A stretch of 64,000 nucleotides of DNA from Phormidium tenue FACHB-1052 (lineage in GTDB: Bacteria; Cyanobacteriota; Cyanobacteriia; Phormidesmidales; Phormidesmidaceae): the NCBI RefSeq assembly GCF_014696675.1, contig NZ_JACJQN010000011.1:1-64000 (forward strand). The letters run 5' to 3'. This document shows positions 1 to 64,000 of the stretch, piece after piece; the stretch's first letter is position 1; every line of letters starts with the position of its first letter. The notes under the pieces are model-generated. The model saw only the letters and a program-made list of their open reading frames with translations. It ran no database searches and had not been told where the DNA came from. The position numbers and the translations under genes are program-made.

Positions 1-1
1 C

Positions 2-49
2 CAGGGGCAATCTGTGGCTGAGGTCCTGGAGGTGCTGATGCCTGCTTAG
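2..49 (+). CDS. C-terminal end of an upstream gene (partial)
   Basis: Reading from base 2 gives a short open segment ending QSVAEVLEVLMPA and a TAG stop at 47-49. Codon choice (GAG, CTG, GTG) resembles the real genes nearby. Only 15 residues are visible, so the product cannot be named. It could also be chance open frame at the window edge. Confidence 0.35.
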   Translation, partial: QGQSVAEVLEVLMPA

Positions 50-573
50 ACTCGATAACTCTGCCCCGAAGTAGCCCTTCAGGCTAACCTTCCAAGTCGT
101 GTCCTGATGCTGTTTTGGGCATCAACCTCTCCGCGCACCCTGGCGAGCGGCCCCAGCCCGTTAAACAGCGCTACGCTTAACAAGTGCCAGGTGAGAGCTG
201 TTTACTAAAAACTACGGTCTTTAGCGCCTCATTCTCCACAAATCTTTTGATTATGTAGCGCGTTTGTCTTTTTTGAGAGACAACCCGCCCGTACATTTAT
301 TTGAATAGTCCTATTACGCCACCTGAACTTCGTTTGGGGCTGCGATTCCATCAAAAATCGCTTTGCGGATCGCCAGGGTGTTGACCTTTAAAGAGCCCCA
401 GCAAACCGATTTTGAAATCGGGTAGTATCTAGCCTGCCCCAGCTAGATACTGCCCGACATGGCCAGAACAGAGCCTTTTTGAGCCTGATACTTGGCACCT
501 AGCCTGAACCGAGGCAAGTATAGCCAAGACTTAAAGATTAATTTGGACGCACGTTTAGGGAATTTTACACACC
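50..573. other. Intergenic region without a recognised gene
   Basis: This 524-base stretch holds no convincing gene. It contains one imperfect inverted repeat (419-456) and AT-rich patches that may carry the promoter of the gene at 574. A short open segment on the minus strand, ending at the TAA of 314-316, lacks a start codon and was not accepted. Confidence 0.5.
419..456. repeat. Imperfect inverted repeat upstream of the receiver-like gene
   Basis: The arms CGGGTAGTATCTAG (419-432) and CTAGATACTGCCCG (443-456) pair over 14 bases with one mismatch around a 10-base loop. No T-run follows on either strand, so this is not a classic terminator. It may be an operator or an RNA hairpin in a leader. 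Confidence 0.5.
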
Positions 574-1374
574 GTGGATGCACCGCAGAAGCTGGCCTTT
601 ATTGTTCAATCTAACCGCTTGCAGGGGCTGATGTGGCAGGCACTCCTAAAATCCCAAAAGCTGGCCGTCATTCTAGAACCTGCCAAAGGCGACCTAGCCG
701 ACTGCATTAGCCAAATAGCCAGCGCTGGGCTGACTTTGCCCGATGTCATTGTGCTAGACGCCGAAGCTGCGGAGCTTAACCCCTACGAGTTTTGCCGGTG
801 GTGCCGCACCACCTTCCCCACCATGCAGATTTTTCTGACCCGCTGTCGGCAGTTGCACATCACTGATACTGAGCGGCGCTGGGCCAAGCAACAGGGAGCC
901 ACCGACTTTCTCTGCGGGTTTGATCGCGACACCCTAATGAGCGGTGCCACCGACAATGTCAAACGCATCTTGACTACCCTTGACTACCCTTTTCTCAACG
1001 AGAAGACGCTACTCACGGTGCTGCTCAATATTCGTCGTCAGTTGAGTACCACCCAGTCTCCTAAAGCCCCCGCCAGCCGCCCAGAGCGCGCTCAAGCTAA
1101 CGGTGCTGGACTCACCCTAGCTACTGCTAAGTCGTCTCCAGATGCGCCCGCTACCCCAGCGAGTCAGCCTGTGACCCCCGATCTGCTCAACGATGTTGAT
1201 TGGGTCACGTCTGGGCTCAACGCTCTGGGCAATGGGCTGGCTCGTAAGGCTGCTAAAGAGTCGTTTACACCCCCGCCAGCGGTTAAGTCGAGTGCGCTAC
1301 CCAAACCCTCGCCCACCGATAAGAAACTAGCTGATGGTAGTACTGTGCGCCGCTACCGTGGAGTGGTTTACTAG
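574..1374 (+). CDS. Receiver-like protein of unknown function
   Basis: The product is 266 residues from a GTG start. The first ~135 residues look like a divergent response-regulator receiver fold: a hydrophobic first strand, then PDVIVLDAEA where the phospho-accepting Asp would sit, then a third strand (TMQIFLTRC). The middle (about 145-240) is rich in Ala, Pro and Ser and probably disordered. The last residues, RRYRGVVY, resemble the Y-R-G motif of cyanobacterial DUF4278 proteins. There is no DNA-binding output domain, so if it signals it would do so through partners. It stands alone, facing topA. It could be a degenerate receiver that is not phosphorylated. The family assignment is inference from fold-like pattern only. 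Confidence 0.55.
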   Translation: MDAPQKLAFIVQSNRLQGLMWQALLKSQKLAVILEPAKGDLADCISQIASAGLTLPDVIVLDAEAAELNPYEFCRWCRTTFPTMQIFLTRCRQLHITDTERRWAKQQGATDFLCGFDRDTLMSGATDNVKRILTTLDYPFLNEKTLLTVLLNIRRQLSTTQSPKAPASRPERAQANGAGLTLATAKSSPDAPATPASQPVTPDLLNDVDWVTSGLNALGNGLARKAAKESFTPPPAVKSSALPKPSPTDKKLADGSTVRRYRGVVY

Positions 1375-1495
1375 CGCCAGTAACGATGGCTGAGGCTGCG
1401 CGCAGACGGCTCAGAGAATTTTGCTCCGATCTTCAGCCTGAAGATTGCACTGACCGTTGAAGTTTGTCGTAGTCGTAACTGATGTCAACTTAAAC

Positions 1496-1530
1496 AAACC
1501 TGGCGGAGATAGGCTCATTTCCGCCAGTTT
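1496..1530. terminator. Candidate bidirectional terminator between the receiver-like gene and topA
   Basis: An 8-bp perfect stem, CTGGCGGA (1500-1507) with TCCGCCAG (1520-1527), is flanked by AAAC on the left and TTT on the right. It lies between two convergent genes, so it can serve both. On the minus strand it is followed by GTTTGTTT. Confidence 0.55.
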
Positions 1531-1555
1531 CGTTCAGCTCATCTAATTGTCTCGA

Positions 1556-4324
1556 CTAAGCGTCGCTCTCAGGAGAAGGGTCTGCTTTTTTAGCCGCAGA
1601 CTTGGCAGTCGATTTTCGGGTTGTAGTCTTTGTCGTCTTCGAGGTTGCGGCTTTTTTCGTGCCCGTGGACGACTTGGCGGTGGTGGCTTTAGTCGTTTTC
1701 TTGGCCCCGCTGGCTTTGCTGGCCGCCGCTGTCTTGGTGGTGCGCGAGGTAGTGGTTTTGCCCTTGCCGCCCTTGCCTTTTTTGGTCGAGGCCTTGGCGT
1801 TAATCCAGCTAAGGGCTTCCTCTAGGGTGACGGCATCAACCTCGACCCCTTCGGGCACTGAGGCATTGACCTTGCCGTGCTTGACGTAGAGGCCGTAGGG
1901 GCCATTGAACACCGCCACCTGCTCATTGTCGTCGGGGTGGGCACCCAGTTCTTTGAGCGGATCGACCTTCTTGCGACCGCGTCCGGCCTTGGGCTGGGCT
2001 AGCAGCTCTAACGCCCGCTCAAGGGTGACGGTGAGCACGTCGTCGTCGCCCTTGAGGGAACGATAGTCGCGGCCCTCTTTGCCCTGATCGTGGACAATGT
2101 AGGGGCCAAAGCGGCCCTGACCAGCTTTGATAGACTTGCCCGTTTCTGGGTGGGCACCCAGGTTACGGGGAAGCTGCAGCAGCCCCACCGCCATTTCCAG
2201 GGTGACGGCCTCGATCTGAGTGCCCTTAGGCAGCGAAGCCCGCTTGGGGTTAGGGTTGTCGTCGGTGGGTTCGCCGAGCTGTACATAGGGGCCGTAGGGG
2301 CCAATGCGTAGAAAGATCGGTTCCCCAGTGTCGGGGTGCAGGCCCACTTTGTCAGGGCCTTCGACCTTCTGCTTAATGATGCGCTCGATCTGCTCGGCGT
2401 CGAGGTCGGCGGGGGGCACATCGGCGGGGATGGAGGCCTTCACCGACTCTTCGCCGGTGCCGATTTCGACGTAGGGGCCGTAGCGGCCAATGCGGATTTT
2501 GGCGTCGAGATCGTCGAGCAGCACGGTGCGGGCAGCGGTGGGGTCGATCTGGGTTTCGCGCTCCTGCACCAGGGTCTCTAGGCCCTTGTCCCCAGAGTAA
2601 AACGCCTTGAGGTACGGCAACCATTCGACTTCGCCCGTGGAAATGTCGTCGAGGGTCTGCTCCATGCGGGCGGTAAAGTGCACATCCACCAGGTCGGGGA
2701 AGTTTTGCTCTAGCAGCTCGGTCACGGCAAAGGCCGTGAAGGTGGGGATCAGGCTGTTGTTGACTAGGTTGACGTAGCCGCGATCGATGATCGTGCTGAT
2801 GACGGTGGCATAGGTGCTAGGTCGGCCAATGCCTTCGCTCTCTAGGGTTTTGACCAGGGTGGCCTCGGTGTAGCGGGCGGGGGGCTGGGTTTCGTGGCCG
2901 ATCGCCTCCAAATCCGTACAGTTGAGAGCGTCGCCGATGGCCAGCGTGGGCAGCAGCACCTCCTGGTCTTCGATCGCCGCATCGGGGTCGTCAGAGCCTT
3001 CTACGTAGGCTCGAAAGAAGCCGGGGAAATCAATGCGCTTGCCGGTGGCGCGGAAGAGGGCGTTTTCGACCTCAATGGAGGCGGTGATGTTGGTTTGGCG
3101 AGCCTCGGCCATCTGGCTGGCTACGGTGCGCTTCCAGATCAGGTCGTAGAGGGAGGCTTCGCGCCCCGTTAATCCCGTTTCTTTGGGGGTTCTAAAGGTG
3201 CTGCCAGCGGGGCGAATGGCCTCGTGCGCTTCCTGGGCACCCTTCGACTTGGTAGCGTACTGGCGGGGTTTGGGGCTGAGGTAGTCGGTGCCGTACTTGG
3301 TGGTAACACAGGCGCGGGCGGCGGCGATCGCCTGCTCCGACAGGTGTACCGAGTCGGTACGCATGTAGGTGATGTAGCCCTGCTCGTAGAGATTTTGGGC
3401 CACCCGCATCGTGTCGCGAGCCGAGAGCCGCAGCTTGCGGTTGGCCTCCTGCTGGAGTGTAGAGGTGGTAAAGGGGGGGTAGGGCTTACGGGTGTTGGGT
3501 CGCTCTTCCAGGTTGCTGACCGTCCACAGACCCGCTTGCAGGCGGGTTTGCAGCTCGCGGGCCTGGGGTTCGTCGAGCAGCACGACGTCACGGCCCTCGG
3601 CGACGCGACCGGTGGCTTCGTCAAAGTCGCTGCCATTGGCCAGGCGGGTGCCGCCCAGGGAGTAGAGCTTGGCCTCAAAGGCGTTCTTATCCTTCAGCAG
3701 GCTGGCCTTGAGATCCCAGTAGGAGCCTCGGCGGAAGGCGCGGCGCTCTTGCTCGCGCTTGACCACCACCTTGACGGCCACCGACTGCACCCGACCGGCG
3801 GACAAGCCGCCAGCAATTTTTTTCCACAGCAGGGGCGAGAGGGTGTAGCCCACCAGGCGGTCTAAAATGCGACGAGTTTCCTGGGCGTGAACCAGCTGAC
3901 TGTCGATGTCGCGGCAGTTGTTGAGGGAGGCCTGAATCGCTTCCTGGGTAATTTCGTGGAACACCATGCGCCGGGTGGGCACCTTGGGGTTGAGCACCTG
4001 GAGCAGATGCCAGCTAATGCTTTCGCCTTCGCGGTCTTCGTCAGTGGCCAGGAGAAGCTCATCAGCGTTTTCAAGAGCGTCTTTGAGGGTTTTGACGACC
4101 TTTTTCTTGTCGCTGGGCACGATGTACAGCGGGGCGAAATCATCCTCGGGATTGACCCCGAGCTGAGCCCACTTTTCGCCCTTGACGTTGGCGGGAATCT
4201 CGCTGGCCGATCGCGGCAGGTCGCGCACGTGCCCCATAGACGCCTCAACCCGGTACCCCGATGGCAGGTAGTTGCGAATCGTTTTAGCCTTGGTGGGTGA
4301 CTCGACAATGACAAGGGTTGACAT
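1556..4324 (-). CDS. topA: DNA topoisomerase I
   Basis: A type IA topoisomerase that relaxes negative supercoils by passing strands through a transient single-strand break. The 922-residue product starts with a TOPRIM domain: Glu8 in VIVESPTKA and the acidic pair in TDEDREGE (Asp95, Asp97). The catalytic tyrosine is Tyr320 in [19 protein letters not shown] and [10 protein letters not shown] are also typical of the family. After ~residue 590 come several C-terminal topoisomerase repeats without zinc-finger cysteines (for example [29 protein letters not shown]), as is usual in cyanobacteria. The last ~60 residues are a Lys/Thr/Ala-rich basic tail likely to bind DNA. The ATG at 4324 gives the standard family N-terminus. 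It is transcribed alone, divergently from ndhB. Confidence 0.97.
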
Positions 4325-4817
4325 AGGTCTGCTGGCGCTTCGGTGGTAATCGTTAGCAATCGCGGGCGGGCTCGGTAACCTACAGCTTTATAGCGGGTTT
4401 TGGCAAACCTTATCTATATAGTTTGCGGCGCAGGTGTAGTGGCCAGATGATCAACACTGTACTGCACACCTACCGAACTGCTGGTGTGTTTAGCCATGAA
4501 AACTTAATCATTGGAGGCTTCTAACAGGGCTTAGGGTTAAAAAAAATGCCATAAGCTACATAAATAGATCATTCCGCTGGCGATCGTCTAGCCCTGCCCA
4601 AACTGCGGCTGAGGGAAGGGGGAGAGCAAAGTTCTCTGGTCGGAGGGCTGCGATCGCGTTACCATCGGCCCAGGGCACGCCATCAATTCTCTCGCATTTG
4701 GAGTGGAATTGGGGCGACGGGTGATCGTCAACCTGAGGATGATCATTGAGTCTTAGCTCTGGTCACCGTACGGTTGACCTGGTACGGTAAAAAATAATCT
4801 TGCGGGAAAAAGAACCC
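4325..4817. other. Divergent promoter region between topA and ndhB
   Basis: This 493-base gap separates the starts of topA (minus) and ndhB (plus), so it must hold both promoters. It has AT-rich patches near 4400-4420 and 4535-4570, and no gene that I can support. No operator or riboswitch was recognised. Confidence 0.5.
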
Positions 4818-6371
4818 ATGGATCTCGTCAACCTCGGGGCACAGCTCAACGCTGGCACTATCTGGCCAGAGGCCGTTCTGGTAGTCACGATCTTGGTGAT
4901 TTTGGTCGGCGATCTGATCCAGGGTCGGTCGTCCTCGGCCTGGACGCCCTATGCCGCCATGGCTGGGGGCCTGGGAGCGGTAGTCGCCCTGGTGTTGCAG
5001 TGGTCAATGGTCAACCCTATCGGCTTCATCGGAGCCTTTAACGCTGACGATTTGAGCATTGTGTTTCGCGGCATTATCGCCCTGTCTGCGGTGGTGACAG
5101 TGCCGATGGCGATTCGATACGTCGAGCAGTCGGGCACCTCTCTGGCCGAATTTCTGGTAATTTTGCTCACCGCTACCCTGGGAGGCATGTTTCTCTCGGG
5201 GGCCAGCGAGCTGGTAATGATTTTTGTTGCCCTAGAAACCCTTAGTATTTCGTCGTACCTGCTGACCGGCTATATGAAGCGCGACCCCCGCTCCAATGAG
5301 GCGGCGCTCAAGTACCTGTTGATTGGGGCGGCGAGTTCGGCAATTTTCCTCTACGGCTCGTCTCTGCTGTACGGTCTTTCTGGGGGCGAGACTCGGCTGG
5401 ATGCGATCGCATCCAACATCGTCGGCGATGGCACCCAGGCCCCCATTGGCCTAGTGGTTGCCCTGGTGTTCGTGATTGCTGGTATTGCCTTCAAAATTGC
5501 CGCTGTTCCCTTCCACCAGTGGACTCCTGACGTGTACGAAGGCTCTCCAACCCCAGTGGTAGCCTTTCTGTCGGTGGGTTCTAAGACCGCTGGCTTCGCC
5601 CTCGCCATCCGTCTGCTAGTCACCGCCTTTCCCCTGGTGTCCGAGCAGTGGCATTTTGTCTTCACCGCCCTAGCCATTCTCAGCATGGTGCTGGGCAACG
5701 TGGTGGCCCTGGCGCAAACCAGCATGAAGCGCCTGCTGGCCTACTCCTCCATCGGCCAGGCCGGATTTTTGATGATCGGTCTGGTGGTAGACACCGACGC
5801 AGGTTACGCCAGCATGCTCTACTACCTGCTGGTCTACCTGTTCATGAACCTGGGCGGCTTCACCTGCGTGATCTTGTTCTCGCTGCGCACGGGCACTGAC
5901 CAAATCAGTGAGTACGGTGGCCTCTACCAAAAAGACCCCCTGCTCACTCTGGGGCTTAGCATTTGCCTCCTTTCCTTAGGGGGCATTCCGCCCATGGCTG
6001 GGTTCTTTGGCAAAATCTACATTTTCTGGGCGGGTTGGCAGGCCGGTGCCTATGGTCTGGTGTTGGTTGGCTTGGTGACCAGCGTGATCTCCATTTATTA
6101 CTACATCCGCGTCATCAAGATGATGGTAGTTAAAGAACCCCAGGAAATGTCTGATGCGGTGAAGAACTACCCCGCTATTCGCTGGGATCTGCCGGGTCTG
6201 CGCCCTATGCAGGTGAGTCTGATTTTGGCGGTAGTGGCCACGTCTCTGGCGGGCATTTTGTCGAATCCCTTGTTTACCATCGCTAACAACGCGGTCATTC
6301 AGACCCCCATGTTGCAAAACCATGGTGCTCAGGTAGCTGTGAGCCCGATCGCCGACACTGCGCAGAACTAA
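4818..6371 (+). CDS. ndhB: NAD(P)H-quinone oxidoreductase subunit 2 (NDH-1 subunit N)
   Basis: A proton-pumping antiporter-like membrane subunit of the thylakoid NDH-1 complex, which passes electrons from ferredoxin to plastoquinone in respiration and cyclic flow. The ATG at 4818 gives [18 protein letters not shown], the usual family start. A TTG six codons upstream is in frame but less likely. The 517 residues form about 14 membrane helices. Conserved stretches include [50 protein letters not shown] and [12 protein letters not shown], which carry the conserved Lys and Glu residues of the proton channel. The gene is single and ends in a strong hairpin. ndhD1 and ndhF1 lie 29 kb away. Confidence 0.96.
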
Positions 6372-6389
6372 GGCGTGAAGGTCAGGGCG

Positions 6390-6426
6390 CAAGGGGTCAA
6401 GGATAGAGCACATCCTTGGCCCCTTG
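6390..6426. terminator. Terminator after ndhB
   Basis: A 15-bp stem with one G-T pair, CAAGGGGTCAAGGAT (6390-6404) and ATCCTTGGCCCCTTG (6412-6426), closes a 7-base loop and is followed by GTTTTAA. It starts 19 bases after the ndhB stop and could also stop transcription arriving from the convergent GAF gene. Confidence 0.75.
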
Positions 6427-6585
6427 GTTTTAAAGCCTCAGGCACTCCTAGCGATCGCTTTGTCTAGACCTTGGATACCAGATTCGGACAGTAGCGCTGC
6501 CGGTTGTAAAGCCTCTGCTTTTAAAACAAGGTGAGACAGCGCTCTAGCCGGTATCTATTGCGCGCCTAATTTTGCCGAATTGGCA

Positions 6586-9432
6586 TCAAGTTGGACTCAT
6601 GGAGCTAGCTTCTGTGGGTGTTACTAAACTGAGCTGCGGCTTGGGTTTGTGCTGATCAGAATAGGCAGCGAGGGGCAGCAGCAGTCGGCTGTGGGTGCGA
6701 CCATCATCAAGGATCGAAAAGCTAATTTCGCCCCCCAACTGAGCGATCAGCAGTTTGCAGATGGCTAGATGCAGCCCCGGCGGGCCGTCTAGCGTTGAGG
6801 GCGCCAGCACGTCGGCAGGATGGCTCTGATTGAGTTCTTCGAGCAGACGCGGTGGGCACTGGCCGTCGTCGGTGACCGACAGCTCGACCCAATCGAGGTT
6901 GAGCACCCGGCACCAGAGGTCAATGCGCCCGCCCACTGGAGAGCGGTTGCAGGCGGCTGTCATCACCTCGAAGAGAATCAGCTCTAGCTTGAGCATGTCG
7001 CCAGCCAGCACAACATTGCTCTCGTTGTGCACCTTAGACCAGAGCTGACGGGCTTCTAAGATTGGGTTGACCCGCTCAATTAGGCGGTTGAGCAGGCTAA
7101 TTAATGGCATGGTCTGGTGCTGCGGGTTTAGCTGCCAGCGTTCGCCCACTAGAACGGTTTCGGTGTTTTCTATCACAGCGGCAAGCTGATCGTGGAGCAG
7201 CTGAAGCTCACCTGCGATCGCCGTGTCCTTAACCTGGAGCTGGGCGAGATTTTGGGTCGTCTGCCCTAGCACTCGGTAGAGATCCTCCAGGCGGTGGTGT
7301 TTGTACCAGTTGAGATTTTCGAGATCCTGGCGCTGCTGAGTCAGCATTGTCGTCATAGCCAGGTGCCGTCGCGACCAGGCGAGCTGGCTGGTGAGCAGCT
7401 TAAAGATAGTGAGGTGGTGGTTAGCCCACTGTCGGTGGGCAGGCGATACGGCGACTACCACGCCGGTAACCACATGGGATGGAGCCGTTCTCAAAGCGGT
7501 AATGAGCAGGCGGCTGCCCAACGGCGCAATAAACCAGTCGGTCGTCTCGGTGGGCAGCTCATTGACCGTCAGGGGCAGCATGCCGTCGGTCTGAAGCGCC
7601 CAATTAATTACGGCGTCGGATCCCACCGGAATCGGATGGTTGCTCTTAACGCTGACGCTGGTATCTTGGCTGACGAATTGGGTGACGGTAGCGGTGGGGC
7701 TACCGGGCTGCCAGCTCAGCAGCAGCACTGCCGACCCGTGCAGCAACTGCATGACGTGCTGGAGGGTGGTTTGCTCAAGCTGGTCGGGGTGCAGCCCTTT
7801 GTGCAGCGCCTGCAAGCCCCACTGAATCGATTCGTAGATGTGCTGTTGCTGGTCGAGCTGGCGCTGGAGCTGCCACTGGTGCAAAATCACGCCGATTTGT
7901 CGGGCTACGGCCTCAAATAGGGACTGCTCAGTCGTGGTCCACTGGCGGCTCATGGTGTCGCAGATCAGCACCATGCCCTCGGGGGCGTTGCCGGGGGCCA
8001 CGTTGCCCACCAGCACCGCCTGGGCACCCAGCTCTAGCAGGGACGGTCGCCAGGCCATGAGCTTGAGATCGTGGGAGAGGTTGTCAATGCTGATGGCCGA
8101 AGGGCTGCGCTCGAGCATTTGCCAGTCGATATCATCGAGGCAGGGCCACAGCATCGGCACCCCCCGAGGTCGGCTGGCCTGGCTCTGAAAGCAGAGATCA
8201 TAGCCGTTGCGATCGGGGTTAAACAGCAGTACAAAAAATTGCTGAATGCTCAGTCGGTCTTGCAGCACTTCAAAACAGGTTTGTAGGGTGTGGTGCCAAT
8301 CGACATCGCCATGGATACCTTGGATAACGCCGGTGGTGAGATGCTGATCGAGCTCAGTTTGGCGCACGGTTTCTCTGGCGGTGGCGGCGGGTAGCGCCAC
8401 GGTGAGCAATTGTGCCGCGCCGATTAAAAACTGCTTTTCGGGCTCTTTCCAAATGCGAGGGGTGGTGCCCTCTACTGAGACAAAGCCCATCAGATCGCCC
8501 TGGCGGCTAATGGGGGCAATCATCAGAGATTCGGCCTTGAGCTGCTGCATCAGGCGATCGGAGATGATGGTTTTGAGGGCACCCTGGCTTTCGCCCACGA
8601 CCACGAGCTGCTGGTTACAAAGGGCCTGGTAGAGACCGCGCACCTCATCGACGGCAATGTGCAGCGATCGCTCGTCTTCGAGGGATGTAGGGCGGATGGC
8701 TAGCCCGGGTGTACGCTGCCAAAAGTAGTTGCCCTTAGGCTCAAACCAAAAGACGCGGGTGCGCTGGGGCGCAACAAACCGCTGGGTCTCGCGCACCACC
8801 TCCTTGAGTTGGCTATCGATATCGGGCAAGGTGCCCAGGCGGCCAATCAGAGCCAGCAGCGGTTGCTCAAGGCGCTTGGTCTGCTGCCGCTGCTGCTCAG
8901 ACTCAAACTGATGCAGCGCTTCGGCCAGTTCCCCCATGACAATGGCCAGGTAGGAGCGCTCCCCCAAGGAGGCGCTCTTGCCCCACTCAGACGACGCCAG
9001 CACCAGCAGGCCAAAGCACACGTCCTGCCGTTTGATCGGAAAGATAATGGCGCTTTGCAGGGCTAGCTGTTTGGCGATTGTGCCCCATTCCCCGGCGCGG
9101 ATTTCATTTTGCAGGTCGGCCACAATCAGGGGGCGCTGCTGCACCACCACTTGCTCCATCACATCCCCTGGGGTGAGGTTAATCATGGTGCGAATCAATC
9201 GCACCTGCTGGGGACTGTGGCAACCCTTGGTGACCAGGCGGTGGTTGATGCGATCGTACAGACCGACCCAGGCCACTTCAAAGTCCATCTCCTGGCGCAC
9301 ATGGTCGAGGGCCAGGGTCACCGCTTCTTCGGCGGTGGTGCTGCCCCGTAGCGTCTTGAGAATGCGCGACAGGGCCATAATTTGATGGTCATGCCGGTCA
9401 GAAGAAGAATCGTGGGGTTGGGATTGCGCCAT
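6586..9432 (-). CDS. Multi-GAF sensor protein with a C-terminal kinase-like ATPase domain
   Basis: The product is about 948 residues. I see at least three and probably four GAF-like modules: roughly residues 20-190, 195-355, 370-525 and 540-690. A helical stretch follows with NWYKHHRLEDLYR, then a domain resembling a histidine-kinase ATPase at about 790-920 (VELSVTDDGQCPP resembles an N/G1 box and PGLHLAICKLLIAQLGG a G2-type region). A standard H-box with His followed by Glu-x-x-x-Pro is not evident; the His residues in WYKHHR are the only phosphoacceptor candidates. It may be a degenerate kinase that signals by dimer rearrangement. No bilin-binding Cys is obvious. The ATG at 9432 is preferred over the in-frame TTG codons at 9444 and 9441; an AGGAG lies 13 bases upstream. 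Confidence 0.75.
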   Translation of the reverse strand: MAQSQPHDSSSDRHDHQIMALSRILKTLRGSTTAEEAVTLALDHVRQEMDFEVAWVGLYDRINHRLVTKGCHSPQQVRLIRTMINLTPGDVMEQVVVQQRPLIVADLQNEIRAGEWGTIAKQLALQSAIIFPIKRQDVCFGLLVLASSEWGKSASLGERSYLAIVMGELAEALHQFESEQQRQQTKRLEQPLLALIGRLGTLPDIDSQLKEVVRETQRFVAPQRTRVFWFEPKGNYFWQRTPGLAIRPTSLEDERSLHIAVDEVRGLYQALCNQQLVVVGESQGALKTIISDRLMQQLKAESLMIAPISRQGDLMGFVSVEGTTPRIWKEPEKQFLIGAAQLLTVALPAATARETVRQTELDQHLTTGVIQGIHGDVDWHHTLQTCFEVLQDRLSIQQFFVLLFNPDRNGYDLCFQSQASRPRGVPMLWPCLDDIDWQMLERSPSAISIDNLSHDLKLMAWRPSLLELGAQAVLVGNVAPGNAPEGMVLICDTMSRQWTTTEQSLFEAVARQIGVILHQWQLQRQLDQQQHIYESIQWGLQALHKGLHPDQLEQTTLQHVMQLLHGSAVLLLSWQPGSPTATVTQFVSQDTSVSVKSNHPIPVGSDAVINWALQTDGMLPLTVNELPTETTDWFIAPLGSRLLITALRTAPSHVVTGVVVAVSPAHRQWANHHLTIFKLLTSQLAWSRRHLAMTTMLTQQRQDLENLNWYKHHRLEDLYRVLGQTTQNLAQLQVKDTAIAGELQLLHDQLAAVIENTETVLVGERWQLNPQHQTMPLISLLNRLIERVNPILEARQLWSKVHNESNVVLAGDMLKLELILFEVMTAACNRSPVGGRIDLWCRVLNLDWVELSVTDDGQCPPRLLEELNQSHPADVLAPSTLDGPPGLHLAICKLLIAQLGGEISFSILDDGRTHSRLLLPLAAYSDQHKPKPQLSLVTPTEASSMSPT

Positions 9433-9628
9433 GGGCGTCAACAATCTCCTCGGTTGCAGGAAAGGGGGTTTGAAACAGATATCTGGCCCACCAGGCCGAT
9501 CCCTAGATGCCAGGGAGCTAACCGAGTCGCCGGGCTATCCCTCGGCCAGGATACTGGCTAGAGCCACAACCTGCCGAGTGCAGTGACTTGATCTCTGTAG
9601 ACTCCACCCAGATCTGCCAATTAGCCCT

Positions 9629-9648
9629 AGCAGCCATCCAGGGCTGCT
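9629..9648 (+). other. Hairpin in the region upstream of pyrD
   Basis: AGCAGCC (9629-9635) and GGCTGCT (9642-9648) form a perfect 7-bp stem with a 6-base loop, followed by TTAATAGG. It could be a weak terminator or attenuator before pyrD. The short T-run makes this uncertain. Confidence 0.35.
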
Positions 9649-9816
9649 TTAATAGGGAAAGCCAACCACAGACGACGCGGTGCTGCTAACCCAAAGACCG
9701 TTGACCATGTGCTCCTGGCGTGCTCCGTGATGCGCAGGCTATGGGCATCACCAGATCTCACCCCTAGCCAGAATATTAGTCTACCCGCTCTCTATTTGCA
9801 TACACCACTGCCGTTT

Positions 9817-10956
9817 GTGAAAGATCCCTACCGTCAGCTTGTGCGTCCCCTGTTGTTTCACGGAGTGACGCTCGACCCAGAGTTTCTGCACCACCGCACC
9901 ATGAATTTGCTGGCCTGGTTGGGACAGCCTGACCAGGGAGCGATCGCCGCCCAGACTGTGCCCTGGCTACAGCAGCAGTTTTGCCTCACTGATCCGCGCC
10001 TGGTCCAAACCTGCTGGGGCCTAGACTTTGCCAATCCCTTGGGTCTGGCGGCGGGCTTCGATAAAGATGGTTTAGCGGCGCGAGCCTGGCCCCAGCTCGG
10101 CTTTGGCTTTGCCGAACTGGGCACCGTCACCCGCCATGCCCAGCCGGGCAATCCCCAGCCGCGCCTGTTTCGTCTAGTAAAGGATGAGGCCGTGCTCAAC
10201 CGCATGGGCTTTAACAACCACGGAGCAGCGGCCCTGGCCGATCGTCTCGCATCCTACTGGAATACCCAGCGACCGACAATCCCCATCGGCATCAACCTGG
10301 GTAAGTCGAAGGTGACTGAGCTAGCCGATGCTGCTGAAGACTATCGGTTTAGCTTTCGGCAGCTCTACCCCTACGGCGACTATTTTGTGGTGAATGTGTC
10401 GTCGCCGAATACGCCAGGGCTGAGGTCGCTCCAGGCCGCTGACCAGCTCGGCCCCATTTTGGCGGCGCTACAGGAGGAAAACAGCGATCGCAAACCGCTG
10501 CTCGTCAAAATTGCCCCCGACCTGGCCTGGCCCGATATTGACGCTGTGATCGAGCTGGCCCAAGCCTACGGACTGGCGGGCATTATCGCCACCAACACCA
10601 CGATCGCGAAGGAGAGTCTCAAGACCAAGACCCTGCTACAGACTGGCAACGCCGTCGTAGACGAGGCGGGGGGGATTAGCGGTGCGCCGCTAAGGTCGCG
10701 ATCGACTGAAGTGATTCGCTATATCTACCAGCGCACTGGGGGCACCCTGCCGATTGTGGGTGTAGGAGGTATTTTTACCGCCGCCGATGCCTGGGAGAAA
10801 ATTATTGCGGGGGCGACGCTGCTCCAGGTTTACACCGGCTGGATCTATGAAGGTCCCTGGATGGTGCGGCGGGTCTTGGCAGGACTGCTGGCCAAACTAG
10901 AGGAGCATCAGCTACCTAGCATTACCGATGCCGTGGGGCTGAGCCACAAGTCTTAG
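9817..10956 (+). CDS. pyrD: Dihydroorotate dehydrogenase (quinone), class 2
   Basis: Catalyses the fourth step of pyrimidine synthesis, oxidising dihydroorotate to orotate and passing electrons to the membrane quinone pool. The class 2 signature is clear: [14 protein letters not shown] carries the catalytic Ser, LAAGFDKDG and RMGFNNHG bind FMN, and [12 protein letters not shown] and [13 protein letters not shown] close the barrel. The frame is open upstream with starts at 9709 (GTG) and 9730 (ATG), but the first residues that resemble the family are [13 protein letters not shown], so I place the start at the GTG of 9817 (379 residues). No clear ribosome-binding site supports any of these starts. 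The gene stands alone, divergent from the GAF protein. Confidence 0.93.
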
Positions 10957-11051
10957 AGCTTAAGCTAGCCATGCCAACAAAGGAGGCAGAGTCTGTTGCG
11001 GACACGCCCCTATCTTCACACTTAGATTTGAGTAATATGTTCTGCCATACT

Positions 11052-11660
11052 TTAGGTCTCAGCTTCTTTATCTAGCGCAACAGGCTCAAACTGAACCTTA
11101 TTGTAGATATCGCGCAGAGAGGTTTCAAGCCCCAGGGATGCGAAGCTGAGTATGGCATCTAAGCCGTCGTATTCTTGCAGCATCCACTGTTTTGAGCCGA
11201 TTTTGACGTAGTGCTCCACATGGGCAGAGTACTGATCGACCAGGACATATTCTTGGAAGGTCGAAATGGTGCGATAGGCGGCAAACTTGTCGCCCCGGTC
11301 ATAGTTGCGGGTTGATGCCGATAGAACTTCGATGATGAGCGTTGGGTTGGTGATGGTGTCGCGTCGGCCCGTTTGATAGGCCAGCTCTCCTGCGATCGCC
11401 ATTACATCTGGATAGGTATAAATCCTGGCTTGGGGAATCCACAGGCGTTGATCGGCAACGAAAACTTCTAGATCCTGACCCTGTAAACCCATGGTTAGCA
11501 CCGTGCAAAGATTGCGGATGATGCGATTGTGATTAGGCGTACCGCCAGTCATGGGCACGATCTCTCCATTGATGTACTCATGGCGAAACTCAGCGGCTAC
11601 TTCTAGGGTGAGGTATTCCTCAGGGGAGTAGGTGGGGGAGACCTGGGGTTGGGCAATCAT
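11052..11660 (-). CDS. Uma2 family endonuclease-like protein (DUF820)
   Basis: A 202-residue protein of the Uma2/DUF820 family, which is greatly expanded in cyanobacteria and has a PD-(D/E)XK nuclease-like fold. Family features are YSPEEYLTLE near the start, FRHEYINGEIVPM, TYPDVMAIAGE and the strand PTLIIEVLSAST, which supplies the expected acidic residues. The cellular role of the family is unknown. It is a single gene, 91 bases downstream of the DUF58 gene on the same strand, and could be read through from that operon. It converges with pyrD. Confidence 0.88.
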   Translation of the reverse strand: MIAQPQVSPTYSPEEYLTLEVAAEFRHEYINGEIVPMTGGTPNHNRIIRNLCTVLTMGLQGQDLEVFVADQRLWIPQARIYTYPDVMAIAGELAYQTGRRDTITNPTLIIEVLSASTRNYDRGDKFAAYRTISTFQEYVLVDQYSAHVEHYVKIGSKQWMLQEYDGLDAILSFASLGLETSLRDIYNKVQFEPVALDKEAET

Positions 11661-11752
11661 AGGACTTCTCTAAGCAGGTGCAAAATGCCTCAATCAAACT
11701 GGCAATAGCTACTTTCCTCATGCTAAGCCATTGCCCATAGATGCCCTGATCT

Positions 11753-13075
11753 CTACAGCTTGCCCTGGCTCTTGATGCGCAGATAGCTCTCCACCAGCGG
11801 GTCGGAAATTTGGTGAGCTGGGGCATCGAGCACCAAAACACCGCGCCGTTTCAGGCGAGCAAAGGCGGCCTCGCGTTGGCTGAGCAAATCCAGCGCAACA
11901 GCCCGCTGGTATGCGGCATCGACCTCGGCGGTGGACTGGTGGGCCTGGCGATCGATCGCCGGATCCCGCAACGTAATGCAGAAGGGCAGGTGGCGAGGGC
12001 GCAGGCGAGCCAGGGCCGAGAGCAGTTCGGCGCTGGCGGTTTCATCCACAATGTCGGTGATCAGCACAACCAGGGAGCGACGGTGCTGCTGCTGGGCGGC
12101 GTGGGTGGCAGCGGCCAGATAGTCAGATTCTTCGAGGACGGGCTGAATGGGGGTGAGGCGATCGATCATCTGCTGAAAGTTGGCCCGCCCGCCCTTGGGG
12201 GGAATCCAGGTATGGAGGGTGCGATCGAACACGCCCAAACCGACGCGATCGCCCCGACTCACCCCCGCCAACGCCAGCGACAGTGCCGCATTCATGCCCC
12301 AGTCGAAGCGGTTGAGCCCTTGCACCTGGGCGGTCATCAAGCGACCGCGATCTAAAAGAATCAGTAACGTTTGCTCCCGCTCTGGCTCTAACACCCGCAC
12401 TAGGGGCTGGCTGAGACGGGCAGTGGCCTTCCAGTCGATAAAGCGGAGGTCGTCGCCCGTGCCGTATTCGCGCAGCTCGGTAAATTCGGTGCCCACGCCC
12501 ATGCGCCGCTTTTGCTTCAGGGTGCCGGTGGCTTGCAGGGCGAGTTTGACGGAGAGCTGGTTAAGGCCAATCAGATCGGGATAAACCGCCACGGTTTCGG
12601 CGGCGGGTATCTGCCAGTCAGCCCAGGCCAGTCCTAGGGGGCTGCGCTGCTGGATCTGGAGGTCGCCCCAGGGATATTCGCCCCGCTGCTTGGGGTTGAC
12701 GGTAAAGGTGAGGGTTTCAGCTTCCTTGCCGCTGAGGGAAATCTCTAGGGGCATGGGGGTGCCGTCGAAGGCGGTGGGATAGTTGTCGAACAGGCGCAGG
12801 CGTACCGGGGTAGAGGATTCCCCATGCAGTGAAATCGGATTGTCGCGTCCGATCGATAGGCGATGTAGCGGATCCCGCTTGATTGTGGCGCGACGGGCTT
12901 TAACTCGCAACCCATCCCAAAACATCATGGCTAGGACTGCGCCATCGAACAGCAGCAGGGCTAAAAGGGCAATGGTGAGCCGATTGGGGGTGTCGAAAAA
13001 GTTGGTCAGCAGGGTGATGACGAGCCCGCCCCCTAACAACAGTCCATAGGTTTGCCCGGTGGGGATAATCGCCAT
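11753..13075 (-). CDS. DUF58 domain protein, last gene of the MoxR operon
   Basis: The 440-residue product begins with two membrane helices (about residues 8-50), followed by a beta-rich section and the DUF58 core FIDWKATARLSQPLVR, then a von Willebrand A-like segment (LLILLDRGRLM). Such proteins are usual partners of MoxR ATPases and may act as membrane-bound targets or adaptors. The ATG at 13075 is chosen because it overlaps the TAA stop of the MoxR gene by one base (TAATG), the mark of translational coupling. A longer frame to 13264 exists but only shadows the MoxR coding sequence. Confidence 0.9.
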   Translation of the reverse strand: MAIIPTGQTYGLLLGGGLVITLLTNFFDTPNRLTIALLALLLFDGAVLAMMFWDGLRVKARRATIKRDPLHRLSIGRDNPISLHGESSTPVRLRLFDNYPTAFDGTPMPLEISLSGKEAETLTFTVNPKQRGEYPWGDLQIQQRSPLGLAWADWQIPAAETVAVYPDLIGLNQLSVKLALQATGTLKQKRRMGVGTEFTELREYGTGDDLRFIDWKATARLSQPLVRVLEPEREQTLLILLDRGRLMTAQVQGLNRFDWGMNAALSLALAGVSRGDRVGLGVFDRTLHTWIPPKGGRANFQQMIDRLTPIQPVLEESDYLAAATHAAQQQHRRSLVVLITDIVDETASAELLSALARLRPRHLPFCITLRDPAIDRQAHQSTAEVDAAYQRAVALDLLSQREAAFARLKRRGVLVLDAPAHQISDPLVESYLRIKSQGKL

Positions 13076-14049
13076 TAGCGCGGCACCGCCACGCTGTCGA
13101 GCACGCCCTGGATGACACGATCGCAGGTCAACCCATCCAATTGGGCCTCGGCCCCCAGGATCAATCGATGGCGCAGCAAGGGCATGGCCACAGCCTTCAC
13201 ATTGTCGGGAGTGACAAATTCTTGCCCATTGATCCAGGCGTGGGCTTTGCTGGCGGCTAGCCACTGCACAGTGGAGCGGGGAGAGGTGCCTAGCTCCAGA
13301 TCAGCATGCTGGCGGGTTTTGTGGGCCAGGGCCAGCAGGTAGTCGAGAATGTTTTCCTGCACAGGTACGGCTTTGACGGCCTGGCGGGCGGCAAGAATGT
13401 GGTTGGCGGCGGCGATCGGTTTGAGCTGGCCAACATCCAGTCGTTTGGCCTCAAACCCGGCCTGGGCATTGAGCAGCATTTGCTTTTCTGCTGCCGGGGC
13501 GGGGTAGCCGACCACGAGCTTAAAGAGAAAGCGATCGAGCTGGGCTTCCGGTAGGGGATAGGTGCCCTCAAACTCCAGCGGATTCTGGGTGGCCACAACC
13601 CAAAACAGGTCGGGTAAAGGATGGCTGGTGCCATCCAGCGTCACCTGCTGTTCTTCCATGGCTTCGAGCAGGGCCGACTGGGTTTTGGGCGGGGTGCGGT
13701 TGATTTCATCCGCTAAAAGGACTTGCGTGAAAACTGGGCCTTTCTTGAGGGTGAAGGTGCGGCTGGTGAGGTCAAAGACGTTGGTGCCGGAGATATCCGA
13801 CGGCAAAATGTCGGGGGTGAGCTGAATGCGGCCAAAGTCGGCCTGGATCAACCGCGACAGGGCGCGCACCATCAGGGTTTTGCCGGTGCCGGGCACTCCT
13901 TCAAGAATCACGTGGCCCCCGGCCAGCAGGGCCACCAGCAGCTCTTGCACTAGGGGTTCTTGGCCCACCACCACGCCGCTGAGGGTTTTGCCGATGCGGG
14001 CGATCGCCGCCTGTAGGTCATTCTGTCGATCAGTTTGGCGCTCGGTCAT
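13075..14049 (-). CDS. MoxR family AAA+ ATPase
   Basis: A 324-residue AAA+ ATPase of the MoxR group, thought to act as a chaperone that helps assemble or activate protein complexes. Walker A is GVPGTGKT at residues 51-58. The Walker B region is [15 protein letters not shown], followed by [26 protein letters not shown], with sensor 1 and the arginine-finger segment in the usual places. It lies between DUF4350 and DUF58 genes with 4-base (ATGA) and 1-base overlaps. This is the widespread MoxR-DUF58-DUF4129 arrangement. Its client in cyanobacteria is not known. Confidence 0.94.
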
Positions 14050-15233
14050 GGCCCGCTGCTGTCTCCTGTGGTGTTGCCGGAGTGATGAAGGGATTGTAGC
14101 TGCTTAAGCCAGTCGCGCAGCGGGCGATCGCCCTTGAGAATGGGGGGATTCAGAATCGCCACCAAGTCGGTGGTGGGCAGGTTCGTCTGCGCATTCCAAG
14201 CCGCTTGCAGTTGTTCTACCGGTAGCAGTGTATTGCCCAGTCCCAGCGATTTTTGCAGGCGAATGCGCTCGGCCTGGCTTAGGGTCTGCACCACAAAGTC
14301 GTGGCTGCCCGCCTTGTGCAGCACCCCAGCCAGAGCCTGAATGTAGGCTCGACTGTTGTCTACCGGGGCAGCTAGTAGAGTTCGCCGCTGACCCAGCCTG
14401 CGGTTGAAGGCCAGCAGTGCCAGCAGCGTTACCGCCAGGGCTTGAAGCACCACAATGGCCAGGGGTGTGCGAGCCAGGTAGTTGAGCCAGCTAGCGTCGT
14501 CGCCGCCGACCTCTGTGGCGATCGCCTCCTCATCTCGGTAGCCATGCAGATACTCATCAACCCATACCCGCCCGCCTGCGCTGGTCACCAGCTCCGTCAC
14601 CAGGGCAAAATTTCCCGGCTGGTTGACGTAGGCGTTGGCGGCTAGGTGGGGCGTGGCCACCATCGTCACCTGGCCCGACCCAAAAGCCTGCTGCCAGACC
14701 ACCGCCCCATACTCGTCTTCGAGGGCAACGCCCAGCTTTGGCCCCTGGCTGTAGCGGCGGCGAGTGTCGATTTTGACCTGGCCGACTTCGCTGGTCAGGG
14801 TTTGGGAAAATGGGGCGGCTGTCGCCGGAAACTTAACGCCCAGCACTACTAGCCGATGACCGGCCTCTATCCAGTCGGGCATCCAGGGTAGCAGGGCCGA
14901 TAGACCTGACTCGTCAATAAATCCCGGCAGTACGGCTACCAGGGTTTCGGGAATGGCCGTCCGGTTTTGAATTAGGGTGACGGTGGCCTCCTCAGCCTTT
15001 CCGAGCTGCTCGATCAAATCCTCCACCGGGCGCTGCCAGCGCTGTACGGTGACGCCCTGCTGCTCTAGGGAGTCGTACCAGGCGCTATAGCCTGCCGGGC
15101 CTCGGTGCCAGGTCGAGCCACTATCTGAACGGCTGGTGGCGGGAGCGCTGACGAGCATCAGCCCCAGCAGCAGCGCCAGGGCCAGCAATGCCAAAATTAA
15201 CCTGCGGCGGTTGAGGGGGAGCGATCGCGTCAC
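14046..15233 (-). CDS. DUF4350 domain membrane protein
   Basis: A 395-residue protein with one N-terminal membrane helix (about residues 9-27), an extracytoplasmic region with the DUF4350 hallmark YSAWYDSLEQQGVTVQRW, and a second helix near residues 253-275. The cytoplasmic tail is mostly helical. The start is GTG, forming GTGA with the stop of the DUF4129 gene, and its own stop overlaps the MoxR start by four bases. DUF4350 proteins have a GATase-like fold and an unknown role. The membrane topology suggests it senses or supports envelope processes together with MoxR. Confidence 0.85.
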   Translation of the reverse strand: MTRSLPLNRRRLILALLALALLLGLMLVSAPATSRSDSGSTWHRGPAGYSAWYDSLEQQGVTVQRWQRPVEDLIEQLGKAEEATVTLIQNRTAIPETLVAVLPGFIDESGLSALLPWMPDWIEAGHRLVVLGVKFPATAAPFSQTLTSEVGQVKIDTRRRYSQGPKLGVALEDEYGAVVWQQAFGSGQVTMVATPHLAANAYVNQPGNFALVTELVTSAGGRVWVDEYLHGYRDEEAIATEVGGDDASWLNYLARTPLAIVVLQALAVTLLALLAFNRRLGQRRTLLAAPVDNSRAYIQALAGVLHKAGSHDFVVQTLSQAERIRLQKSLGLGNTLLPVEQLQAAWNAQTNLPTTDLVAILNPPILKGDRPLRDWLKQLQSLHHSGNTTGDSSGP

Positions 15234-15823
15234 GGCTGGGCGATCTCCTGGTAGGCGCGGCGGCAGCGCTGGTAGGTTTCCTCCGTCGCCAGGGCCTTGC
15301 CGTAGGTGATGCGCTCGTGGGTGCGAATCAGCAGTTCGTAGGGGCGGCTGGGGTCAGCAGCGATGCAGTCGAGGTATTCGCCATCGGTGCGGCTGGCGCG
15401 GTAGAGCACCCGCTCGGTCTCGTTGAGTCGCGCTAAACCCGCCATATAGAGCGCTTGGCAGGCTCCAGCGTAGTCGCCTTGCTGGGCAAGCCGCTGGGCC
15501 TCACGCCACCAGTGGGCCGCCTGCTTGAGGGCGGCTGCGGTGGGGGGCGACAACTGGGTCGCGCCTGACTTCACCCGCCGCTGACGATAGTCGAGATAAG
15601 CCAGAATGGCGCGGTAGAGCAGCCAGCCCGTCCAGAGGGCCAGGGCGGCGATCGCCAACCAAAATAGCCCCTCAGCCAATGGGCCGAGCCAACCCCAATT
15701 GGGCACATCGGGTTGGTCAATATCGACCTGAGAAAACTGGTACTCAAACCATTCCCCCACGTTCTGCGCCCCCTGGCGAATTTGCCAGGCGAGCGAGTTA
15801 GTGCGGTGGGTCAGGTCGGCCAT
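15230..15823 (-). CDS. DUF4129 domain membrane protein, first gene of the MoxR operon
   Basis: A 197-residue protein with a single membrane helix at about residues 50-72, an N-terminal extracytoplasmic segment and a C-terminal cytoplasmic helical domain of the DUF4129 type (WWREAQRLAQQGDYAGACQ, then LLIRTHERITYG). The ATG at 15823 starts the overlapping four-gene operon. The domain is often attached to transglutaminase-like proteins or MoxR operons in other bacteria. The function is unknown. Confidence 0.83.
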   Translation of the reverse strand: MADLTHRTNSLAWQIRQGAQNVGEWFEYQFSQVDIDQPDVPNWGWLGPLAEGLFWLAIAALALWTGWLLYRAILAYLDYRQRRVKSGATQLSPPTAAALKQAAHWWREAQRLAQQGDYAGACQALYMAGLARLNETERVLYRASRTDGEYLDCIAADPSRPYELLIRTHERITYGKALATEETYQRCRRAYQEIAQP

Positions 15824-15894
15824 TTCAGGGGAGGAGTCAAAGCTGGCCCCATTATGGCTCAGGAGTTAAGGCGAAGCATCGGCTGGTTCAATAT

Positions 15895-16533
15895 TTAGAG
15901 CGCAGCTACCCCGCTAGTGCAAAACACGCTATTGGGTGAATCGGCCTGACTTGCCACTGTGCTGATGGCTGTAAACTCTGCCGTTGTCAGCAGGGTTTCG
16001 ACTTGGGCGACCTCGTAGGCGGTAAATCCGTGCTGGGTTAGCCCCTGATTTTCTAAGTAGGCCTTTGACGCATAGCCAATCACCAAGCGCCCACCGGGCT
16101 TGAGTACGCGCCGGCATTCGGCCAGCACCTGGGGCGCGTTGGCCCAAAAATACAGGGTGTTGACGGTGCAAACCTGGCTGAACTGCTGATCGGCAAACGG
16201 TAATGCCTCGGCACTGGCTTGGTGAAGTTCGACCGTGCTTTGGTTAATCAGGGTTTGAAAGCGCCGCTCACAGATCTGGATAGCGTCAGGCGATCGCTCT
16301 ACCCCCACTACCTGAGACGGTTTGCCTGTCGCCACCAGTTTGTGTATCAGGTCGCCGCCGCCAAACCCAATTTCGAGAATGCGATCGCCCGGCTGAAGCT
16401 GTAAAGCCTCTAGAACTAAATCGTTGAGAGCAGCATTGCGGCGATTGAGAAACTTCAGCAAGAGCCGCCCAAACCAACCCGAGGGATCGCCCAACTGCCG
16501 GGCCAAGAACGGCTTGAAGGAATTAATTCCCAT
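15895..16533 (-). CDS. Class I SAM-dependent methyltransferase
   Basis: A 212-residue Rossmann-fold methyltransferase. Motif I is ILEIGFGGGD (residues 52-61), motif II VVGVERSPDAIQ, and later LPFADQQFSQVCTVNTLYFW and RVLKPGGRLVIGY match the UbiE/type-11 group. The substrate cannot be told from the sequence. It starts 57 bases after the P450 stop on the same strand, so the two are probably cotranscribed and may act on the same small molecule. Confidence 0.88.
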   Translation of the reverse strand: MGINSFKPFLARQLGDPSGWFGRLLLKFLNRRNAALNDLVLEALQLQPGDRILEIGFGGGDLIHKLVATGKPSQVVGVERSPDAIQICERRFQTLINQSTVELHQASAEALPFADQQFSQVCTVNTLYFWANAPQVLAECRRVLKPGGRLVIGYASKAYLENQGLTQHGFTAYEVAQVETLLTTAEFTAISTVASQADSPNSVFCTSGVAAL

Positions 16534-16590
16534 AGTTTTGCTCCAGATAGAGGCGTGAAATGGTTCTGTCGCCAGTCGTTAGATCTTCGA

Positions 16591-17703
16591 TTAAAACAAC
16601 ACCGGTAAAGACTTAACGCCATGGACTTCGACAGAGGGAATGAACTCCAGTTCTCTGTTAGGCACAATGCGGAGATTGGGCAGCCGTTCTAACACAGCGC
16701 TTAAAACAATTTTGGCCTCCAATCTAGCCAACGGCGCACCCAAACAAAAATGAATGCCATTGCCAAAGGCCAGGTGAGGATTGGGATCGCGATCGATGAC
16801 AAACGCGTCGGCGTGATCAAACTGGGCCTCGTCTCGATTAGCCGCACCTATCCAGACGGTAACCATTTTCCCGGCTGGAATGGTCTGCCCATTGAGCTGA
16901 GTTTCAACTTGAGTGAACCGCGCCATAGCCTGTACTGGCGATCGATAGCGCAAGACTTCTTCGATCGCCAATGGCAGCAGTTGAGGATCTTGTTTGAGCT
17001 GTGTGAAAGCCTCTGGATAGTCGTTAAAGCAGAGCATGGCATTGCCCAATAGATTGGTCGTGGTCTCGTTGCCGCCCACAAGCAGCACGATGCAAAAGTC
17101 TACGAGTTCTTGGGCTGAGAGGGTCTCGCCCGCTTCGTGGACGGCAATTAAATTGCTGATCAAATCTTGGCCTGGATGTTTGCGGCGTTCGGCTAGCAGA
17201 TGCCGAAAGTAGTCGGCCATAGCTGTTAATGCAGCCCCGTCGTAAACCACAATGCCGTCTGACCAACGTTTGAAATCGCCGCGATCGCTCACCGGTACGC
17301 CCAAAATTTCAGCAATCACAATCACCGGCAGCGGAATTGCTAGATTGTGCATAAAATCCATCTCACCTTGATGCTGAACCCCGTCAAGCAACTTATGAGT
17401 AATTTGCTTGATCTGGGGAGCTAGGGACTCTACCCGTCGGGTGGTGAAAACTTGGGCTACGAGCGATCGCAGCGTTCTATGCTTCGGTGGGTCAGTAAAA
17501 TTTAGGCTTTCAGTAAAATCGGTTTGTTCTGGCGGTTGCGGAATTTTGGATGAAAATATTTTCCAGTCAGAAAATACTTGCTTGACATCGTCGTAGCGAA
17601 ACACCATGCAGCTTTGGTGCTCTGGATCGTAAAAGACCGGCCTGTCGCGTCGCATCTCGGCATACCATGCAAACGGATTGCGAAAAAGTTCAGAATTTTG
17701 CAC
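16591..17703 (-). CDS. Cytochrome P450
   Basis: A soluble bacterial-type P450 monooxygenase of 370 residues. The I-helix oxygen-binding segment is GGNETTTN (210-217), the ExxR motif is Glu249-Val-Leu-Arg252, and the haem loop FGNGIHFCLG places the thiolate ligand at Cys320. The start is the GTG at 17703: an AGGAG lies seven bases upstream and the next residues match the family N-terminus. An in-frame TTG at 17739 adds 12 unlikely residues. The closest general resemblance is to CYP107/CYP105-like enzymes of secondary metabolism or detoxification; the substrate is unknown. Electron donors would be ferredoxin and its reductase encoded elsewhere. Confidence 0.93.
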   Translation of the reverse strand: MQNSELFRNPFAWYAEMRRDRPVFYDPEHQSCMVFRYDDVKQVFSDWKIFSSKIPQPPEQTDFTESLNFTDPPKHRTLRSLVAQVFTTRRVESLAPQIKQITHKLLDGVQHQGEMDFMHNLAIPLPVIVIAEILGVPVSDRGDFKRWSDGIVVYDGAALTAMADYFRHLLAERRKHPGQDLISNLIAVHEAGETLSAQELVDFCIVLLVGGNETTTNLLGNAMLCFNDYPEAFTQLKQDPQLLPLAIEEVLRYRSPVQAMARFTQVETQLNGQTIPAGKMVTVWIGAANRDEAQFDHADAFVIDRDPNPHLAFGNGIHFCLGAPLARLEAKIVLSAVLERLPNLRIVPNRELEFIPSVEVHGVKSLPVLF

Positions 17704-17809
17704 AATACATCTCCTAATATCTAAAAATCTGCAAGGCAAAGCGGGCCAGCTAAAGGTGGCTGAAGCGCTCAGCGCTTTTGAGGCAACTTGTCGGGTTGAT
17801 GCTTAAAAA

Positions 17810-18265
17810 CTAAGAGGCAGAAAACCAGCTGATGCCGGTAGTTATGGCAACGGCTGTTGCAGCGCCATACAGCGTGATGCCAATGAGTGAAAAGACTAAA
17901 AGTTGCCGGGGTAAAATGCCAGTAAGCGGACCAACAATGGCTACTGTCCAACTTCCTAAAAGCGGAGTCATGGGGATGAGAAACCAGACACCGTAGCGCT
18001 TAAAAGCCTGTCTAACGCGCTGCCCACCGCGTTTCTCAAGGCGCAGTAGCCAAGCGCGCGGTTGAGGAATCTGCATAAGGCGATCGTAGCCCCACAGCAT
18101 CAGTGGAATGGGCAAAAAATTGCCCAGCACTCCCCAAAATACTGCTGAAACCGCGTCTAACCCCAGGGCCATGCCCGCCGCTACGGCTGCATAAACCTCG
18201 GCGTAGGGAAAGAACCCCACTGACCAGGTCGTCAGCGCTTTAGTGATGTACTCTGCTATCGACAT
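17810..18265 (-). CDS. Small multidrug-export-type membrane protein
   Basis: From the ATG at 18265 the product is 151 residues with about four hydrophobic segments. FFPYAEVYAAVAAGMALGL, FWGVLGNFLPIPLML and TPLLGSWTVAIVGPLTG resemble the Sm_multidrug_ex family (PF06695), named for proposed drug export that is little tested. The frame is open upstream to 18355 with weaker start candidates. It lies 107 bases upstream of the P450 gene on the same strand, which suggests a joint role in handling toxic or signalling compounds. Confidence 0.75.
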   Translation of the reverse strand: MSIAEYITKALTTWSVGFFPYAEVYAAVAAGMALGLDAVSAVFWGVLGNFLPIPLMLWGYDRLMQIPQPRAWLLRLEKRGGQRVRQAFKRYGVWFLIPMTPLLGSWTVAIVGPLTGILPRQLLVFSLIGITLYGAATAVAITTGISWFSAS

Positions 18266-18420
18266 GGTGGTGATTTGAGCTGGGATGGTAAGAGGTCGGA
18301 TCTCTAGGACTGACAAAAACGGCAGGTTTGCTCCTCGGCAGGTTGCGGTAGGCATTGTAGTGCCCTGTCTTTACCGAAGGTTGAATGGCAAACCGCACCT
18401 TGCCGAGACGAGCAGTTAGT

Positions 18421-18835
18421 TTAGTGCAGCCGTTCAGAGGTCAGCAATCGCACCCCCCTAGCCGCCACAAACCAGGCAAAGCCCAGCAAGATCGAGTACC
18501 CAGAGAATAAAAACGCCGCGTAGCGCCCAGCGGTTTCGGGGTGCATGTTGCTCATCAATGCGGCAAAGCCCGCCAAAATGGGAATTTCTCCCAGCATTCC
18601 AGGCAGCGCGAGGCAGACTGCGCCCTGCAACCAGTCTTGGGATTCAATGCGCCGCCACCGCATCAGCCCGACAAAGACCAGCGTGTATAGCGCGCCAGTG
18701 CTGGCAACGTTGAGCCAAATATTCCATCACCGATCGCTCAAAGAAAATTGAGCCCACTTGCCGATAGGCCACGGTGGCCGCCGCCCAAATACCAAACCCA
18801 ACCAACACAAGAATCATTCTATCTTTTGTGTTCAT
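18421..18835 (-). pseudogene. DUF5367-like membrane protein, frameshifted
   Basis: Two minus-strand frames make one four-helix membrane protein of about 137 residues. The N-terminal half starts at the ATG of 18835 (MNTKDRMILVLVGFG) and runs to VMEY. The C-terminal half continues as LNVASTGALYTLVF and ends at 18421. They are joined if one T is removed from the run of three at 18717-18719, which would read GAA TAT TGG CTC. As written, translation leaves the frame there and stops early. The match to DUF5367 is from memory of the family's size and helix pattern. The lesion may be a true mutation or a sequencing error. The gene faces a TetR regulator whose operators overlie its promoter. Confidence 0.7.
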
Positions 18836-18860
18836 GGTGATTACCTATGAGAAGGGTGTT

Positions 18861-18880
18861 AACGTAATGGTCATTACGTT
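18861..18880. promoter_or_regulatory. TetR-type operator O1 (20-bp palindrome)
   Basis: AACGTAATGGTCATTACGTT has 9-base arms that are exact inverted repeats around a central GT. It lies between the divergent TetR and DUF5367-like genes and shares the half-site GTAAT with the second palindrome 27 bp away (centre to centre). This makes both likely binding sites for the adjacent TetR protein. Confidence 0.75.
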
Positions 18881-18887
18881 AATAATA

Positions 18888-18916
18888 AATGTAATAGCTA
18901 TTACGCTAACTGTCAA
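18888..18916 (-). promoter_or_regulatory. Promoter of the DUF5367-like gene
   Basis: On the minus strand TTGACA (18916-18911) is a consensus -35 box and TACATT (18893-18888) a fair -10 box, separated by 17 bases. The palindrome GTAATAGCTATTAC lies mostly in the spacer, where a bound repressor would block RNA polymerase. Confidence 0.55.
18891..18904. promoter_or_regulatory. TetR-type operator O2 (perfect 14-bp palindrome)
   Basis: GTAATAGCTATTAC equals its own reverse complement. It sits 14 bases before the TetR start codon and inside the predicted minus-strand promoter spacer. Confidence 0.75.
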
Positions 18917-18917
18917 C

Positions 18918-19487
18918 ATGAGTCGCCCCACCGAACCCCAAAAGAAAGCTGAGTTGCTCGAAAAGTGCCTAGAGGTGGCCATTGAAGCGGGTGCGCTGGA
19001 CTCTAGCATCAACGCGATCGCCAAACGCATTGGCACCAGCGGTCGCATGTTGGTCTACCACTTTGGCTCTAAACAAGAGCTAGAGCGCCAGGTAATCGCT
19101 CGGCTAGAGGTGCGCCTGCGCGCGCAGCTACAGTTACTGCAAAACACAGCCGTAGCTGATGCCGATACCGTTGCTGAGTCTCTACTGGCGATGTGGCAGC
19201 AATTTACTAACCCAGAGATGCAGGGCTGGCTAAAGCTGACGATGGATCTCAACCTGCGGGCCATGCAGGGAGATGCCGAAACTCAGCGGTTTTTAGAGCG
19301 CGAAACCCAGCAGTGGATTGAGTCTCTGACGGCACTGACGAAGGATGAAGCGGTGGCGCGATCGCTGTTTCACCTATTTCAGGGAGCCACCCTCGACTTT
19401 CTGACCACCGGCAATGCCCAGCGTGGTGAGCAGAGCATCAAGGCATTTCTAGAAACGATGCGATGGCCCTCCAGTGCCGGTCTTTAA
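18918..19487 (+). CDS. TetR/AcrR family transcriptional regulator
   Basis: A 189-residue regulator starting at the ATG of 18918 (MSRPTEPQKK). The N-terminal helix-turn-helix is at about residues 14-60, with INAIAKRIGTSGRMLVYHFGS as the recognition part (the Y-H-F after the helix is typical of the family). The rest is an all-helical ligand-binding and dimerisation domain. The frame is open upstream to 18774, but that extension covers the operator region and is hydrophobic nonsense. It is divergent from the DUF5367-like gene, and two palindromes lie between them, so it most likely represses that gene and itself. The inducer is unknown. Confidence 0.88.
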   Translation: MSRPTEPQKKAELLEKCLEVAIEAGALDSSINAIAKRIGTSGRMLVYHFGSKQELERQVIARLEVRLRAQLQLLQNTAVADADTVAESLLAMWQQFTNPEMQGWLKLTMDLNLRAMQGDAETQRFLERETQQWIESLTALTKDEAVARSLFHLFQGATLDFLTTGNAQRGEQSIKAFLETMRWPSSAGL

Positions 19488-19504
19488 CCATCGTCGAACA
19501 GGGT

Positions 19505-20131
19505 TTAACCTTGTTCCCGATCTGAGTCGATTTTGAGGGTAAGCCGCAGGGGCAAAAACAACTGCCAGCGAATGGCGATCGCGCGAATGCCAAAAATTAT
19601 CCCCATTGCGATTAGTCGGCACAGGGGCGAGGGCAACACGTGCAGTAGCCCCACATAAAACATGCCGCCCAGCACAATCGGCGTCGCATACAGCTCCCGC
19701 GACAGCAGCAGCGTTGGCCGGTGCGTGACCACATCGCGAATAATGCCGCCCGCAATACTTGTGATCAGGCCCATCACCACCGCCACCGCTGCCGGATGCC
19801 CAAAGGCCAGCGTTTTATCGATCGCCTGCACCGCAAACAGCGCCACGCCCATGGCATCTAAATACGACAGCAGGCGTCGCGGCAGCTTGAGAATAAAGCG
19901 AATACCGCCAAAGGTCGCCGCCGAGGCCGCTATGGCCACCCAAAAGGCCGTCAAATCCTCAAGCCAAAACACCGGCACATCGAGAATTACATCCCGCAGG
20001 GTGCCGCCGCCGATCGCCGTCAGCAGCCCCACCACCACGATGCTAAAAATATCGAGGCGCTGCCGGGTCGCCGACAGCACCCCGGAGATGGCAAAGACCG
20101 CCACCCCCACCTGGGCCAAAACATATTCCAT
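19505..20131 (-). CDS. TRIC-type cation channel family protein (UPF0126)
   Basis: A 208-residue membrane protein with about seven helices arranged as two repeats. Each repeat has a glycine-rich kinked helix followed by Arg-Asp: IGGGTLRDVILD and AGGIIRDVV. These match the bacterial trimeric intracellular cation channel family. The ATG at 20131 is chosen because GGAG lies six bases upstream; an in-frame TTG at 20143 is less likely. The gene converges with the TetR gene, leaving only 17 bases between stops. Confidence 0.88.
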   Translation of the reverse strand: MEYVLAQVGVAVFAISGVLSATRQRLDIFSIVVVGLLTAIGGGTLRDVILDVPVFWLEDLTAFWVAIAASAATFGGIRFILKLPRRLLSYLDAMGVALFAVQAIDKTLAFGHPAAVAVVMGLITSIAGGIIRDVVTHRPTLLLSRELYATPIVLGGMFYVGLLHVLPSPLCRLIAMGIIFGIRAIAIRWQLFLPLRLTLKIDSDREQG

Positions 20132-20179
20132 GGGGTTCTCCAACGCGGTAGCTTCTCCCCAAGCGAAAAGCTCTGCTGA

Positions 20180-20401
20180 TTATCCCCTACTGCCCAGATC
20201 GGGCTCGGCCCCGAGAGAATGGTGAATAAAAAGCCGCCCGGCGGCGATCGCCTCCTCGCTGCTAGGGTAAGTTTCGCCGTCATTGAGCACAGCCATCTCT
20301 GGATTAATCACCCAGCAGCGGTAGCCCAAACCCTGGTGATAGGTCACCCCAGCCACCCAGCCAGGGAATACCGAAACATGAATTAAACGACTGTTATCCA
20401 T
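20180..20401 (-). CDS. Small conserved hypothetical protein
   Basis: A 73-residue protein from the ATG at 20401. It contains WVAGVTYHQGLGYRCWVI and YPSSEEAIAAGRLFI, a beta-strand pattern followed by a helix that looks like a small alpha/beta fold. Codon use matches the neighbours, and the gene is 48 bases upstream of the TRIC-type gene on the same strand. I do not recognise a function. Confidence 0.6.
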   Translation of the reverse strand: MDNSRLIHVSVFPGWVAGVTYHQGLGYRCWVINPEMAVLNDGETYPSSEEAIAAGRLFIHHSLGAEPDLGSRG

Positions 20402-20712
20402 CGGTATTCACCCTTTCAGACTGTCCAACGCCTGCGAATCCTTGTGTCTGTGCAGCCCTCTTGGGCTTGCCCCTACGCGTAAAGCCTATGCCCTGATTTA
20501 ATCCCATCAAGGCGGCTTAATTTGGTTCAAGTGTACTATACTAATTGGGTGAAGACAACGCTGAGTCGCTAAAGTCATGGCTCAGTTTCACGACAACGCT
20601 TTTTCTCCAGGGCGGCTCCCTTTCTCTACTGAAGTGGGGTTTACTAAGGTCATCTTCCTGACTCATGCCCCCAGGCCAACTCCATTCCGCTCACCCTCAC
20701 CCCCAGGCAGCT
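20402..20712. other. Region upstream of recA
   Basis: About 310 bases without a gene, between two divergent transcription units. It holds a candidate LexA-type site at 20524-20537 and a possible -10 box TATACT at 20537-20542. Nothing else is recognised. Confidence 0.45.
20524..20537. promoter_or_regulatory. Candidate LexA-type box upstream of recA
   Basis: GGTTCAAGTGTACT fits the cyanobacterial LexA pattern RGTAC-NNN-D-GTWC-B, as I recall it for Anabaena, with one mismatch. It abuts a possible -10 box (TATACT) about 170 bases before the recA start. Whether SOS control applies here is inference. Confidence 0.35.
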
Positions 20713-21798
20713 ATGGCATCTAAAAACAACGCAGGCTCCGAAAAGCAAAAAGCCCTAACCATGGTGCTCAGCCAGATTGAGCGCAACTTTGGCAAAGGGG
20801 CAATCATGCGCCTGGGAGAAGCCAGCCGCATGACGGTCGAAACCATCCCCACGGGCGCGCTAACGCTGGATTTGGCTCTAGGGGGCGGCCTGCCCAAGGG
20901 CCGAGTGATCGAAATCTACGGCCCCGAAAGTTCAGGTAAAACTACCGTCGCTCTCCATGCCTTAGCCGAGGTGCAAAAAAACGGCGGCGTAGCGGCCTTT
21001 GTGGATGCTGAGCACGCCCTCGACCCGGTCTATGCCAGGGCTTTGGGAGTCAATATTGATGAGCTATTAATCTCTCAGCCCGACACGGGCGAAATGGGCC
21101 TGGAGATAGTCGATCAGCTAGTGCGCTCCGCCGCTGTCGATGTAGTGGTGATTGACTCGGTAGCCGCCCTGGTGCCCCGCGCCGAAATTGAAGGTGAAAT
21201 GGGCGATGCCCACGTGGGCCTCCAGGCCCGCTTGATGAGTCAGGCGCTGCGGAAGATCACCGGCAGCATTGGCAAGTCGCAGTGTACCGTGATCTTCCTC
21301 AACCAGCTGCGACAAAAAATCGGCATCTCCTACGGCAACCCCGAGGTCACTACGGGCGGTAACGCGCTCAAGTTCTACGCCTCGGTACGCCTCGACATTC
21401 GCCGTATTCAGACCCTCAAAAAGGGCACCGAAGAGTACGGCATTCGCGCCAAGGTCAAGGTAGCTAAGAATAAGGTAGCGCCCCCCTTCCGCATTGCCGA
21501 GTTTGACATTCTCTTTGGCCAGGGCATTTCGACCATGGGTTGCCTGGTCGATTTGGCTGAGCAAACCGGCGTAATTGTTCGCAAAGGGGCTTGGTATAGC
21601 TACGGTGGCGACAACGTCGGCCAGGGCCGCGACAACACAGTGCAGCGCCTGATTGAAGATGCCGCCTTTGCTGCCAAGGTGGAGGCCGAGGTGCGCGAAA
21701 AGCTAGCCATCAACGGTGCCCCTGTCACCGTTGAAGAGCCCGAGGATGATGCCGAAGCCCCTGATGCTGCTGCTGAAGCCCTACTTGAGGATGAGTAA
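20713..21798 (+). CDS. recA: Recombinase RecA
   Basis: The strand-exchange protein of homologous recombination and the co-protease for LexA. Taking the ATG at 20713 (MASKNN) gives 361 residues with Walker A GPESSGKT at 70-77, [18 protein letters not shown], the L2 DNA-binding loop region [23 protein letters not shown] and an acidic C-terminal tail. An in-frame ATG at 20665 adds 16 residues unlike the family. An AGG lies seven bases before the preferred start. The gene is monocistronic, with a hairpin just after it. Confidence 0.97.
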
Positions 21799-21806
21799 AG
21801 CTGTGA

Positions 21807-21831
21807 CCAGCGGTGGTTGTTTAACCGCTGG
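21807..21831 (+). terminator. Candidate terminator after recA
   Basis: A perfect 8-bp stem, CCAGCGGT (21807-21814) and ACCGCTGG (21824-21831), with a 9-base loop, starts 8 bases after the recA stop. The following CTCTTACT is only weakly T-rich. Confidence 0.5.
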
Positions 21832-21902
21832 CTCTTACTGAAGGTAGTGACGCTTGAGCACCGCTTGGGGGAGGATGGGGCTACGATTACTACGTTTTCC
21901 CT

Positions 21903-22718
21903 ATGGATGCTCCGTCCAATCGCGCTAACTCGGGTACGGGCCTGGCGGTGGCTACGGCGATCGCGATCGCAGCTGCGGTGGTGTTTAACACCCTCTTCAA
22001 CCGCTTCCCGCCTGGGGGGCAAAACGTGGGTCAAATCGCCAATACGGTTTTGGAGGGAGTGCTGATTACCCCTGCCAACTACGCCTTTGCCATTTGGGGA
22101 CTTATCTATTTGGGCCTATTTGCCTACGCGATTTATCAGTTTCACCCCGAGCGGCGGCGGGAGCCTCAACTTCAGCGGGTCAATAAGCTGCTAATCGTGG
22201 CCTGCGTGGCCCAGACAATCTGGATTTGGCTATTTTCTCTCCAGCAGTTTGGCTGGTCGATTTTGGCCATGCTGGGCATTTTGATTCCTCTGATTGGCAT
22301 TTATTTGACGCTGCATATCGGTCTCGATGGTCAGCGACCGGCGCTGGGCCATCGGGTGTCTCGCCGCCGCCGCTGGATGGCGCACATTCCCTTTAGTCTC
22401 TACCTGGGCTGGATTGCGGTGGCCACTATCGTCAATGTGGCCTCGGCCCTTTACGCATCGAGCTGGGATGGCTGGGGGATTTCGTCGGTGACTTGGACGG
22501 TGGCCATGATTGTGGTGGCCGCCATTGTGGCGGAAGTGGTGATCTATCAGCGGGGCGACATCGCGTTTACCCTGGTGTTTGTGTGGGCGCTGGTGGCGAT
22601 CGCCGTGCGCCAGAGCGATATCCCCGCCATTCACTGGATGGCGCTGATTGCGGCGGGGGTGCTGGTGTTTTGGCTGATGTTGGTCAAACGGGGCTGGCCG
22701 AAGCGATCGCAGGAGTAG
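21903..22718 (+). CDS. Tryptophan-rich sensory protein (TspO/MBR-like)
   Basis: A 271-residue membrane protein with 7-8 helices. ITPANYAFAIWGLIYLGL matches the conserved Pro/Trp motif of the extended TspO-like group, and many tryptophans line the helices (IWIWLF, YLGWIAVAT, WDGWGISSVTWTV). TspO proteins bind porphyrins and cholesterol-like ligands, but this long form is untested. The ATG at 21903 is the first good start. It has a gap of 104 bases after recA and a likely terminator between them, so it is probably transcribed separately. Confidence 0.8.
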   Translation: MDAPSNRANSGTGLAVATAIAIAAAVVFNTLFNRFPPGGQNVGQIANTVLEGVLITPANYAFAIWGLIYLGLFAYAIYQFHPERRREPQLQRVNKLLIVACVAQTIWIWLFSLQQFGWSILAMLGILIPLIGIYLTLHIGLDGQRPALGHRVSRRRRWMAHIPFSLYLGWIAVATIVNVASALYASSWDGWGISSVTWTVAMIVVAAIVAEVVIYQRGDIAFTLVFVWALVAIAVRQSDIPAIHWMALIAAGVLVFWLMLVKRGWPKRSQE

Positions 22719-22832
22719 CCAGCCGCCATGGCTGATAGCGCCGCCTATTCCTCCAGACCCAACCCGAAGTCAAACCCAGTGGAATAATGGGAGGGTAGTG
22801 TTTTTCGCTACTGACCTTTTAACCGCCTGCCC

Positions 22833-24389
22833 ATGACCCCCGACTCTGACTCCATGCAGCCCTGGCTTTCGCTCAAGCGGCTTTTTCTGATTATTGTGAC
22901 CGCCCTGGTGGGGCTGGTAGTGGTGCAATCGCTGCTGAGCAGTTGGAATGAACCCCAGGTGGCCAGCCAGCTCCAGCTCTACCAAACCGACCTGCTGCTA
23001 GAGGGCAGCGCCTGGAAGGGGGAGGGGCTGCCCGAAGACCAGTGGCCGGCTATTCGCGCAGGACTGCTGGGCAAAGACCCCGTGGCCAACGCCAAAGAGC
23101 AGTACGAAGAGGTGCGTGAGGGGGCGGTTGAGGGCATGGATCGCTGGCGATCGCAGACTGCCCCCGCCGATTCCCTAGCCGATGAGACCAACGCGGGCAA
23201 GCCTCTGACCCGGCGGCTACAAACTGCCCTTGACCAGCAGCAGGCGCTCATTCACCGTCTCGATTTGCGGCTGGGCTTGATGGACGCTTACCAGGGCCAG
23301 CCCGAGGCCGCCTTGGAGCGTTGGAAACAGGTGCGCGACAGCGACACCGCCTTGGCTCCGGTGGTGCGCACCGCCGATACGCTAGTTCGTTTTTGGCAAA
23401 ATGGCGACGTGCTCCCTGAGGATGAAGCCTGGCTGGGGGAGGCGCTCAACGGATGGTTTGAGTACCGCGCCCTCGATCGGCTCTACCAGGTGGAAGGTCG
23501 GGAGAGCGATCGCGCCCAGCTCCAAACCCAGGAGCAAGAGACCGCCCAGGCAAAATTGGTCAAACTGGCTCTGGTGGGTGTGGTGCCGACCCTGGGAGCG
23601 ATCGTAGGCATCGGGCTGATTATTTGGCTGGTGGCCCAGCGGGTGCTGCGGGGCAGCCAGTCAGTGCTGCGCCAAAACGCCGGGCGCGGCTGGGAAATTC
23701 CCTGGACGGGCGAAACTGTCTGGCAGGTGCTGATTGTCGGGTTTTTCTTTGTGGGGCAAATTTTGCTGCCCCTGGTGCTGGGCGGGCTGGGCTTTAGCAG
23801 CGGCAGCCTCAGCAGTCGGGGGCGGGCGATTTTTTCGCTGGTCTACTACCTGCTGATGGCGGCGGGGTCTTTGGCGGTGCTGTGGTGGTCGATTCGCCCC
23901 TACCGCCCGGTGCCCAAAGACATGTTTAGCCTCAAGCCCTCGGGGTCTGGACTGCTGTGGGGGCTGGGGGGGTACTTTGTCGCCGTGCCGCTGATGTTTG
24001 GCGTGGCCCTGCTCAACCAGCAGATTTGGCAGGGGCAGGGGGGCAGCAACCCGCTGCTGCAAACGGTGCTCGAAGAGCAGGATGGCGTGGCGCTGCTGGT
24101 GTTCTTTTTGACGGCGGCGATCGCCGCGCCCCTGTTTGAAGAATTTCTATTCCGCGGCTTTTTGCTGCCCTCGCTGACCCGCTATGTGTCGGCAGGCTGG
24201 GCGATCGCCCTCAGCGCCCTGATCTTTGCCGCCGCTCACCTGAGCCTGTCGGAGGTGCTGCCCCTGACGCTGCTGGGGGCAATTCTGGGGTTTGTGTATA
24301 CGCGATCGCGCACGCTGATCTCCCCCATGGTGCTCCACAGCGCCTGGAACAGCGCCACCATGCTGGGCCTGTTTATCCTCGGCGGCTAA
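22833..24389 (+). CDS. CPBP family intramembrane glutamic protease
   Basis: A 518-residue membrane protein. An N-terminal helix (about 11-31) is followed by a long soluble helical segment to ~residue 245, then about eight membrane helices. The CPBP (CAAX protease/bacteriocin-processing) motifs are complete: FEEFLFRGF (EExxxR), FAAAHLS (FxxxH) and HSAWN (HxxxN). These are the residues of the Rce1-type glutamate protease site. The large soluble region before the protease domain is a common cyanobacterial variant. Its substrate is unknown. Confidence 0.9.
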   Translation: MTPDSDSMQPWLSLKRLFLIIVTALVGLVVVQSLLSSWNEPQVASQLQLYQTDLLLEGSAWKGEGLPEDQWPAIRAGLLGKDPVANAKEQYEEVREGAVEGMDRWRSQTAPADSLADETNAGKPLTRRLQTALDQQQALIHRLDLRLGLMDAYQGQPEAALERWKQVRDSDTALAPVVRTADTLVRFWQNGDVLPEDEAWLGEALNGWFEYRALDRLYQVEGRESDRAQLQTQEQETAQAKLVKLALVGVVPTLGAIVGIGLIIWLVAQRVLRGSQSVLRQNAGRGWEIPWTGETVWQVLIVGFFFVGQILLPLVLGGLGFSSGSLSSRGRAIFSLVYYLLMAAGSLAVLWWSIRPYRPVPKDMFSLKPSGSGLLWGLGGYFVAVPLMFGVALLNQQIWQGQGGSNPLLQTVLEEQDGVALLVFFLTAAIAAPLFEEFLFRGFLLPSLTRYVSAGWAIALSALIFAAAHLSLSEVLPLTLLGAILGFVYTRSRTLISPMVLHSAWNSATMLGLFILGG

Positions 24390-24505
24390 GGTGCGGTGGC
24401 TAGAGCAATCTTGATTAGGGCATCGTGGCAGTGTGCCCCAGCTAAGGATTAATTCTCGGAGCATAATTAGTAATATGTTTGCTCATGCTCAACCTGGGCC
24501 TAGCC

Positions 24506-24760
24506 ATGGGTACCCCTCCAAACAAGCGGCGAGTGTCGGTCACCATTGATGCCGACCTGCTCGATGCAATCGATCAAGTCTCAGACAATCGCTTAGCGGT
24601 GATTGAAGCAGCCCTGCGACTCTGGCGCATTCAAACCATCAACGACCAGCTGCGGCAGTATTACCAAACTCAAAGCCAGCCTGACCTAGAACACGAAAGG
24701 CAATGGGCCGATTTTGCCCACCATCAGCTTGACGAAACCCTGGGGCATGAGGGGCTCTAG
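24506..24760 (+). CDS. Ribbon-helix-helix antitoxin
   Basis: A small protein of 84 residues from the ATG at 24506 (a further ATG lies at 24485). The N-terminal segment RRVSVTIDADLLDAIDQV followed by RLAVIEAALRLW is a ribbon-helix-helix DNA-binding fold. The C-terminal part is acidic and helical, suited to wrap and neutralise a toxin. It ends three bases before the MazF-like gene, the standard antitoxin-first order. It probably represses its own promoter. Confidence 0.75.
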   Translation: MGTPPNKRRVSVTIDADLLDAIDQVSDNRLAVIEAALRLWRIQTINDQLRQYYQTQSQPDLEHERQWADFAHHQLDETLGHEGL

Positions 24761-24763
24761 ACC

Positions 24764-25137
24764 ATGGCTCAGCCCTACCCCCTGCGAGGCCAAATTTATC
24801 TGATCAAAGCGATCCGTAACCTGGGCGATACGAAAAAGCGGCCAGCGGTGGTGGTTTCCATCAATCTGCGTAACGAACTCAGCCAAATCGTACTGGTGGT
24901 ACCCTTTACCAGCGATATCCGCAGCGGCGAGACGCCAACCCGCATCTTGCTCACCGCCGGAGAAGGCGGTTTAGAAACGGATTCTCTAGCCACCTGCGAC
25001 CATGTGCTTGCCGTCCGCAAAACCTATTTAGAGCAAGGCCCTACGGCAGCATCAGCCCCCTATCACTGCGGCGCATTCAGCAGGGAATTCAAATCGCCAT
25101 CGGCATCTATCCTAGCGGCGCTATCATGACCCCATGA
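24764..25137 (+). pseudogene. MazF/PemK-type toxin with a C-terminal frameshift
   Basis: The first ~92 residues match the MazF/PemK endoribonuclease family: LRGQIYLIKAI, KRPAVVVSINLRNE, VVPFTSDIRSGETPTRI, LATCDHVLAVRKTYLEQGP. The usual ending then fails, and as written the frame stops at 25129. One base inserted in the C-run at 25039-25041 would give GPYGSISPLSLRRIQQGI followed by QIAIGIYP, the normal family tail, and end at a TGA (25135-25137) overlapping the sbcD start as ATGA. The restored architecture strongly suggests a recent single-base loss or a sequencing error. If real, toxin activity is probably altered or lost. Confidence 0.8.
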
Positions 25138-26444
25138 TCACCCTTCTCCACCTCTCCGACATTCACATGGGCAGCGGGTTTGCCCACGGTCGCCTCAACC
25201 CCGAAACCGGCCTCAACACCCGCCTAGAAGACTTCATTGCCGCTCTCACCCGCTGCATCGATCGCGCCCTAGCCGAGCCGGTCGATCTGGTGCTGTTTGG
25301 CGGCGATGCCTTTCCCGATGCTACGCCGCCGCCGCTGGTGCAGCAGGCCCTGGCCCGTCAGTTTTGTCGGCTGTCGGCGGCGGGTATCCCCACTGTGCTG
25401 CTGGTGGGCAACCACGACCAGCATGCCCAGGGCTTGGGCGGAGCCAGCCTGTCGATCTACAGAACGCTGGGCGTGCCGGAGGTGGTGGTGGGCGATCGCC
25501 TCGAAACCCACCGCATTGACACCCGCAGTGGCCCGGTGCAGGTCGTCACCCTGCCCTGGCTGACCAAATCGACCCTGCTCACCCGGCCCGAAACCGAGGG
25601 CTTCTCCATGGCCCAGGTCAACGAGCTGCTGCTCGATCGCCTGCGGGTGGCCCTGGAGGGTGAAGTTCGCCGCCTCGACCCCGCGATTCCCGCTATTTTG
25701 CTGGCCCACGCCATGGTCGATACCGCCACCTACGGGGCCGAGCGATTTTTGGCCACCGGGCGGGGCTTCAACATTCCCATGGCGATGCTGGCCCGCCCCT
25801 GCTTTGACTACGTTGCGCTGGGCCACGTGCATCGCTACCAGGTGCTCTGCGAACAACCCCTGATGATTTATCCCGGCAGCATTGAGCGGGTTGACTTTAG
25901 CGAAGAGGCCGAAGCAAAGGGCTATCTATTGGTGCAGGTAAGCAAAGAAAACACCCAGGCCGAGTTTTGCCCCCTGCCCGTGCGCCCCTTCAAAACCATT
26001 CAGGTCGATCTCACCGGGGTGGAAAATCCCCAGGCGGGGCTGGAGCGGGCGATCGCCAAAGCCGACATCACCGATGCCGTAGTCCGCTGCCTCTACACCC
26101 TGCGCACCGACCAGGTTGACCAGATCGACCAGTCTGCCCTAGAGGCTATTCTGGCTGACGCTCACACCTACACCCTGCAACCCGAGCTGAAGGCCCAAAC
26201 CAACCGCAGCCGCCTGCCCGAACTGGGCACCGACAGCACCCTCGACCCGCTGGCGGCCCTAGGCACCTACTTGGCCAACCGCAATGACCTCGGCGACATG
26301 GCCGAGGCGATGATGACCGCCGCCGCCGCCCTCATCGCCGCCGAAACCGAGGTTGACCTGCCCCTTGAAACCGCTGACATAGACCTAGATAACCTGGACA
26401 GCCTGATGCTTGAGGAAACCGCCCAACAGCTGCGACTGCTCTAG
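25134..26444 (+). CDS. sbcD: SbcD-like DNA repair exonuclease (metallophosphoesterase)
   Basis: A 436-residue calcineurin-like nuclease of the SbcD/Mre11 group, which with SbcC opens hairpins and blocked DNA ends. The metal-binding motifs are all present: HLSDIHMG (DxH), LVLFGGDAFPD (GD), LLVGNHDQH (GNHD), AHAMVD and ALGHVHRYQ (GHxH). The C-terminal ~150 residues form a cap and partner-binding region. The start overlaps the repaired frame of the MazF-like gene, so it may be cotranscribed with the toxin-antitoxin pair. No sbcC gene is in the window. Confidence 0.9.
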   Translation: MITLLHLSDIHMGSGFAHGRLNPETGLNTRLEDFIAALTRCIDRALAEPVDLVLFGGDAFPDATPPPLVQQALARQFCRLSAAGIPTVLLVGNHDQHAQGLGGASLSIYRTLGVPEVVVGDRLETHRIDTRSGPVQVVTLPWLTKSTLLTRPETEGFSMAQVNELLLDRLRVALEGEVRRLDPAIPAILLAHAMVDTATYGAERFLATGRGFNIPMAMLARPCFDYVALGHVHRYQVLCEQPLMIYPGSIERVDFSEEAEAKGYLLVQVSKENTQAEFCPLPVRPFKTIQVDLTGVENPQAGLERAIAKADITDAVVRCLYTLRTDQVDQIDQSALEAILADAHTYTLQPELKAQTNRSRLPELGTDSTLDPLAALGTYLANRNDLGDMAEAMMTAAAALIAAETEVDLPLETADIDLDNLDSLMLEETAQQLRLL

Positions 26445-26527
26445 CGATCGCACTTAACCGATTGCAGAACCGCCCCTTGCAGTACCATTGAGCCCAGACC
26501 TTGAGCCCAGTGGAATGCTGTCTGCCC

Positions 26528-27493
26528 ATGAACGAGGGCGAGTACCAACGCCGCATTAGCTATCGCCTGTTGCTGACGACCCTGTGGGCAACGCTGCTGC
26601 TGCTGGCGGTACAGGCCATCGGCGGGTGGGCTAACCAGTCGCTGACTCTGCTGGCCGAGTCGCTGCACACCCTGGTAGACGGCTTTAGCACCGTGCTCAG
26701 CCTGGTGGCGGTGACTTCGCCCCAGCGGCAGATGGGCCGCGAGGTGTGGGGGCACGGGCGCGCTGAGGTGGCAGGCAGCCTGATTTTGTGCGCGTTTTTG
26801 GGGTTTACCGGGGTCAGCCTGCTGCTGATTGCCCTGCGCCAGGTGTTAGGCGGTCTCACCGGGGCGGCGACCCCGTTTCCCGTGGCAATTGACTCAGCCG
26901 TGCTACGGTTTACGGCGGCGATGGTGATTCTCAATGTGGCTCTGGGCATCTACGCCAGCTATCAGGCCCGCAGCCTCAGCAGCCAGGCCCTCAAGCTCAA
27001 TACGCGCCACTTTTTAGCCGATGCCTGGCTGAGCATTGTCATGATCGGGGTGCTACTGGCCATCTGGCAGGGCCAGCGCTGGCTCGACCCGGTCTTTGCC
27101 CTGGTGCTGCTGCCCTTGGTAGGCCGCAGCCTGTGGCGAGTGCTCAACGAACAGCTGCCGATGCTGCTGCGCCCGACGGCGATCGCCCCCGAAGCCATTT
27201 CCCACATTGCCACCCAGGTAGAGGGCGTCACCCGCTGCACCCGCATTCGCTCCCGAGGCATGGTAGGCCGCCAGGTCTGGGTTGAGATTCACCTGGTGCT
27301 GCACCCCGAGTTTGTGGAGTCGGCAGAAACCATCGGCGAACAGATCGACGCCCTGCTGCGCCAGCGCTACGGCCCCCTCCGCACCCAGGTCTGGGTCGAA
27401 TCGGCCCGCCCGTACCAAGATGCGTTTTCGGAACCGGGCATGCCAAATTACTTGCCGCCCTCTTCGGGAAATGGCGGTGGAGACTGGGCCTAG
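26528..27493 (+). CDS. Cation diffusion facilitator family transporter
   Basis: A 321-residue CDF transporter that exports divalent metal ions in exchange for protons. From the ATG at 26528 there are six helices. The metal site on helix 2 appears as LLAESLHTLVDGF and on helix 5 as LKLNTRHFLADAWLS, giving the expected HxxxD pair, followed by a C-terminal cytoplasmic ferredoxin-like domain (ITRIRSRG-like region, VEIHLVLHPEF). An in-frame TTG at 26501 adds nine residues. The metal cannot be predicted safely. The gene ends inside an inverted repeat shared with the convergent chorismate lyase gene. Confidence 0.9.
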   Translation: MNEGEYQRRISYRLLLTTLWATLLLLAVQAIGGWANQSLTLLAESLHTLVDGFSTVLSLVAVTSPQRQMGREVWGHGRAEVAGSLILCAFLGFTGVSLLLIALRQVLGGLTGAATPFPVAIDSAVLRFTAAMVILNVALGIYASYQARSLSSQALKLNTRHFLADAWLSIVMIGVLLAIWQGQRWLDPVFALVLLPLVGRSLWRVLNEQLPMLLRPTAIAPEAISHIATQVEGVTRCTRIRSRGMVGRQVWVEIHLVLHPEFVESAETIGEQIDALLRQRYGPLRTQVWVESARPYQDAFSEPGMPNYLPPSSGNGGGDWA

Positions 27494-27590
27494 GAAATTT
27501 TGGATCTGCGATTTTGAATTTTGGTCAGATCGGCCTGACTGACATCAACAAAGGACTAACCAATCATCCCAATCGCCAATCCAAAATCCT
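27492..27590. repeat. Long imperfect inverted repeat joining two convergent gene ends
   Basis: AGGAAATTTTGGAT (27492-27505) pairs with ATCCAAAATCCT (27579-27590) with a small bulge, and GCGATT (27508-27513) pairs with AATCGC (27571-27576). Together they form a long stem whose feet include the stop codons of both flanking genes. It may act as a shared terminator. Confidence 0.5.
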
Positions 27591-28209
27591 ACAGAGTTGG
27601 CCCGCTCTGCATCGGCCCCAGGTACCGAGTCAGGTAGGGCGAAAACACTTCGTAAATCAGCGTCAATGGCTTGCCCCGATGCCAAAACAGGTAGTGACGA
27701 CCCCAAAACGGCCCAACCTGGCCAAAGGCTTCTTCTAGGGCTGGCGAGTCGCCGTAGTAGAGGCCCTGGATGTCGCGGTACAGCTCGGTGCGCAGGCGGG
27801 CTAGGCTAGCCCAGATCGGCAGCGACTTGTTTTGCAAATATTCATCGACGTGGCTGGCCTCCCACCAAGAGGCGGCGTAGGCGAGGCGCTGGCCCGAAGC
27901 GGTGCGCAGCCACACCTGGCGGCGCAGGCGGGGGCCAGGCACCACGCGAATAATGTCAGGGGCACCGTCGAGATCCATGCCCACCGGGGTCATGTCGATG
28001 ACATCGACCTCGGTGCGATCGCGCGTCAACAACTGCAAATGGCGAGTGGGCGAACCATCTCCCAGCAGTAAAATTTGCCAGGCGGGGGCGAGCTGATCGT
28101 GGGGCAAGCCCTTTTGCACGGTGGGCTGCCCTGCCTGCCAGCGGGGGGCAAGGGCGTGCCAGTCGCTGGGCACCGCCGGATCAATAATGGGCTGTAGGGC
28201 AGAAGCCAA
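27589..28209 (-). CDS. Chorismate lyase (4-hydroxybenzoate synthase)
   Basis: A 206-residue enzyme of the cyanobacterial chorismate lyase family (related to UbiC/DUF98), which removes pyruvate from chorismate to give 4-hydroxybenzoate, the head-group precursor of plastoquinone. Conserved stretches include WQILLLGDGSPTRHLQLLT, the Arg-rich RVVPGPRLRRQVWL and the C-terminal FWGRHYLFWHRGKPLTLIYE, which match this group in length and order. It provides quinone substrate used by NDH-1. The GGATCC-poor 5' side shows no clear ribosome-binding site; the ATG-equivalent start at 28209 (TTG) is the only reasonable one. Confidence 0.85.
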   Translation of the reverse strand: MASALQPIIDPAVPSDWHALAPRWQAGQPTVQKGLPHDQLAPAWQILLLGDGSPTRHLQLLTRDRTEVDVIDMTPVGMDLDGAPDIIRVVPGPRLRRQVWLRTASGQRLAYAASWWEASHVDEYLQNKSLPIWASLARLRTELYRDIQGLYYGDSPALEEAFGQVGPFWGRHYLFWHRGKPLTLIYEVFSPYLTRYLGPMQSGPTL

Positions 28210-28357
28210 GGGCGTTACAAAAATTCATGTGTTAATTCTATGCTATCGCGGCAGCCCGACCCTTTCCAGTCGAATCTGAAGAATTGGCGCGGGCTACAGT
28301 GAATCAGTCCAACACAACGTCCATCAACCATTTTTACTACTGGGGGAGTGCGCCACC

Positions 28358-28777
28358 ATGGCGGAGGGAATCAAACTAGCGGTCAACGGTACGCTAATGC
28401 GCGGGCTTGAGCTTAACCCTAACTTGCTCAACGTCGGGGCTAAGTTTCTCTACGAGGCAGCTACCACCCCCCACTATCGGCTGTGGTCGATCAACGATAA
28501 ACACCCTGCCATGGTGCGAGTCAGCGACGGCGGTATCGCCGTGGTATTAGAGGTGTGGCAGGTGCCCCCCGATGGGTTGGTGCAGGTGCTGCTGCAAGAA
28601 CCACCGGGGCTGAGCATTGGCAAAGTGCTTCTAGACACGGGTGAAACGGTGCTGGGTGTGCTGGGTGAGCCCGTGCTATGCGAGGGCCAGCGAGAGATCT
28701 CGGCCTACGGCGGCTGGCGATCATATTGTGCTGCACTGGGGCTAGAGGCAGAGCCCCAGCCGAAGCTGTCTCAGTAG
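28358..28777 (+). CDS. Stand-alone allophanate-hydrolase C-terminal-like domain
   Basis: A 139-residue protein matching the C-terminal domain of allophanate hydrolase (AtzF-type): GTLMRGLELNPNL, YRLWSINDKHPAMVRV, VVLEVWQVP, GLSIGKVLLDTGE and the closing SAYGGWRSY. The amidase domain that normally precedes it is absent, so it cannot hydrolyse allophanate by itself. The fold is like gamma-glutamylcyclotransferase. The role of the isolated domain is unknown; it might act on or bind a small amide. The ATG at 28358 follows GGGGGAG by about 7-12 bases. Confidence 0.72.
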   Translation: MAEGIKLAVNGTLMRGLELNPNLLNVGAKFLYEAATTPHYRLWSINDKHPAMVRVSDGGIAVVLEVWQVPPDGLVQVLLQEPPGLSIGKVLLDTGETVLGVLGEPVLCEGQREISAYGGWRSYCAALGLEAEPQPKLSQ

Positions 28778-28849
28778 GGTGAACTGTTCCCTGCGAACAA
28801 TCGCCGGTCAGGCCAGGGAAACACTGGCCAGTCGGAGCACGCGGTTGTA

Positions 28850-28899
28850 GGTGAGCAGGCTGGCAGGTTAGAACGTTCTAACCTGCCAGCCTGCTCACC
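28850..28899. repeat. Perfect 50-bp palindrome between convergent genes
   Basis: The left arm of 25 bases (28850-28874, starting GGTGAGCAGGCTGG and ending TTAGAAC) is exactly complementary to the right arm (28875-28899), with no spacer at all. It lies between the stop of the gene at 28777 and that of the HtrA-like gene at 28923. As RNA it forms a 25-bp hairpin in both directions. No T-run follows, so it may end transcripts without one, protect 3' ends, or be a mobile-repeat relic. Confidence 0.9.
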
Positions 28900-28922
28900 A
28901 AGCCTGAACTCAGGTCTGAACC

Positions 28923-30356
28923 CTACTCCACCGTTAGCTGAAAACGACCGCGATCGCCTGCCTGGTAGCTGTTGACTATCACAGAGTAGGTGCCGTCGCG
29001 GGGTAGTGTAACCGCAAGCTCAGAATTGGTATTGTCGGGGTTGGTGTCGTCGTTTTCGGCCAGACGGTTGCGGTTTTCGTCGAGCAGAATCAAGTAGGTG
29101 TCGAAGTCAGGGCTCTCTAGCCGCAGGCGCACGGTCTGCCCCGCCCGACCTCTAAAGCTAAATTCTTGGTAGTAGGAGCCATCCTGTAGGGTGTCATCGC
29201 CCGGCCCCAGATTGCCCTGCTGCCGCAGTAGCGCACCGCTTGGGGCAGTCTGGGTAGGGCCACCCTGACCGCCGCCCGTCTGGCTGAGCTGAAGCTGGTA
29301 GCGGCCCGCCTCGCCCTGACCGTAGCTGTTGGCCAGAATAATGTAAGACCCGGTGTAGGGCAGCTGCACCGAGATGCGGGCGCTGAGGTCGCCGCCGCTG
29401 TCGTCATCTTGAACGGAAAAATCGTCGCGATCGGAGGCTAGCAAAATTAGGTAGGGGTCAACCTCCTGGCTGTTCATGGCAATGGTGACGGTTTGCCCTG
29501 CTTGCCCCTCAAACCGGTAGGGGTTGTAGAAACTGCCGTCGGGCAGCACATTGCTGGTGTCGTTGAGCTGGCCCTGTACCGATGCGCCCAGGGCAATGGG
29601 GATGGGTTCGCGGCTGGTGCGATCGGCGGGGGCTGAGGCTGTGGCCGTGCCCGATCGCACTGAGGCCAAAAACGTCTGCACTGCGTCGGTGGGGATGGCA
29701 AAGCCAATGCCCACGCTGCCACCGCTGTCACCGGTGGTAAAGATCGAGGTATTGACGCCGATCACCTGCCCGGCGCTGTTGAGCAAGGGGCCGCCCGAGT
29801 TGCCGGGGTTGATGGCGGCATCGGTTTGAATGACGTTGCGATCGCGGTCAATGCGGCTGACAATGCCCACGGTGAGGGTGCCCTGCAACCCAAAGGGGCT
29901 GCCGATCGCAAAGGCACTCTGCCCCACCCGCACCGAGTTGGGAGGCGCTAGGGTCACCGTCGGTAGACCGGTGGGGTTGCCCCGCAGGCGCACCGCCGCC
30001 AGGTCGAGTCGGTCTTGGCCATAGCCCACCACGTCGCCTTGAAAGCTGCGACCGTCAGATAGGCGCACCGTCACTACCCGCTCAGTGCCGACCACGTGGG
30101 CGTTGGTCAGAATCAGCCCGCTGGGGTCGACAATGCTGCCGCTGCCGCCGCCATCGCGAGTGTCAATGGCTACCACCGCCGGACTCACCTGATCGTAGAC
30201 CCGAATGGTGGTGGCTTCATCGACCGGTGACTGAGCCAGTGCTGGAGCTGTCCCCAGCGGGGTTAAGCGGACGGGGGCGATCGCTGTGATTCCCGCTAGT
30301 ATTGCCCCGAGGGCCAACGAACTCGATGCCAATCGCTTCACTGCTGCCTGTGCCAT
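28923..30356 (-). CDS. HtrA-like serine protease with two PPC domains
   Basis: A 477-residue exported trypsin-like protease. The signal peptide ends near APALAQ (residues 37-42). The catalytic triad is His87 (LTNAHVV), Asp118 (RLDLAAV) and Ser187 (NPGNSGGP), as in DegP/HhoA proteins. In place of the PDZ domain usual in that family, two PPC (bacterial pre-peptidase C-terminal) domains follow, about 258-357 and 378-477, each with the DGSYYxEF or DGSFYNPYRF strand and a DxYLILLD core. PPC domains often aid secretion or substrate contact. It likely works in the periplasm or outside the cell. It stands alone on the minus strand. Confidence 0.92.
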   Translation of the reverse strand: MAQAAVKRLASSSLALGAILAGITAIAPVRLTPLGTAPALAQSPVDEATTIRVYDQVSPAVVAIDTRDGGGSGSIVDPSGLILTNAHVVGTERVVTVRLSDGRSFQGDVVGYGQDRLDLAAVRLRGNPTGLPTVTLAPPNSVRVGQSAFAIGSPFGLQGTLTVGIVSRIDRDRNVIQTDAAINPGNSGGPLLNSAGQVIGVNTSIFTTGDSGGSVGIGFAIPTDAVQTFLASVRSGTATASAPADRTSREPIPIALGASVQGQLNDTSNVLPDGSFYNPYRFEGQAGQTVTIAMNSQEVDPYLILLASDRDDFSVQDDDSGGDLSARISVQLPYTGSYIILANSYGQGEAGRYQLQLSQTGGGQGGPTQTAPSGALLRQQGNLGPGDDTLQDGSYYQEFSFRGRAGQTVRLRLESPDFDTYLILLDENRNRLAENDDTNPDNTNSELAVTLPRDGTYSVIVNSYQAGDRGRFQLTVE

Positions 30357-30444
30357 ATAGTCCCTAAATACCCTGTAAAAACGCGCTGCCGAGTCGGCAT
30401 GAGGTAGTACCTGATACCTCTATCTACCTATCCTTCCCGTACTT

Positions 30445-33400
30445 TCAGGATATATCTCCGGGTAGATGCGTACGGGCTGCCTCAGCCACTTTTACGGCAG
30501 GCACCGTCGCAACCACCACCTGATTACGCCCTTGCGCCTTAGCTTGATAGAGAGCGTCGTCAGCGGCTCTTAAGACATCCCTAGCTTGCAGGCCGTGGTC
30601 AGGAAAGCTGGCTACCCCCAGCGAAGCGGACAGCGAATGGAGAGTCAGACCGCCGTAGCTAATCTGGAGCAAGCCTAGCGACCGACGAATCTCTTCAGCC
30701 CTTGCCTGCGTGGCCTCTGGGGGTGACTCTGGCAGGATCAGCAGCATTTCTTCGCCACCGTAGCGGCAGGCCACATCTGACCCGCGCACGCTATCGCGAA
30801 GGAGTTGTCCGACGGTTTCTAGCACGCGATCGCCCGCATCGTGGCCATAGGTGTCGTTAAACCGCTTGAAATGGTCAATATCAAGCATAATTACGCCAAT
30901 TGTGTGGTGCTGGCGCTGGGCTCGCTGCACCTCTCGCGTCAGGGTTTCCTCCAGGTAGCGGCGATTAAACAATCCGGTCAGTGGGTCGCGAATGCTCTGC
31001 TGCTGAAGGGTTTCGCGCAGGTGCAGGTTGGCCAGCGCCAGAGCGATCTGCTCAGCCACGGTACGAGCCAACGGCTGCAATGCCTGAGATAGGTCAGCGG
31101 TACTGAGGTAAAACAGGCCCAACGTTTGGCCCTGGGCCAGCAGCGGCATGCAGAGGGTGGTCAAAGATTCCTGGGTATTTTCGGCATGGCTGCACCCCAG
31201 ACTTAGGCAGTCGGAGCCGACCTGGTGCAAATGCTCCTGACACAGAGCACAGCACTCTGGGGGAATGCACTCCGTAGCCGAGGCTGGCTGTGCTCCCCAA
31301 GTGGCAACCCGCTCAACGCGATAGTCGACATCGATCAGCATGAAAATGCCACCACTGCTGCCTGGAAACAGGGGTGCCACTAGGGCACCTAAGGATTGGT
31401 AAGCGTCTTGTACGCTTAGACAGGCCTGCAAAAAGTCGCTCATTTCACTCAACAGCTGCATCTGCTGGGTGTGCTGGTTGAGTTCGTCAACGCGGCTTGC
31501 CAGCTGCTGATTCGCCTGCTGGAGGTCGTGCTCTGACCGCTTTAAGGGAGTAATGTCGCTAAAGGTCACAGCAAAGCCATCGCCTAGCTGGACGGCCATA
31601 TTCTCAAACCAGGTGTCGAAGCCGTCATGGCTGTAGTGAAACTGACGCCGCACGGGGTTGCCCGACTCGGTAACCTGCACGTAGAGGTCAAACAATCCGT
31701 CGGTTTTGTTGCCAGGTAGCTCTTCAAGCAGACGCTTACCCAGCAAGTATTCAGCGCTGCGGCCAGCCATTTCACAGGCGGCGGGATTGCTCAGCAGCCA
31801 CTCAAAATCCACAATGGTGCCCAATTCATCGCGCACCGCTTTAAACGCCATGATGCCGTCTAGGGAGCTGTTGAGCACGCTGGCTAGCTGCATTTCAGAA
31901 GTTTGCAGGGCGGCTTGTATGGCTACCATAGCGGTCACATCTAAATGACTGCCCACCATCCGAATCACCTGCCCGGCGGCATTCTTTTGGTGAATAGCGC
32001 GAGAGAGAATGTGGACTGTGGAGCCATCTTTGTGGTGAAACCGCTGAGTAAACGAAAATTCTTCGATTCGGCCACTGTTGTAATCGTCAACCAGTTGCAG
32101 GGCGGTAGCTCGATCCGCTTCAAAAACAACGGCTTCCCAGGTAGCAAAGCTGTTGTCTAGCTCGTGGTCGGCGTAGCCCAGCATCGCTTTCCACTGAGGC
32201 GAAAAGTAAATTTCTCCAGTGACCAGGTTCCAGTCCCAGTAGCCTTCGGCAGAGGCCTGGAGCACCAGATCTAGCTGGTCTTTGGTGCTTTGCAGCTCTA
32301 GTTCAGCCTGGATGCGATCGGTGATGTCGCGGGCCGCACCGTAAATCAGATGGCCTACGGGCACCGATCGCCACTCGATCCACCGATAAGAGCCATCGGC
32401 ACACCGATAGCGATTGACAAAGTTGCAAACCTCCTCCTGCTGGGTTAACGACGAGAGCGCTGCCAGGGTGGCATCAATGTCTTCGGGGTGAACATAGTCG
32501 ATGTATAGAGTGCCCTGCATTTCCTGCACTGAATAGCCCAGCGTCTTTTCCCACTGACCGTTAAGGCGGTGGAAGTAACCGCTGGTGTCGCCAATACAGA
32601 GCAGGTCAAGGGAAACTGAGAAGAAGCGATCGAGCTCTTCGGCGGTGGCCTGGAGCTGAAGCTCGATCGCCTTGCGATCGCTAACATCGCGCACAACAAC
32701 CAGGCATTGGTCTGACCCGCAGGGGGCTAAGCGCACTTCTTCGTAGCAGAGCTGGCCATGCTTCTCGAACTGGTGTTCCCAAGCCTGAAGCTCACCAGTG
32801 CTTAGCGCACGCTCGATTCGCTGAAGCTGGTGATGGAGTAAATCGGGAGGCAAGACCTCTGACAGATGGTGCTGCACCGGCAAAAAAGTACCCGCCGCCG
32901 CATCGGCAGGAGGGAAAAAACTAAGGCAGGTGCCATCGCGCCCGACGCGCAACAGCAGGTCAGGAATCGCTTCAATAATGGCCCGGTTGGTCGCCTCACT
33001 CTCGCGCAGAATGATCGTTAGCTGCTGCTGCTGGATTTCGGCTTGCTTGCGTTCGGCTTCGCCGCGTTTACGCTCGCTGATGTCTTTGTGGGTGCCGATT
33101 ACCCGCAGGGGCTTACCATCTGCATCCCACTCGATGACTTTGCCGCGATCGAGAATCCACTTATAGCTGCCATCTTTGCAGCGCATACGGTGCTCGTTTT
33201 GGTAGATCGGGGTTTCACCGCTAAAGTGCCGCTCTAGATCGGCATAGCACTGGGCTTTGTCGTCAGGGTGCAATCGGCTATTCCGTTCGTGCAGGCTGCT
33301 GCCAATTTCATCGTCCGCATAGCCCAGCATCGCCTTCCACTGGTGAGAGAAAAACACCTCATTGGTCTGGGCGTCCCAGTCCCACAGCCCATCACCAGAG

Positions 33401-33996
33401 CCTTCGATGGCAAACTGCCAGCGGGTTTCGCTATCTCGCAGGGCCGCTTCGGTTTGCTTTAGCTCAGTAATGTCGACGCCGATGCCCCCTACTGATGCGC
33501 AAGCTGCCCCTACAGCCCGCATGGGAAACTTGCGCACCAGGTAAGTATGGGTAGTGCCATCGGGCAAGGGAGCTTGTTCTGTCGTTTCTAAAACCGCCTG
33601 GTGATCTAGCACCCACTGATTGTTTTGGCGGTAGTTTTGGGCCAAAGCAGCAGGAAACAGAGCTTCAACCGACTGGCCCATGGCCTCTTGCTCGGTCAAA
33701 TTTACCAGCTCCAGCCAGGCCGGATTGGCATAGGTCATCGTACCCTGGGCATCGGTAATCCAGACTAGAACCGGCGCATAGGTCAGAAAGTCCTGAAACG
33801 GAGCTTGAAGCGGGTCAATTCTTTGGGCCAGCGAACAGTCGGAGATAGGCTGCATTTTGCCACTGTCGCTACCCTCTGACGAAACCTGGTGCGGGTCGCG
33901 GCCTGCTTGCCGCAGAGCTGCCACCTGGCGTTGCAGGTCAGCGTTCTCTGCCTGTAGCTGCTGCACCAAGCGCCTTAAGTCATCCGCTTCAGCCAT
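30445..33996 (-). CDS. Diguanylate cyclase with six PAS domains and a GAF domain
   Basis: An 1183-residue soluble signalling protein that should make cyclic di-GMP. Starting from MAEADDLRRL there is a short coiled coil, then six PAS/PAC modules (about residues 70-185, 190-310, 325-445, 450-570, 575-700 and 705-825), a GAF domain (about 860-1010, with ECCALCQEHLHQ and other cysteines) and a C-terminal GGDEF domain. The active-site signature is GGEEM near residue 1080, and RGSD just before it matches the RxxD inhibitory site, so product feedback is likely. The GAF region has several Cys residues that could bind a cofactor; this is inference. The ATG at 33996 is preferred to the in-frame GTG at 34017; GGAGG lies 12 bases upstream. 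Confidence 0.92.
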   Translation of the reverse strand: MAEADDLRRLVQQLQAENADLQRQVAALRQAGRDPHQVSSEGSDSGKMQPISDCSLAQRIDPLQAPFQDFLTYAPVLVWITDAQGTMTYANPAWLELVNLTEQEAMGQSVEALFPAALAQNYRQNNQWVLDHQAVLETTEQAPLPDGTTHTYLVRKFPMRAVGAACASVGGIGVDITELKQTEAALRDSETRWQFAIEGSGDGLWDWDAQTNEVFFSHQWKAMLGYADDEIGSSLHERNSRLHPDDKAQCYADLERHFSGETPIYQNEHRMRCKDGSYKWILDRGKVIEWDADGKPLRVIGTHKDISERKRGEAERKQAEIQQQQLTIILRESEATNRAIIEAIPDLLLRVGRDGTCLSFFPPADAAAGTFLPVQHHLSEVLPPDLLHHQLQRIERALSTGELQAWEHQFEKHGQLCYEEVRLAPCGSDQCLVVVRDVSDRKAIELQLQATAEELDRFFSVSLDLLCIGDTSGYFHRLNGQWEKTLGYSVQEMQGTLYIDYVHPEDIDATLAALSSLTQQEEVCNFVNRYRCADGSYRWIEWRSVPVGHLIYGAARDITDRIQAELELQSTKDQLDLVLQASAEGYWDWNLVTGEIYFSPQWKAMLGYADHELDNSFATWEAVVFEADRATALQLVDDYNSGRIEEFSFTQRFHHKDGSTVHILSRAIHQKNAAGQVIRMVGSHLDVTAMVAIQAALQTSEMQLASVLNSSLDGIMAFKAVRDELGTIVDFEWLLSNPAACEMAGRSAEYLLGKRLLEELPGNKTDGLFDLYVQVTESGNPVRRQFHYSHDGFDTWFENMAVQLGDGFAVTFSDITPLKRSEHDLQQANQQLASRVDELNQHTQQMQLLSEMSDFLQACLSVQDAYQSLGALVAPLFPGSSGGIFMLIDVDYRVERVATWGAQPASATECIPPECCALCQEHLHQVGSDCLSLGCSHAENTQESLTTLCMPLLAQGQTLGLFYLSTADLSQALQPLARTVAEQIALALANLHLRETLQQQSIRDPLTGLFNRRYLEETLTREVQRAQRQHHTIGVIMLDIDHFKRFNDTYGHDAGDRVLETVGQLLRDSVRGSDVACRYGGEEMLLILPESPPEATQARAEEIRRSLGLLQISYGGLTLHSLSASLGVASFPDHGLQARDVLRAADDALYQAKAQGRNQVVVATVPAVKVAEAARTHLPGDIS

Positions 33997-34354
33997 TGCG
34001 CATCCAGACCTCCACACCCTACCGCCTGTATATCTGTATTCCCAACTTTAGGAGCTAGAGGTCACTTCAATAGGTGAATTTTAGAAAAGTTCCCGGCAGC
34101 AATGACTGCTTCAACGTAGTAGCTAAGTCTCCCGATCGTAGTCTTTAGCGATACCAAATTCTGTCTGCCTCATTGGGCAAAGTAATCCCTGTTTGCAACC
34201 AGGACGTTACATTCATGACATCAGCGGTATCGAAGTCAAACTTTATATCCAACCTCGCTCCCCCATGCACAGCTGTATAGAGCGAGTGTTCAAGCCTAGA
34301 ATGCCTGAAGCTCTGTGTGATACGTTGGCGAGCAAATATCGAGAGATTTTGATT
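33997..34354. other. Intergenic region before a small exported protein
   Basis: These 358 bases lie between two divergent starts. An in-frame extension of the next gene begins at 34193 but has no ribosome-binding site and is not accepted. No operator or RNA gene is recognised. Confidence 0.45.
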
Positions 34355-34687
34355 ATGAATAGGCTATTTAGCATTTTGAGTGCAATCCGCAAATCATTGA
34401 GGAACCGTTTAGGCATCAGTATCTGCCTTGGCTTTGCCTTAGTAACCGCGATGACCGTTGTGGGCCTAAGCCGGTTAGCTCCCGGGCTGGCCACCGTTGC
34501 CGAAGCGCCCCGCCTGGTGCCCGCGATCTTAAATGGTCGCCCAGTCAGTGTGCTCTATGTGACCCGCAGCAGCGACACGGTGCTCGTGCGCTGCTATCCA
34601 GGTTTTGAGCCATCCCTGACCGTGCGGGCTATGGGTAGCAACACTGAGCAGAGTGAGGGGGTGCTGACCTGCGTTAGCCGTCAGTAA
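34355..34687 (+). CDS. Small membrane-anchored or exported hypothetical protein
   Basis: From the ATG at 34355, with GAGAG nine bases upstream, the product is 110 residues. It has a basic N-terminus (RKSLRNRLG), a hydrophobic helix (ISICLGFALVTAMTVVGL), and a short C-terminal part with two cysteines (VRCYPGF and LTCVSRQ) that could form a disulfide outside the membrane. I do not recognise a family. It is followed by a strong hairpin shared with ndhD1. Confidence 0.6.
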   Translation: MNRLFSILSAIRKSLRNRLGISICLGFALVTAMTVVGLSRLAPGLATVAEAPRLVPAILNGRPVSVLYVTRSSDTVLVRCYPGFEPSLTVRAMGSNTEQSEGVLTCVSRQ

Positions 34688-34733
34688 GGGTTTAGTAAAA
34701 AAAGAAGAAACAAGAGTGAAGAACGGAAAAACG

Positions 34734-34780
34734 GACAATAAACACCCCCGGAGGCTCCGCCTCTGAGGGTGTTTATTGTC
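34734..34780. terminator. Bidirectional terminator between the small exported protein and ndhD1
   Basis: GACAATAAACACCC (34734-34747) pairs perfectly with GGGTGTTTATTGTC (34767-34780), and a smaller GAGGC/GCCTC hairpin sits inside. A-rich and T-rich flanks on either side suit transcription from both strands. Confidence 0.75.
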
Positions 34781-34806
34781 AGGTGGGTCAGGTAGACAGA
34801 TTGGTC

Positions 34807-36396
34807 TTACTGACTTAGGGAGGGAGCTTTGAGCACTGGTAGAGCGGCGACGGGGGCCAGCCCTTCGGCACTGGCCTCAGAGGCTACAAAAACCTGACTC
34901 AGCCGAGCCGTGAGCTTTTGGGTGGTGGCGTCGTAGATTTGGGTCAGCATTTTGGGGTAAAAGCCAAAGCCAATAATCGGCACCAGCAAACAGGCGATGA
35001 TAAACACCTCGCGGGGTTCGGCATCGGCCAGCACCTCGTGCTCGATCAGTTCTTTATTCTCAGGGCCGTAGAAGATTTCCCGCAGCATCGACAGCAGGTA
35101 GATGGGGGTGAGAATGACGCCGATCGCCATAAAGATGACCGTAATCAGCCTAAAGGTAAAGCTGTAGGCATCGCTGGTGGCAAAGCCCACAAACACCATC
35201 AGCTCAGCCACAAAACCGCTCATGCCCGGCAGTGCCAGCGAGGCCAGCGAGCAGGTGGTGAACATGGCAAAGATCTTGGGCATCTTTTTGCCGACGCCGC
35301 CCATTTCATCCAGGATGAGGGTGTGGGTGCGATCGTAGGTGGCCCCTACCAGGAAAAACAGACTGGCCCCGATCAGCCCGTGGGAGATCATTTGCAGCAC
35401 TGCGCCGCTCAGGCCCAGGTTGGTAAACGAGGCAATGCCAATCAGCACAAAGCCCATGTGCGAGATCGACGAGTAGGCGATCTTGCGCTTCAGGTTGCGC
35501 TGAGCAAAGGAGGTCAGCGCCGCGTAGACGATGTTGATGCAGCCCAAAATCACCAGAATTGGTGCGAAATAGGTGTGAGCATCAGGCAGCATACCCAAAT
35601 TCATACGAATCAGCGCGTAGCCGCCCATTTTCAGCAAAATACCCGCCAGCAGCATGTGTACTGGCGCTGTGGCCTCGCCGTGGGCATCGGGCAGCCAGGT
35701 ATGCAGCGGAATGATCGGCAGCTTGACCGCGTAGGCGATCAAAAACGCCCCATAGAGCAAGAGCTGCATCCGTAATGGATAGACTTTCTCTGCTAGGGCG
35801 GTCATATCGAAGGTGATGGTATCGCCGTAGAAGGCCATCGCCAGCGCCGCCACCAAGATGAACAGCGATCCGCCAGCGGTGTAGAGAATAAACTTGGTCG
35901 CCGCATAGAGCCGCTTCTTGCCGCCCCAGATTGACAGCAGCAGGTATACCGGAATCAGCTCTAGCTCCCAAAACAGGAAGAACAGCAGCATATCCTGCAC
36001 GGCAAACACGCCGATCTGGCCGCTGTACATAGCCAGCAGCAGAAAGTAAAAGAATTTGGGTTTAAGGGTCACCGGCCAGGCCGCCAGGGCCGCCAGGGTG
36101 GTAATGAACCCGGTCAGCAGCACCAGCGGCATCGACAGACCGTCTACCCCTACAGACCACTTGAGGTCGAGCTGGGGCACCCAGGTGTAGCTTTCCACTA
36201 GCTGTAGACCGGGCTGGCTAAAGTCGTAGTTGAGGTAGAAGGCGGCCACAATCAACACAAAGTCGATCAGGCCCACCGATAGGGCATACCAGCGCACGGT
36301 TTTGCCGTTGTCGTCCGGCAAAAACGGGATCGCTATACAGGCCACCAGTGGTAGCAGGGTAACGGTGGTCAACCAGGGAAAAGTCGCGAGGTCCAT
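34807..36396 (-). CDS. ndhD1: NAD(P)H-quinone oxidoreductase subunit 4 (NDH-1, D1 form)
   Basis: A 529-residue proton-pumping subunit of NDH-1. It has about 14 helices and the conserved channel segments: [21 protein letters not shown] (Glu of helix 5), [26 protein letters not shown] (Lys of helix 7) and [19 protein letters not shown]. The sequence resembles the D1 form that pairs with NdhF1 in NDH-1L, the respiratory and cyclic-flow complex, rather than the CO2-uptake D3/D4 forms. It lies downstream of ndhF1, as in other cyanobacteria, 148 bases apart with a hairpin repeat between them. Confidence 0.95.
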
Positions 36397-36452
36397 ATCG
36401 TCGTTTCTCGTCGCGTTCTGCTAAAAGGGCGGAATATTAAGGGAATTAGGCA

Positions 36453-36540
36453 GGGCGAGTGGGGGAAAGTTTTGAGTTCTTAGTTTTGAGTTTTGAATTA
36501 AAAACTAAAAATTCCAAATTCAAAACTTCCCCCTTCGCCC
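36453..36540. repeat. Large hairpin repeat between ndhF1 and ndhD1
   Basis: GGGCGAGTGGGGGAAAGTTT (from 36453) pairs with the right arm ending in CAAAACTTCCCCCTTCGCCC (36521-36540) with few mismatches. The centre holds repeated TTTTGAG/TTTTGAA units. The same units occur at 39335 and 60780, so this is a member of a dispersed repeat family. It lies within the ndhF1-ndhD1 transcription unit and may affect message stability or the ratio of the two genes. Confidence 0.65.
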
Positions 36541-36544
36541 GCTC

Positions 36545-38626
36545 TTAAGTTACGCCCGACAGCAGCACTAGCCCTAGCACTGCGCCAAAGACGATCAGCG
36601 CGTAGAACTGAGCCCGTCCATTCTCTAAGTACTTCAACCCTTCGCCCGTTACCAGGGTAACGAGGCCCGCCAGGTTGACAAGGCCATCGACAATGCGGAT
36701 ATCGACTTCGAGCACCTGCTTGGCAAGCTTGCGGCTGCCTTGGACAAAGACAACCTCATAGATGTCGTCGATGTACCATTTGTTCAGCGACAGGTTGTAG
36801 AAGAAGGGGATTTTGGCGGCGATCGCCCTCGGGTCAATGGCCTTGGTGCGATACATCAGCACGGAGATGATGATGCCAACAGTGGCGATCGCCACAGAAC
36901 TCCCAGCCATCAGCGCAAACTCGCTCCAGTCAAAGGCTTCTGCTGCTTCCGCCGCCTCAAACACCTCCCCAGGGGGATGGATGAATGCCTCAAAGTAGTT
37001 GGCAAAAGGAGTGCCGACTAGACCCACCAAAACTGAGGGCACGGCCAGCACCATCAACGGAAAGATCATTGACAGCGGCGACTCGTGGGGTTCGTGGGCG
37101 TGGTGCCCATGCTCGTCGTGATCGTCGTGGGTGGCATCCAGAGTTAGCTCCTGGGGGTTCATTGCGCCGGGGCCAAGGGATGCGCCCATCTTCTGGAACT
37201 GAGCCCGCTTGAGGTCGCGGCGAATGCCTTCGTCGTTGCCCCGGAAGCTGCCTTCAAAGGTGGAGAAGTACATGCGGAACATGTAGAAGGCGGTGATGCC
37301 CGCCGTCAGCCAGCCCACTGCCCAGAGGGCTGGATTGACCGCAAAGGTTGCCCCAAGAATTTCATCCTTAGACCAGAAGCCAGCGAAGGGGGGAATGCCG
37401 GAGATGGCCAGCGTGCCAATCAAGAAGGTGATGGCCGTGACAGGCATATACTTTCGCAGGCCGCCCATCAAGCGCATATCCTGGGCCAGCACCGGGTCGT
37501 GCCCTACCACGGCTTCCATGCCGTGAATAACTGAACCGGATCCCAGGAACAGCATGGCCTTGAAGTAGGCGTGGGTCATTAGGTGAAATAGACCGGCGCT
37601 GTAGGCCCCAACGCCCATGGCCATAACCATGTAGCCCAGCTGCGACATGGTCGAAAAGGCCAGCCCTTTCTTGATGTCGTTTTGGGTAATAGCGATCGTG
37701 GCTCCCATGAAAGCGGTAAACGCCCCGGTGTAGGCAATCACCGTCATCACCGTGGGGATGTGCTCAAACACGGGGTACATGCGGGCCACCAGGAACACCC
37801 CCGCCGCCACCATGGTTGCTGCGTGAATCAGCGCTGAGATCGGGGTGGGGCCTTCCATGGCGTCGGGCAGCCACACGTGGAGGGGGAACTGGGCCGACTT
37901 GGCCACTGGGCCGAGGAATACCAGAATGGCGAAGATGGCGGCGACGCTGGCGGGCAGGCTGCCCACATTCACCATGTCGGTGAGGCGTTCGCCCATGATT
38001 TCAAAGTCGAAGCTGCCGGTGGCCCAGAACAGGCCCAAAATGCCCAGCAGCAGTCCAAAGTCGCCGACTCGGTTGGTAACGAAGGCCTTTTGACAGGCAT
38101 CGGCAGCGGGTTTGCGATCGTACCAAAAGCCAATCAGCAGGTACGAGCACATGCCCACCAGCTCCCAAAACACGTAAACCTGGAGCAGGTTGGGGCTGAT
38201 CACCAGGCTCAGCATCGAGGAGCTAAATAGGCTCAGGTAGGCGTAGAACCGCACATAGCCCGCGTCGTGAGCCATGTAGCCATCGGTGTAGATCATCACC
38301 AGGAAGGCGACGGTGGTGACCACCACCAGCATCAGCGCCACCAGGTGATCGATGGTGTAGCCCATCTCGATGCGAAAATCGCCCGCCGAGGCCCACTCAA
38401 ACATGGCCTGGTAGGGGGCGTGGCCCTGCCACTGGCTCCAAAAAATTGCAAAGGAAAGCACCATCGCCGCCCCAATCAGGGAGACGATGAAGATCGCCAC
38501 CGGCTGCCGCAGCTTGCTGGTGGCCTCGCCGTAAGAGATTAGCCCGGTGCCAACTACGGCAGCCCCGATGAGCGGCAGCACCGGGATCAGCCAGGCGTAT
38601 TGATAAAGCGTGTCTACAGAATCCAT
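36545..38626 (-). CDS. ndhF1: NAD(P)H-quinone oxidoreductase subunit 5 (NDH-1, F1 form)
   Basis: A 693-residue NuoL-type subunit with about 15-16 helices and the long lateral helix. Family stretches include VYVFWELVGMCSYLLIGFWYDRK, CQKAFVTNRVGDFG, VWLPDAMEGPTPISALIHAATMV and GLAFSTMSQLGYMVMA. A His/Asp-rich loop (DATHDDHDEHGHHAHEPH) at about residues 491-508 is a less conserved insertion that might bind metal; that is speculation. It is the F1 form that pairs with NdhD1 encoded just downstream. The ATG at 38626 gives MDSVDTLYQYAWLIPVLPL, the normal start. Confidence 0.95.
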   Translation of the reverse strand: MDSVDTLYQYAWLIPVLPLIGAAVVGTGLISYGEATSKLRQPVAIFIVSLIGAAMVLSFAIFWSQWQGHAPYQAMFEWASAGDFRIEMGYTIDHLVALMLVVVTTVAFLVMIYTDGYMAHDAGYVRFYAYLSLFSSSMLSLVISPNLLQVYVFWELVGMCSYLLIGFWYDRKPAADACQKAFVTNRVGDFGLLLGILGLFWATGSFDFEIMGERLTDMVNVGSLPASVAAIFAILVFLGPVAKSAQFPLHVWLPDAMEGPTPISALIHAATMVAAGVFLVARMYPVFEHIPTVMTVIAYTGAFTAFMGATIAITQNDIKKGLAFSTMSQLGYMVMAMGVGAYSAGLFHLMTHAYFKAMLFLGSGSVIHGMEAVVGHDPVLAQDMRLMGGLRKYMPVTAITFLIGTLAISGIPPFAGFWSKDEILGATFAVNPALWAVGWLTAGITAFYMFRMYFSTFEGSFRGNDEGIRRDLKRAQFQKMGASLGPGAMNPQELTLDATHDDHDEHGHHAHEPHESPLSMIFPLMVLAVPSVLVGLVGTPFANYFEAFIHPPGEVFEAAEAAEAFDWSEFALMAGSSVAIATVGIIISVLMYRTKAIDPRAIAAKIPFFYNLSLNKWYIDDIYEVVFVQGSRKLAKQVLEVDIRIVDGLVNLAGLVTLVTGEGLKYLENGRAQFYALIVFGAVLGLVLLSGVT

Positions 38627-38997
38627 CTTGACTGCCTACTCCAAGAGCTTGCGTGAGTTGGCAAAAAACCGCTTACATTCTGACATACCCTTCCCCAACG
38701 AAAAGTCGGTTTCGCAGCAAAGTTGGGGAATCTGGGACGCGATCGCCGCCAGCTTAACCAACCTCAGAGCCTGTCTGAACCGTAGCCAAAGGCTGCCAAA
38801 CCCTTGCCCCAGAACTATTCTGGAGACCCATTGGCTTTAGGACGGGTTTCTTAAGAAAGATATCTAATTCTGCGAGCAATTGCTGGCTGAGAGCAAAATC
38901 TCACCCTTGAGCCATAATTAGGGCGATCGCTTTCTCTATAAATAGTTCAATGGCTGGCCAACTAACGATTTACTTGGCTCAGGCTGTAGAGAAATAG
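38627..38997. other. Intergenic region upstream of ndhF1
   Basis: This 371-base gap separates ndhF1 (minus) from a small membrane protein (plus) and must hold both promoters. TATAAAT at 38937-38943 is a possible -10 region for the plus-strand gene, and a HIP1-like octamer precedes it. A plus-strand open frame starting inside ndhF1 is not convincing. Confidence 0.4.
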
Positions 38998-39324
38998 ATG
39001 ATTTGGGACGCTATGAAGCTCTGGCTAGTCTGCTTTTTGATTTTGTTTTTTGGGGCTGAAGCGGTGCAGTGGTTTGGCCACCTGCCCTGGGTGAGCAGCG
39101 TTGAGCCATCGCTGCCGCTGACGTTGCTGGGGGGGATTGGGCTGGCGATCGCCTCCAACTACCGCAACTGGCCCACCTTTGGCCCGGCTCCCAAGCCCGA
39201 GGATCCCCCCTTGCCCAGCTCGCCGCCTAGTCCATCGATTGCAACTCCTGTAAATACTCCGAAGGTCAGCCGTAAGGCAGATACGATCTCCTTTGAAATC
39301 AAGAAACCGCAGGCAAAGCGATAA
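38998..39324 (+). CDS. Small membrane protein with a Pro-rich tail
   Basis: The product is 108 residues from the ATG at 38998 (a second ATG is at 39013). There are two hydrophobic segments (LWLVCFLILFFGAEAVQWF, and LPLTLLGGIGLAIAS), then a Pro/Ser-rich tail ending in a basic patch. Similar short proteins occur in other cyanobacteria as I recall, without known function. Confidence 0.6.
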   Translation: MIWDAMKLWLVCFLILFFGAEAVQWFGHLPWVSSVEPSLPLTLLGGIGLAIASNYRNWPTFGPAPKPEDPPLPSSPPSPSIATPVNTPKVSRKADTISFEIKKPQAKR

Positions 39325-39334
39325 GTAGCGAGGA

Positions 39335-39404
39335 AGAGAAAAGTTTTGAGTTTTGAACAGGCTGTGGCGTCAAGCACTCAAAACTAAGCACTCAAAACTC
39401 TCTC
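39335..39404. repeat. TTTTGAG-type inverted repeat at convergent gene ends
   Basis: AGTTTTGAGTTTTGA (about 39342-39356) faces two copies of ACTCAAAACT (39377-39386 and 39390-39399). The units match those at 36470-36520 and 60780-60920. The right end touches the stop of the TIGR04376 gene. It may serve as a terminator for both genes. Confidence 0.6.
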
Positions 39405-39982
39405 TACCTCCCCATATTCCGCTTCAGCTCCTCCAGCTCCTGCTCCGTCTCCCATCGCTGAAACGACTCCTCTACCGGATCCATCGAATCGCGGCCAAAG
39501 TTTTCAAAGGGGGGCTTGGCCCAACCTGTATCCCAGCTCGTGGTGGTGCGCTGGGCGGTTTGCTGCGCTTGGGTTTCGGCGATTTTGGCCTTGAGTTCGC
39601 GACGGCGATCGTGAATTTCTTTTTGCAGGTTGCGAGTTTGCTCAATCTGCTCTTTAACGCCTTTCATTTGGCCCCAGTACTGGTTGCCCTGGCGCAGCAG
39701 CGCCGCCTCACGCTCTTGGGCGGCCTTAACCAAGTCGAGACGATTAGCGGCCTGCGCGTTTTGAATGCGGCTATGCCAGCGCTGAATGTCTTGAGCTGTT
39801 GAGAGAATGCTGTCTTCGATCTGCTTTTCGCGGCGCTTGAGGTCGCCCAGCAGGTGAATGGCGTCTTGCTCTTGGCCCCGCAACTGGTCTTCTAAACCCC
39901 ATAGCTCTAGGTGGGGGTTAGCTTTGAGAAATTCGTCGAGTCGGGTTTCAAGAAACTTGCTCAGGTCTTCAAAAATGCCCAT
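39404..39982 (-). CDS. TIGR04376 family coiled-coil protein
   Basis: A 192-residue cyanobacterial protein. MGIFEDLSKFLETRLDEFLKANPHLELWGLEDQL is the family start (shown here in part: FLETRLDEFLKANPHLELWG). A long coiled coil at about 30-140 follows, then a Trp/Pro-rich section (WDTGWAKPPFENFG) and a closing helix. The function is unknown; its form resembles PspA-like coiled-coil proteins but the motif set differs. It stands alone. Confidence 0.8.
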   Translation of the reverse strand: MGIFEDLSKFLETRLDEFLKANPHLELWGLEDQLRGQEQDAIHLLGDLKRREKQIEDSILSTAQDIQRWHSRIQNAQAANRLDLVKAAQEREAALLRQGNQYWGQMKGVKEQIEQTRNLQKEIHDRRRELKAKIAETQAQQTAQRTTTSWDTGWAKPPFENFGRDSMDPVEESFQRWETEQELEELKRNMGR

Positions 39983-40386
39983 GGTGTAACTCCTGCCGCA
40001 ACGCCTTGCTTTTCAGAATAGCGGGTTAGTGGTACAGGCGCTTCTCTAGGTAGGCATAGCAACTTGGCAAACATCTGAGCAGGGCCGTCATCAGTGGGAT
40101 GGTCGGGATACATTTCAAAAGACCTGTGAGTGCTCAGAATGCTTGAACCAAAACAACCGTTTGTTAGGTGCTTTGATAGAATATTCCCAAAAAATAAGGA
40201 CAGAAAGACTTAGCATAATTGATCGAAAGCAGTCTGGAGCTGAGCTTTAACTACCTTTGAGTTGACTTAGCCACGATATTTTTTAATTATGATGTCAACA
40301 AGGTAAAACGCTCTGTAAACTTAAGGGCGCGACAACTATTTTCCTTTCTTTGGTTTGATGAGTGTGTCGTGGGAGCAGACTTTAAG
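39983..40386. other. AT-rich intergenic region before the antiporter gene
   Basis: About 400 bases without a gene. From about 40140 the base composition falls well below that of the rest of the window, marking the left edge of an AT-rich island that runs to about 42.9 kb. The promoter of the antiporter must lie here; no operator is recognised. Confidence 0.5.
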
Positions 40387-42000
40387 ATGGAATTTACTAT
40401 TGCACAGCAACCACCGATAGAGGCCAATTCTGCTGCGGAAGCTCCGGCAGTAGCGACCATTCCCGAGCTAGTCATTATCCTAATTGTTCTGCTTCTAATT
40501 GCAACGGTTGTTGCCCTTATTAGCCAACGATTGCGAATTTCTTATGTGACAGGGCTGGTGCTGGCAGGTCTACCTATCACAGAAGTCTTTTCTCGTCGTA
40601 TTGGGTTAGATCCATCATTAGTCTTAAATCTCTTTCTGCCAATTTTAATTTTTGAAGCATCAATTAATACAGATATCAGTCGTCTCCGCAGCACGTTTAA
40701 ACCAATTGCGCTGCTGGCTGGCCCAGGCTCTATTCTTTCGTCGGCAATTATTGCGACCTTAGTGAGATTTGGATTGGGGCTAGACTGGATTCCGGCCTTG
40801 CTTATTGGAGTTATTTTAGCAAACACCGACACTATTTCAATGATTGCGGTCTTTAAAGAGGTTCGCGCACCTTCTCGACTGAGTACTATCGTCGAGGGAG
40901 AAACGCTGTTTAACGACGCCGCCGCTTTAATCTCGTTTAATTTACTTCTGGTCATCTATGCGACGGGTTCTCTTACCCCTGTGCAAGGCATTAGAGAGGT
41001 GATTGTCGTCACCCTGGGTGGAGCGCTAGTCGGAGGTGTTTTAGGTTATTTAAGTCTGCCAATATTTGTTCGTTTAAACGATCCGCTAAGCAGCCTTTTA
41101 TTAACCGTCGCATTGGCCTTGGGTACATTCCAACTTGGTCAATCTTTAGGAGTGTCAGGTGCAGTCGCCGTAGTGATCACAGGGCTTGTTTTTGGTAATC
41201 TTGGTCTGCCGCGTAGCTCGTCAGCCTCGGATCGTATTACACTGCTGAGCTTCTGGGAGTACGCTGGCTTTAGTGTTAATACATTTATTTTTCTGCTTAT
41301 CGGCATCGAAATTAATCCGTTGATGCTATGGAAAATCTTGCCGTCGATTTTATTTGTTATTTTAGCCTATCAGCTAGGGCGAATTGTTTCGGTCTATTTG
41401 TTATTGGCGGGCCTGCGCTGGTTCGATCGCCCTATTCCTCTACGTTGGCAGCACGTGTTAGTTTTAGGAAATATTAAAGGATCGCTCTCAATGGCACTAG
41501 CCGTCGCAGTTCCCTTAAATCTCACCGCTAGAGACACCATTATTGAAGTTGTATTTGGTGCCGTTCTATTTTCTCTAGTGATTCAGGGATTGGCGCTGCC
41601 CTGGTTGGTTAAGAAGCTCAATATTAGCCATGTTTCTGAGCTAATGCAGGAGGCGGGTCAGCTGCAAATTCAGCTAATTGCTGCTAAGGCTGCGCAAGCG
41701 GAACTGGGAAGTTTGTTAAAATCGGGTGTGCTAACCAAAGCTGTTTATGAAGAACTTTGGGCTTCTTATCAGACAAAAGTTGCAGAGTCTGAAAGGCAGT
41801 TGCGTACGCTGTCTGGCCAACGGCGGTCGGGTAAATTAGGCGGCGATCGCAGTGGGTTAGATGCCATTCGACGACGATTGTTTTTGGCAGAAAAAGGGGC
41901 CGTGAGCGATGCGTTGCGCAAGCGAATTGTTCCAGATGATTTAGTGCAGCTATACATTAAAGATCTAGATGAAAAATTGCTGGCTTTGGAAGATGACTAG
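40387..42000 (+). CDS. Na+/H+ (cation/proton) antiporter, CPA1 family
   Basis: A 537-residue membrane antiporter with about 12 helices (35-430) and a cytoplasmic helical tail. Core motifs are GVILANTDTISMIAVFKE and the helix-5-like VEGETLFNDAAALISF, which carries the Asn-Asp pair of NhaP-type exchangers. Helix 1 is preceded by a short Ala/Glu segment. The ATG at 40387 is preferred, with GGGAG 11 bases upstream; a GTG at 40369 is also in frame. Its codons (TTA, ATT, TTT) are AT-rich, unlike its neighbours. It is followed 84 bases later by a TrkA-type protein, probably its nucleotide-sensing partner. Confidence 0.9.
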   Translation: MEFTIAQQPPIEANSAAEAPAVATIPELVIILIVLLLIATVVALISQRLRISYVTGLVLAGLPITEVFSRRIGLDPSLVLNLFLPILIFEASINTDISRLRSTFKPIALLAGPGSILSSAIIATLVRFGLGLDWIPALLIGVILANTDTISMIAVFKEVRAPSRLSTIVEGETLFNDAAALISFNLLLVIYATGSLTPVQGIREVIVVTLGGALVGGVLGYLSLPIFVRLNDPLSSLLLTVALALGTFQLGQSLGVSGAVAVVITGLVFGNLGLPRSSSASDRITLLSFWEYAGFSVNTFIFLLIGIEINPLMLWKILPSILFVILAYQLGRIVSVYLLLAGLRWFDRPIPLRWQHVLVLGNIKGSLSMALAVAVPLNLTARDTIIEVVFGAVLFSLVIQGLALPWLVKKLNISHVSELMQEAGQLQIQLIAAKAAQAELGSLLKSGVLTKAVYEELWASYQTKVAESERQLRTLSGQRRSGKLGGDRSGLDAIRRRLFLAEKGAVSDALRKRIVPDDLVQLYIKDLDEKLLALEDD

Positions 42001-42084
42001 CTTGGGATCATGTCAGGCTAACCGCCAAAGTTAAGCAATTGGCTATCGATAACTTAAGATTACTGAAAGTGCGGTAATAGCAGT

Positions 42085-42798
42085 ATGTACATAATTATTG
42101 GCGGAGCCGGGCTGATTGGCTCAACTTTGGCCCAGCGCCTGGTCAGACTTGGCCATACCGTTGCCATCATTGATGTCAACCCGATCGCCTGCAACTATGC
42201 TAGAGAGCAGTTGGGAGTGATGGCTTTTGAAGGCAGCGCAGTCAGCACAGAGGTCTTAATTGAGGCTGGAATTCAGCAGGCAGATATTGTCTGCGCTGCC
42301 CTCCGCCACGATGCGCTCAACTTGGCAATTGTCTCCCTAGCCAGGCATTACCAAGTGCCCCATATTATCTCTCGCCTTCGGCACCGAGACTTTGAACATC
42401 CCCTGCGCCACGCCGGGGCTAACAGAATTATTAGTACTGTCGATTTAGCTGTATCGACGATGGTCAATGCGGCTGAATATCCACAGATAGAGTCGATTAT
42501 GCACTTTGAACAAGGACAAATAGAGGTGCTAAAGTTGACTATTGCCGAAAACTGTAGCGTAGTCAATCACAGCATTGCTGAAATTGCCCAAGATGAACGA
42601 TTTCCTAAAAGTTCGCTAATTATTGGTTATCAGCCCCATACTCATATGGATCTAGTCGTGCCAAATGGTACGACAGTGCTAGAGCCAAATTCTAAAATTT
42701 TGGTTGTCACAAAGCCAGACAGCTTACATGCGCTCATCGACTTTATTCAACCATTTTTAGAGCCACTTGATTTTTTAGCTGAACTAGACAAACAGTAA
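42085..42798 (+). CDS. TrkA family NAD-binding potassium/cation transport regulator
   Basis: A 237-residue peripheral protein. The N-terminal Rossmann domain has MYIIIGGAGLIGSTLA (GxGxxG) with the acidic residue after strand 2 (AIIDVNP), as in TrkA/KTN proteins that bind NAD(H) or ATP. A TrkA-C-like domain follows from about residue 140 (IEVLKLTIAENCSVVNHSI). KTN proteins gate potassium channels or antiporters. Since it lies just behind an antiporter gene of the same AT-rich composition, it likely controls that transporter. It ends with a probable hairpin terminator. Confidence 0.9.
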   Translation: MYIIIGGAGLIGSTLAQRLVRLGHTVAIIDVNPIACNYAREQLGVMAFEGSAVSTEVLIEAGIQQADIVCAALRHDALNLAIVSLARHYQVPHIISRLRHRDFEHPLRHAGANRIISTVDLAVSTMVNAAEYPQIESIMHFEQGQIEVLKLTIAENCSVVNHSIAEIAQDERFPKSSLIIGYQPHTHMDLVVPNGTTVLEPNSKILVVTKPDSLHALIDFIQPFLEPLDFLAELDKQ

Positions 42799-42824
42799 GT
42801 TCAGAATTGGCAGAACTTATTAAA

Positions 42825-43001
42825 TCAGCGCTTAACCTGAGAGATCAGGCTTTCGCTCTTTATGCAGGCCAAATCCGCAATTTCGGTTTTGTTGAGGTTG
42901 TAGTTGTTGTGGTTGTCTCTAGCGTCAAAGTTCTTTTCTAAAAAGTCGTTGCATTTTTCGATCGCATAGAGAGCGCTTGTGGCAATGGAGCGCGATCGCG
43001 G
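42825..43001 (-). pseudogene. Possible gene remnant with a helix-turn-helix-like end
   Basis: On the minus strand an open frame of 58 codons without a start codon ends at the TGA of 42827-42825. The peptide includes ALYAIEKCNDFLEKNFDARD and then NLNKTEIADLACIKSESLI, which resembles the HTH of Crp-like regulators (the S-E-S part of the recognition helix). The AT-rich composition makes an open frame of this length somewhat unlikely by chance. It stops against a TAG upstream. It may be the tail of a decayed regulator gene. Confidence 0.35.
42827..42857 (+). terminator. Weak terminator after the TrkA-type gene
   Basis: CCTGA-GAGA-TCAGG (42836-42849) is a short stem with a tetraloop, extended by AGCG (42827-42830) and CGCT (42854-42857) across interior loops, followed by CTTTATG. 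Modest T-run. Confidence 0.4.
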
Positions 43002-43259
43002 CTATTCACCTTTGCTTTATAGATTCTTGTAAATCTGGGGCACAAGCTTAGTAATTGGGTCAACGTTCGGAGCCTTGGCCGGGCAAACTTGCTGTAGGTG
43101 AGACATATCAGACGTGCAACCCCCGTCGTCTCAGGTTTGAGGTTTTCTCTGCTATCACGCGATCGCACAGCCAGATCATCGCCCCAGATCTGCGATCGCG
43201 AGCGGCTAGAGCATGCCTACGGGCTTACGCATCTACCTATCAGTGAGCATCTACTGGCT
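42858..43259. other. Intergenic region between the AT-rich island and the next gene
   Basis: Besides the possible remnant on the minus strand, this stretch holds several HIP1-type octamers around 42990 and 43160 and returns to the high G+C of the rest of the window. No further gene is supported. Confidence 0.4.
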
Positions 43260-43571
43260 ATGAACAAAATTGATTTTTCACAGCGGCTTCCCATCAAAAC
43301 CCCCAATGCCGACATCGACTCTTTCTACGGCCTCAACACTGTGAGCGGCCCTATACTTAACCGTCCTGTTGCAGCTCCTGACGGGGTTGACGCGAGTGGT
43401 GCCGCCATGGGTGCCAAGCAACAGCGCGAAACTGAGATCGCTGCTCTGGTCAAAGCCGCCGCTGATACTGCTCGCCAGACCAAGGTTGAGTTGTGTGATG
43501 CCGTCATGGCGATGCAGGAATCGTTGCGGGAGCAGACCGGCTCTAACCCGCAGTCAGATCTAGGTTATTGA
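43260..43571 (+). CDS. Small hypothetical protein
   Basis: A 103-residue soluble protein from the ATG at 43260 (MNKIDFSQRLPIKTPN). The first half is loop-rich, the second a predicted amphipathic helix (EIAALVKAAADTARQTKVEL, then AVMAMQESLREQTG). Codon use is like a real gene. No recognised domain; the frame is open upstream to 43098 but the extra part is Arg-rich and unlike a protein. Confidence 0.5.
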   Translation: MNKIDFSQRLPIKTPNADIDSFYGLNTVSGPILNRPVAAPDGVDASGAAMGAKQQRETEIAALVKAAADTARQTKVELCDAVMAMQESLREQTGSNPQSDLGY

Positions 43572-43618
43572 TACCCGCAAAAGTGGGATGCGCTAGTTTA
43601 TCTACGCCCAGGCCGGTA

Positions 43619-44638
43619 CTAGAAGCGCTGGCCAATGAAGATCGATCGCACTTCGCCGTTGCGGCGAATCACCACTTCTTCGTTAGAGACCGACACCAGG
43701 CTCCAGCCGCTGCTGCCAATGCGCTCACCAATGTAGACCCGCTGGGAGACGCCGCTGATTTCGAACAGGGCAGCCGAGCGATCGCCCAGTTCTAAAATGC
43801 CCACTAGGGAATGAATGGGGTTCGCCGCTGCTGGGGCCTGCGCAGGCGCGGCAGGGGACACCGGAGACGGCGCTCGCACCCCTGGCTGAGGCACCAGCAC
43901 TGGCGCGCCAGGCGTGCCTGGCCTTGGCTGCTGAGCCGTCTGGTAGGGAATGTAAACCCGCTCGATGACGTTGACTGGGCCAGAGCCCAGGCTGCCTACG
44001 GTGCCACCGGCCCCCAAGGGTGGCAGCATGGGCGGTGTGGGGACTGCAACCCCGCCAGGAGCCTGACCGACAACGGTGGTGGTGCCCACTTCACCCCGCT
44101 CAACCTTGCCTGCAATCACTTCTAGCGATCGCTGCAAATAGGCCAAAAATTCTTCGTCAGACTGCTGAGCCGCCGTTTCGGTAGCGGAGCGCCCCAAAGA
44201 CAAGCGATTGCCTGGCTGGCTGAACCACAGCAGTCCTCCGACCCCCATCAGCGATAGCGCCGTAATGGTCAGCAACATGCGGTCAAACAGCTTACCAAAA
44301 CGGGTTTTGGTCGGGGCTGCTGGGGGGACAGCGTTGGCATTGTCGGCCCGGAAGAAGTCAAGATCGGTGCCCAGGGGGGCCAAAGGAGCGTCTGCCGCCG
44401 GAGGATCAACGGATTCAGCCGTAGTTTCGACAAACGGGGCGATCGCCGTCGAGGCTGACTCTGGTGCCGCCTCGACCGCCGCTAAGGCGTCTTCATCGCC
44501 GTCTAAAATTTTGTCAACGTCGTCAAACAGCTCGGTGATGAGGCTGTCGGCGTAGGTAGTGACCAGGGTGTCTGGATCGACTGGGGTCGGCTCCACGGGC
44601 GGCAGTGTGGCGGTGCTGCGAGATTCTTCCTGGCTCAT
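43619..44638 (-). CDS. Single-pass membrane protein with a PilP/GspC-like C-terminal domain
   Basis: A 339-residue protein: an acidic disordered cytoplasmic N-terminus (1-115), one membrane helix (about 122-142, LLTITALSLMGVGGLLWF), a Pro/Gly-rich linker, and a small beta domain at the end (SLVGILELGDRSAALFEIS, RVYIGERIGSSGWSLVSV, VVIRRNGEVRSIFIG). That end resembles the periplasmic HR/PilP-type domain of type II secretion and type IV pilus proteins. It may be a pilus or envelope assembly factor; this is inference from fold pattern. It is a single gene. Confidence 0.65.
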   Translation of the reverse strand: MSQEESRSTATLPPVEPTPVDPDTLVTTYADSLITELFDDVDKILDGDEDALAAVEAAPESASTAIAPFVETTAESVDPPAADAPLAPLGTDLDFFRADNANAVPPAAPTKTRFGKLFDRMLLTITALSLMGVGGLLWFSQPGNRLSLGRSATETAAQQSDEEFLAYLQRSLEVIAGKVERGEVGTTTVVGQAPGGVAVPTPPMLPPLGAGGTVGSLGSGPVNVIERVYIPYQTAQQPRPGTPGAPVLVPQPGVRAPSPVSPAAPAQAPAAANPIHSLVGILELGDRSAALFEISGVSQRVYIGERIGSSGWSLVSVSNEEVVIRRNGEVRSIFIGQRF

Positions 44639-44855
44639 AGGTCGATTTATCCTGGCGGTGGCAAAGGGAGAAACGGGCTGCCTGATGGGCGATGTGGGAG
44701 GCTCAAACAGGCGTAGCTTAAGGGCTAAAAGACGCTTTAGCTGACACTCCCCTGACGGTCTGATGAAGTTTACCCTAACTTGCCAAATCTTTCATCCCGT
44801 TGGGGAGAAAGTTGGAAGGGTAGGGGGTGAGGGGTGGGGCGTAGGACATCAACCC

Positions 44856-45464
44856 CTAAAGTGACTTCGCCGTGTGATGTTCTGGGTCAAACTCGTAGCG
44901 ATCGCTAAAACTGGTTGCCCCGTAGAGGTTAAACGACACGGTAGGCTCGTTACCTAGGGGTTCCACACTGTGAATGGCGTTGGCGGTGAGGGCCACAACA
45001 TCGCCAGGGTTAAGAACTATGTCATCGACTAGCTCTAGCTGGTCGGGGGCGTTGGGTTGGGGAGAGCGTCGCCAGAGGCGGTTGCGCTCTTGACCGCCCA
45101 ACAGCGCCACAATTCCCCAAGCCCCATGGTTGTGAACGCTTGAGGTGTGCCCCGGCAGCCAGGCCACCATCTGCACCGTAATCGGGAACTCGTGTTCGCG
45201 GTAGAGAAAATTGACGCTCCAGCCGGTTTTGGGGTCGGGGGTGTTGTAGTCCATTTGCAGCCAGTAAGAGCTGACCAACAACTTGCGCACCAGAGGGGTA
45301 ATGGCTTCTAGCCGACTGATGTCGTCGTGGAAAATGTCGAGAATGTCTTCTAGCTCGGTGAGAAACCGGTAGAGGCGATAGTAACGTCCTGGCTCTATCG
45401 TTTCGGGGTCGCCGAAGGATCTATAGGTGCCGTCGTCGGCAACTAGCCAGTTGTGGTTGGCCAT
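44856..45464 (-). CDS. Cupin protein of the cysteine dioxygenase type
   Basis: A 202-residue cupin. The metal-binding motif is HTSSVHNHGAWGIVALLGG (HxH plus a later His in NAIHSVEPLG). The shape and helical N-terminus (about 70 residues) match bacterial cysteine dioxygenase-like proteins, which oxidise thiols such as cysteine or 3-mercaptopropionate. The exact substrate is unclear. The ATG at 45464 follows an in-frame GTG (45467) that overlaps the stop of the upstream gene; the two genes are translationally coupled. Confidence 0.8.
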   Translation of the reverse strand: MANHNWLVADDGTYRSFGDPETIEPGRYYRLYRFLTELEDILDIFHDDISRLEAITPLVRKLLVSSYWLQMDYNTPDPKTGWSVNFLYREHEFPITVQMVAWLPGHTSSVHNHGAWGIVALLGGQERNRLWRRSPQPNAPDQLELVDDIVLNPGDVVALTANAIHSVEPLGNEPTVSFNLYGATSFSDRYEFDPEHHTAKSL

Positions 45465-45466
45465 CA

Positions 45467-46291
45467 CTACTCAACCCGGAGGCGGCGAGTTTCAACGACC
45501 ATGCCGTCTTCGCGAATGACCACCGTCGAGGCCCAGCGACTGTCGGGCTCGGCGGCGGCGGTGCCGACTTTGTAAAGCCCGCCAGAGCTGAGAATGTCAA
45601 AAACCACCGGGCGTGGCGCAAAAAAGTCTTCGGCGGTCACGCCTTCTTCGACGGCAACGCCCATCAGCGATCGCCCCTCCAGTGGCTCCACCACAATCGT
45701 GTCAAAGCTGTAGGATTGGCCGGGGGTGAGGGTAGTGGGTAGCTGCACTTGTAGGGTAGGCGGGTTTTCGCCCGATACTAGGCGGCTGGTTTCACTTAGG
45801 GTTTCTTGGTAAGCGATTTTGCCATTTTCGAGGCGCTGGCGCGAAGTGGTATCGGCGGCGAGGGTGAGGGTGCGATCGGGGCGCGTTTGGGTGCCAGTGA
45901 CGGTGGTGCGGGTTTCGAGGGTGTAGCTACCGGGGCCATTGGCCTGCCAGCTCAGCAGCTCAATGTCGTAGGTGAGGTCGGGATACTGCTGCCAAAGGGT
46001 TTCAAGGGTTTGGCGCAGTTGGGCATAGTCAAAGCCGGTGTCGCTGTCAAAGCCCTCGCTGTAGAAGGCCATCACGGCATCAAGATTGCGACTGCTCGCT
46101 GCCGCCTCCAGATCGGTCAACAGCTGCTGCACCTCAGCAGGGGCCGCCTGAGCCAAGACTGGTGTGTTCACAGACGTGTTTGCCTGGGTAACCGGAGCAA
46201 TGGCCCCAGCACTCAGTAGCACCGCCGCCATCGACACGATTCCTAGACTCCACCGCCGCACTGCCGAGTTAGCCACGCTGAACCGCCTCAT
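45467..46291 (-). CDS. Exported NTF2-like hypothetical protein
   Basis: A 274-residue protein with a signal peptide (hydrophobic segment about 15-35, cleavage near ANTSVNT). Residues ~45-155 look like an NTF2/SnoaL-like fold (VQQLLTDLEAAASSRNLDAV, MAFYSEGFDSD). A beta-rich second half follows. The function is unknown. It overlaps the cupin gene by one base at a possible GTG start (GTAG/TGATG junction), so the two are made together. Confidence 0.65.
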   Translation of the reverse strand: MRRFSVANSAVRRWSLGIVSMAAVLLSAGAIAPVTQANTSVNTPVLAQAAPAEVQQLLTDLEAAASSRNLDAVMAFYSEGFDSDTGFDYAQLRQTLETLWQQYPDLTYDIELLSWQANGPGSYTLETRTTVTGTQTRPDRTLTLAADTTSRQRLENGKIAYQETLSETSRLVSGENPPTLQVQLPTTLTPGQSYSFDTIVVEPLEGRSLMGVAVEEGVTAEDFFAPRPVVFDILSSGGLYKVGTAAAEPDSRWASTVVIREDGMVVETRRLRVE

Positions 46292-46488
46292 TGACCAAAA
46301 ATACTCCGTCTACCTTATATTAGTTTCTTCACAATCGACTACGGTGGTAGCCCAGTTCTCCTCCTGGCACTAGCCCGTTCCATACAAAATCGGATCCAAT
46401 TTCTGTTGGAGAGTAGAAAACCTCGGGCATAGATTCTGGACAGGAGTTGGTATAGTCTAGAAGCGTTTTTAGCGTCGAGGGTGCTCCC

Positions 46489-47586
46489 TTGTCATCTACA
46501 TCTACCCAAGCGGTAAATCCCCGGCTGCTGGTGGCCGCCAGCGGCACGGGTGGGCATCTGTTTCCGGCGATCGCCACCGCCGAAGCCCTGCGCCAAGAGG
46601 GCTACACCATCGAGTGGCTAGGGGTGCCCGATCGCCTCGAAACTACCCTGGTGCCCAAAAATTTTCTGCTACATACGGTGCGCATGGCGGGGTTTCAGGG
46701 CCGGCCCGGTCTGGGCACGGTGAAAACGCTGGGGCGGTTTAGCCAGGCGACGGTACAGGTGCGGCGACTGCTCAAACAAGGGAATTTTGACGGGGTTTTT
46801 ACCACGGGGGGCTATATTGCGGCCCCGGCGATTATTGCAGCGCGATCGCTCGGTCTGCCCGCTGTCCTGCACGAGTCGAACGCGCTGCCGGGCAAAGTCA
46901 CTCGCTGGCTCAGCCCCTGGTGCACTACCGTAGCGCTAGGGTTTGAGGCTGCCCGCACCTATTTGCCCAAAGCTCAAACCGTGGTAGTGGGCACTCCCGT
47001 GCGCGACGAGTTTCTGACCACAGAGCCACCTATTTTGAGCGATCCGGCTATTCCCGATGGGGTGCCGCTGATTGTGGTGGTGGGCGGTAGCCAGGGAGCC
47101 GTGGCCGTTAACAAACTCGTGCGGGCCGCTGCCTCCGCCTGGATTGACGCAGGCGCGTGGATTGTGCACCAAACCGGCAGCAGCGACCCTGAAGCCGACA
47201 GCTACAGCCACCCTCACTATATTCATCGCCCCTTCTTTAGTGCGATGGCCGCCCTCATGCATCGGGCGACTCTAGCCATCGGGCGCTCTGGAGCGGGCAC
47301 CCTCACAGAGCTAGCGATCTCTCGCACGCCCTCGATTCTAATTCCCTACCCGTTTGCGGCAGAAGACCACCAGACGGTCAATGCTCAAGCCTTTGTCGAG
47401 GCCCATGCCGCTCTGATGCTGCATCAAAGCCAAATCGTCGCCTCAGAATTTCAGACCCTGGTACTTGATTTGCTGGCGGAACCGCAACGGCTAGAGACGA
47501 TGGCTGCCGCCGCAGGGAGCTTGGCCACTGCCGATAGCGCCACGAAACTAGCCGATTTGATTCAAAAGGTTGTGCTAAATCGTTAG
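46489..47586 (+). CDS. murG: UDP-GlcNAc:undecaprenyl-PP-MurNAc-pentapeptide GlcNAc transferase
   Basis: Catalyses the last cytoplasmic step of peptidoglycan precursor synthesis, turning lipid I into lipid II at the inner face of the membrane. The 365-residue GT-B fold enzyme has SGTGGHLFPAIA near the start, the central GGSQGAVAVN, and the acceptor region RSGAGTLTELAI followed by PSILIPYPFAAEDHQ. It starts at a TTG (46489), which GAGG about nine bases upstream supports. It is divergent from the exported NTF2-like gene. Confidence 0.96.
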   Translation: MSSTSTQAVNPRLLVAASGTGGHLFPAIATAEALRQEGYTIEWLGVPDRLETTLVPKNFLLHTVRMAGFQGRPGLGTVKTLGRFSQATVQVRRLLKQGNFDGVFTTGGYIAAPAIIAARSLGLPAVLHESNALPGKVTRWLSPWCTTVALGFEAARTYLPKAQTVVVGTPVRDEFLTTEPPILSDPAIPDGVPLIVVVGGSQGAVAVNKLVRAAASAWIDAGAWIVHQTGSSDPEADSYSHPHYIHRPFFSAMAALMHRATLAIGRSGAGTLTELAISRTPSILIPYPFAAEDHQTVNAQAFVEAHAALMLHQSQIVASEFQTLVLDLLAEPQRLETMAAAAGSLATADSATKLADLIQKVVLNR

Positions 47587-47651
47587 GTCGTTTCCACAAC
47601 GGCGAAAATCATCGCGGCAGCCGATTGCGATCGCATCCCGACCACCCCAAA

Positions 47652-48074
47652 TTACGTGTAAACCTCACCATCCTGAACGCTGTTCAAGTTGAGGCTGTCT
47701 GCCTCCTCTAACTCGGTTGACTCGCATTGCAGGTGAGCTTCTAGCAGCTTTAGGTTCCGCACGTTCGACTTATAAAAGGCGTCAAACAAATCCCCCACGA
47801 GCGGGACGGTTCCCACTACGGCTTCGAGGCCGATATTTAAGACCATCTGCGCCAAAATGCCCCTGGGCAGACCGAATCGGGCTGCCAAAACGATGACGTA
47901 GGCCGACACTGCGGTAGCAATCAAATCGCCTAACCCAGGGATTAGGCCAAGCACCGGATCCCAGCCAACTTTTAGCCCCAAGACGGGAATTTTGAAGGCC
48001 GTATCCATTAATCGGCTGATGCGACGGATGCGGTTTAGATTTCTGAGTTGTGAAGCGGTATCAACGGTATTCAT
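47652..48074 (-). CDS. DUF4112 domain membrane protein
   Basis: A 140-residue protein with two hydrophobic segments. The DUF4112 core is RLMDTAFKIPVLGLKVGWDP, LGLIPGLGDLIATAVSAYV and VVGTVPLVGDLFDAFYKSN. The Pro-Gly-Leu-Gly-Asp repeat marks the family. The tail after residue 110 is acidic. The role is unknown. It converges with murG, 65 bases apart. Confidence 0.85.
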   Translation of the reverse strand: MNTVDTASQLRNLNRIRRISRLMDTAFKIPVLGLKVGWDPVLGLIPGLGDLIATAVSAYVIVLAARFGLPRGILAQMVLNIGLEAVVGTVPLVGDLFDAFYKSNVRNLKLLEAHLQCESTELEEADSLNLNSVQDGEVYT

Positions 48075-48285
48075 AAATTAATGGTGCCAGCTATGGCTGG
48101 TAGTTGTCTTACCTCGAAGGGAGGAAAAAAGCCCAGTAGATGCTTGAATCGCATTTAGCTATGGGCTCACGCCTCAGATTGATGTGCCTTCTGGTTGAAC
48201 CCTTAAGCAACAGATTCGTGCTCTTTTTCAACGGGCCCAATCCATCTCTCCGCAACAGCTAATTGGATTCAGGCTTTGCCCTGAG

Positions 48286-48531
48286 CTACTTGGCTAGCTC
48301 GATGGTCTCAGCATGGGCAGTAGCCCGAGTCGTCAGCGGCTGGAGGCTAAAGCCGACAACCTGATGCCCACGGCAGTAGAAACCTAGCTTGGGGCGTACC
48401 TCAAAGGCAGGGGTAGTGCCTTTCTGCGCTTCGACTTCGGTGTAAAGCCAGTAGCCTTGAGGCCCAGCAACGAGCTGCACTGGAGTCTCTTTGGTGCGCG
48501 AAATCAGTACATGAGTAGGGGTAAATGTCAT
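48286..48531 (-). CDS. Small hypothetical protein
   Basis: An 81-residue protein from the ATG at 48531, where AAGGAG lies six bases upstream, a near-ideal ribosome-binding site. The longer frame to 48657 is therefore rejected. The sequence (MTFTPTHVLISRTKETPVQL) is beta-rich and has one Cys (FYCRGHQ). No recognised family. Confidence 0.6.
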   Translation of the reverse strand: MTFTPTHVLISRTKETPVQLVAGPQGYWLYTEVEAQKGTTPAFEVRPKLGFYCRGHQVVGFSLQPLTTRATAHAETIELAK

Positions 48532-48786
48532 TGCAGTCTCCTTGGGTGCAACCGACCCTGAGTGAGTAGTAACTCTATGTAACGACTTCTCAGATAAAGT
48601 CGCGAGTCGGAGAGCCGAATCTTGTCGGGGAGGATCTCCCCATCCGCCTTTAGGCAAAGCTTCTTAAGGTGCCCAAAGGTGCCTGGTAAACACCACGAAG
48701 CTTGAAACGCATACTAAATTGTTAAACAGAGGTTACAAAACTTTATCTGCCCCTGGTCGTACCCCGTTTTCAGGTAGCTTTCATTT

Positions 48787-49374
48787 ATGAAAGAATTCCA
48801 CAACCGCCAAACCCTGCGCCTGCGGGTGCCCAACGAGGCGATTCCCATTGAGCACTACCTGCGGCAGCCCCAGCGCCTAGTGCAGGCGATCACCGACCCA
48901 CGCCGCATTGAAGTGTTGGGGGATGGCGTATATCGGCTAAGTTTGCGGCCTCTACAGTTTTTTGGCATTAGTATCGAACCCACCGCCGACCTACGGGTGT
49001 GGAGCTTGGCCGACGGAACTTTGCGGTTAGAGTCGGTGGCCTGTCAAGTTAAAGGCCCTGAATATCTCAGCTTTGTGAATGACTCGTTTGGTATGGCCTT
49101 GCAGGGCAGCCTCACGCCCCAGCGCCAGGACACCCACACTGAACTACAGGGCCAGGCCGACTTACAAATTCATTTAGAATTACCGCCGCCGATTCGCTTT
49201 ATGCCTGCCTCGGTGCTCGATCGCACCGGCAAGACCTTTTTGAGCGGCATTCTCGGCACCATCAAGCACCGCATCGAGCGGCAGCTAGTAGAAGACTACC
49301 GCGCTTGGGTCGCAACCACTCACCGCCAGGTCAACGCTCAGGGATCGCTCCAGGGTCGCACGGTGCAGGGCTAG
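48787..49374 (+). CDS. DUF1997 domain protein
   Basis: A 195-residue protein of the cyanobacterial and plastid family DUF1997. LPHYLRQPQRLV-like start (IEHYLRQPQRLVQAI), VYRLSLRPLQFFGI, CQVKGPEYLSFVNDSF and LPPPIRFMPASVL are typical. The fold is mostly beta and may bind lipid; the role is unknown. Its last 44 bases overlap the end of the SAM-hydrolase gene on the other strand. Confidence 0.85.
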   Translation: MKEFHNRQTLRLRVPNEAIPIEHYLRQPQRLVQAITDPRRIEVLGDGVYRLSLRPLQFFGISIEPTADLRVWSLADGTLRLESVACQVKGPEYLSFVNDSFGMALQGSLTPQRQDTHTELQGQADLQIHLELPPPIRFMPASVLDRTGKTFLSGILGTIKHRIERQLVEDYRAWVATTHRQVNAQGSLQGRTVQG

Positions 49375-50164
49375 GGTTTAGGGTTAGCTCAACGCGATCG
49401 CCCACAGCCAGACCTAACTGCTGCTGGGCGCTGCCCTGGTTCACTGCCAGTTCTACAAAGCCGTGGCTGCCCACCAGCGCCAGTCCTTCCCCAGGAGCAA
49501 CGTTTCCGTAGGTTTGGCCGCCTGGAAGCGTCCGATCGCCTATCGTCACACTCCAGTCGTTAGATGTGACTGCGCTGGCGGAGAGGTTGGTAGCGGCATT
49601 GCCGAAGCGATCGATGTACTGAACTGCGCCTGTCCATCCTTTGGCTGTGGCGATCGGAGCCTGCAATGGGAGGCTGATGAGGGATTGAGGCTCGATGCTG
49701 GTACCCAAGCTAGCCAGCGGTACACCGTTGGCCAGGTGAGCCGCCACCGGAGCAAAGATGTCGCGCCCGTGGAAGGTGGTGCTGGGGTGGGGCGATCGCC
49801 AATAGTCCCTATTCGTCAGCTCTACGGCATTCACAACGCCTTTATTCTCCTGACGGTCACGCTCCCAAACGCCGCTGAACACCCCATTGTCTGGCCCAAC
49901 CAAAGTGCCCTGGGAGGTCTGCACCGCCACTGTCCGCCGCTGGGTGCCTACCCCTGGATCGACTACCACCAGGTAAACCGTGCCCGGCGGCATGTAGGGA
50001 TAGGCGCTCAGCAAGGTGAACCGCGCCGCGTAGCGATCCTGCGGCGGCAGGTCGTGGGTTAGGTCGATGAACTGGGCTTTAGGCGCTAGCGTGGCGATGA
50101 CGCCTTTCATCACGCCCACGTAGCTATCTTGCAGTCCAAAGTCGGTAAGTAGGGCAATGGGCAT
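49331..50164 (-). CDS. SAM hydroxide adenosyltransferase (DUF62)
   Basis: A 277-residue enzyme of the fluorinase-related family that hydrolyses S-adenosylmethionine to adenosine and methionine. The hallmarks are LLTDFGLQDSYVGVMKG (catalytic Asp region), VVVDPGVGT, TLVGPDNGVFSG, FHGRDIFAPVAAHLA and the C-terminal beta domain with YIDRFGNAATNL. It starts at the ATG of 50164, 16 bases after the moaC stop on the same strand, so the two may be cotranscribed. Confidence 0.88.
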   Translation of the reverse strand: MPIALLTDFGLQDSYVGVMKGVIATLAPKAQFIDLTHDLPPQDRYAARFTLLSAYPYMPPGTVYLVVVDPGVGTQRRTVAVQTSQGTLVGPDNGVFSGVWERDRQENKGVVNAVELTNRDYWRSPHPSTTFHGRDIFAPVAAHLANGVPLASLGTSIEPQSLISLPLQAPIATAKGWTGAVQYIDRFGNAATNLSASAVTSNDWSVTIGDRTLPGGQTYGNVAPGEGLALVGSHGFVELAVNQGSAQQQLGLAVGDRVELTLNPSPAPCDPGAIPER

Positions 50165-50180
50165 GGGATCAAAGCAACAA

Positions 50181-50681
50181 TTATGCCTCTGCTTCGTAGT
50201 CGCCCGACTTGCCGCCAGTTTTCTTCAACAGGCGAATGCTGCGGATCTCAATGGATTTTTCGAGCCCTTTGGCCATGTCGTAGAGAGTGAGGGCGGCGAC
50301 GCTGGCGGCGGTGAGAGCCTCCATTTCAACCCCGGTTTCGGCTTTGATTTTGACCGTCGCCTGAATGCGGTAGCCGGGCAGCGCTCGATCGGGGGTAATT
50401 TGCACCTCCACCTTTTGAATGGGCAGAGGGTGGCAGAGGGGAATCAGGTGGGCGGTCTGCTTGGCAGCCATGATGCCGGCGATGCGGGCCGTGGCCAGCA
50501 CGTCGCCCTTGGGAGCGTTGCCTGCCTCTATGGTAGCCAGCGTCTCGGGTTGCATGACAACGGCGGCCACCGCCACCGCTTCCCGCACTGTCTGAGCTTT
50601 AGTGGCCACATCGACCATGTGGGCCTGGCCCTGGGCATCGAGATGGGTGAGCGCAGCGGATACTAAAGGATTTTTTGTCAT
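50181..50681 (-). CDS. moaC: Cyclic pyranopterin monophosphate synthase
   Basis: Acts with MoaA to convert GTP into cyclic pyranopterin monophosphate, the first intermediate of molybdenum cofactor synthesis. The 166 residues include the family signatures [32 protein letters not shown] and KTGGKSGDY. The true start is the ATG at 50681 ([14 protein letters not shown]). The frame runs on to 50810 but that part is the antisense of a tRNA gene. It is divergent from that tRNA by about 50 bases. Confidence 0.95.
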
Positions 50682-50729
50682 GGGTTTAAACTGGGCAAAG
50701 GAATATGCTAGTATCAAAAGCCTGCACGA

Positions 50730-50802
50730 GGGCGTGTGGCTCAGTGGATAGAGCACGTGGCTACGGACCACGGGGTCGGGGGTTCGAATCCCTCCACGCC
50801 CG
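50730..50802 (+). tRNA. tRNA-Arg (anticodon ACG)
   Basis: A complete cloverleaf: acceptor GGGCGTG pairs with CACGCCC, the D arm is GGCTCAGTGGATAGAGC, the anticodon stem CGTGG/CCACG encloses CTACGGA (anticodon ACG), and the T arm GGGGG-TTCGAAT-CCCTC has one G-T pair. The discriminator is G, and CCA is not encoded. ACG is read as ICG after deamination. Confidence 0.95.
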
Positions 50803-50808
50803 TTCTTC

Positions 50809-50846
50809 AAAATCCCCCTAAACGAAAGCTCGTTTAGGGGGATTTT
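50809..50846. terminator. Bidirectional terminator shared by tRNA-Arg and the MFS gene
   Basis: A perfect 17-bp stem, AAAATCCCCCTAAACGA (50809-50825) and TCGTTTAGGGGGATTTT (50830-50846), encloses AAGC. It starts six bases after the tRNA. On the minus strand its first arm encodes the last three codons and the stop of the MFS gene. Confidence 0.9.
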
Positions 50847-52144
50847 GTTTGTTGAGGTAGGTCAATGGCGTAGACATCCTGTCCGCGCCCCAGGGCAAAC
50901 CTGAGGGAGTGGGCCAGGTCTTTGCTGTTGGCGGTGGCAAAAACTGCCAGCCCTACCATCGTCATCACCCCCGACAGGCCAAAAATGTCTCTATAGCTGA
51001 GCTGGTCGGCGATGGTGCCAAAGATGGTGCCAGCCAGGGCAATACCCACGTCAAAGCCGACCATAGCCAGGCCAAAGGTGCGACCGCGATCGCTGGGGCT
51101 AGAGCGATCGCCCATCAGTGCCGCAATCATGGGAATCAGCGTACCGCCCGCAAACCCCTGAATAAACCCTGCCAGCAAGAACATCGGCGCACTGCGGGCC
51201 AGCCAAAACAGGGCCATGCCCAAACTGTAGATCAGCAGGCTAGCAGTGATGAATCGCCCCCGTCCGTAGCGATCGGAGGCCCGACCGGCAATCAGACGCG
51301 ACATAAAGCTCGCCAGGGCTGAAGCGGTGTAAATCAGGCCCACATTCAAAGCCAGACCCGCTTCCCTCACATAGAGGGGCACAAAAGTGCTCAGGGTGCC
51401 AAAGGCTAGCCCCACCAGCAGCAGAATGATTGCCGGGGTGCGTACTCGCCCGCTCCACAACTGGCCCCAAAACTCCTGCGAGCCAGCATTTTCTACAGTG
51501 CTGGGTGGTTGATAGGGCTCATGCAGCCGCGCCACCAAGACTAACCCAACAATGCCCAATAGCCCCATCACCAAAAACGCGGTGGTAAACCCTGTCGCCT
51601 CGTAGAGAAAGCCGCCAATGGCAGGCCCCAAGGCCAGACCAATGGGGTTGACCAGGGTCATATAGCTAATCAACTCCCCCCGGTTGGCTGGGGGAGCTAG
51701 ATCCAGCACCAGGGCGCTGTAGGCCACCACAAAGGCAGCAATGCTCAAGCCGTGGAAGGCGCGAATGCCAATCATCGCCAAAATCGAGCTATCCAGCGTG
51801 AGGCTGTATCCTCCCAGCGACAACGGCACGATCGCCCGGGGCAAGAACTGCACCAGCAGGTAACCAAAGGGAGCGATCGCGATCGCACTCAACCCCACCA
51901 TCAGCACGATCTTGCGGCCCCGCTCATCGGCCAGCCGGGACAGGTAGGGCCGGGCCGCCAGCAACCCCACAGCAAAGGACGCCATCACAATGCCAATCTG
52001 CTGACCGCTGCCCCCCAGGGTCTCAATAAACAGCGGCAGCGTTGGCAGCAGCCCCGCCAACCCGGCCCAAAAACACAGCCCCGCCGCAAACAGCACCATC
52101 AAATTGGTACGCACCGCTGGGCTAAACGTTGAGAAAATAGTCAA
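50834..52144 (-). CDS. MFS family transporter
   Basis: A 436-residue major facilitator with 12 predicted helices. The loop 2-3 motif [15 protein letters not shown] and the matching second-half loop [13 protein letters not shown] are characteristic, and the helix-5 motif [11 protein letters not shown] points to drug or metabolite export (DHA1-like). The substrate is unknown. The start is TTG at 52144, with GGAG eight bases upstream. The gene ends inside the stem of the tRNA terminator. Confidence 0.9.
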
Positions 52145-52432
52145 CTGTTGGTCTCCACGTAGAGTGCTGGGTGCTCAGCAGCGCTCTTCGCCGCCCTGGT
52201 CAGAACCACCACGCCCCACCCTTCAATGTAAACAAATGTTGCAGCTATCGGCCACAGAACGTTTTGTCACCTTTGACTCCACGGCTGGCTACTGATGCAG
52301 CCTCGGACGGCGGTGGAGCGCGGCTTCTACCCTGACCATCATCGTGCTTAACTCCATCCCAACCTCACCGGCCAGCCCCGCCACCCCCGCTCCATATCCC
52401 TGCAACCTTTGATTGTTGAGGCCCTCCACTCC

Positions 52433-53161
52433 CTACCCCTTTCTCCCCGGCTCCTGATACACGCCATAGGCCGCCACAATGCCCAGCACAAAACCAAACA
52501 GATGCCCCCACCACGCCACCATCGGCTGAGTCGGGAACATGCCAAAAATAAAGTAGCTGTAGTTGATCAGCACAAACATCGAAATCAGCAGCGGCACCAC
52601 CCGGCGCTCCAGCCAGCCAATGCAGAGCAGATAGCCAAATAGGGTATACACCACACCGCTCAACCCATGCACGCTGCTGGGGCCGAGCAACCAGGCCACC
52701 ACGCCACCCCCAATCCAGCCCACCAGCAGGGTAATCCAATAGTCGCGACGGCTTTTGGCCAAGATTAGCCAGCTAAAAATGAGGAACCCGATGGTATTGC
52801 CAATCAGGTGGGCAAACCCCGCGTGAGAAATAGCCGACAAAAAAATGCCCGGTATGCCTTCAATGCTGCGGGGGTGCAAAGGCAGATTCCAACGACCGCC
52901 AAACACCACCTGATCGACAATCTCCTGCGCCCACGGAATAGCCACTAGATAGACCGGCAATAGCGCATTGCCCTTCAGCCGCTGCAGCCAGGGCTGGGGT
53001 GCTGGAGCAGGTTTATCGGTAGAATGTCGGGCGGCTGGAGGCGCGGCGGTATTGAGCTCTGCCTCTAGTTTTTTGAGTTTGGCCTGTAGATCTGCGTCGT
53101 CCAAAGGGTTCGCCTGGCTGGATTTGGGACTATAGCCAGGGTAGCTTTTTCGTTTCCCCAT
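52433..53161 (-). CDS. Rhomboid family intramembrane serine protease
   Basis: A 242-residue protease with six helices after a basic and Pro/Ala-rich 60-residue cytoplasmic head. The catalytic dyad is Ser168 in HGLSGVVY and His220 in WWGHLFGF. His118 and Asn122 (HLIGN) form the oxyanion site. All key residues are present, so it should be active. Substrates are unknown. The ATG at 53161 opens the gene. Confidence 0.92.
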   Translation of the reverse strand: MGKRKSYPGYSPKSSQANPLDDADLQAKLKKLEAELNTAAPPAARHSTDKPAPAPQPWLQRLKGNALLPVYLVAIPWAQEIVDQVVFGGRWNLPLHPRSIEGIPGIFLSAISHAGFAHLIGNTIGFLIFSWLILAKSRRDYWITLLVGWIGGGVVAWLLGPSSVHGLSGVVYTLFGYLLCIGWLERRVVPLLISMFVLINYSYFIFGMFPTQPMVAWWGHLFGFVLGIVAAYGVYQEPGRKG

Positions 53162-53273
53162 TGCCCAGTGCTAGAAGCCCAAGGCCGCCAGGGGCGCAGA
53201 TTGGACACAGCGATCGGGATAAGCTGCTGATTAATGGCTAGGCACCAAGGCCTAAACCCTTATGGCGAAACAA

Positions 53274-53346
<73 letters not shown>

Positions 53347-53610
53347 TAACGTAATCACTTTATATTTTAGGGGGTGTGGGTCGCTCTCAGGGCAGACTAG
53401 GGCGAATAGAATGTTGAAAAAACAGCGACGAATGCTGCCAGGGCGGTGAGTACCGCTAAAATAAGTCACTTGTTTGATAGAACTCACCGTTTACGAGGGG
53501 TTGCCAGGCTTTATCCCATTACAATGACGCAGTAATAAGGGTGCGGTTTACCGTTGCAGCCGCCGCCTACTGCAGGTACTCACCTCAGTTAGGAGTCAGC
53601 AGGCCATAAC

Positions 53611-54279
53611 ATGTTTATTCTCAAGCGGCAGGATGTTGACATCAAAACGATGCATCATCCTCAGAAAGATCAGCAAATTCCAATTTTGTCGTACCAGGGT
53701 CAAACCTTTCGGCTGCTGAGTGTGTTTACCGCCGCCCAGGAAGACGACGCTAGGGCGCTGTGGCGCGACCTGACCGACAACCGAGGCAAGGCCTGTGTGC
53801 TGCTCGAAGAGCCCGATCGCTTTAGCATCTGGGGCAAAATTCGCCTTGATCAGTTTGATGACGCTGGCCCTGATACGGGCACCCCGCCAGCGGAGGCTAC
53901 CTACATCAAAGCCTGCCTGCTGATGCTACAGGTGCTTTATATGGATGTAGAAGACCTGTTAGGGGCCAAGCAGGCGCGCCAGTTTGAGGGTGACATTAGC
54001 AAAGTGTTTGCGGCCTGGAAGTTTCCCCAAGCAGTGACCCCCGATGCGGTCAAAAACTTGCTAACCGTAGACCCGCTGGCGATGCCGCAGTTACCTCCCT
54101 GGCAAGATCACCATCTGCAACGTCTGCTCGAAGAAACCCACCAGATGGGCAAAGATTATTTTGGCAATGCCAATTTTGCCGATCGCGCCCTAGAGGCAGT
54201 CGAAGACCTAACCGCCAACGAACAGGCTATGTTTCGGCGGTGGTTGCAGCAGTCGCCAGGGGGCAAGCACTGGATTTAG
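53611..54279 (+). CDS. Npun_F0813-like conserved cyanobacterial protein
   Basis: A 222-residue soluble protein. MFILKRQDVDIKTMHHPQKD, QGQTFRLLSVFTAAQEDDAR and ALWRDLTDNRGKACVLLEEP match, as I remember it, the Npun_F0813 family restricted to cyanobacteria. The C-terminal half is helical. The function is unknown. It stands alone, with a distal AGGAG 15 bases before the ATG. Confidence 0.7.
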   Translation: MFILKRQDVDIKTMHHPQKDQQIPILSYQGQTFRLLSVFTAAQEDDARALWRDLTDNRGKACVLLEEPDRFSIWGKIRLDQFDDAGPDTGTPPAEATYIKACLLMLQVLYMDVEDLLGAKQARQFEGDISKVFAAWKFPQAVTPDAVKNLLTVDPLAMPQLPPWQDHHLQRLLEETHQMGKDYFGNANFADRALEAVEDLTANEQAMFRRWLQQSPGGKHWI

Positions 54280-54529
54280 GCGGGCAAGGCTTTCTGGCTT
54301 GGTCGCATCGCCCTCGCAGGAGTTTAAGAATTATTGCTCTGCGCGACTAATTAGGACGATTCTGCCAGGCTAACGGCTCAAGGCAGCGGGGAGTCGGTAC
54401 AATTCAGGCGTTGCGCCAGGCCCTGTGCTGGAGTCAGCGGATCGCTGCAATGGTGAAGATCTGCCCTTAGGGCTAGCCGCAGTGTTTTAGTTGGCATGGG
54501 TGCCGTTGAGTTCCGTTAGGAGTTAACCC

Positions 54530-55510
54530 TTGAGCAAGTCATCAAACCCGTCATCGGCTAGTGCCTCGTCTACCCCGCTGTTGGTGGGAGCCTGCATTGC
54601 CTGGGGCGTGGCTACCCTGCTGTTTTTTCTGCTATTTACCGCGCCGGGAGACGATGGCAGCCAGCCCGGCTGGTTTTTAGTTGGCATTAGTCTACTGGAG
54701 ATGGGAGCCTTCCTCTTGGCATCGCTGCTGTGCTTTCGCAACTGGCGCAGCACTCAGATTGTGAGCGGCCGCAACGTCTGGTTCTGGATTGGCCTTGGCC
54801 TGATGTTCTACACCGTGGGCAATATCCTGTTCTTTATTTGGAGCACCATTTGGAAGCTCGACCCGGCGGTGTCGCTGGCTGACTTTTTTTACATTTCTAG
54901 CTACATTTTTCTGGCAACAGGCATGTTTAAGGCAGTGCTGCCCCGACGCCTAAACTTGGAGTTCTCCCAATGGCTGATTGTGGTGGGCATTGGCTTGGGC
55001 GGCATTTTGCTGACGATTTTTGTCAATCTGACGGCGGCGGAAGCGGCAGTAGTGCCCCCAGCACCGGCACCAGCATTCTATTTAGCCCAAGAAGCACCTC
55101 CAGCCGTGCCGGAGGTTGTGCCCCCAGCGGTGCCAGAGCCCGTTGCCGAAGCGTCATCGGCTCCCGGCTGGGTACTCCAGCTCAACAACCTGCTCGAACC
55201 GCTAGAGGGTGTGATAGTCCTGTTGTATCAAATTGGCGACGTTGTGCTGCTGATTATTGCCGGCACCCTGTTGGTGGCCTTTTGGGGCGGACGCTACTCC
55301 CAGTCGTGGAAGCTGATTGCGATCGCAGCTTTCTGTTTTTACATCGCTGATATGTTTTTTGCCTACGCTACCAACACGGGCACCTACGTAGAAGGCCGTC
55401 TGTGGGAAGTCTTTTGGACGTTTTCGGCGGTGTTTTTTGGCCTGGGAGCCGTGGTTGAGAATGCCGTTTCCGTAAATTCCCGCCGGAGCCCACGGCGGCG
55501 GCGGGGGTAA
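54530..55510 (+). CDS. Multi-pass membrane protein of unknown function
   Basis: A 326-residue protein with seven or eight helices. Helices 1-5 lie before residue 180, then a Pro/Ala/Glu-rich extramembrane loop (about 180-215), then three more helices (WKLIAIAAFCFYIADMFFAY among them) and a basic tail RRSPRRRRG. The start is TTG at 54530; AGGAG seven bases upstream supports it. The helix pattern recalls the membrane sensor regions of some signalling proteins, but no output domain is present. Confidence 0.65.
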   Translation: MSKSSNPSSASASSTPLLVGACIAWGVATLLFFLLFTAPGDDGSQPGWFLVGISLLEMGAFLLASLLCFRNWRSTQIVSGRNVWFWIGLGLMFYTVGNILFFIWSTIWKLDPAVSLADFFYISSYIFLATGMFKAVLPRRLNLEFSQWLIVVGIGLGGILLTIFVNLTAAEAAVVPPAPAPAFYLAQEAPPAVPEVVPPAVPEPVAEASSAPGWVLQLNNLLEPLEGVIVLLYQIGDVVLLIIAGTLLVAFWGGRYSQSWKLIAIAAFCFYIADMFFAYATNTGTYVEGRLWEVFWTFSAVFFGLGAVVENAVSVNSRRSPRRRRG

Positions 55511-55553
55511 CGCGCTCTAGAATGTTAAATGGCACTGTTACGGAACCCATGGC

Positions 55554-56750
55554 ATGGCACCCAAAAAGCTGACCGAGGCTGACAAGACTTCTATCTTGAG
55601 CCTGTATCGCCAGCCCCAAGAGACCACATCTACCCTGGCAGAACGCTATGGAGTGAGTAACAGCACCATTAGCCGCTTGCTGAAGTCCAGTCTGCCTGAA
55701 GACGAGTACAGCGTCTTAATTCAGCAAAAGCGCGGCACCCCCGATCGGGCAATCATTGGGGACAACTCTGTGGCCTCAGCAGAGCCCACTGCTCTTGCTG
55801 AAGTTAAAGCGGAGCCTGCTATTTCTGTGGAGGCTGAAGCAGCGCCTGCTGTCGTAGACTCCAAGCCTTCCCCCAAGCCCAAAACTAAGCCTCGCAGCAA
55901 GCAAGTTGTCGATCAGGGAGTGCCTGGGGCTGTGTCGGTTGAACCTGCCGCCCCGCTCATGGCTGAGCCGATCGCAGAAGAGGTGCCTGCTAGTGCGGCT
56001 AAGCCCCTGCGCAAGCGGCGATCGCGGGCCACAGAAGAGCCGGTGGCCGCGATCGTGGACGAACCTCCCGCGATCGTAGAGATCATTGCCGAAACGGCAG
56101 ACCAGGAACCCACCCAGCTCTTGTTGTCAGACCCGGCCCCCGAAAAACCGGCCCCCGAAAAACCGGCCCGCCCGGTGCTGAAGTCGGCCCAAGCGGTCTC
56201 GGCTGAAGCCCAACCGGCTACCGCCGAACCCCTCGACGCCGCCGAAGTGCTCGACGCCACCGAGGCCCTTGACGACGACTGGGATGACGATACCGTTGGT
56301 CTTGACGACGATTACGACGACGATGATGACAGCAATGATGATGACGACAACGTCTACCCCTGGGACAGCGGCAATAGCGCTGCCGCCAACCTCGAAGCCC
56401 TAGAAATTTTTCCTCTCACGGCGGCGGCTCTGCCGCCCCTGTGCTACGTCGTTGTAGAGCGCACCTCATCGGAGCTGGTCGTGCTGCCCCTACGCACCTT
56501 CGCGGAGCTGGGCCAAATTCCTGAAGAAGAAGGAGATTCCCGCACGCTGCCGGTGTTTGAGAACCACAATGTGGCTCGGCGCTTTTCACGCCGCAACCAG
56601 CGGGTGGTCAAAGTGCCCGATGGCAGCCTGCTGCAAACCACCAGTTCTTACCTACAGGCGAAAGGCATTACCCGGCTGTTTATTGATGGGCAGGTGTTTT
56701 CCCTAGGTCAAGATTCCGTAGAACCTGTGCTTCCGGTCGGAGACGATTGA
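55554..56750 (+). CDS. HTH-domain protein with a long Ala/Pro/Glu linker and an acidic patch
   Basis: A 398-residue protein. The N-terminus (about 5-45) is a helix-turn-helix: LSLYRQPQETTSTLAERYGV, SNSTISRLLKS. A long low-complexity linker (about 65-215) rich in Ala, Pro, Glu and Lys includes a doubled unit APEKPAPEKPA, followed by a strongly acidic run (about 240-268, for example DDDYDDDDDSNDDDDN). The C-terminal ~125 residues are globular (LPPLCYVVVERTSSELVVLP). A Psq/IS630-type HTH joined to a unique tail is characteristic of a cyanobacterial family of unknown function. Confidence 0.7.
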   Translation: MAPKKLTEADKTSILSLYRQPQETTSTLAERYGVSNSTISRLLKSSLPEDEYSVLIQQKRGTPDRAIIGDNSVASAEPTALAEVKAEPAISVEAEAAPAVVDSKPSPKPKTKPRSKQVVDQGVPGAVSVEPAAPLMAEPIAEEVPASAAKPLRKRRSRATEEPVAAIVDEPPAIVEIIAETADQEPTQLLLSDPAPEKPAPEKPARPVLKSAQAVSAEAQPATAEPLDAAEVLDATEALDDDWDDDTVGLDDDYDDDDDSNDDDDNVYPWDSGNSAAANLEALEIFPLTAAALPPLCYVVVERTSSELVVLPLRTFAELGQIPEEEGDSRTLPVFENHNVARRFSRRNQRVVKVPDGSLLQTTSSYLQAKGITRLFIDGQVFSLGQDSVEPVLPVGDD

Positions 56751-56856
56751 CCTAGCCCCGGCTTAAGCGACAGGCTGCGCAAAAGCCAGTGTGCCTTGGC
56801 ACATTTCCTGCAATCTCCCCATACACTGGGTCTACTGGTGTTTACCCTGGGGGGAC

Positions 56857-57417
56857 ATGGATGTACTGCTGCACATTGCCATTGGCATTGGCCTCAGCGC
56901 TGCCGCCGGGTTTAGAATCTTGGTGCCGTTTTTGGTGGCTGGCGTGGCTGCCCAGCAGGGTTATCTGACCCTGTCTCCCAGCATGGCCTGGATGAGTACA
57001 ACCCCGGCTATTTTGGCCTTGGCTGCTGCTACCGCCCTGGAAGTGCTGATCTATTTTGTGCCCATAGTCGATAATTTGATGGATGCGGTGGAACTGCCCG
57101 CAGCGGCGATCGCAGGCACCATACTCACCGCTGCCGTCACGGGTGGCGACATGAACCCCTTCTTGCAGTGGAGCTTAGCCCTGATTGCCGGTGGCGGCAT
57201 TGCCAGCAGCACCCAGGCATTTACGGGCCTAGCCCGGCTGGCTTCCACAGCGGCGGGTGGCCCAGTGGGCAACATCGCGGTTTCGACGACTGAGCTGGTC
57301 AGCTCGACCATCCTTTCGGTACTGGCGATCGCGGTGCCAATTCTAGTACTGATCGTAGTAGGTGTGCTGCTGTACCTAGTGTTTCGACGGCGAGGCCGCA
57401 AAAGGCGGGTTTCCTGA
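56857..57417 (+). CDS. DUF4126 domain membrane protein
   Basis: A 186-residue protein with about five helices. GLSAAAGFRILVPFLVAGVA, PAILALAAATALEVLIYFVP and VDNLMDAVELPAAAIAGT match DUF4126. The ATG at 56857 has GGGGGGA directly upstream; the in-frame start at 56791 is worse. The function is unknown. Confidence 0.82.
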   Translation: MDVLLHIAIGIGLSAAAGFRILVPFLVAGVAAQQGYLTLSPSMAWMSTTPAILALAAATALEVLIYFVPIVDNLMDAVELPAAAIAGTILTAAVTGGDMNPFLQWSLALIAGGGIASSTQAFTGLARLASTAAGGPVGNIAVSTTELVSSTILSVLAIAVPILVLIVVGVLLYLVFRRRGRKRRVS

Positions 57418-57480
57418 ACCCTTTGCCCACTAGCCCAGCTACTCGCCCCAACCTTATCCCTACGGGAATCGCCTTGAGCT

Positions 57481-57996
57481 ATGGCTAAAAAAAATACTAT
57501 CCCTCACGCTAAAAAAGCCTTTAAGCATCAATTTGACGCGATGGTGCCGCTGATTTTATCGGAATGGCCCCAGCTAGTCGAAGCCAATCTGCTGGCGACC
57601 AAAGGCGACCTAGAGCTGGCCGTAGACTATATCAGCGGTGAAATGGATCACACCAAAACCCGCATTCGCCGCCATCTAAACGAGCTGGCTGACCTGATCG
57701 AAGTCGAGCCACCGGTCTTGAGCAATGCCTCTCGTCAGTCTGCGATCAATGGAATGTCGTCTGCCCTAAAATCCACTGTCCTAGAGGCTACTGAGCCCCT
57801 GGGAGTAACTAAATCCAGCATTGACAATCTGCTCGACGACCTCGAATCGCGCACCGAAAACCTCATCCAAGAGCTGAAGGCCGAAATGCTGCCCGAGCTT
57901 GAAAAACGCGCTCGCAGCAACCTGGGGCAAAGCCTGCTGATCGCCCTGGGCCTTGGCTTTGTGTTGGGTCTGATCTTGGGGGGCAAGCGTGGCTAG
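57481..57996 (+). CDS. Membrane-anchored helical protein
   Basis: A 171-residue protein: a helical soluble region (about 20-145) with amphipathic heptads, then a C-terminal glycine-zipper helix (SLLIALGLGFVLGLILGG) and a basic end. The layout resembles the ElaB/YqjD/DUF883 type that binds ribosomes or membranes, though the similarity is only in shape. It overlaps the next gene by 8 bases, so they are cotranscribed and possibly partners in one membrane assembly. Confidence 0.65.
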   Translation: MAKKNTIPHAKKAFKHQFDAMVPLILSEWPQLVEANLLATKGDLELAVDYISGEMDHTKTRIRRHLNELADLIEVEPPVLSNASRQSAINGMSSALKSTVLEATEPLGVTKSSIDNLLDDLESRTENLIQELKAEMLPELEKRARSNLGQSLLIALGLGFVLGLILGGKRG

Positions 57997-58378
57997 CTCT
58001 GACTCCACCTTTGACCAAATCGAAGGCTACTTTCGGCGGCTGCTGCGTTTGATGACGGTGCTAGTCGATACCCATCTCAATGTGGCGGTGCAAGAGGCTA
58101 ACTACGAAAGCCGACGGCTGATCAGCGGGTTTATTCTGCTGGGCATCGGCATCGGTCTAGTTACCACAGCGGTTGTGCTCGGTATTGTCGCCAGCGTGGC
58201 GTTTGCTCAGTCTCTAGGGCTGAGCTGGCTTCAGGCGATCGGGGCCGTGGCTGGGGTGAATCTGCTGCTGGGACTGATATTTCTCACCCTGGGGCGGCTG
58301 CGGTTGAGCGGGCCGCTGATGATTCAGACCCAGGCTCGACTCTCGCGATCGCTAGCACTGTTGAAAGCAAAAGAGTAA
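57989..58378 (+). CDS. Phage-holin-type (holin X) family membrane protein
   Basis: A 129-residue protein from a GTG start, with an N-terminal amphipathic helix and two membrane helices (about 48-75 and 80-105). LLGIGIGLVTTAVVLGIVAS and AVAGVNLLLGLIFLTLGRL fit the putative actinobacterial holin X family (PF07332), which in bacteria outside phages is of unknown role. It overlaps the previous gene by 8 bases. There are no phage genes nearby, so lysis is unlikely. Confidence 0.7.
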   Translation: MASSDSTFDQIEGYFRRLLRLMTVLVDTHLNVAVQEANYESRRLISGFILLGIGIGLVTTAVVLGIVASVAFAQSLGLSWLQAIGAVAGVNLLLGLIFLTLGRLRLSGPLMIQTQARLSRSLALLKAKE

Positions 58379-58447
58379 TCAGAGAAGTAAGCGGTCTGCA
58401 ATAAAGAACTTTGCGCACCAATGCCAAGACATTACCCAGACAGGCGT

Positions 58448-58951
58448 TTAGCTCTGCTTTACCATCTGCTGCAACAGACCCAACACCCGCTCCATACTTC
58501 CCTGAAGGGACACAATTTCTCGATCGATGCGATCGAGCCGCTCCAATACTTGACTGTGGTCAAGATTTGGAATCCAGTCTCCGCTGCTACCAGGAATCTC
58601 GTTGGTTTCATTCAGTTTTTCTGCCAGAGAGTCCCAGCTATTTGCCTTAATATCGAAGTGAGCCTTAGCGGCTTTGAGAGTCTTAAACTCCTGCCTTAAA
58701 TCCGAAACTTTATAAGTAGTTGAAGCCTCGCTTTGATTCCTTCGACTCAAATCCTCTTCGACCATCTCCACTACCTCACCAATGAGCTGATCGTGGTTCT
58801 GGGCTATCTGAGCTGCTGCACCCAGAATTCGGGAGGTAGCTTTAATCTGCGTATCCGTTTCCTGCCGTAACGTTTCGGCAATGTTGCGTAGGCGATCGCC
58901 TAGGGTCGCAGGTTGTGAAGCCGGAATTATTGAAGCGGAATCGTTGCTCAT
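58448..58951 (-). CDS. Coiled-coil hypothetical protein (second gene of a cassette)
   Basis: A 167-residue soluble protein. LGDRLRNIAETLRQETDTQI, SDLRQEFKTLKAAKAHFDI and DRIDREIVSLQGSMERVLGL predict helices and short coiled coils. The ATG at 58951 has AGGT five bases upstream and lies 14 bases after the stop of the preceding gene, so the two form an operon. The G+C content is lower than that of the genes around it. I do not recognise a family. Confidence 0.65.
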   Translation of the reverse strand: MSNDSASIIPASQPATLGDRLRNIAETLRQETDTQIKATSRILGAAAQIAQNHDQLIGEVVEMVEEDLSRRNQSEASTTYKVSDLRQEFKTLKAAKAHFDIKANSWDSLAEKLNETNEIPGSSGDWIPNLDHSQVLERLDRIDREIVSLQGSMERVLGLLQQMVKQS

Positions 58952-58965
58952 GGATTACCTGTTCT

Positions 58966-59526
58966 TTACTCCGCCAGGATTTCCCTAACAGCAGTCCATA
59001 TACGCTGAAACTTTTGCAGCATTCCTACTGGGTTATTTGCCACCTCACCATCGACTGAATCTACTAGCCTCTGAATGCGATCCATTCGGGATGCTACATC
59101 TTCCAAGCTCTGAATAGCTTGATCCTTTTTGGTTAGCGACTCGCGCAGGACGATCGCCATTTGGCCAATCTCTTCCTTCAATCGCTCATTTTCCCGTTTG
59201 CGTCGGGTCTCCCATCCTTTAATTCCTGCCTTGGAGCGCCGCTCAATTTTCAGCTCTTGCTCAATCTGCTTATACAGCGTCAGGTAGTTCTGAGACTCCT
59301 GGAAAGCTTCGTTGTATTTGATTTCAAGCTCGCTACTTTTGGCTTGCTCCTCGGTATAAAGCGCCAGATATGAGTTGGCCTGTTCTTGAGTTTCCTGATA
59401 GAGAACAATTGTCGATTGCAGTTTTTCCTCTTGCTCTTGGTAAAGCGTTTGACTTTCCTCTAGCTGTCGTGCTTTCTCGACAACTTGATCCTTAGCTTCA
59501 TCCCGTTGCAAGCGAACATTGATCAA
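58966..59526 (-). CDS. Long coiled-coil hypothetical protein (first gene of a cassette)
   Basis: A 186-residue protein that is almost entirely coiled coil: EKARQLEESQTLYQEQEEKL, SELEIKYNEAFQESQNYLTL and SLEDVASRMDRIQRLVDSV. A basic turn (SKAGIKGWETRRKREN) breaks the coil near residue 100. The start is TTG at 59526 with only a weak AGG upstream. The same frame stays open upstream to 59622 (reading AEPIPPNELRQLLINVRL), so the gene may once have begun further upstream, perhaps in another frame (see the entry at 59523). The function is unknown. Confidence 0.6.
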   Translation of the reverse strand: MINVRLQRDEAKDQVVEKARQLEESQTLYQEQEEKLQSTIVLYQETQEQANSYLALYTEEQAKSSELEIKYNEAFQESQNYLTLYKQIEQELKIERRSKAGIKGWETRRKRENERLKEEIGQMAIVLRESLTKKDQAIQSLEDVASRMDRIQRLVDSVDGEVANNPVGMLQKFQRIWTAVREILAE

Positions 59527-59852
59527 AAGCTGCCTAAGCTCGTTGGGCGGTATCGGCTCAGCCCGCCTCGCTTGCGGGTGCTGGATTGCATTATCGTCGG
59601 CTGAATTACGTCTGTCGGCTCGTCACATTCCCGGCATTTGCAGACACCCTTAAAGATACGAAGATGCATCACCTTCTTCATGTTGAGAATGCCCGTGTCC
59701 GGAGGCTGAAGACCAAAACACCGGAAGAAGTTTTCATAAAGGCTCCTAACCTTTGCGATTAGCAGCCTACGACCGGCGAAATGCCATAACTCAAAGGTCG
59801 TTTGCGTGAAGGCGCGATCTGTATCAGCCAGTGCCGCGAGTAGGCTAACCAA
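59523..59852 (-). CDS. Uncertain open frame upstream of the coiled-coil gene
   Basis: A 109-codon frame starting with TTG and overlapping the coiled-coil gene by 4 bases. It holds a Cys cluster (FKGVCKCRECDEP) that could bind zinc, but the final residues look non-coding. The real protein might join this frame's Cys part to the coiled-coil frame through a one-base shift between about 59560 and 59622. An unrelated AGGAG-CCTTT-ATG at 59741-59753 opens a 19-codon frame. It is equally possible that nothing here is translated. Confidence 0.3.
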   Translation of the reverse strand: MVSLLAALADTDRAFTQTTFELWHFAGRRLLIAKVRSLYENFFRCFGLQPPDTGILNMKKVMHLRIFKGVCKCRECDEPTDVIQPTIMQSSTRKRGGLSRYRPTSLGSF

Positions 59853-59869
59853 TCCAGTGCAAAGCCGCT

Positions 59870-60697
59870 CTAGTCTTGCTGGGTTGAAAACTGGCGGGCC
59901 CCGATCGCCGCCAGTACCCCCGCCACCGCTAGCAGAATGGGAATCGAATACCAGGGGAACTCAGCCAGGGGCTTGTAGGCGGCTGCCCGTAGACCAATGG
60001 TGGTGTAGGTCAGCGGTAGCAGATAAACGATCGCCTTCAGCGCCATGGGTAGAGTGCTGGGGTCAAAAAACGTGCCGCCCAAAAACGACATCGGCACAAT
60101 CAAAAAGTTGTTGAACAGCCCCACGCTTTCAAGAGATTTGACGTTGAGTCCGACGATGACTCCCAGACCGGCAAACACGGCGCAGTTGAGCACCACCAGC
60201 AGCAAAAACAGCGGGTTTACAAAGCTCCAAAACCGCCCGGTGAAGAGAATCGCCACCAAGATTACCGAGCCCGCCGTCATCATCCCGCGCACGATGCCCG
60301 CCAGCATTTTGCCCAGGTGCAGCGCTAAGGGATGCACCGGGTAGAGCAGCATTTCCTCAAAGGTTTTGGTAAAGAGGCGATCGCCGCAGATCGAAAACGT
60401 GGTGCCGCCAAAGCTAATCACCATCGACGACAGCGCCACCATACCCGGCAAAATAAACTCTAGGTAGTTGTCGCCTGCTGAGGGCGTGGTCACCTGATCG
60501 ATCGCATTGCCTAGGCCTAAACCAAAGGCCAGGATATAGATCAGCGGTGACACGAGCCCCGATGCCGCCACCTGAGGAATGCGCGCCCGCAAATCGAGCC
60601 AGTCGCCCCAAAACACCGTGAGCGTATCGCCCCAGAGGGTTCGCAGGGGCAGGGGTTCGATCTGACGCAGACGCGGACGGGAAAGAATATTGGTCAC
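59870..60697 (-). CDS. ABC-2 type transporter permease
   Basis: A 275-residue membrane permease with six helices and the ABC-2 family motifs: SPLIYILAFGLGLG, YLEFILPGMVALSSMV, KTFEEMLLYPVHPLALHLGK and FLGGTFFDPSTLP, the last being the typical loop before the final helices. Such proteins export lipids, polysaccharides or drugs with a separate ATPase, which is not found in the window. The GTG at 60697 is taken as the start, since the longer frame to 60901 crosses a repeat element. Confidence 0.85.
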   Translation of the reverse strand: MTNILSRPRLRQIEPLPLRTLWGDTLTVFWGDWLDLRARIPQVAASGLVSPLIYILAFGLGLGNAIDQVTTPSAGDNYLEFILPGMVALSSMVISFGGTTFSICGDRLFTKTFEEMLLYPVHPLALHLGKMLAGIVRGMMTAGSVILVAILFTGRFWSFVNPLFLLLVVLNCAVFAGLGVIVGLNVKSLESVGLFNNFLIVPMSFLGGTFFDPSTLPMALKAIVYLLPLTYTTIGLRAAAYKPLAEFPWYSIPILLAVAGVLAAIGARQFSTQQD

Positions 60698-60733
60698 GAC
60701 ATCATTTGCAACGCTTCTTAATAGTCTACGGCG

Positions 60734-60935
60734 TAGGGGGCTGATGAGTTTTGTTCGCGTAGCGTCTCCAGAGGAGAAATGTTGAGTTTTGAATGTTGAG
60801 TTCTCGCTATAAGCCCTGCCGGTCGGGTCGCCCAAGCCTCTGGCTGTCCGCAGGCGAGCCGCCTGCTCGACGATAGCCGAGGAACTTTCGCCACTCGACA
60901 TTTAAAACTAAGAACTCAAAATTCTCTACCCCCTA
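60734..60935. repeat. MITE-like repeat element upstream of the permease
   Basis: TAGGGGG (60734-60740) and CCCCCTA (60929-60935) frame a 200-base segment. Inside, TTTTGAATGTTGAGTTCTCG on the left faces CTAAGAACTCAAAATTCTCT on the right, and CGCTAT / ATAGC-type arms lie further in. The 5' part also has TTCGCGTAGCGTCTCCAGAG, close to a repeat common in filamentous cyanobacteria as I recall it. No transposase is present. It sits between the permease start and a small gene. Confidence 0.5.
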
Positions 60936-61145
60936 GGGGTTAAAAAGCTCGTCTTCGTTGCCAACCCACCACTCTCCTAAGCCCATCAACTCCTTGTGCA
61001 GCGCCTGGAGTTCTTCCATGTAGAGTTCAGGGGGGGTGGTGTCTTTGCGTTCTTCTAGCTTCTTTAAGCGCAGCAGCACGAGCAACCAGGGCTTAGACAT
61101 GCCGTCCCTGGCTTCGATAAATTGGGCAAGCTCGCGACTGTCCAT
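60933..61145 (-). CDS. Small hypothetical protein
   Basis: A 70-residue protein from the ATG at 61145, MDSRELAQFIEARDGMSKPW, continuing as helices with LVLLRLKKLEERKDTTPPEL and ending WWVGNEDELFNP. The helical shape and codon use look real. The longer frame to 61235 adds a Cys/Arg-rich piece unlike a protein. Its stop codon abuts the repeat element. No recognised family. Confidence 0.6.
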   Translation of the reverse strand: MDSRELAQFIEARDGMSKPWLLVLLRLKKLEERKDTTPPELYMEELQALHKELMGLGEWWVGNEDELFNP

Positions 61146-61431
61146 ACTTAACCTGCGGCTAGGGGGGTACGGATCACTGTAACAGCGTTGCCAACGGTCT
61201 GCTCGACCCTGACCGCAGTTCGGGGTTGTATACATCTATTGCGTTCGAGACACGAAAAGTTAGACAAGGTTGTGGGCTGATCCCCAGGTTTTTAGCATGG
61301 AGATGTGCGGCGCGTTGGCGACGCCTTTGCTAGGCAAAATCGCCGGTTTCCAGCTACTCAAAAATCTCAACAGTCTACGAGTGGAGTGTTTCGCCGCACA
61401 GCCTTTGCGAATACTTCTTTGAGGTGGCGAC

Positions 61432-63924
61432 ATGGTAGCTACGTCTGTAGTTCAACAGTCTTTGGTGCAGCGTGATCAACAGTTGGTGCTTTGGCTCGAC
61501 CAGGTGCGGCTAGAGGATGTGCACTTAGTGGGCGGCAAAAATGCCTCCCTCGGCGAAATGATTCAGCAGTTAACGCCCAAGGGCGTGAGAGTGCCGACGG
61601 GGTTTGCTACCACCTCCTACGCCTACCGCTACTTTATTGAGAAAACTGGGCTAGATGCCCAACTGCGACAGGTGCTGGGCGGCTTTGACGTCAACGATGT
61701 GAGTGAGCTGCGGCGGCGGGGCAGAAAGGCGCGATCGCTCATTCTCAACGCCACCTTCCCCGACGACTTGAAGACTGCCATTCTCGCTGCTTACCACCAG
61801 ATGTGTGAGGAGGCGGGGCAGAGCCTTTGCTTCGATGATGAGTCTTGCCTACAAGACCATGCTTACACCGAGGTAGACGTGGCCGTGCGCTCTAGTGCCA
61901 CCGCCGAAGATTTGCCCGATGCCAGCTTTGCGGGTCAGCAGGAGACCTACCTCAATGTCTACGGCGACCAAGCGGTGCTGATCGCCTGCAAGAAGTGCTA
62001 CGCCTCGCTGTTTACCGATCGCGCTATTTCCTACCGCACTACCAAGCACTTCGACCACTTTGATGTAGCGCTGTCGGTCTGCATTCAGCGCATGGTGCGC
62101 TCTGACCTGGCCACTTCCGGCGTCATGTTCTCGATCGATACCGAAACGGGCTTTCAAGATGCGGTGCTGATTACTGCCGCCTACGGCCTGGGCGAAAACG
62201 TGGTGCAGGGCACGGTAAACCCCGACGAGTACGTGGTGTTTAAGCCCACTCTCAAGTCGGGCCATAAACCTATTCTCAGCAAGCGTTTGGGCACCAAGGC
62301 GCTGCGCATGGTTTACAACACCACCGGCACCGAGCTGACCAAAAACGAGCCGGTGCCCCAGGCCGATCAGGGTCGCTTTGCGATCGGAGAAGAGGATATT
62401 CTTCAGCTAGCCCACTGGGCCTGCACCATCGAAGCGCACTACACCGAGCTGCGCGGCGTCAACAGCCCCATGGATATTGAGTGGGCCAAGGATGGCCACA
62501 CGGGCGAGCTGTTTATTGTGCAGGCCCGGCCCGAGACGGTGCAGTCGCAGAAGTCGCAAAATGAGCTGCGATCGTACATTCTTGACGTGCCCGAGGGCGT
62601 AGAGCCGGTCGCCCGAGGGCGCGCTGTAGGTGACCTGATTGGCCAGGGTGAGGCCTGCGTCATTTTAGATGTCTCTCAGATTACTCAGTTCCGCCCTGGT
62701 GAGGTGCTGGTCACCGCCCGCACCGACCCCGACTGGGAGCCGATTATGAAACAGGCCAGCGCGATCGTGACTGACCAGGGTGGGCGCACCTGCCACGCTG
62801 CTATCATTGCGCGGGAATTGGGGATACCTGCGATCGTTGGCTGCGACAACGCCACCCAAATGCTCACCATGGGCGAACCTGTGACTGTCTCCTGCGCCGA
62901 GGGCGAAGAAGGGGTGATCTACCGGGGCGAGCTGCCCTTTAGGGTCGAAACCACCAAACTCGACAGCCTGCCCGAAACCCGCACCAAGATTATGATGAAT
63001 GTGGGCAACCCCGAGCTGGCCTTTACCCTAGCCGCCCTGCCCAATGACGGCGTCGGCCTGGCCCGTCTCGAATTTATCATTGCCAACCACATCAAGGTGC
63101 ATCCGCTGGCTCTGCTCAACTTCGACAGCCTCGCCAATGGCTCTGAAAAGCGCGAAATTCAGCAGCTTACCGCCCTTTACGACCACAAACCCGACTATTT
63201 TGTCGATAAGCTCGCCCAGGGCGTTGGCACCCTGGCTGCGGCCTTTTATCCCAAACCGGTCGTCGTCCGGCTATCCGACTTTAAGAGCAACGAGTATGCC
63301 CACCTGCTGGGGGGCAGCACCTTCGAACCCGACGAAGAAAACCCGATGCTGGGCTGGCGTGGTGCCTCGCGCTACTACGACGATCGCTACCGCGATGGCT
63401 TTGCCCTAGAGTGCCAGGCGCTCAAGCGGGTGCGCGATGACATGGGCCTCACCAACGTGATACTGATGGTGCCTTTCTGCCGCACCCCCGACGAGGGCCG
63501 CCGAGTGCTCGAAGAAATGGCCCAGCACGGCCTGGTGCGTGGCGAAAATGAGCTGAAGGTCTACGTGATGTGCGAACTGCCCAATAACGTAATCTTGGCC
63601 GACGAGTTCAGCCAGGTGTTCGACGGTTTCTCCATTGGCTCCAACGATCTGACGCAGCTCACCCTGGGTCTCGATCGCGACTCTTCCCTGGTGGCCCACT
63701 TGTTTGATGAACGCAGCACCGGGGTCAAGCGCATGGTGAAGATGGCGATTGCAACCGCGAAGGAGTACAACCGCAAGATCGGCATCTGCGGCCAGGGGCC
63801 GAGCGACTACCCCGAATTTGCCCGCTTCTTAGTGGAGCAGGGCATTGACTCCATCAGCCTCAACCCCGACACGGTGATTAAAACCCGCCTAGAGATCGCC
63901 GATATGGAACAGCAGATGGGCTAG
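61432..63924 (+). CDS. ppsA: Phosphoenolpyruvate synthase
   Basis: Converts pyruvate, ATP and water to phosphoenolpyruvate, AMP and phosphate, feeding gluconeogenesis. The 830-residue protein has the ATP-grasp domain (VHLVGGKNASLGEM, VAVRSSATAEDLPDASFAGQ, YGLGENVVQGTVNPDEY), the phosphohistidine domain with the catalytic His455 in GGRTCHAAIIARELGIPA, and the PEP/pyruvate-binding barrel (LPNDGVGLARLEFI, DGFSIGSNDLTQLTLGLDRD). The ATG at 61432 follows GAGGTGG by a few bases. A strong terminator follows. Confidence 0.96.
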   Translation: MVATSVVQQSLVQRDQQLVLWLDQVRLEDVHLVGGKNASLGEMIQQLTPKGVRVPTGFATTSYAYRYFIEKTGLDAQLRQVLGGFDVNDVSELRRRGRKARSLILNATFPDDLKTAILAAYHQMCEEAGQSLCFDDESCLQDHAYTEVDVAVRSSATAEDLPDASFAGQQETYLNVYGDQAVLIACKKCYASLFTDRAISYRTTKHFDHFDVALSVCIQRMVRSDLATSGVMFSIDTETGFQDAVLITAAYGLGENVVQGTVNPDEYVVFKPTLKSGHKPILSKRLGTKALRMVYNTTGTELTKNEPVPQADQGRFAIGEEDILQLAHWACTIEAHYTELRGVNSPMDIEWAKDGHTGELFIVQARPETVQSQKSQNELRSYILDVPEGVEPVARGRAVGDLIGQGEACVILDVSQITQFRPGEVLVTARTDPDWEPIMKQASAIVTDQGGRTCHAAIIARELGIPAIVGCDNATQMLTMGEPVTVSCAEGEEGVIYRGELPFRVETTKLDSLPETRTKIMMNVGNPELAFTLAALPNDGVGLARLEFIIANHIKVHPLALLNFDSLANGSEKREIQQLTALYDHKPDYFVDKLAQGVGTLAAAFYPKPVVVRLSDFKSNEYAHLLGGSTFEPDEENPMLGWRGASRYYDDRYRDGFALECQALKRVRDDMGLTNVILMVPFCRTPDEGRRVLEEMAQHGLVRGENELKVYVMCELPNNVILADEFSQVFDGFSIGSNDLTQLTLGLDRDSSLVAHLFDERSTGVKRMVKMAIATAKEYNRKIGICGQGPSDYPEFARFLVEQGIDSISLNPDTVIKTRLEIADMEQQMG

Positions 63925-63956
63925 CACGCTACAACTCCTAAAAACGCCACAAGAGC

Positions 63957-63987
63957 AAGCCCCAGCTTTACAAAAAAGCTGGGGCTT
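63957..63987 (+). terminator. Rho-independent terminator after ppsA
   Basis: A 13-bp perfect stem, AAGCCCCAGCTTT (63957-63969) and AAAGCTGGGGCTT (63975-63987), with a 5-base loop, is followed by TTATTATTTG. It starts 33 bases after the ppsA stop. Confidence 0.92.
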
Positions 63988-64000
63988 TTATTATTTGCTT

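Follow-up and report, generated by a model that had tools for sequence, protein, structure and literature searches.

A conserved, single-copy 50-bp palindrome between two convergent genes of Phormidium tenue is a candidate two-way transcript-end hairpin

What is a perfect palindrome of 50 bp doing between the ends of two convergent genes in a cyanobacterium? The sequence lies in a 64,000-nucleotide window of Phormidium tenue FACHB-1052 (contig NZ_JACJQN010000011.1; the window is the whole stretch analyzed). As an initial annotation had described them, its two 25-base arms are exact reverse complements, with no mismatch and no spacer; the base on either side (A at 28849, A at 28900) is unpaired. 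The features discussed are listed below.

28850..28899, no strand: perfect palindrome (hairpin) with 25-bp arms and no spacer, from sequence and folding
28857..28867, no strand: core of arm 1, AGGCTGGCAGG, with its mirror copy at 28882-28892; the best conserved part across relatives
28868..28881, no strand: central 14 bp, varying among relatives; exactly palindromic in G000 (this strain), G007 and G010
28358..28777, + strand: gene converging from the left, encoding a 139-aa allophanate hydrolase C-terminal-like (AH_C) protein, with its stop 72 nt before the palindrome
28923..30356, - strand: gene converging from the right, encoding a 477-aa trypsin-type protease (HtrA/Deg-like) that has two PPC stretches, with its stop 23 nt beyond the palindrome
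25134-26444, + strand: SbcD-type nuclease gene (TIGR00619, 215 bits), in the same window, 2.4 kb from the palindrome

Folded as RNA or as DNA, the palindrome forms a 23-bp stem with a 4-nt loop, and its DNA folding has a z-score of -11.9, with none of 200 shuffles equally stable. Some 5e-9 such palindromes would be expected by chance in 5.8 Mb of random sequence. It is among the longest in its genome but not unique, as a search of 1.254 Mb of the 5.82-Mb genome (loops of up to 10 nt) found four perfect stems of at least 25 bp, three of them with zero spacer. A fold-back artefact of assembly is excluded, because the independent assemblies of two relatives, G007 and G010, carry perfect palindromes of different letters at the same site.

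The initial annotation held that such a sequence is hard to maintain because cruciforms attract SbcCD cleavage. The palindrome seems to coexist with an SbcCD pair, since the window holds the SbcD gene and another part of the genome an SbcC-like gene (C1:351767-354757; 461 bits, just below the curated cut-off of 478.5). A palindrome of 50 bp in total is shorter than those that SbcCD renders inviable in E. coli, and the supposed difficulty was thus overstated. A perfect 21-bp hairpin (C1:351640-351683) is located just upstream of the SbcC-like gene.

To place the locus among its relatives, we used the left (AH_C) protein, which has its closest named relatives in Nodosilinea, Tildeniella and Leptolyngbya records (the genome is of Nodosilinea type) and was matched in 24 of 26 genus genomes. 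Twenty-six loci around it were inspected, 24 from the G set of genomes and two from named records. The protease neighbour was recognized by a short DNA motif of its gene end, convergent and within about 700 nt, rather than by protein search, and was found in this way at 16 loci (14 genomes and the two named records); at the other loci the protease was unrecognized or the gene end was not found. At seven of the 16 junctions there is a homologous hairpin, in our strain (G000) and six relatives: G007, G010, G023 (FACHB-131), G024 (FACHB-60), G032 (Tildeniella) and L070 (WJT8-NPBG4). The perfect, zero-spacer palindromes of G007 and G010 have arms of 24 and 25 bp, respectively. Six further junctions (G009, G003, G031, G030, L073 and G019) hold a different hairpin, which in G030 is followed by TTTTT, and three have no strong hairpin (G018, and G006 and G008, with spacers of 11 and 5 nt). 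From the seven homologous and six other hairpins, we conclude that hairpins of different make recur at the AH_C/protease junction. A small 6-bp hairpin (GGCCAG...CTGGCC, 28811-28829) also lies between the plus-strand stop and the palindrome; the spacers of G007 and G010 showed no such hairpin.

The hairpin at this junction is conserved and has changed in pairs. In an alignment of the seven homologs, 8 of the 25 pairs have both partners altered in one or more sequences (15 cells) and 91.6% of cells are paired, with a few cells misplaced by an aligner gap in arm 1 of G023 and a base missing from arm 2 of L070. By eye, G023 is better read as having lost one base in both arms. None of 500 shuffles matched the values for double changes and pairing, and slid controls give zero to two double-changed pairs. 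Both arms hold the 11-bp core AGGCTGGCAGG almost unchanged; in the center and at the outer ends the letters vary, mostly without loss of pairing. We also considered whether wobble pairs at the locus betray strand-specific selection on RNA; the trimmed stems have four minus-strand wobbles and no plus-strand wobble (without L070), and a first hand count had suggested six to one, but the outermost pairs carry plus-strand wobbles, so the strand sign is a hint only.

Two explanations that treat the palindrome as a DNA element can be weighed against these observations. The initial annotation had proposed a REP-like element or a recombination target, and the sequence is indeed palindromic and intergenic. 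Palindromes of the GTAGGGGC type, which resemble GTAG-tagged REPs, occur elsewhere in the same genome (eight exact copies), and L073 and G019 have GTAG-type palindromes at the orthologous junction, the one in G019 being imperfect. However, our palindrome has no second arm copy in the 5.82-Mb genome with up to three mismatches, carries no terminal GTAG or CGTC tag on inspection of the sequence, and matches nothing in plasmid and phage collections. The exact inverted repeat of the core is present once in each of three of the 26 genus genomes, always at the AH_C/protease junction and at no second locus, as expected of an element inherited at one place. The search for arm copies in the genome and its relatives, which the initial annotation had suggested, thus ended at this single junction. 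Being single-copy in its own genome, the palindrome is not REP-like, and in the genomes examined the dispersed-repeat reading is refuted. A role as a recombination or mobile target finds no support either, given the lack of phage or plasmid matches and arms that diverge while largely keeping their pairing; overall, we consider a REP/MITE-like or recombination element extremely unlikely.

The same low standing applies to an operator at which a dimeric DNA-binding protein would read AGGCTGGCAGG half-sites. The near-invariance of the 11-bp core in both arms speaks for it, but the site lies downstream of both genes, there is no second exact site in the genome, and the half-site spacing shifts by 8 bp in G032. 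In G010, moreover, one base pair of the core is exchanged in both arms, so that pairing is preserved and the sequence is not.

A relaxed Rfam search of 28200-29200 for a known RNA family returned nine matches, none of which came near its gathering score; eight were to microRNA precursor models and the ninth to a model of a viral hairpin (HCV_SL588). These are generic hairpin matches.

Long perfect hairpins mark the 3' ends of genes in the genus. In 1.254 Mb of our genome, a perfect stem of at least 14 bp (loop up to 10 nt) is present at 16 of 158 convergent, 21 of 545 tandem and one of 172 divergent junctions; when each intergenic stretch was replaced by one approximate dinucleotide shuffle, a perfect 14-bp stem was found at none of 875 junctions, stretches under 28 nt being too short to hold one. 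Five relatives (1.6 Mb; many loci are orthologous and not independent) gave 31 of 221 convergent, 14 of 685 tandem and four of 251 divergent junctions, against two junctions with a stem in their shuffled intergenic DNA. Tandem hairpins lie closer to the upstream stop in 18 of 21 cases in our genome and in 11 of 14 in the five relatives, and called genes contain just two perfect stems of at least 14 bp in 984 kb. Gene calls for these counts came from our own hexamer scorer, which misses short genes and gave coding fractions of 0.70-0.83. Wobbles in tandem hairpins favor the RNA strand of the gene itself (42 versus 21, p = 0.011, with orthologs counted separately; 18 versus 6 in a stricter first set), whereas those in convergent hairpins are balanced (24 versus 23). 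None of the 26 genus genomes has a Rho match above the curated cut-off, although weak matches occur in all, and eight of 14 control genomes pass the same cut-off. This fits the statement in PMC13289151 that cyanobacteria lack Rho.

How could two arms stay exactly complementary while their letters change? Over the 24-bp stem shared by G000 and G007 there are six compensated pair changes and no uncompensated one, and four of the six are purine/pyrimidine flips, which are impossible via G-U. By comparison, in genes aligned across the G000 and G007 contigs, 26% of changes at third codon positions (1836/6961) are transversions, which gives a one-sided P of 0.045 for at least four flips in six, a marginal value for events that are not independent. 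The locus therefore contains the sort of paired changes, including flips with no G-U intermediate, that template switching would leave (8 of 25 pairs; four of six changes between G000 and G007). Taken over hairpins in general, three genome pairs picked as sharing no path on a weak tree (G007/G010, G000/G023 and G024/G032) show nine flips in 20 (P = 0.041 versus 25%), and 15 overlapping genome pairs show 57 in 146 compensated changes, with a share that varies widely by pair (1/10 for G000/G024, 5/7 for G000/G023). The excess of flips is only suggestive, because part of it comes from the palindrome itself.

Stepwise change is common too, since half-changed pairs outnumber compensated ones over all orthologous hairpins (215 versus 146 in the 15 overlapping genome pairs). 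Between G007 and G010 the numbers are 32 and 8, and 27 of the 32 are one-sided wobbles. Within the palindrome stem itself, no half-changed pair separates G000, G007 and G010. The pair-change counts leave out groups 3, 7, 97 and 112 (inverted centers), as well as hairpins with odd length differences, shorter than 20 nt, more than 40% different or with fewer than six shared pairs. Because few branches of the relatives' tree are firm (one of five is starred), events were not counted on the tree. Nor is arm correction constant, as the arms are imperfect in four of the six relatives (G023, G024, L070 and G032).

A second kind of evidence comes from the centers of other hairpins in the genus. Among 41 alignable orthologous groups, three have a clearly inverted center of 13-16 nt between species, with the arms and flanks in place: two between G007 and G010 (L043:17717-17761 / L058:7028-7072, and the hairpin near L059:11329-11503) and one between G000 and G010 (L014:15292-15332 / L066:16617-16659). 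Each has a simulated null of at most 1e-4 before allowing for the 41 groups. Groups 13 and 112 have weakly inverted centers, and four more groups fit the inverted reading better, but not beyond chance. These inversions are likely to be footprints of template switching, a process that probably operates in the genus and may possibly have acted at 28850-28899 as well, where, with zero spacer, an inversion of the center would be invisible.

The remaining question is what kind of gene end this is. The palindrome is a stable, GC-rich hairpin downstream of both stop codons (by 23 and 72 nt), as an intrinsic terminator would be. PMC13289151 (section 6) takes at least four U in the eight positions directly after the stem as the threshold for a U-tract; our strain has two T in the eight nucleotides after the core stem on each strand, and the palindrome was not reported by a terminator scan. 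The initial annotation's view of a site between convergent genes, without T-runs and hence not an ordinary terminator, is therefore confirmed, and efficient canonical intrinsic termination here is unlikely. The six homologs have four to five T on the plus strand and three to four on the minus strand (again counted after the core stem, not the full stem), with TTTT on both strands in G032. Given these three to five T against two in our strain, the locus looks like a lineage of weak bidirectional terminators in which our strain appears to have lost its U-tract through paired changes that preserved every pair.

There are two rival accounts. The palindrome could simply be a canonical bidirectional intrinsic terminator with a weak U-tract, its zero spacer and exactness being incidental. 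This reading draws on the T content of the homologs, on the hairpin and TTTTT of G030 at the orthologous junction, and on several other convergent hairpins of the genus that look like plain terminators with A-tract/T-tract arms; the T-poor flanks on both strands and the silent terminator scan in our strain disfavor it, and we think it unlikely. Alternatively, the palindrome could be a functionless mutational relic, if template switching makes or perfects palindromes that survive wherever they are harmless, such as between gene ends. The spacer inversions and flips do suggest that templated mutation acts on hairpins of the genus, and the near absence of stems of at least 14 bp from called genes (two in 984 kb) is also in its favor. 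Divergent intergenic DNA, however, is also non-coding and has few (1/172 in our genome, 4/251 in the relatives), although promoters may constrain it. The preference of tandem wobbles for the transcribed strand, at 42 to 21, and the conservation of the GC core of the hairpin across seven genomes likewise speak against a relic, which we regard as decidedly improbable.

The palindrome is real: a hairpin present once in its genome and conserved between the ends of two genes. Its function, judged from its place and its evolution, is most likely connected with those ends. Our preferred reading, held with moderate confidence, is a two-way transcript-end hairpin (a weak terminator and/or a 3' RNA protector) that has lost its U-tract here and whose exactness was perhaps helped by template switching. 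We infer transcription through the palindrome, protection or termination of the RNA, and template switching at the site. As a 3'-end hairpin common to two convergent genes, it would yield the same 23-bp RNA stem and 4-nt loop when transcribed from either side. That stem would weakly stop or slow RNA polymerase and block 3'-5' exonucleases, and would define and protect the 3' ends of both mRNAs in a lineage that lacks Rho. The outer part of both arms is GC-richer in our strain, where the U-tract would have gone with all pairs kept; RNA protection and pausing would remain after this loss. Template switching during replication could copy one arm from the other, writing a mutation in one arm into both.

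The proposed two-way transcript-end hairpin resembles several known systems without coinciding with any of them. It shares with bidirectional Rho-independent terminators its place, its use by two genes and a strong GC-rich hairpin, and its homologs keep a weak U-tract; unlike them, the palindrome of our strain has no U-tract, no spacer and 25 perfect pairs, and a terminator role is putative. Plastid 3' inverted repeats are described as impeding PNPase and bearing on mRNA stability (PMC5897788), and loop flips or small inversions are reported in plastid hairpins between related species (PMC6824564). The likeness to these 3'-UTR repeats includes loop flips between species, seen in three other hairpins of the genus; the plastid repeats are organellar, whereas RNA protection by our palindrome is suggested by analogy and a flip in it would leave no trace. 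PMC8794818 describes arm copying and loop inversion as signs of template switching, and long stems, changes in both arms and loop inversions link our hairpins to template-switch hairpins and quasipalindrome correction (PMC8794818; PMC7202029). The hairpins described in PMC8794818 are those of rRNA and microRNA, whereas ours lie between genes, at 3' ends, in a genus of cyanobacteria. GTAG-tagged REPs, as presented in PMC3733652, are likewise palindromic, mostly between convergent or same-direction genes and probably transcribed, but are dispersed, multi-copy and tagged, unlike our single-copy, untagged palindrome. In the open-access literature, covered mostly through titles and the beginnings of abstracts and with most subscription papers outside it, we found no report of this palindrome or of spacer inversions in cyanobacterial 3'-end hairpins.

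The hairpin bears on the way in which most cyanobacterial transcripts end in the absence of Rho; in a 2026 study of one species, ends with a hairpin and U-tract are given for only 22% of transcription units (PMC13289151). A hairpin that is conserved, exactly paired, free of a U-tract and common to two convergent genes makes a concrete candidate 3'-end element. Orthologous hairpins with flipped spacers form a natural record that agrees with template switching in the intergenic DNA of bacteria, and they may be linked to the loop flips that plastid genomes are known for. A broader proposition, which we put forward tentatively and consider rather doubtful, is that long, exact, U-less palindromes between convergent genes form a distinct two-way transcript-end class in Rho-less cyanobacteria, a free-living counterpart of plastid 3' inverted repeats, which would be kept exact or flipped by replication template switching and not by stepwise compensatory selection alone.

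Several other hairpins came to light along the way. Our genome has a 26-bp perfect stem with zero spacer and GCGATCGC at its center (L024:19716-19767), a 25-bp perfect stem with zero spacer of the AATTCAAAA type (L210:11271-11320) and a 31-bp perfect stem with a 4-nt loop (L023:1260-1325). The GTAGGGGC...GCCCCTAC palindrome family has its eight exact copies at L220 (C1:83278-83305 of our genome) and seven other places. At a convergent junction of G007 and G010 (L041:5918-5969 / L055:15148-15199) there is a near-perfect palindrome of 26 pairs with zero spacer, which is kept in G023 and G024 and whose wobble strands differ by species. Within the window, 36462-36533 is an imperfect, AT-rich, intergenic inverted repeat of 36 bp of the TTTTGAGTTTTGAATT type, and a similar sequence stands at the corresponding position of G024 and in L084. 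A perfect 18-bp hairpin with a 4-nt loop at 50808-50847 is kept in G024 with one compensated pair.
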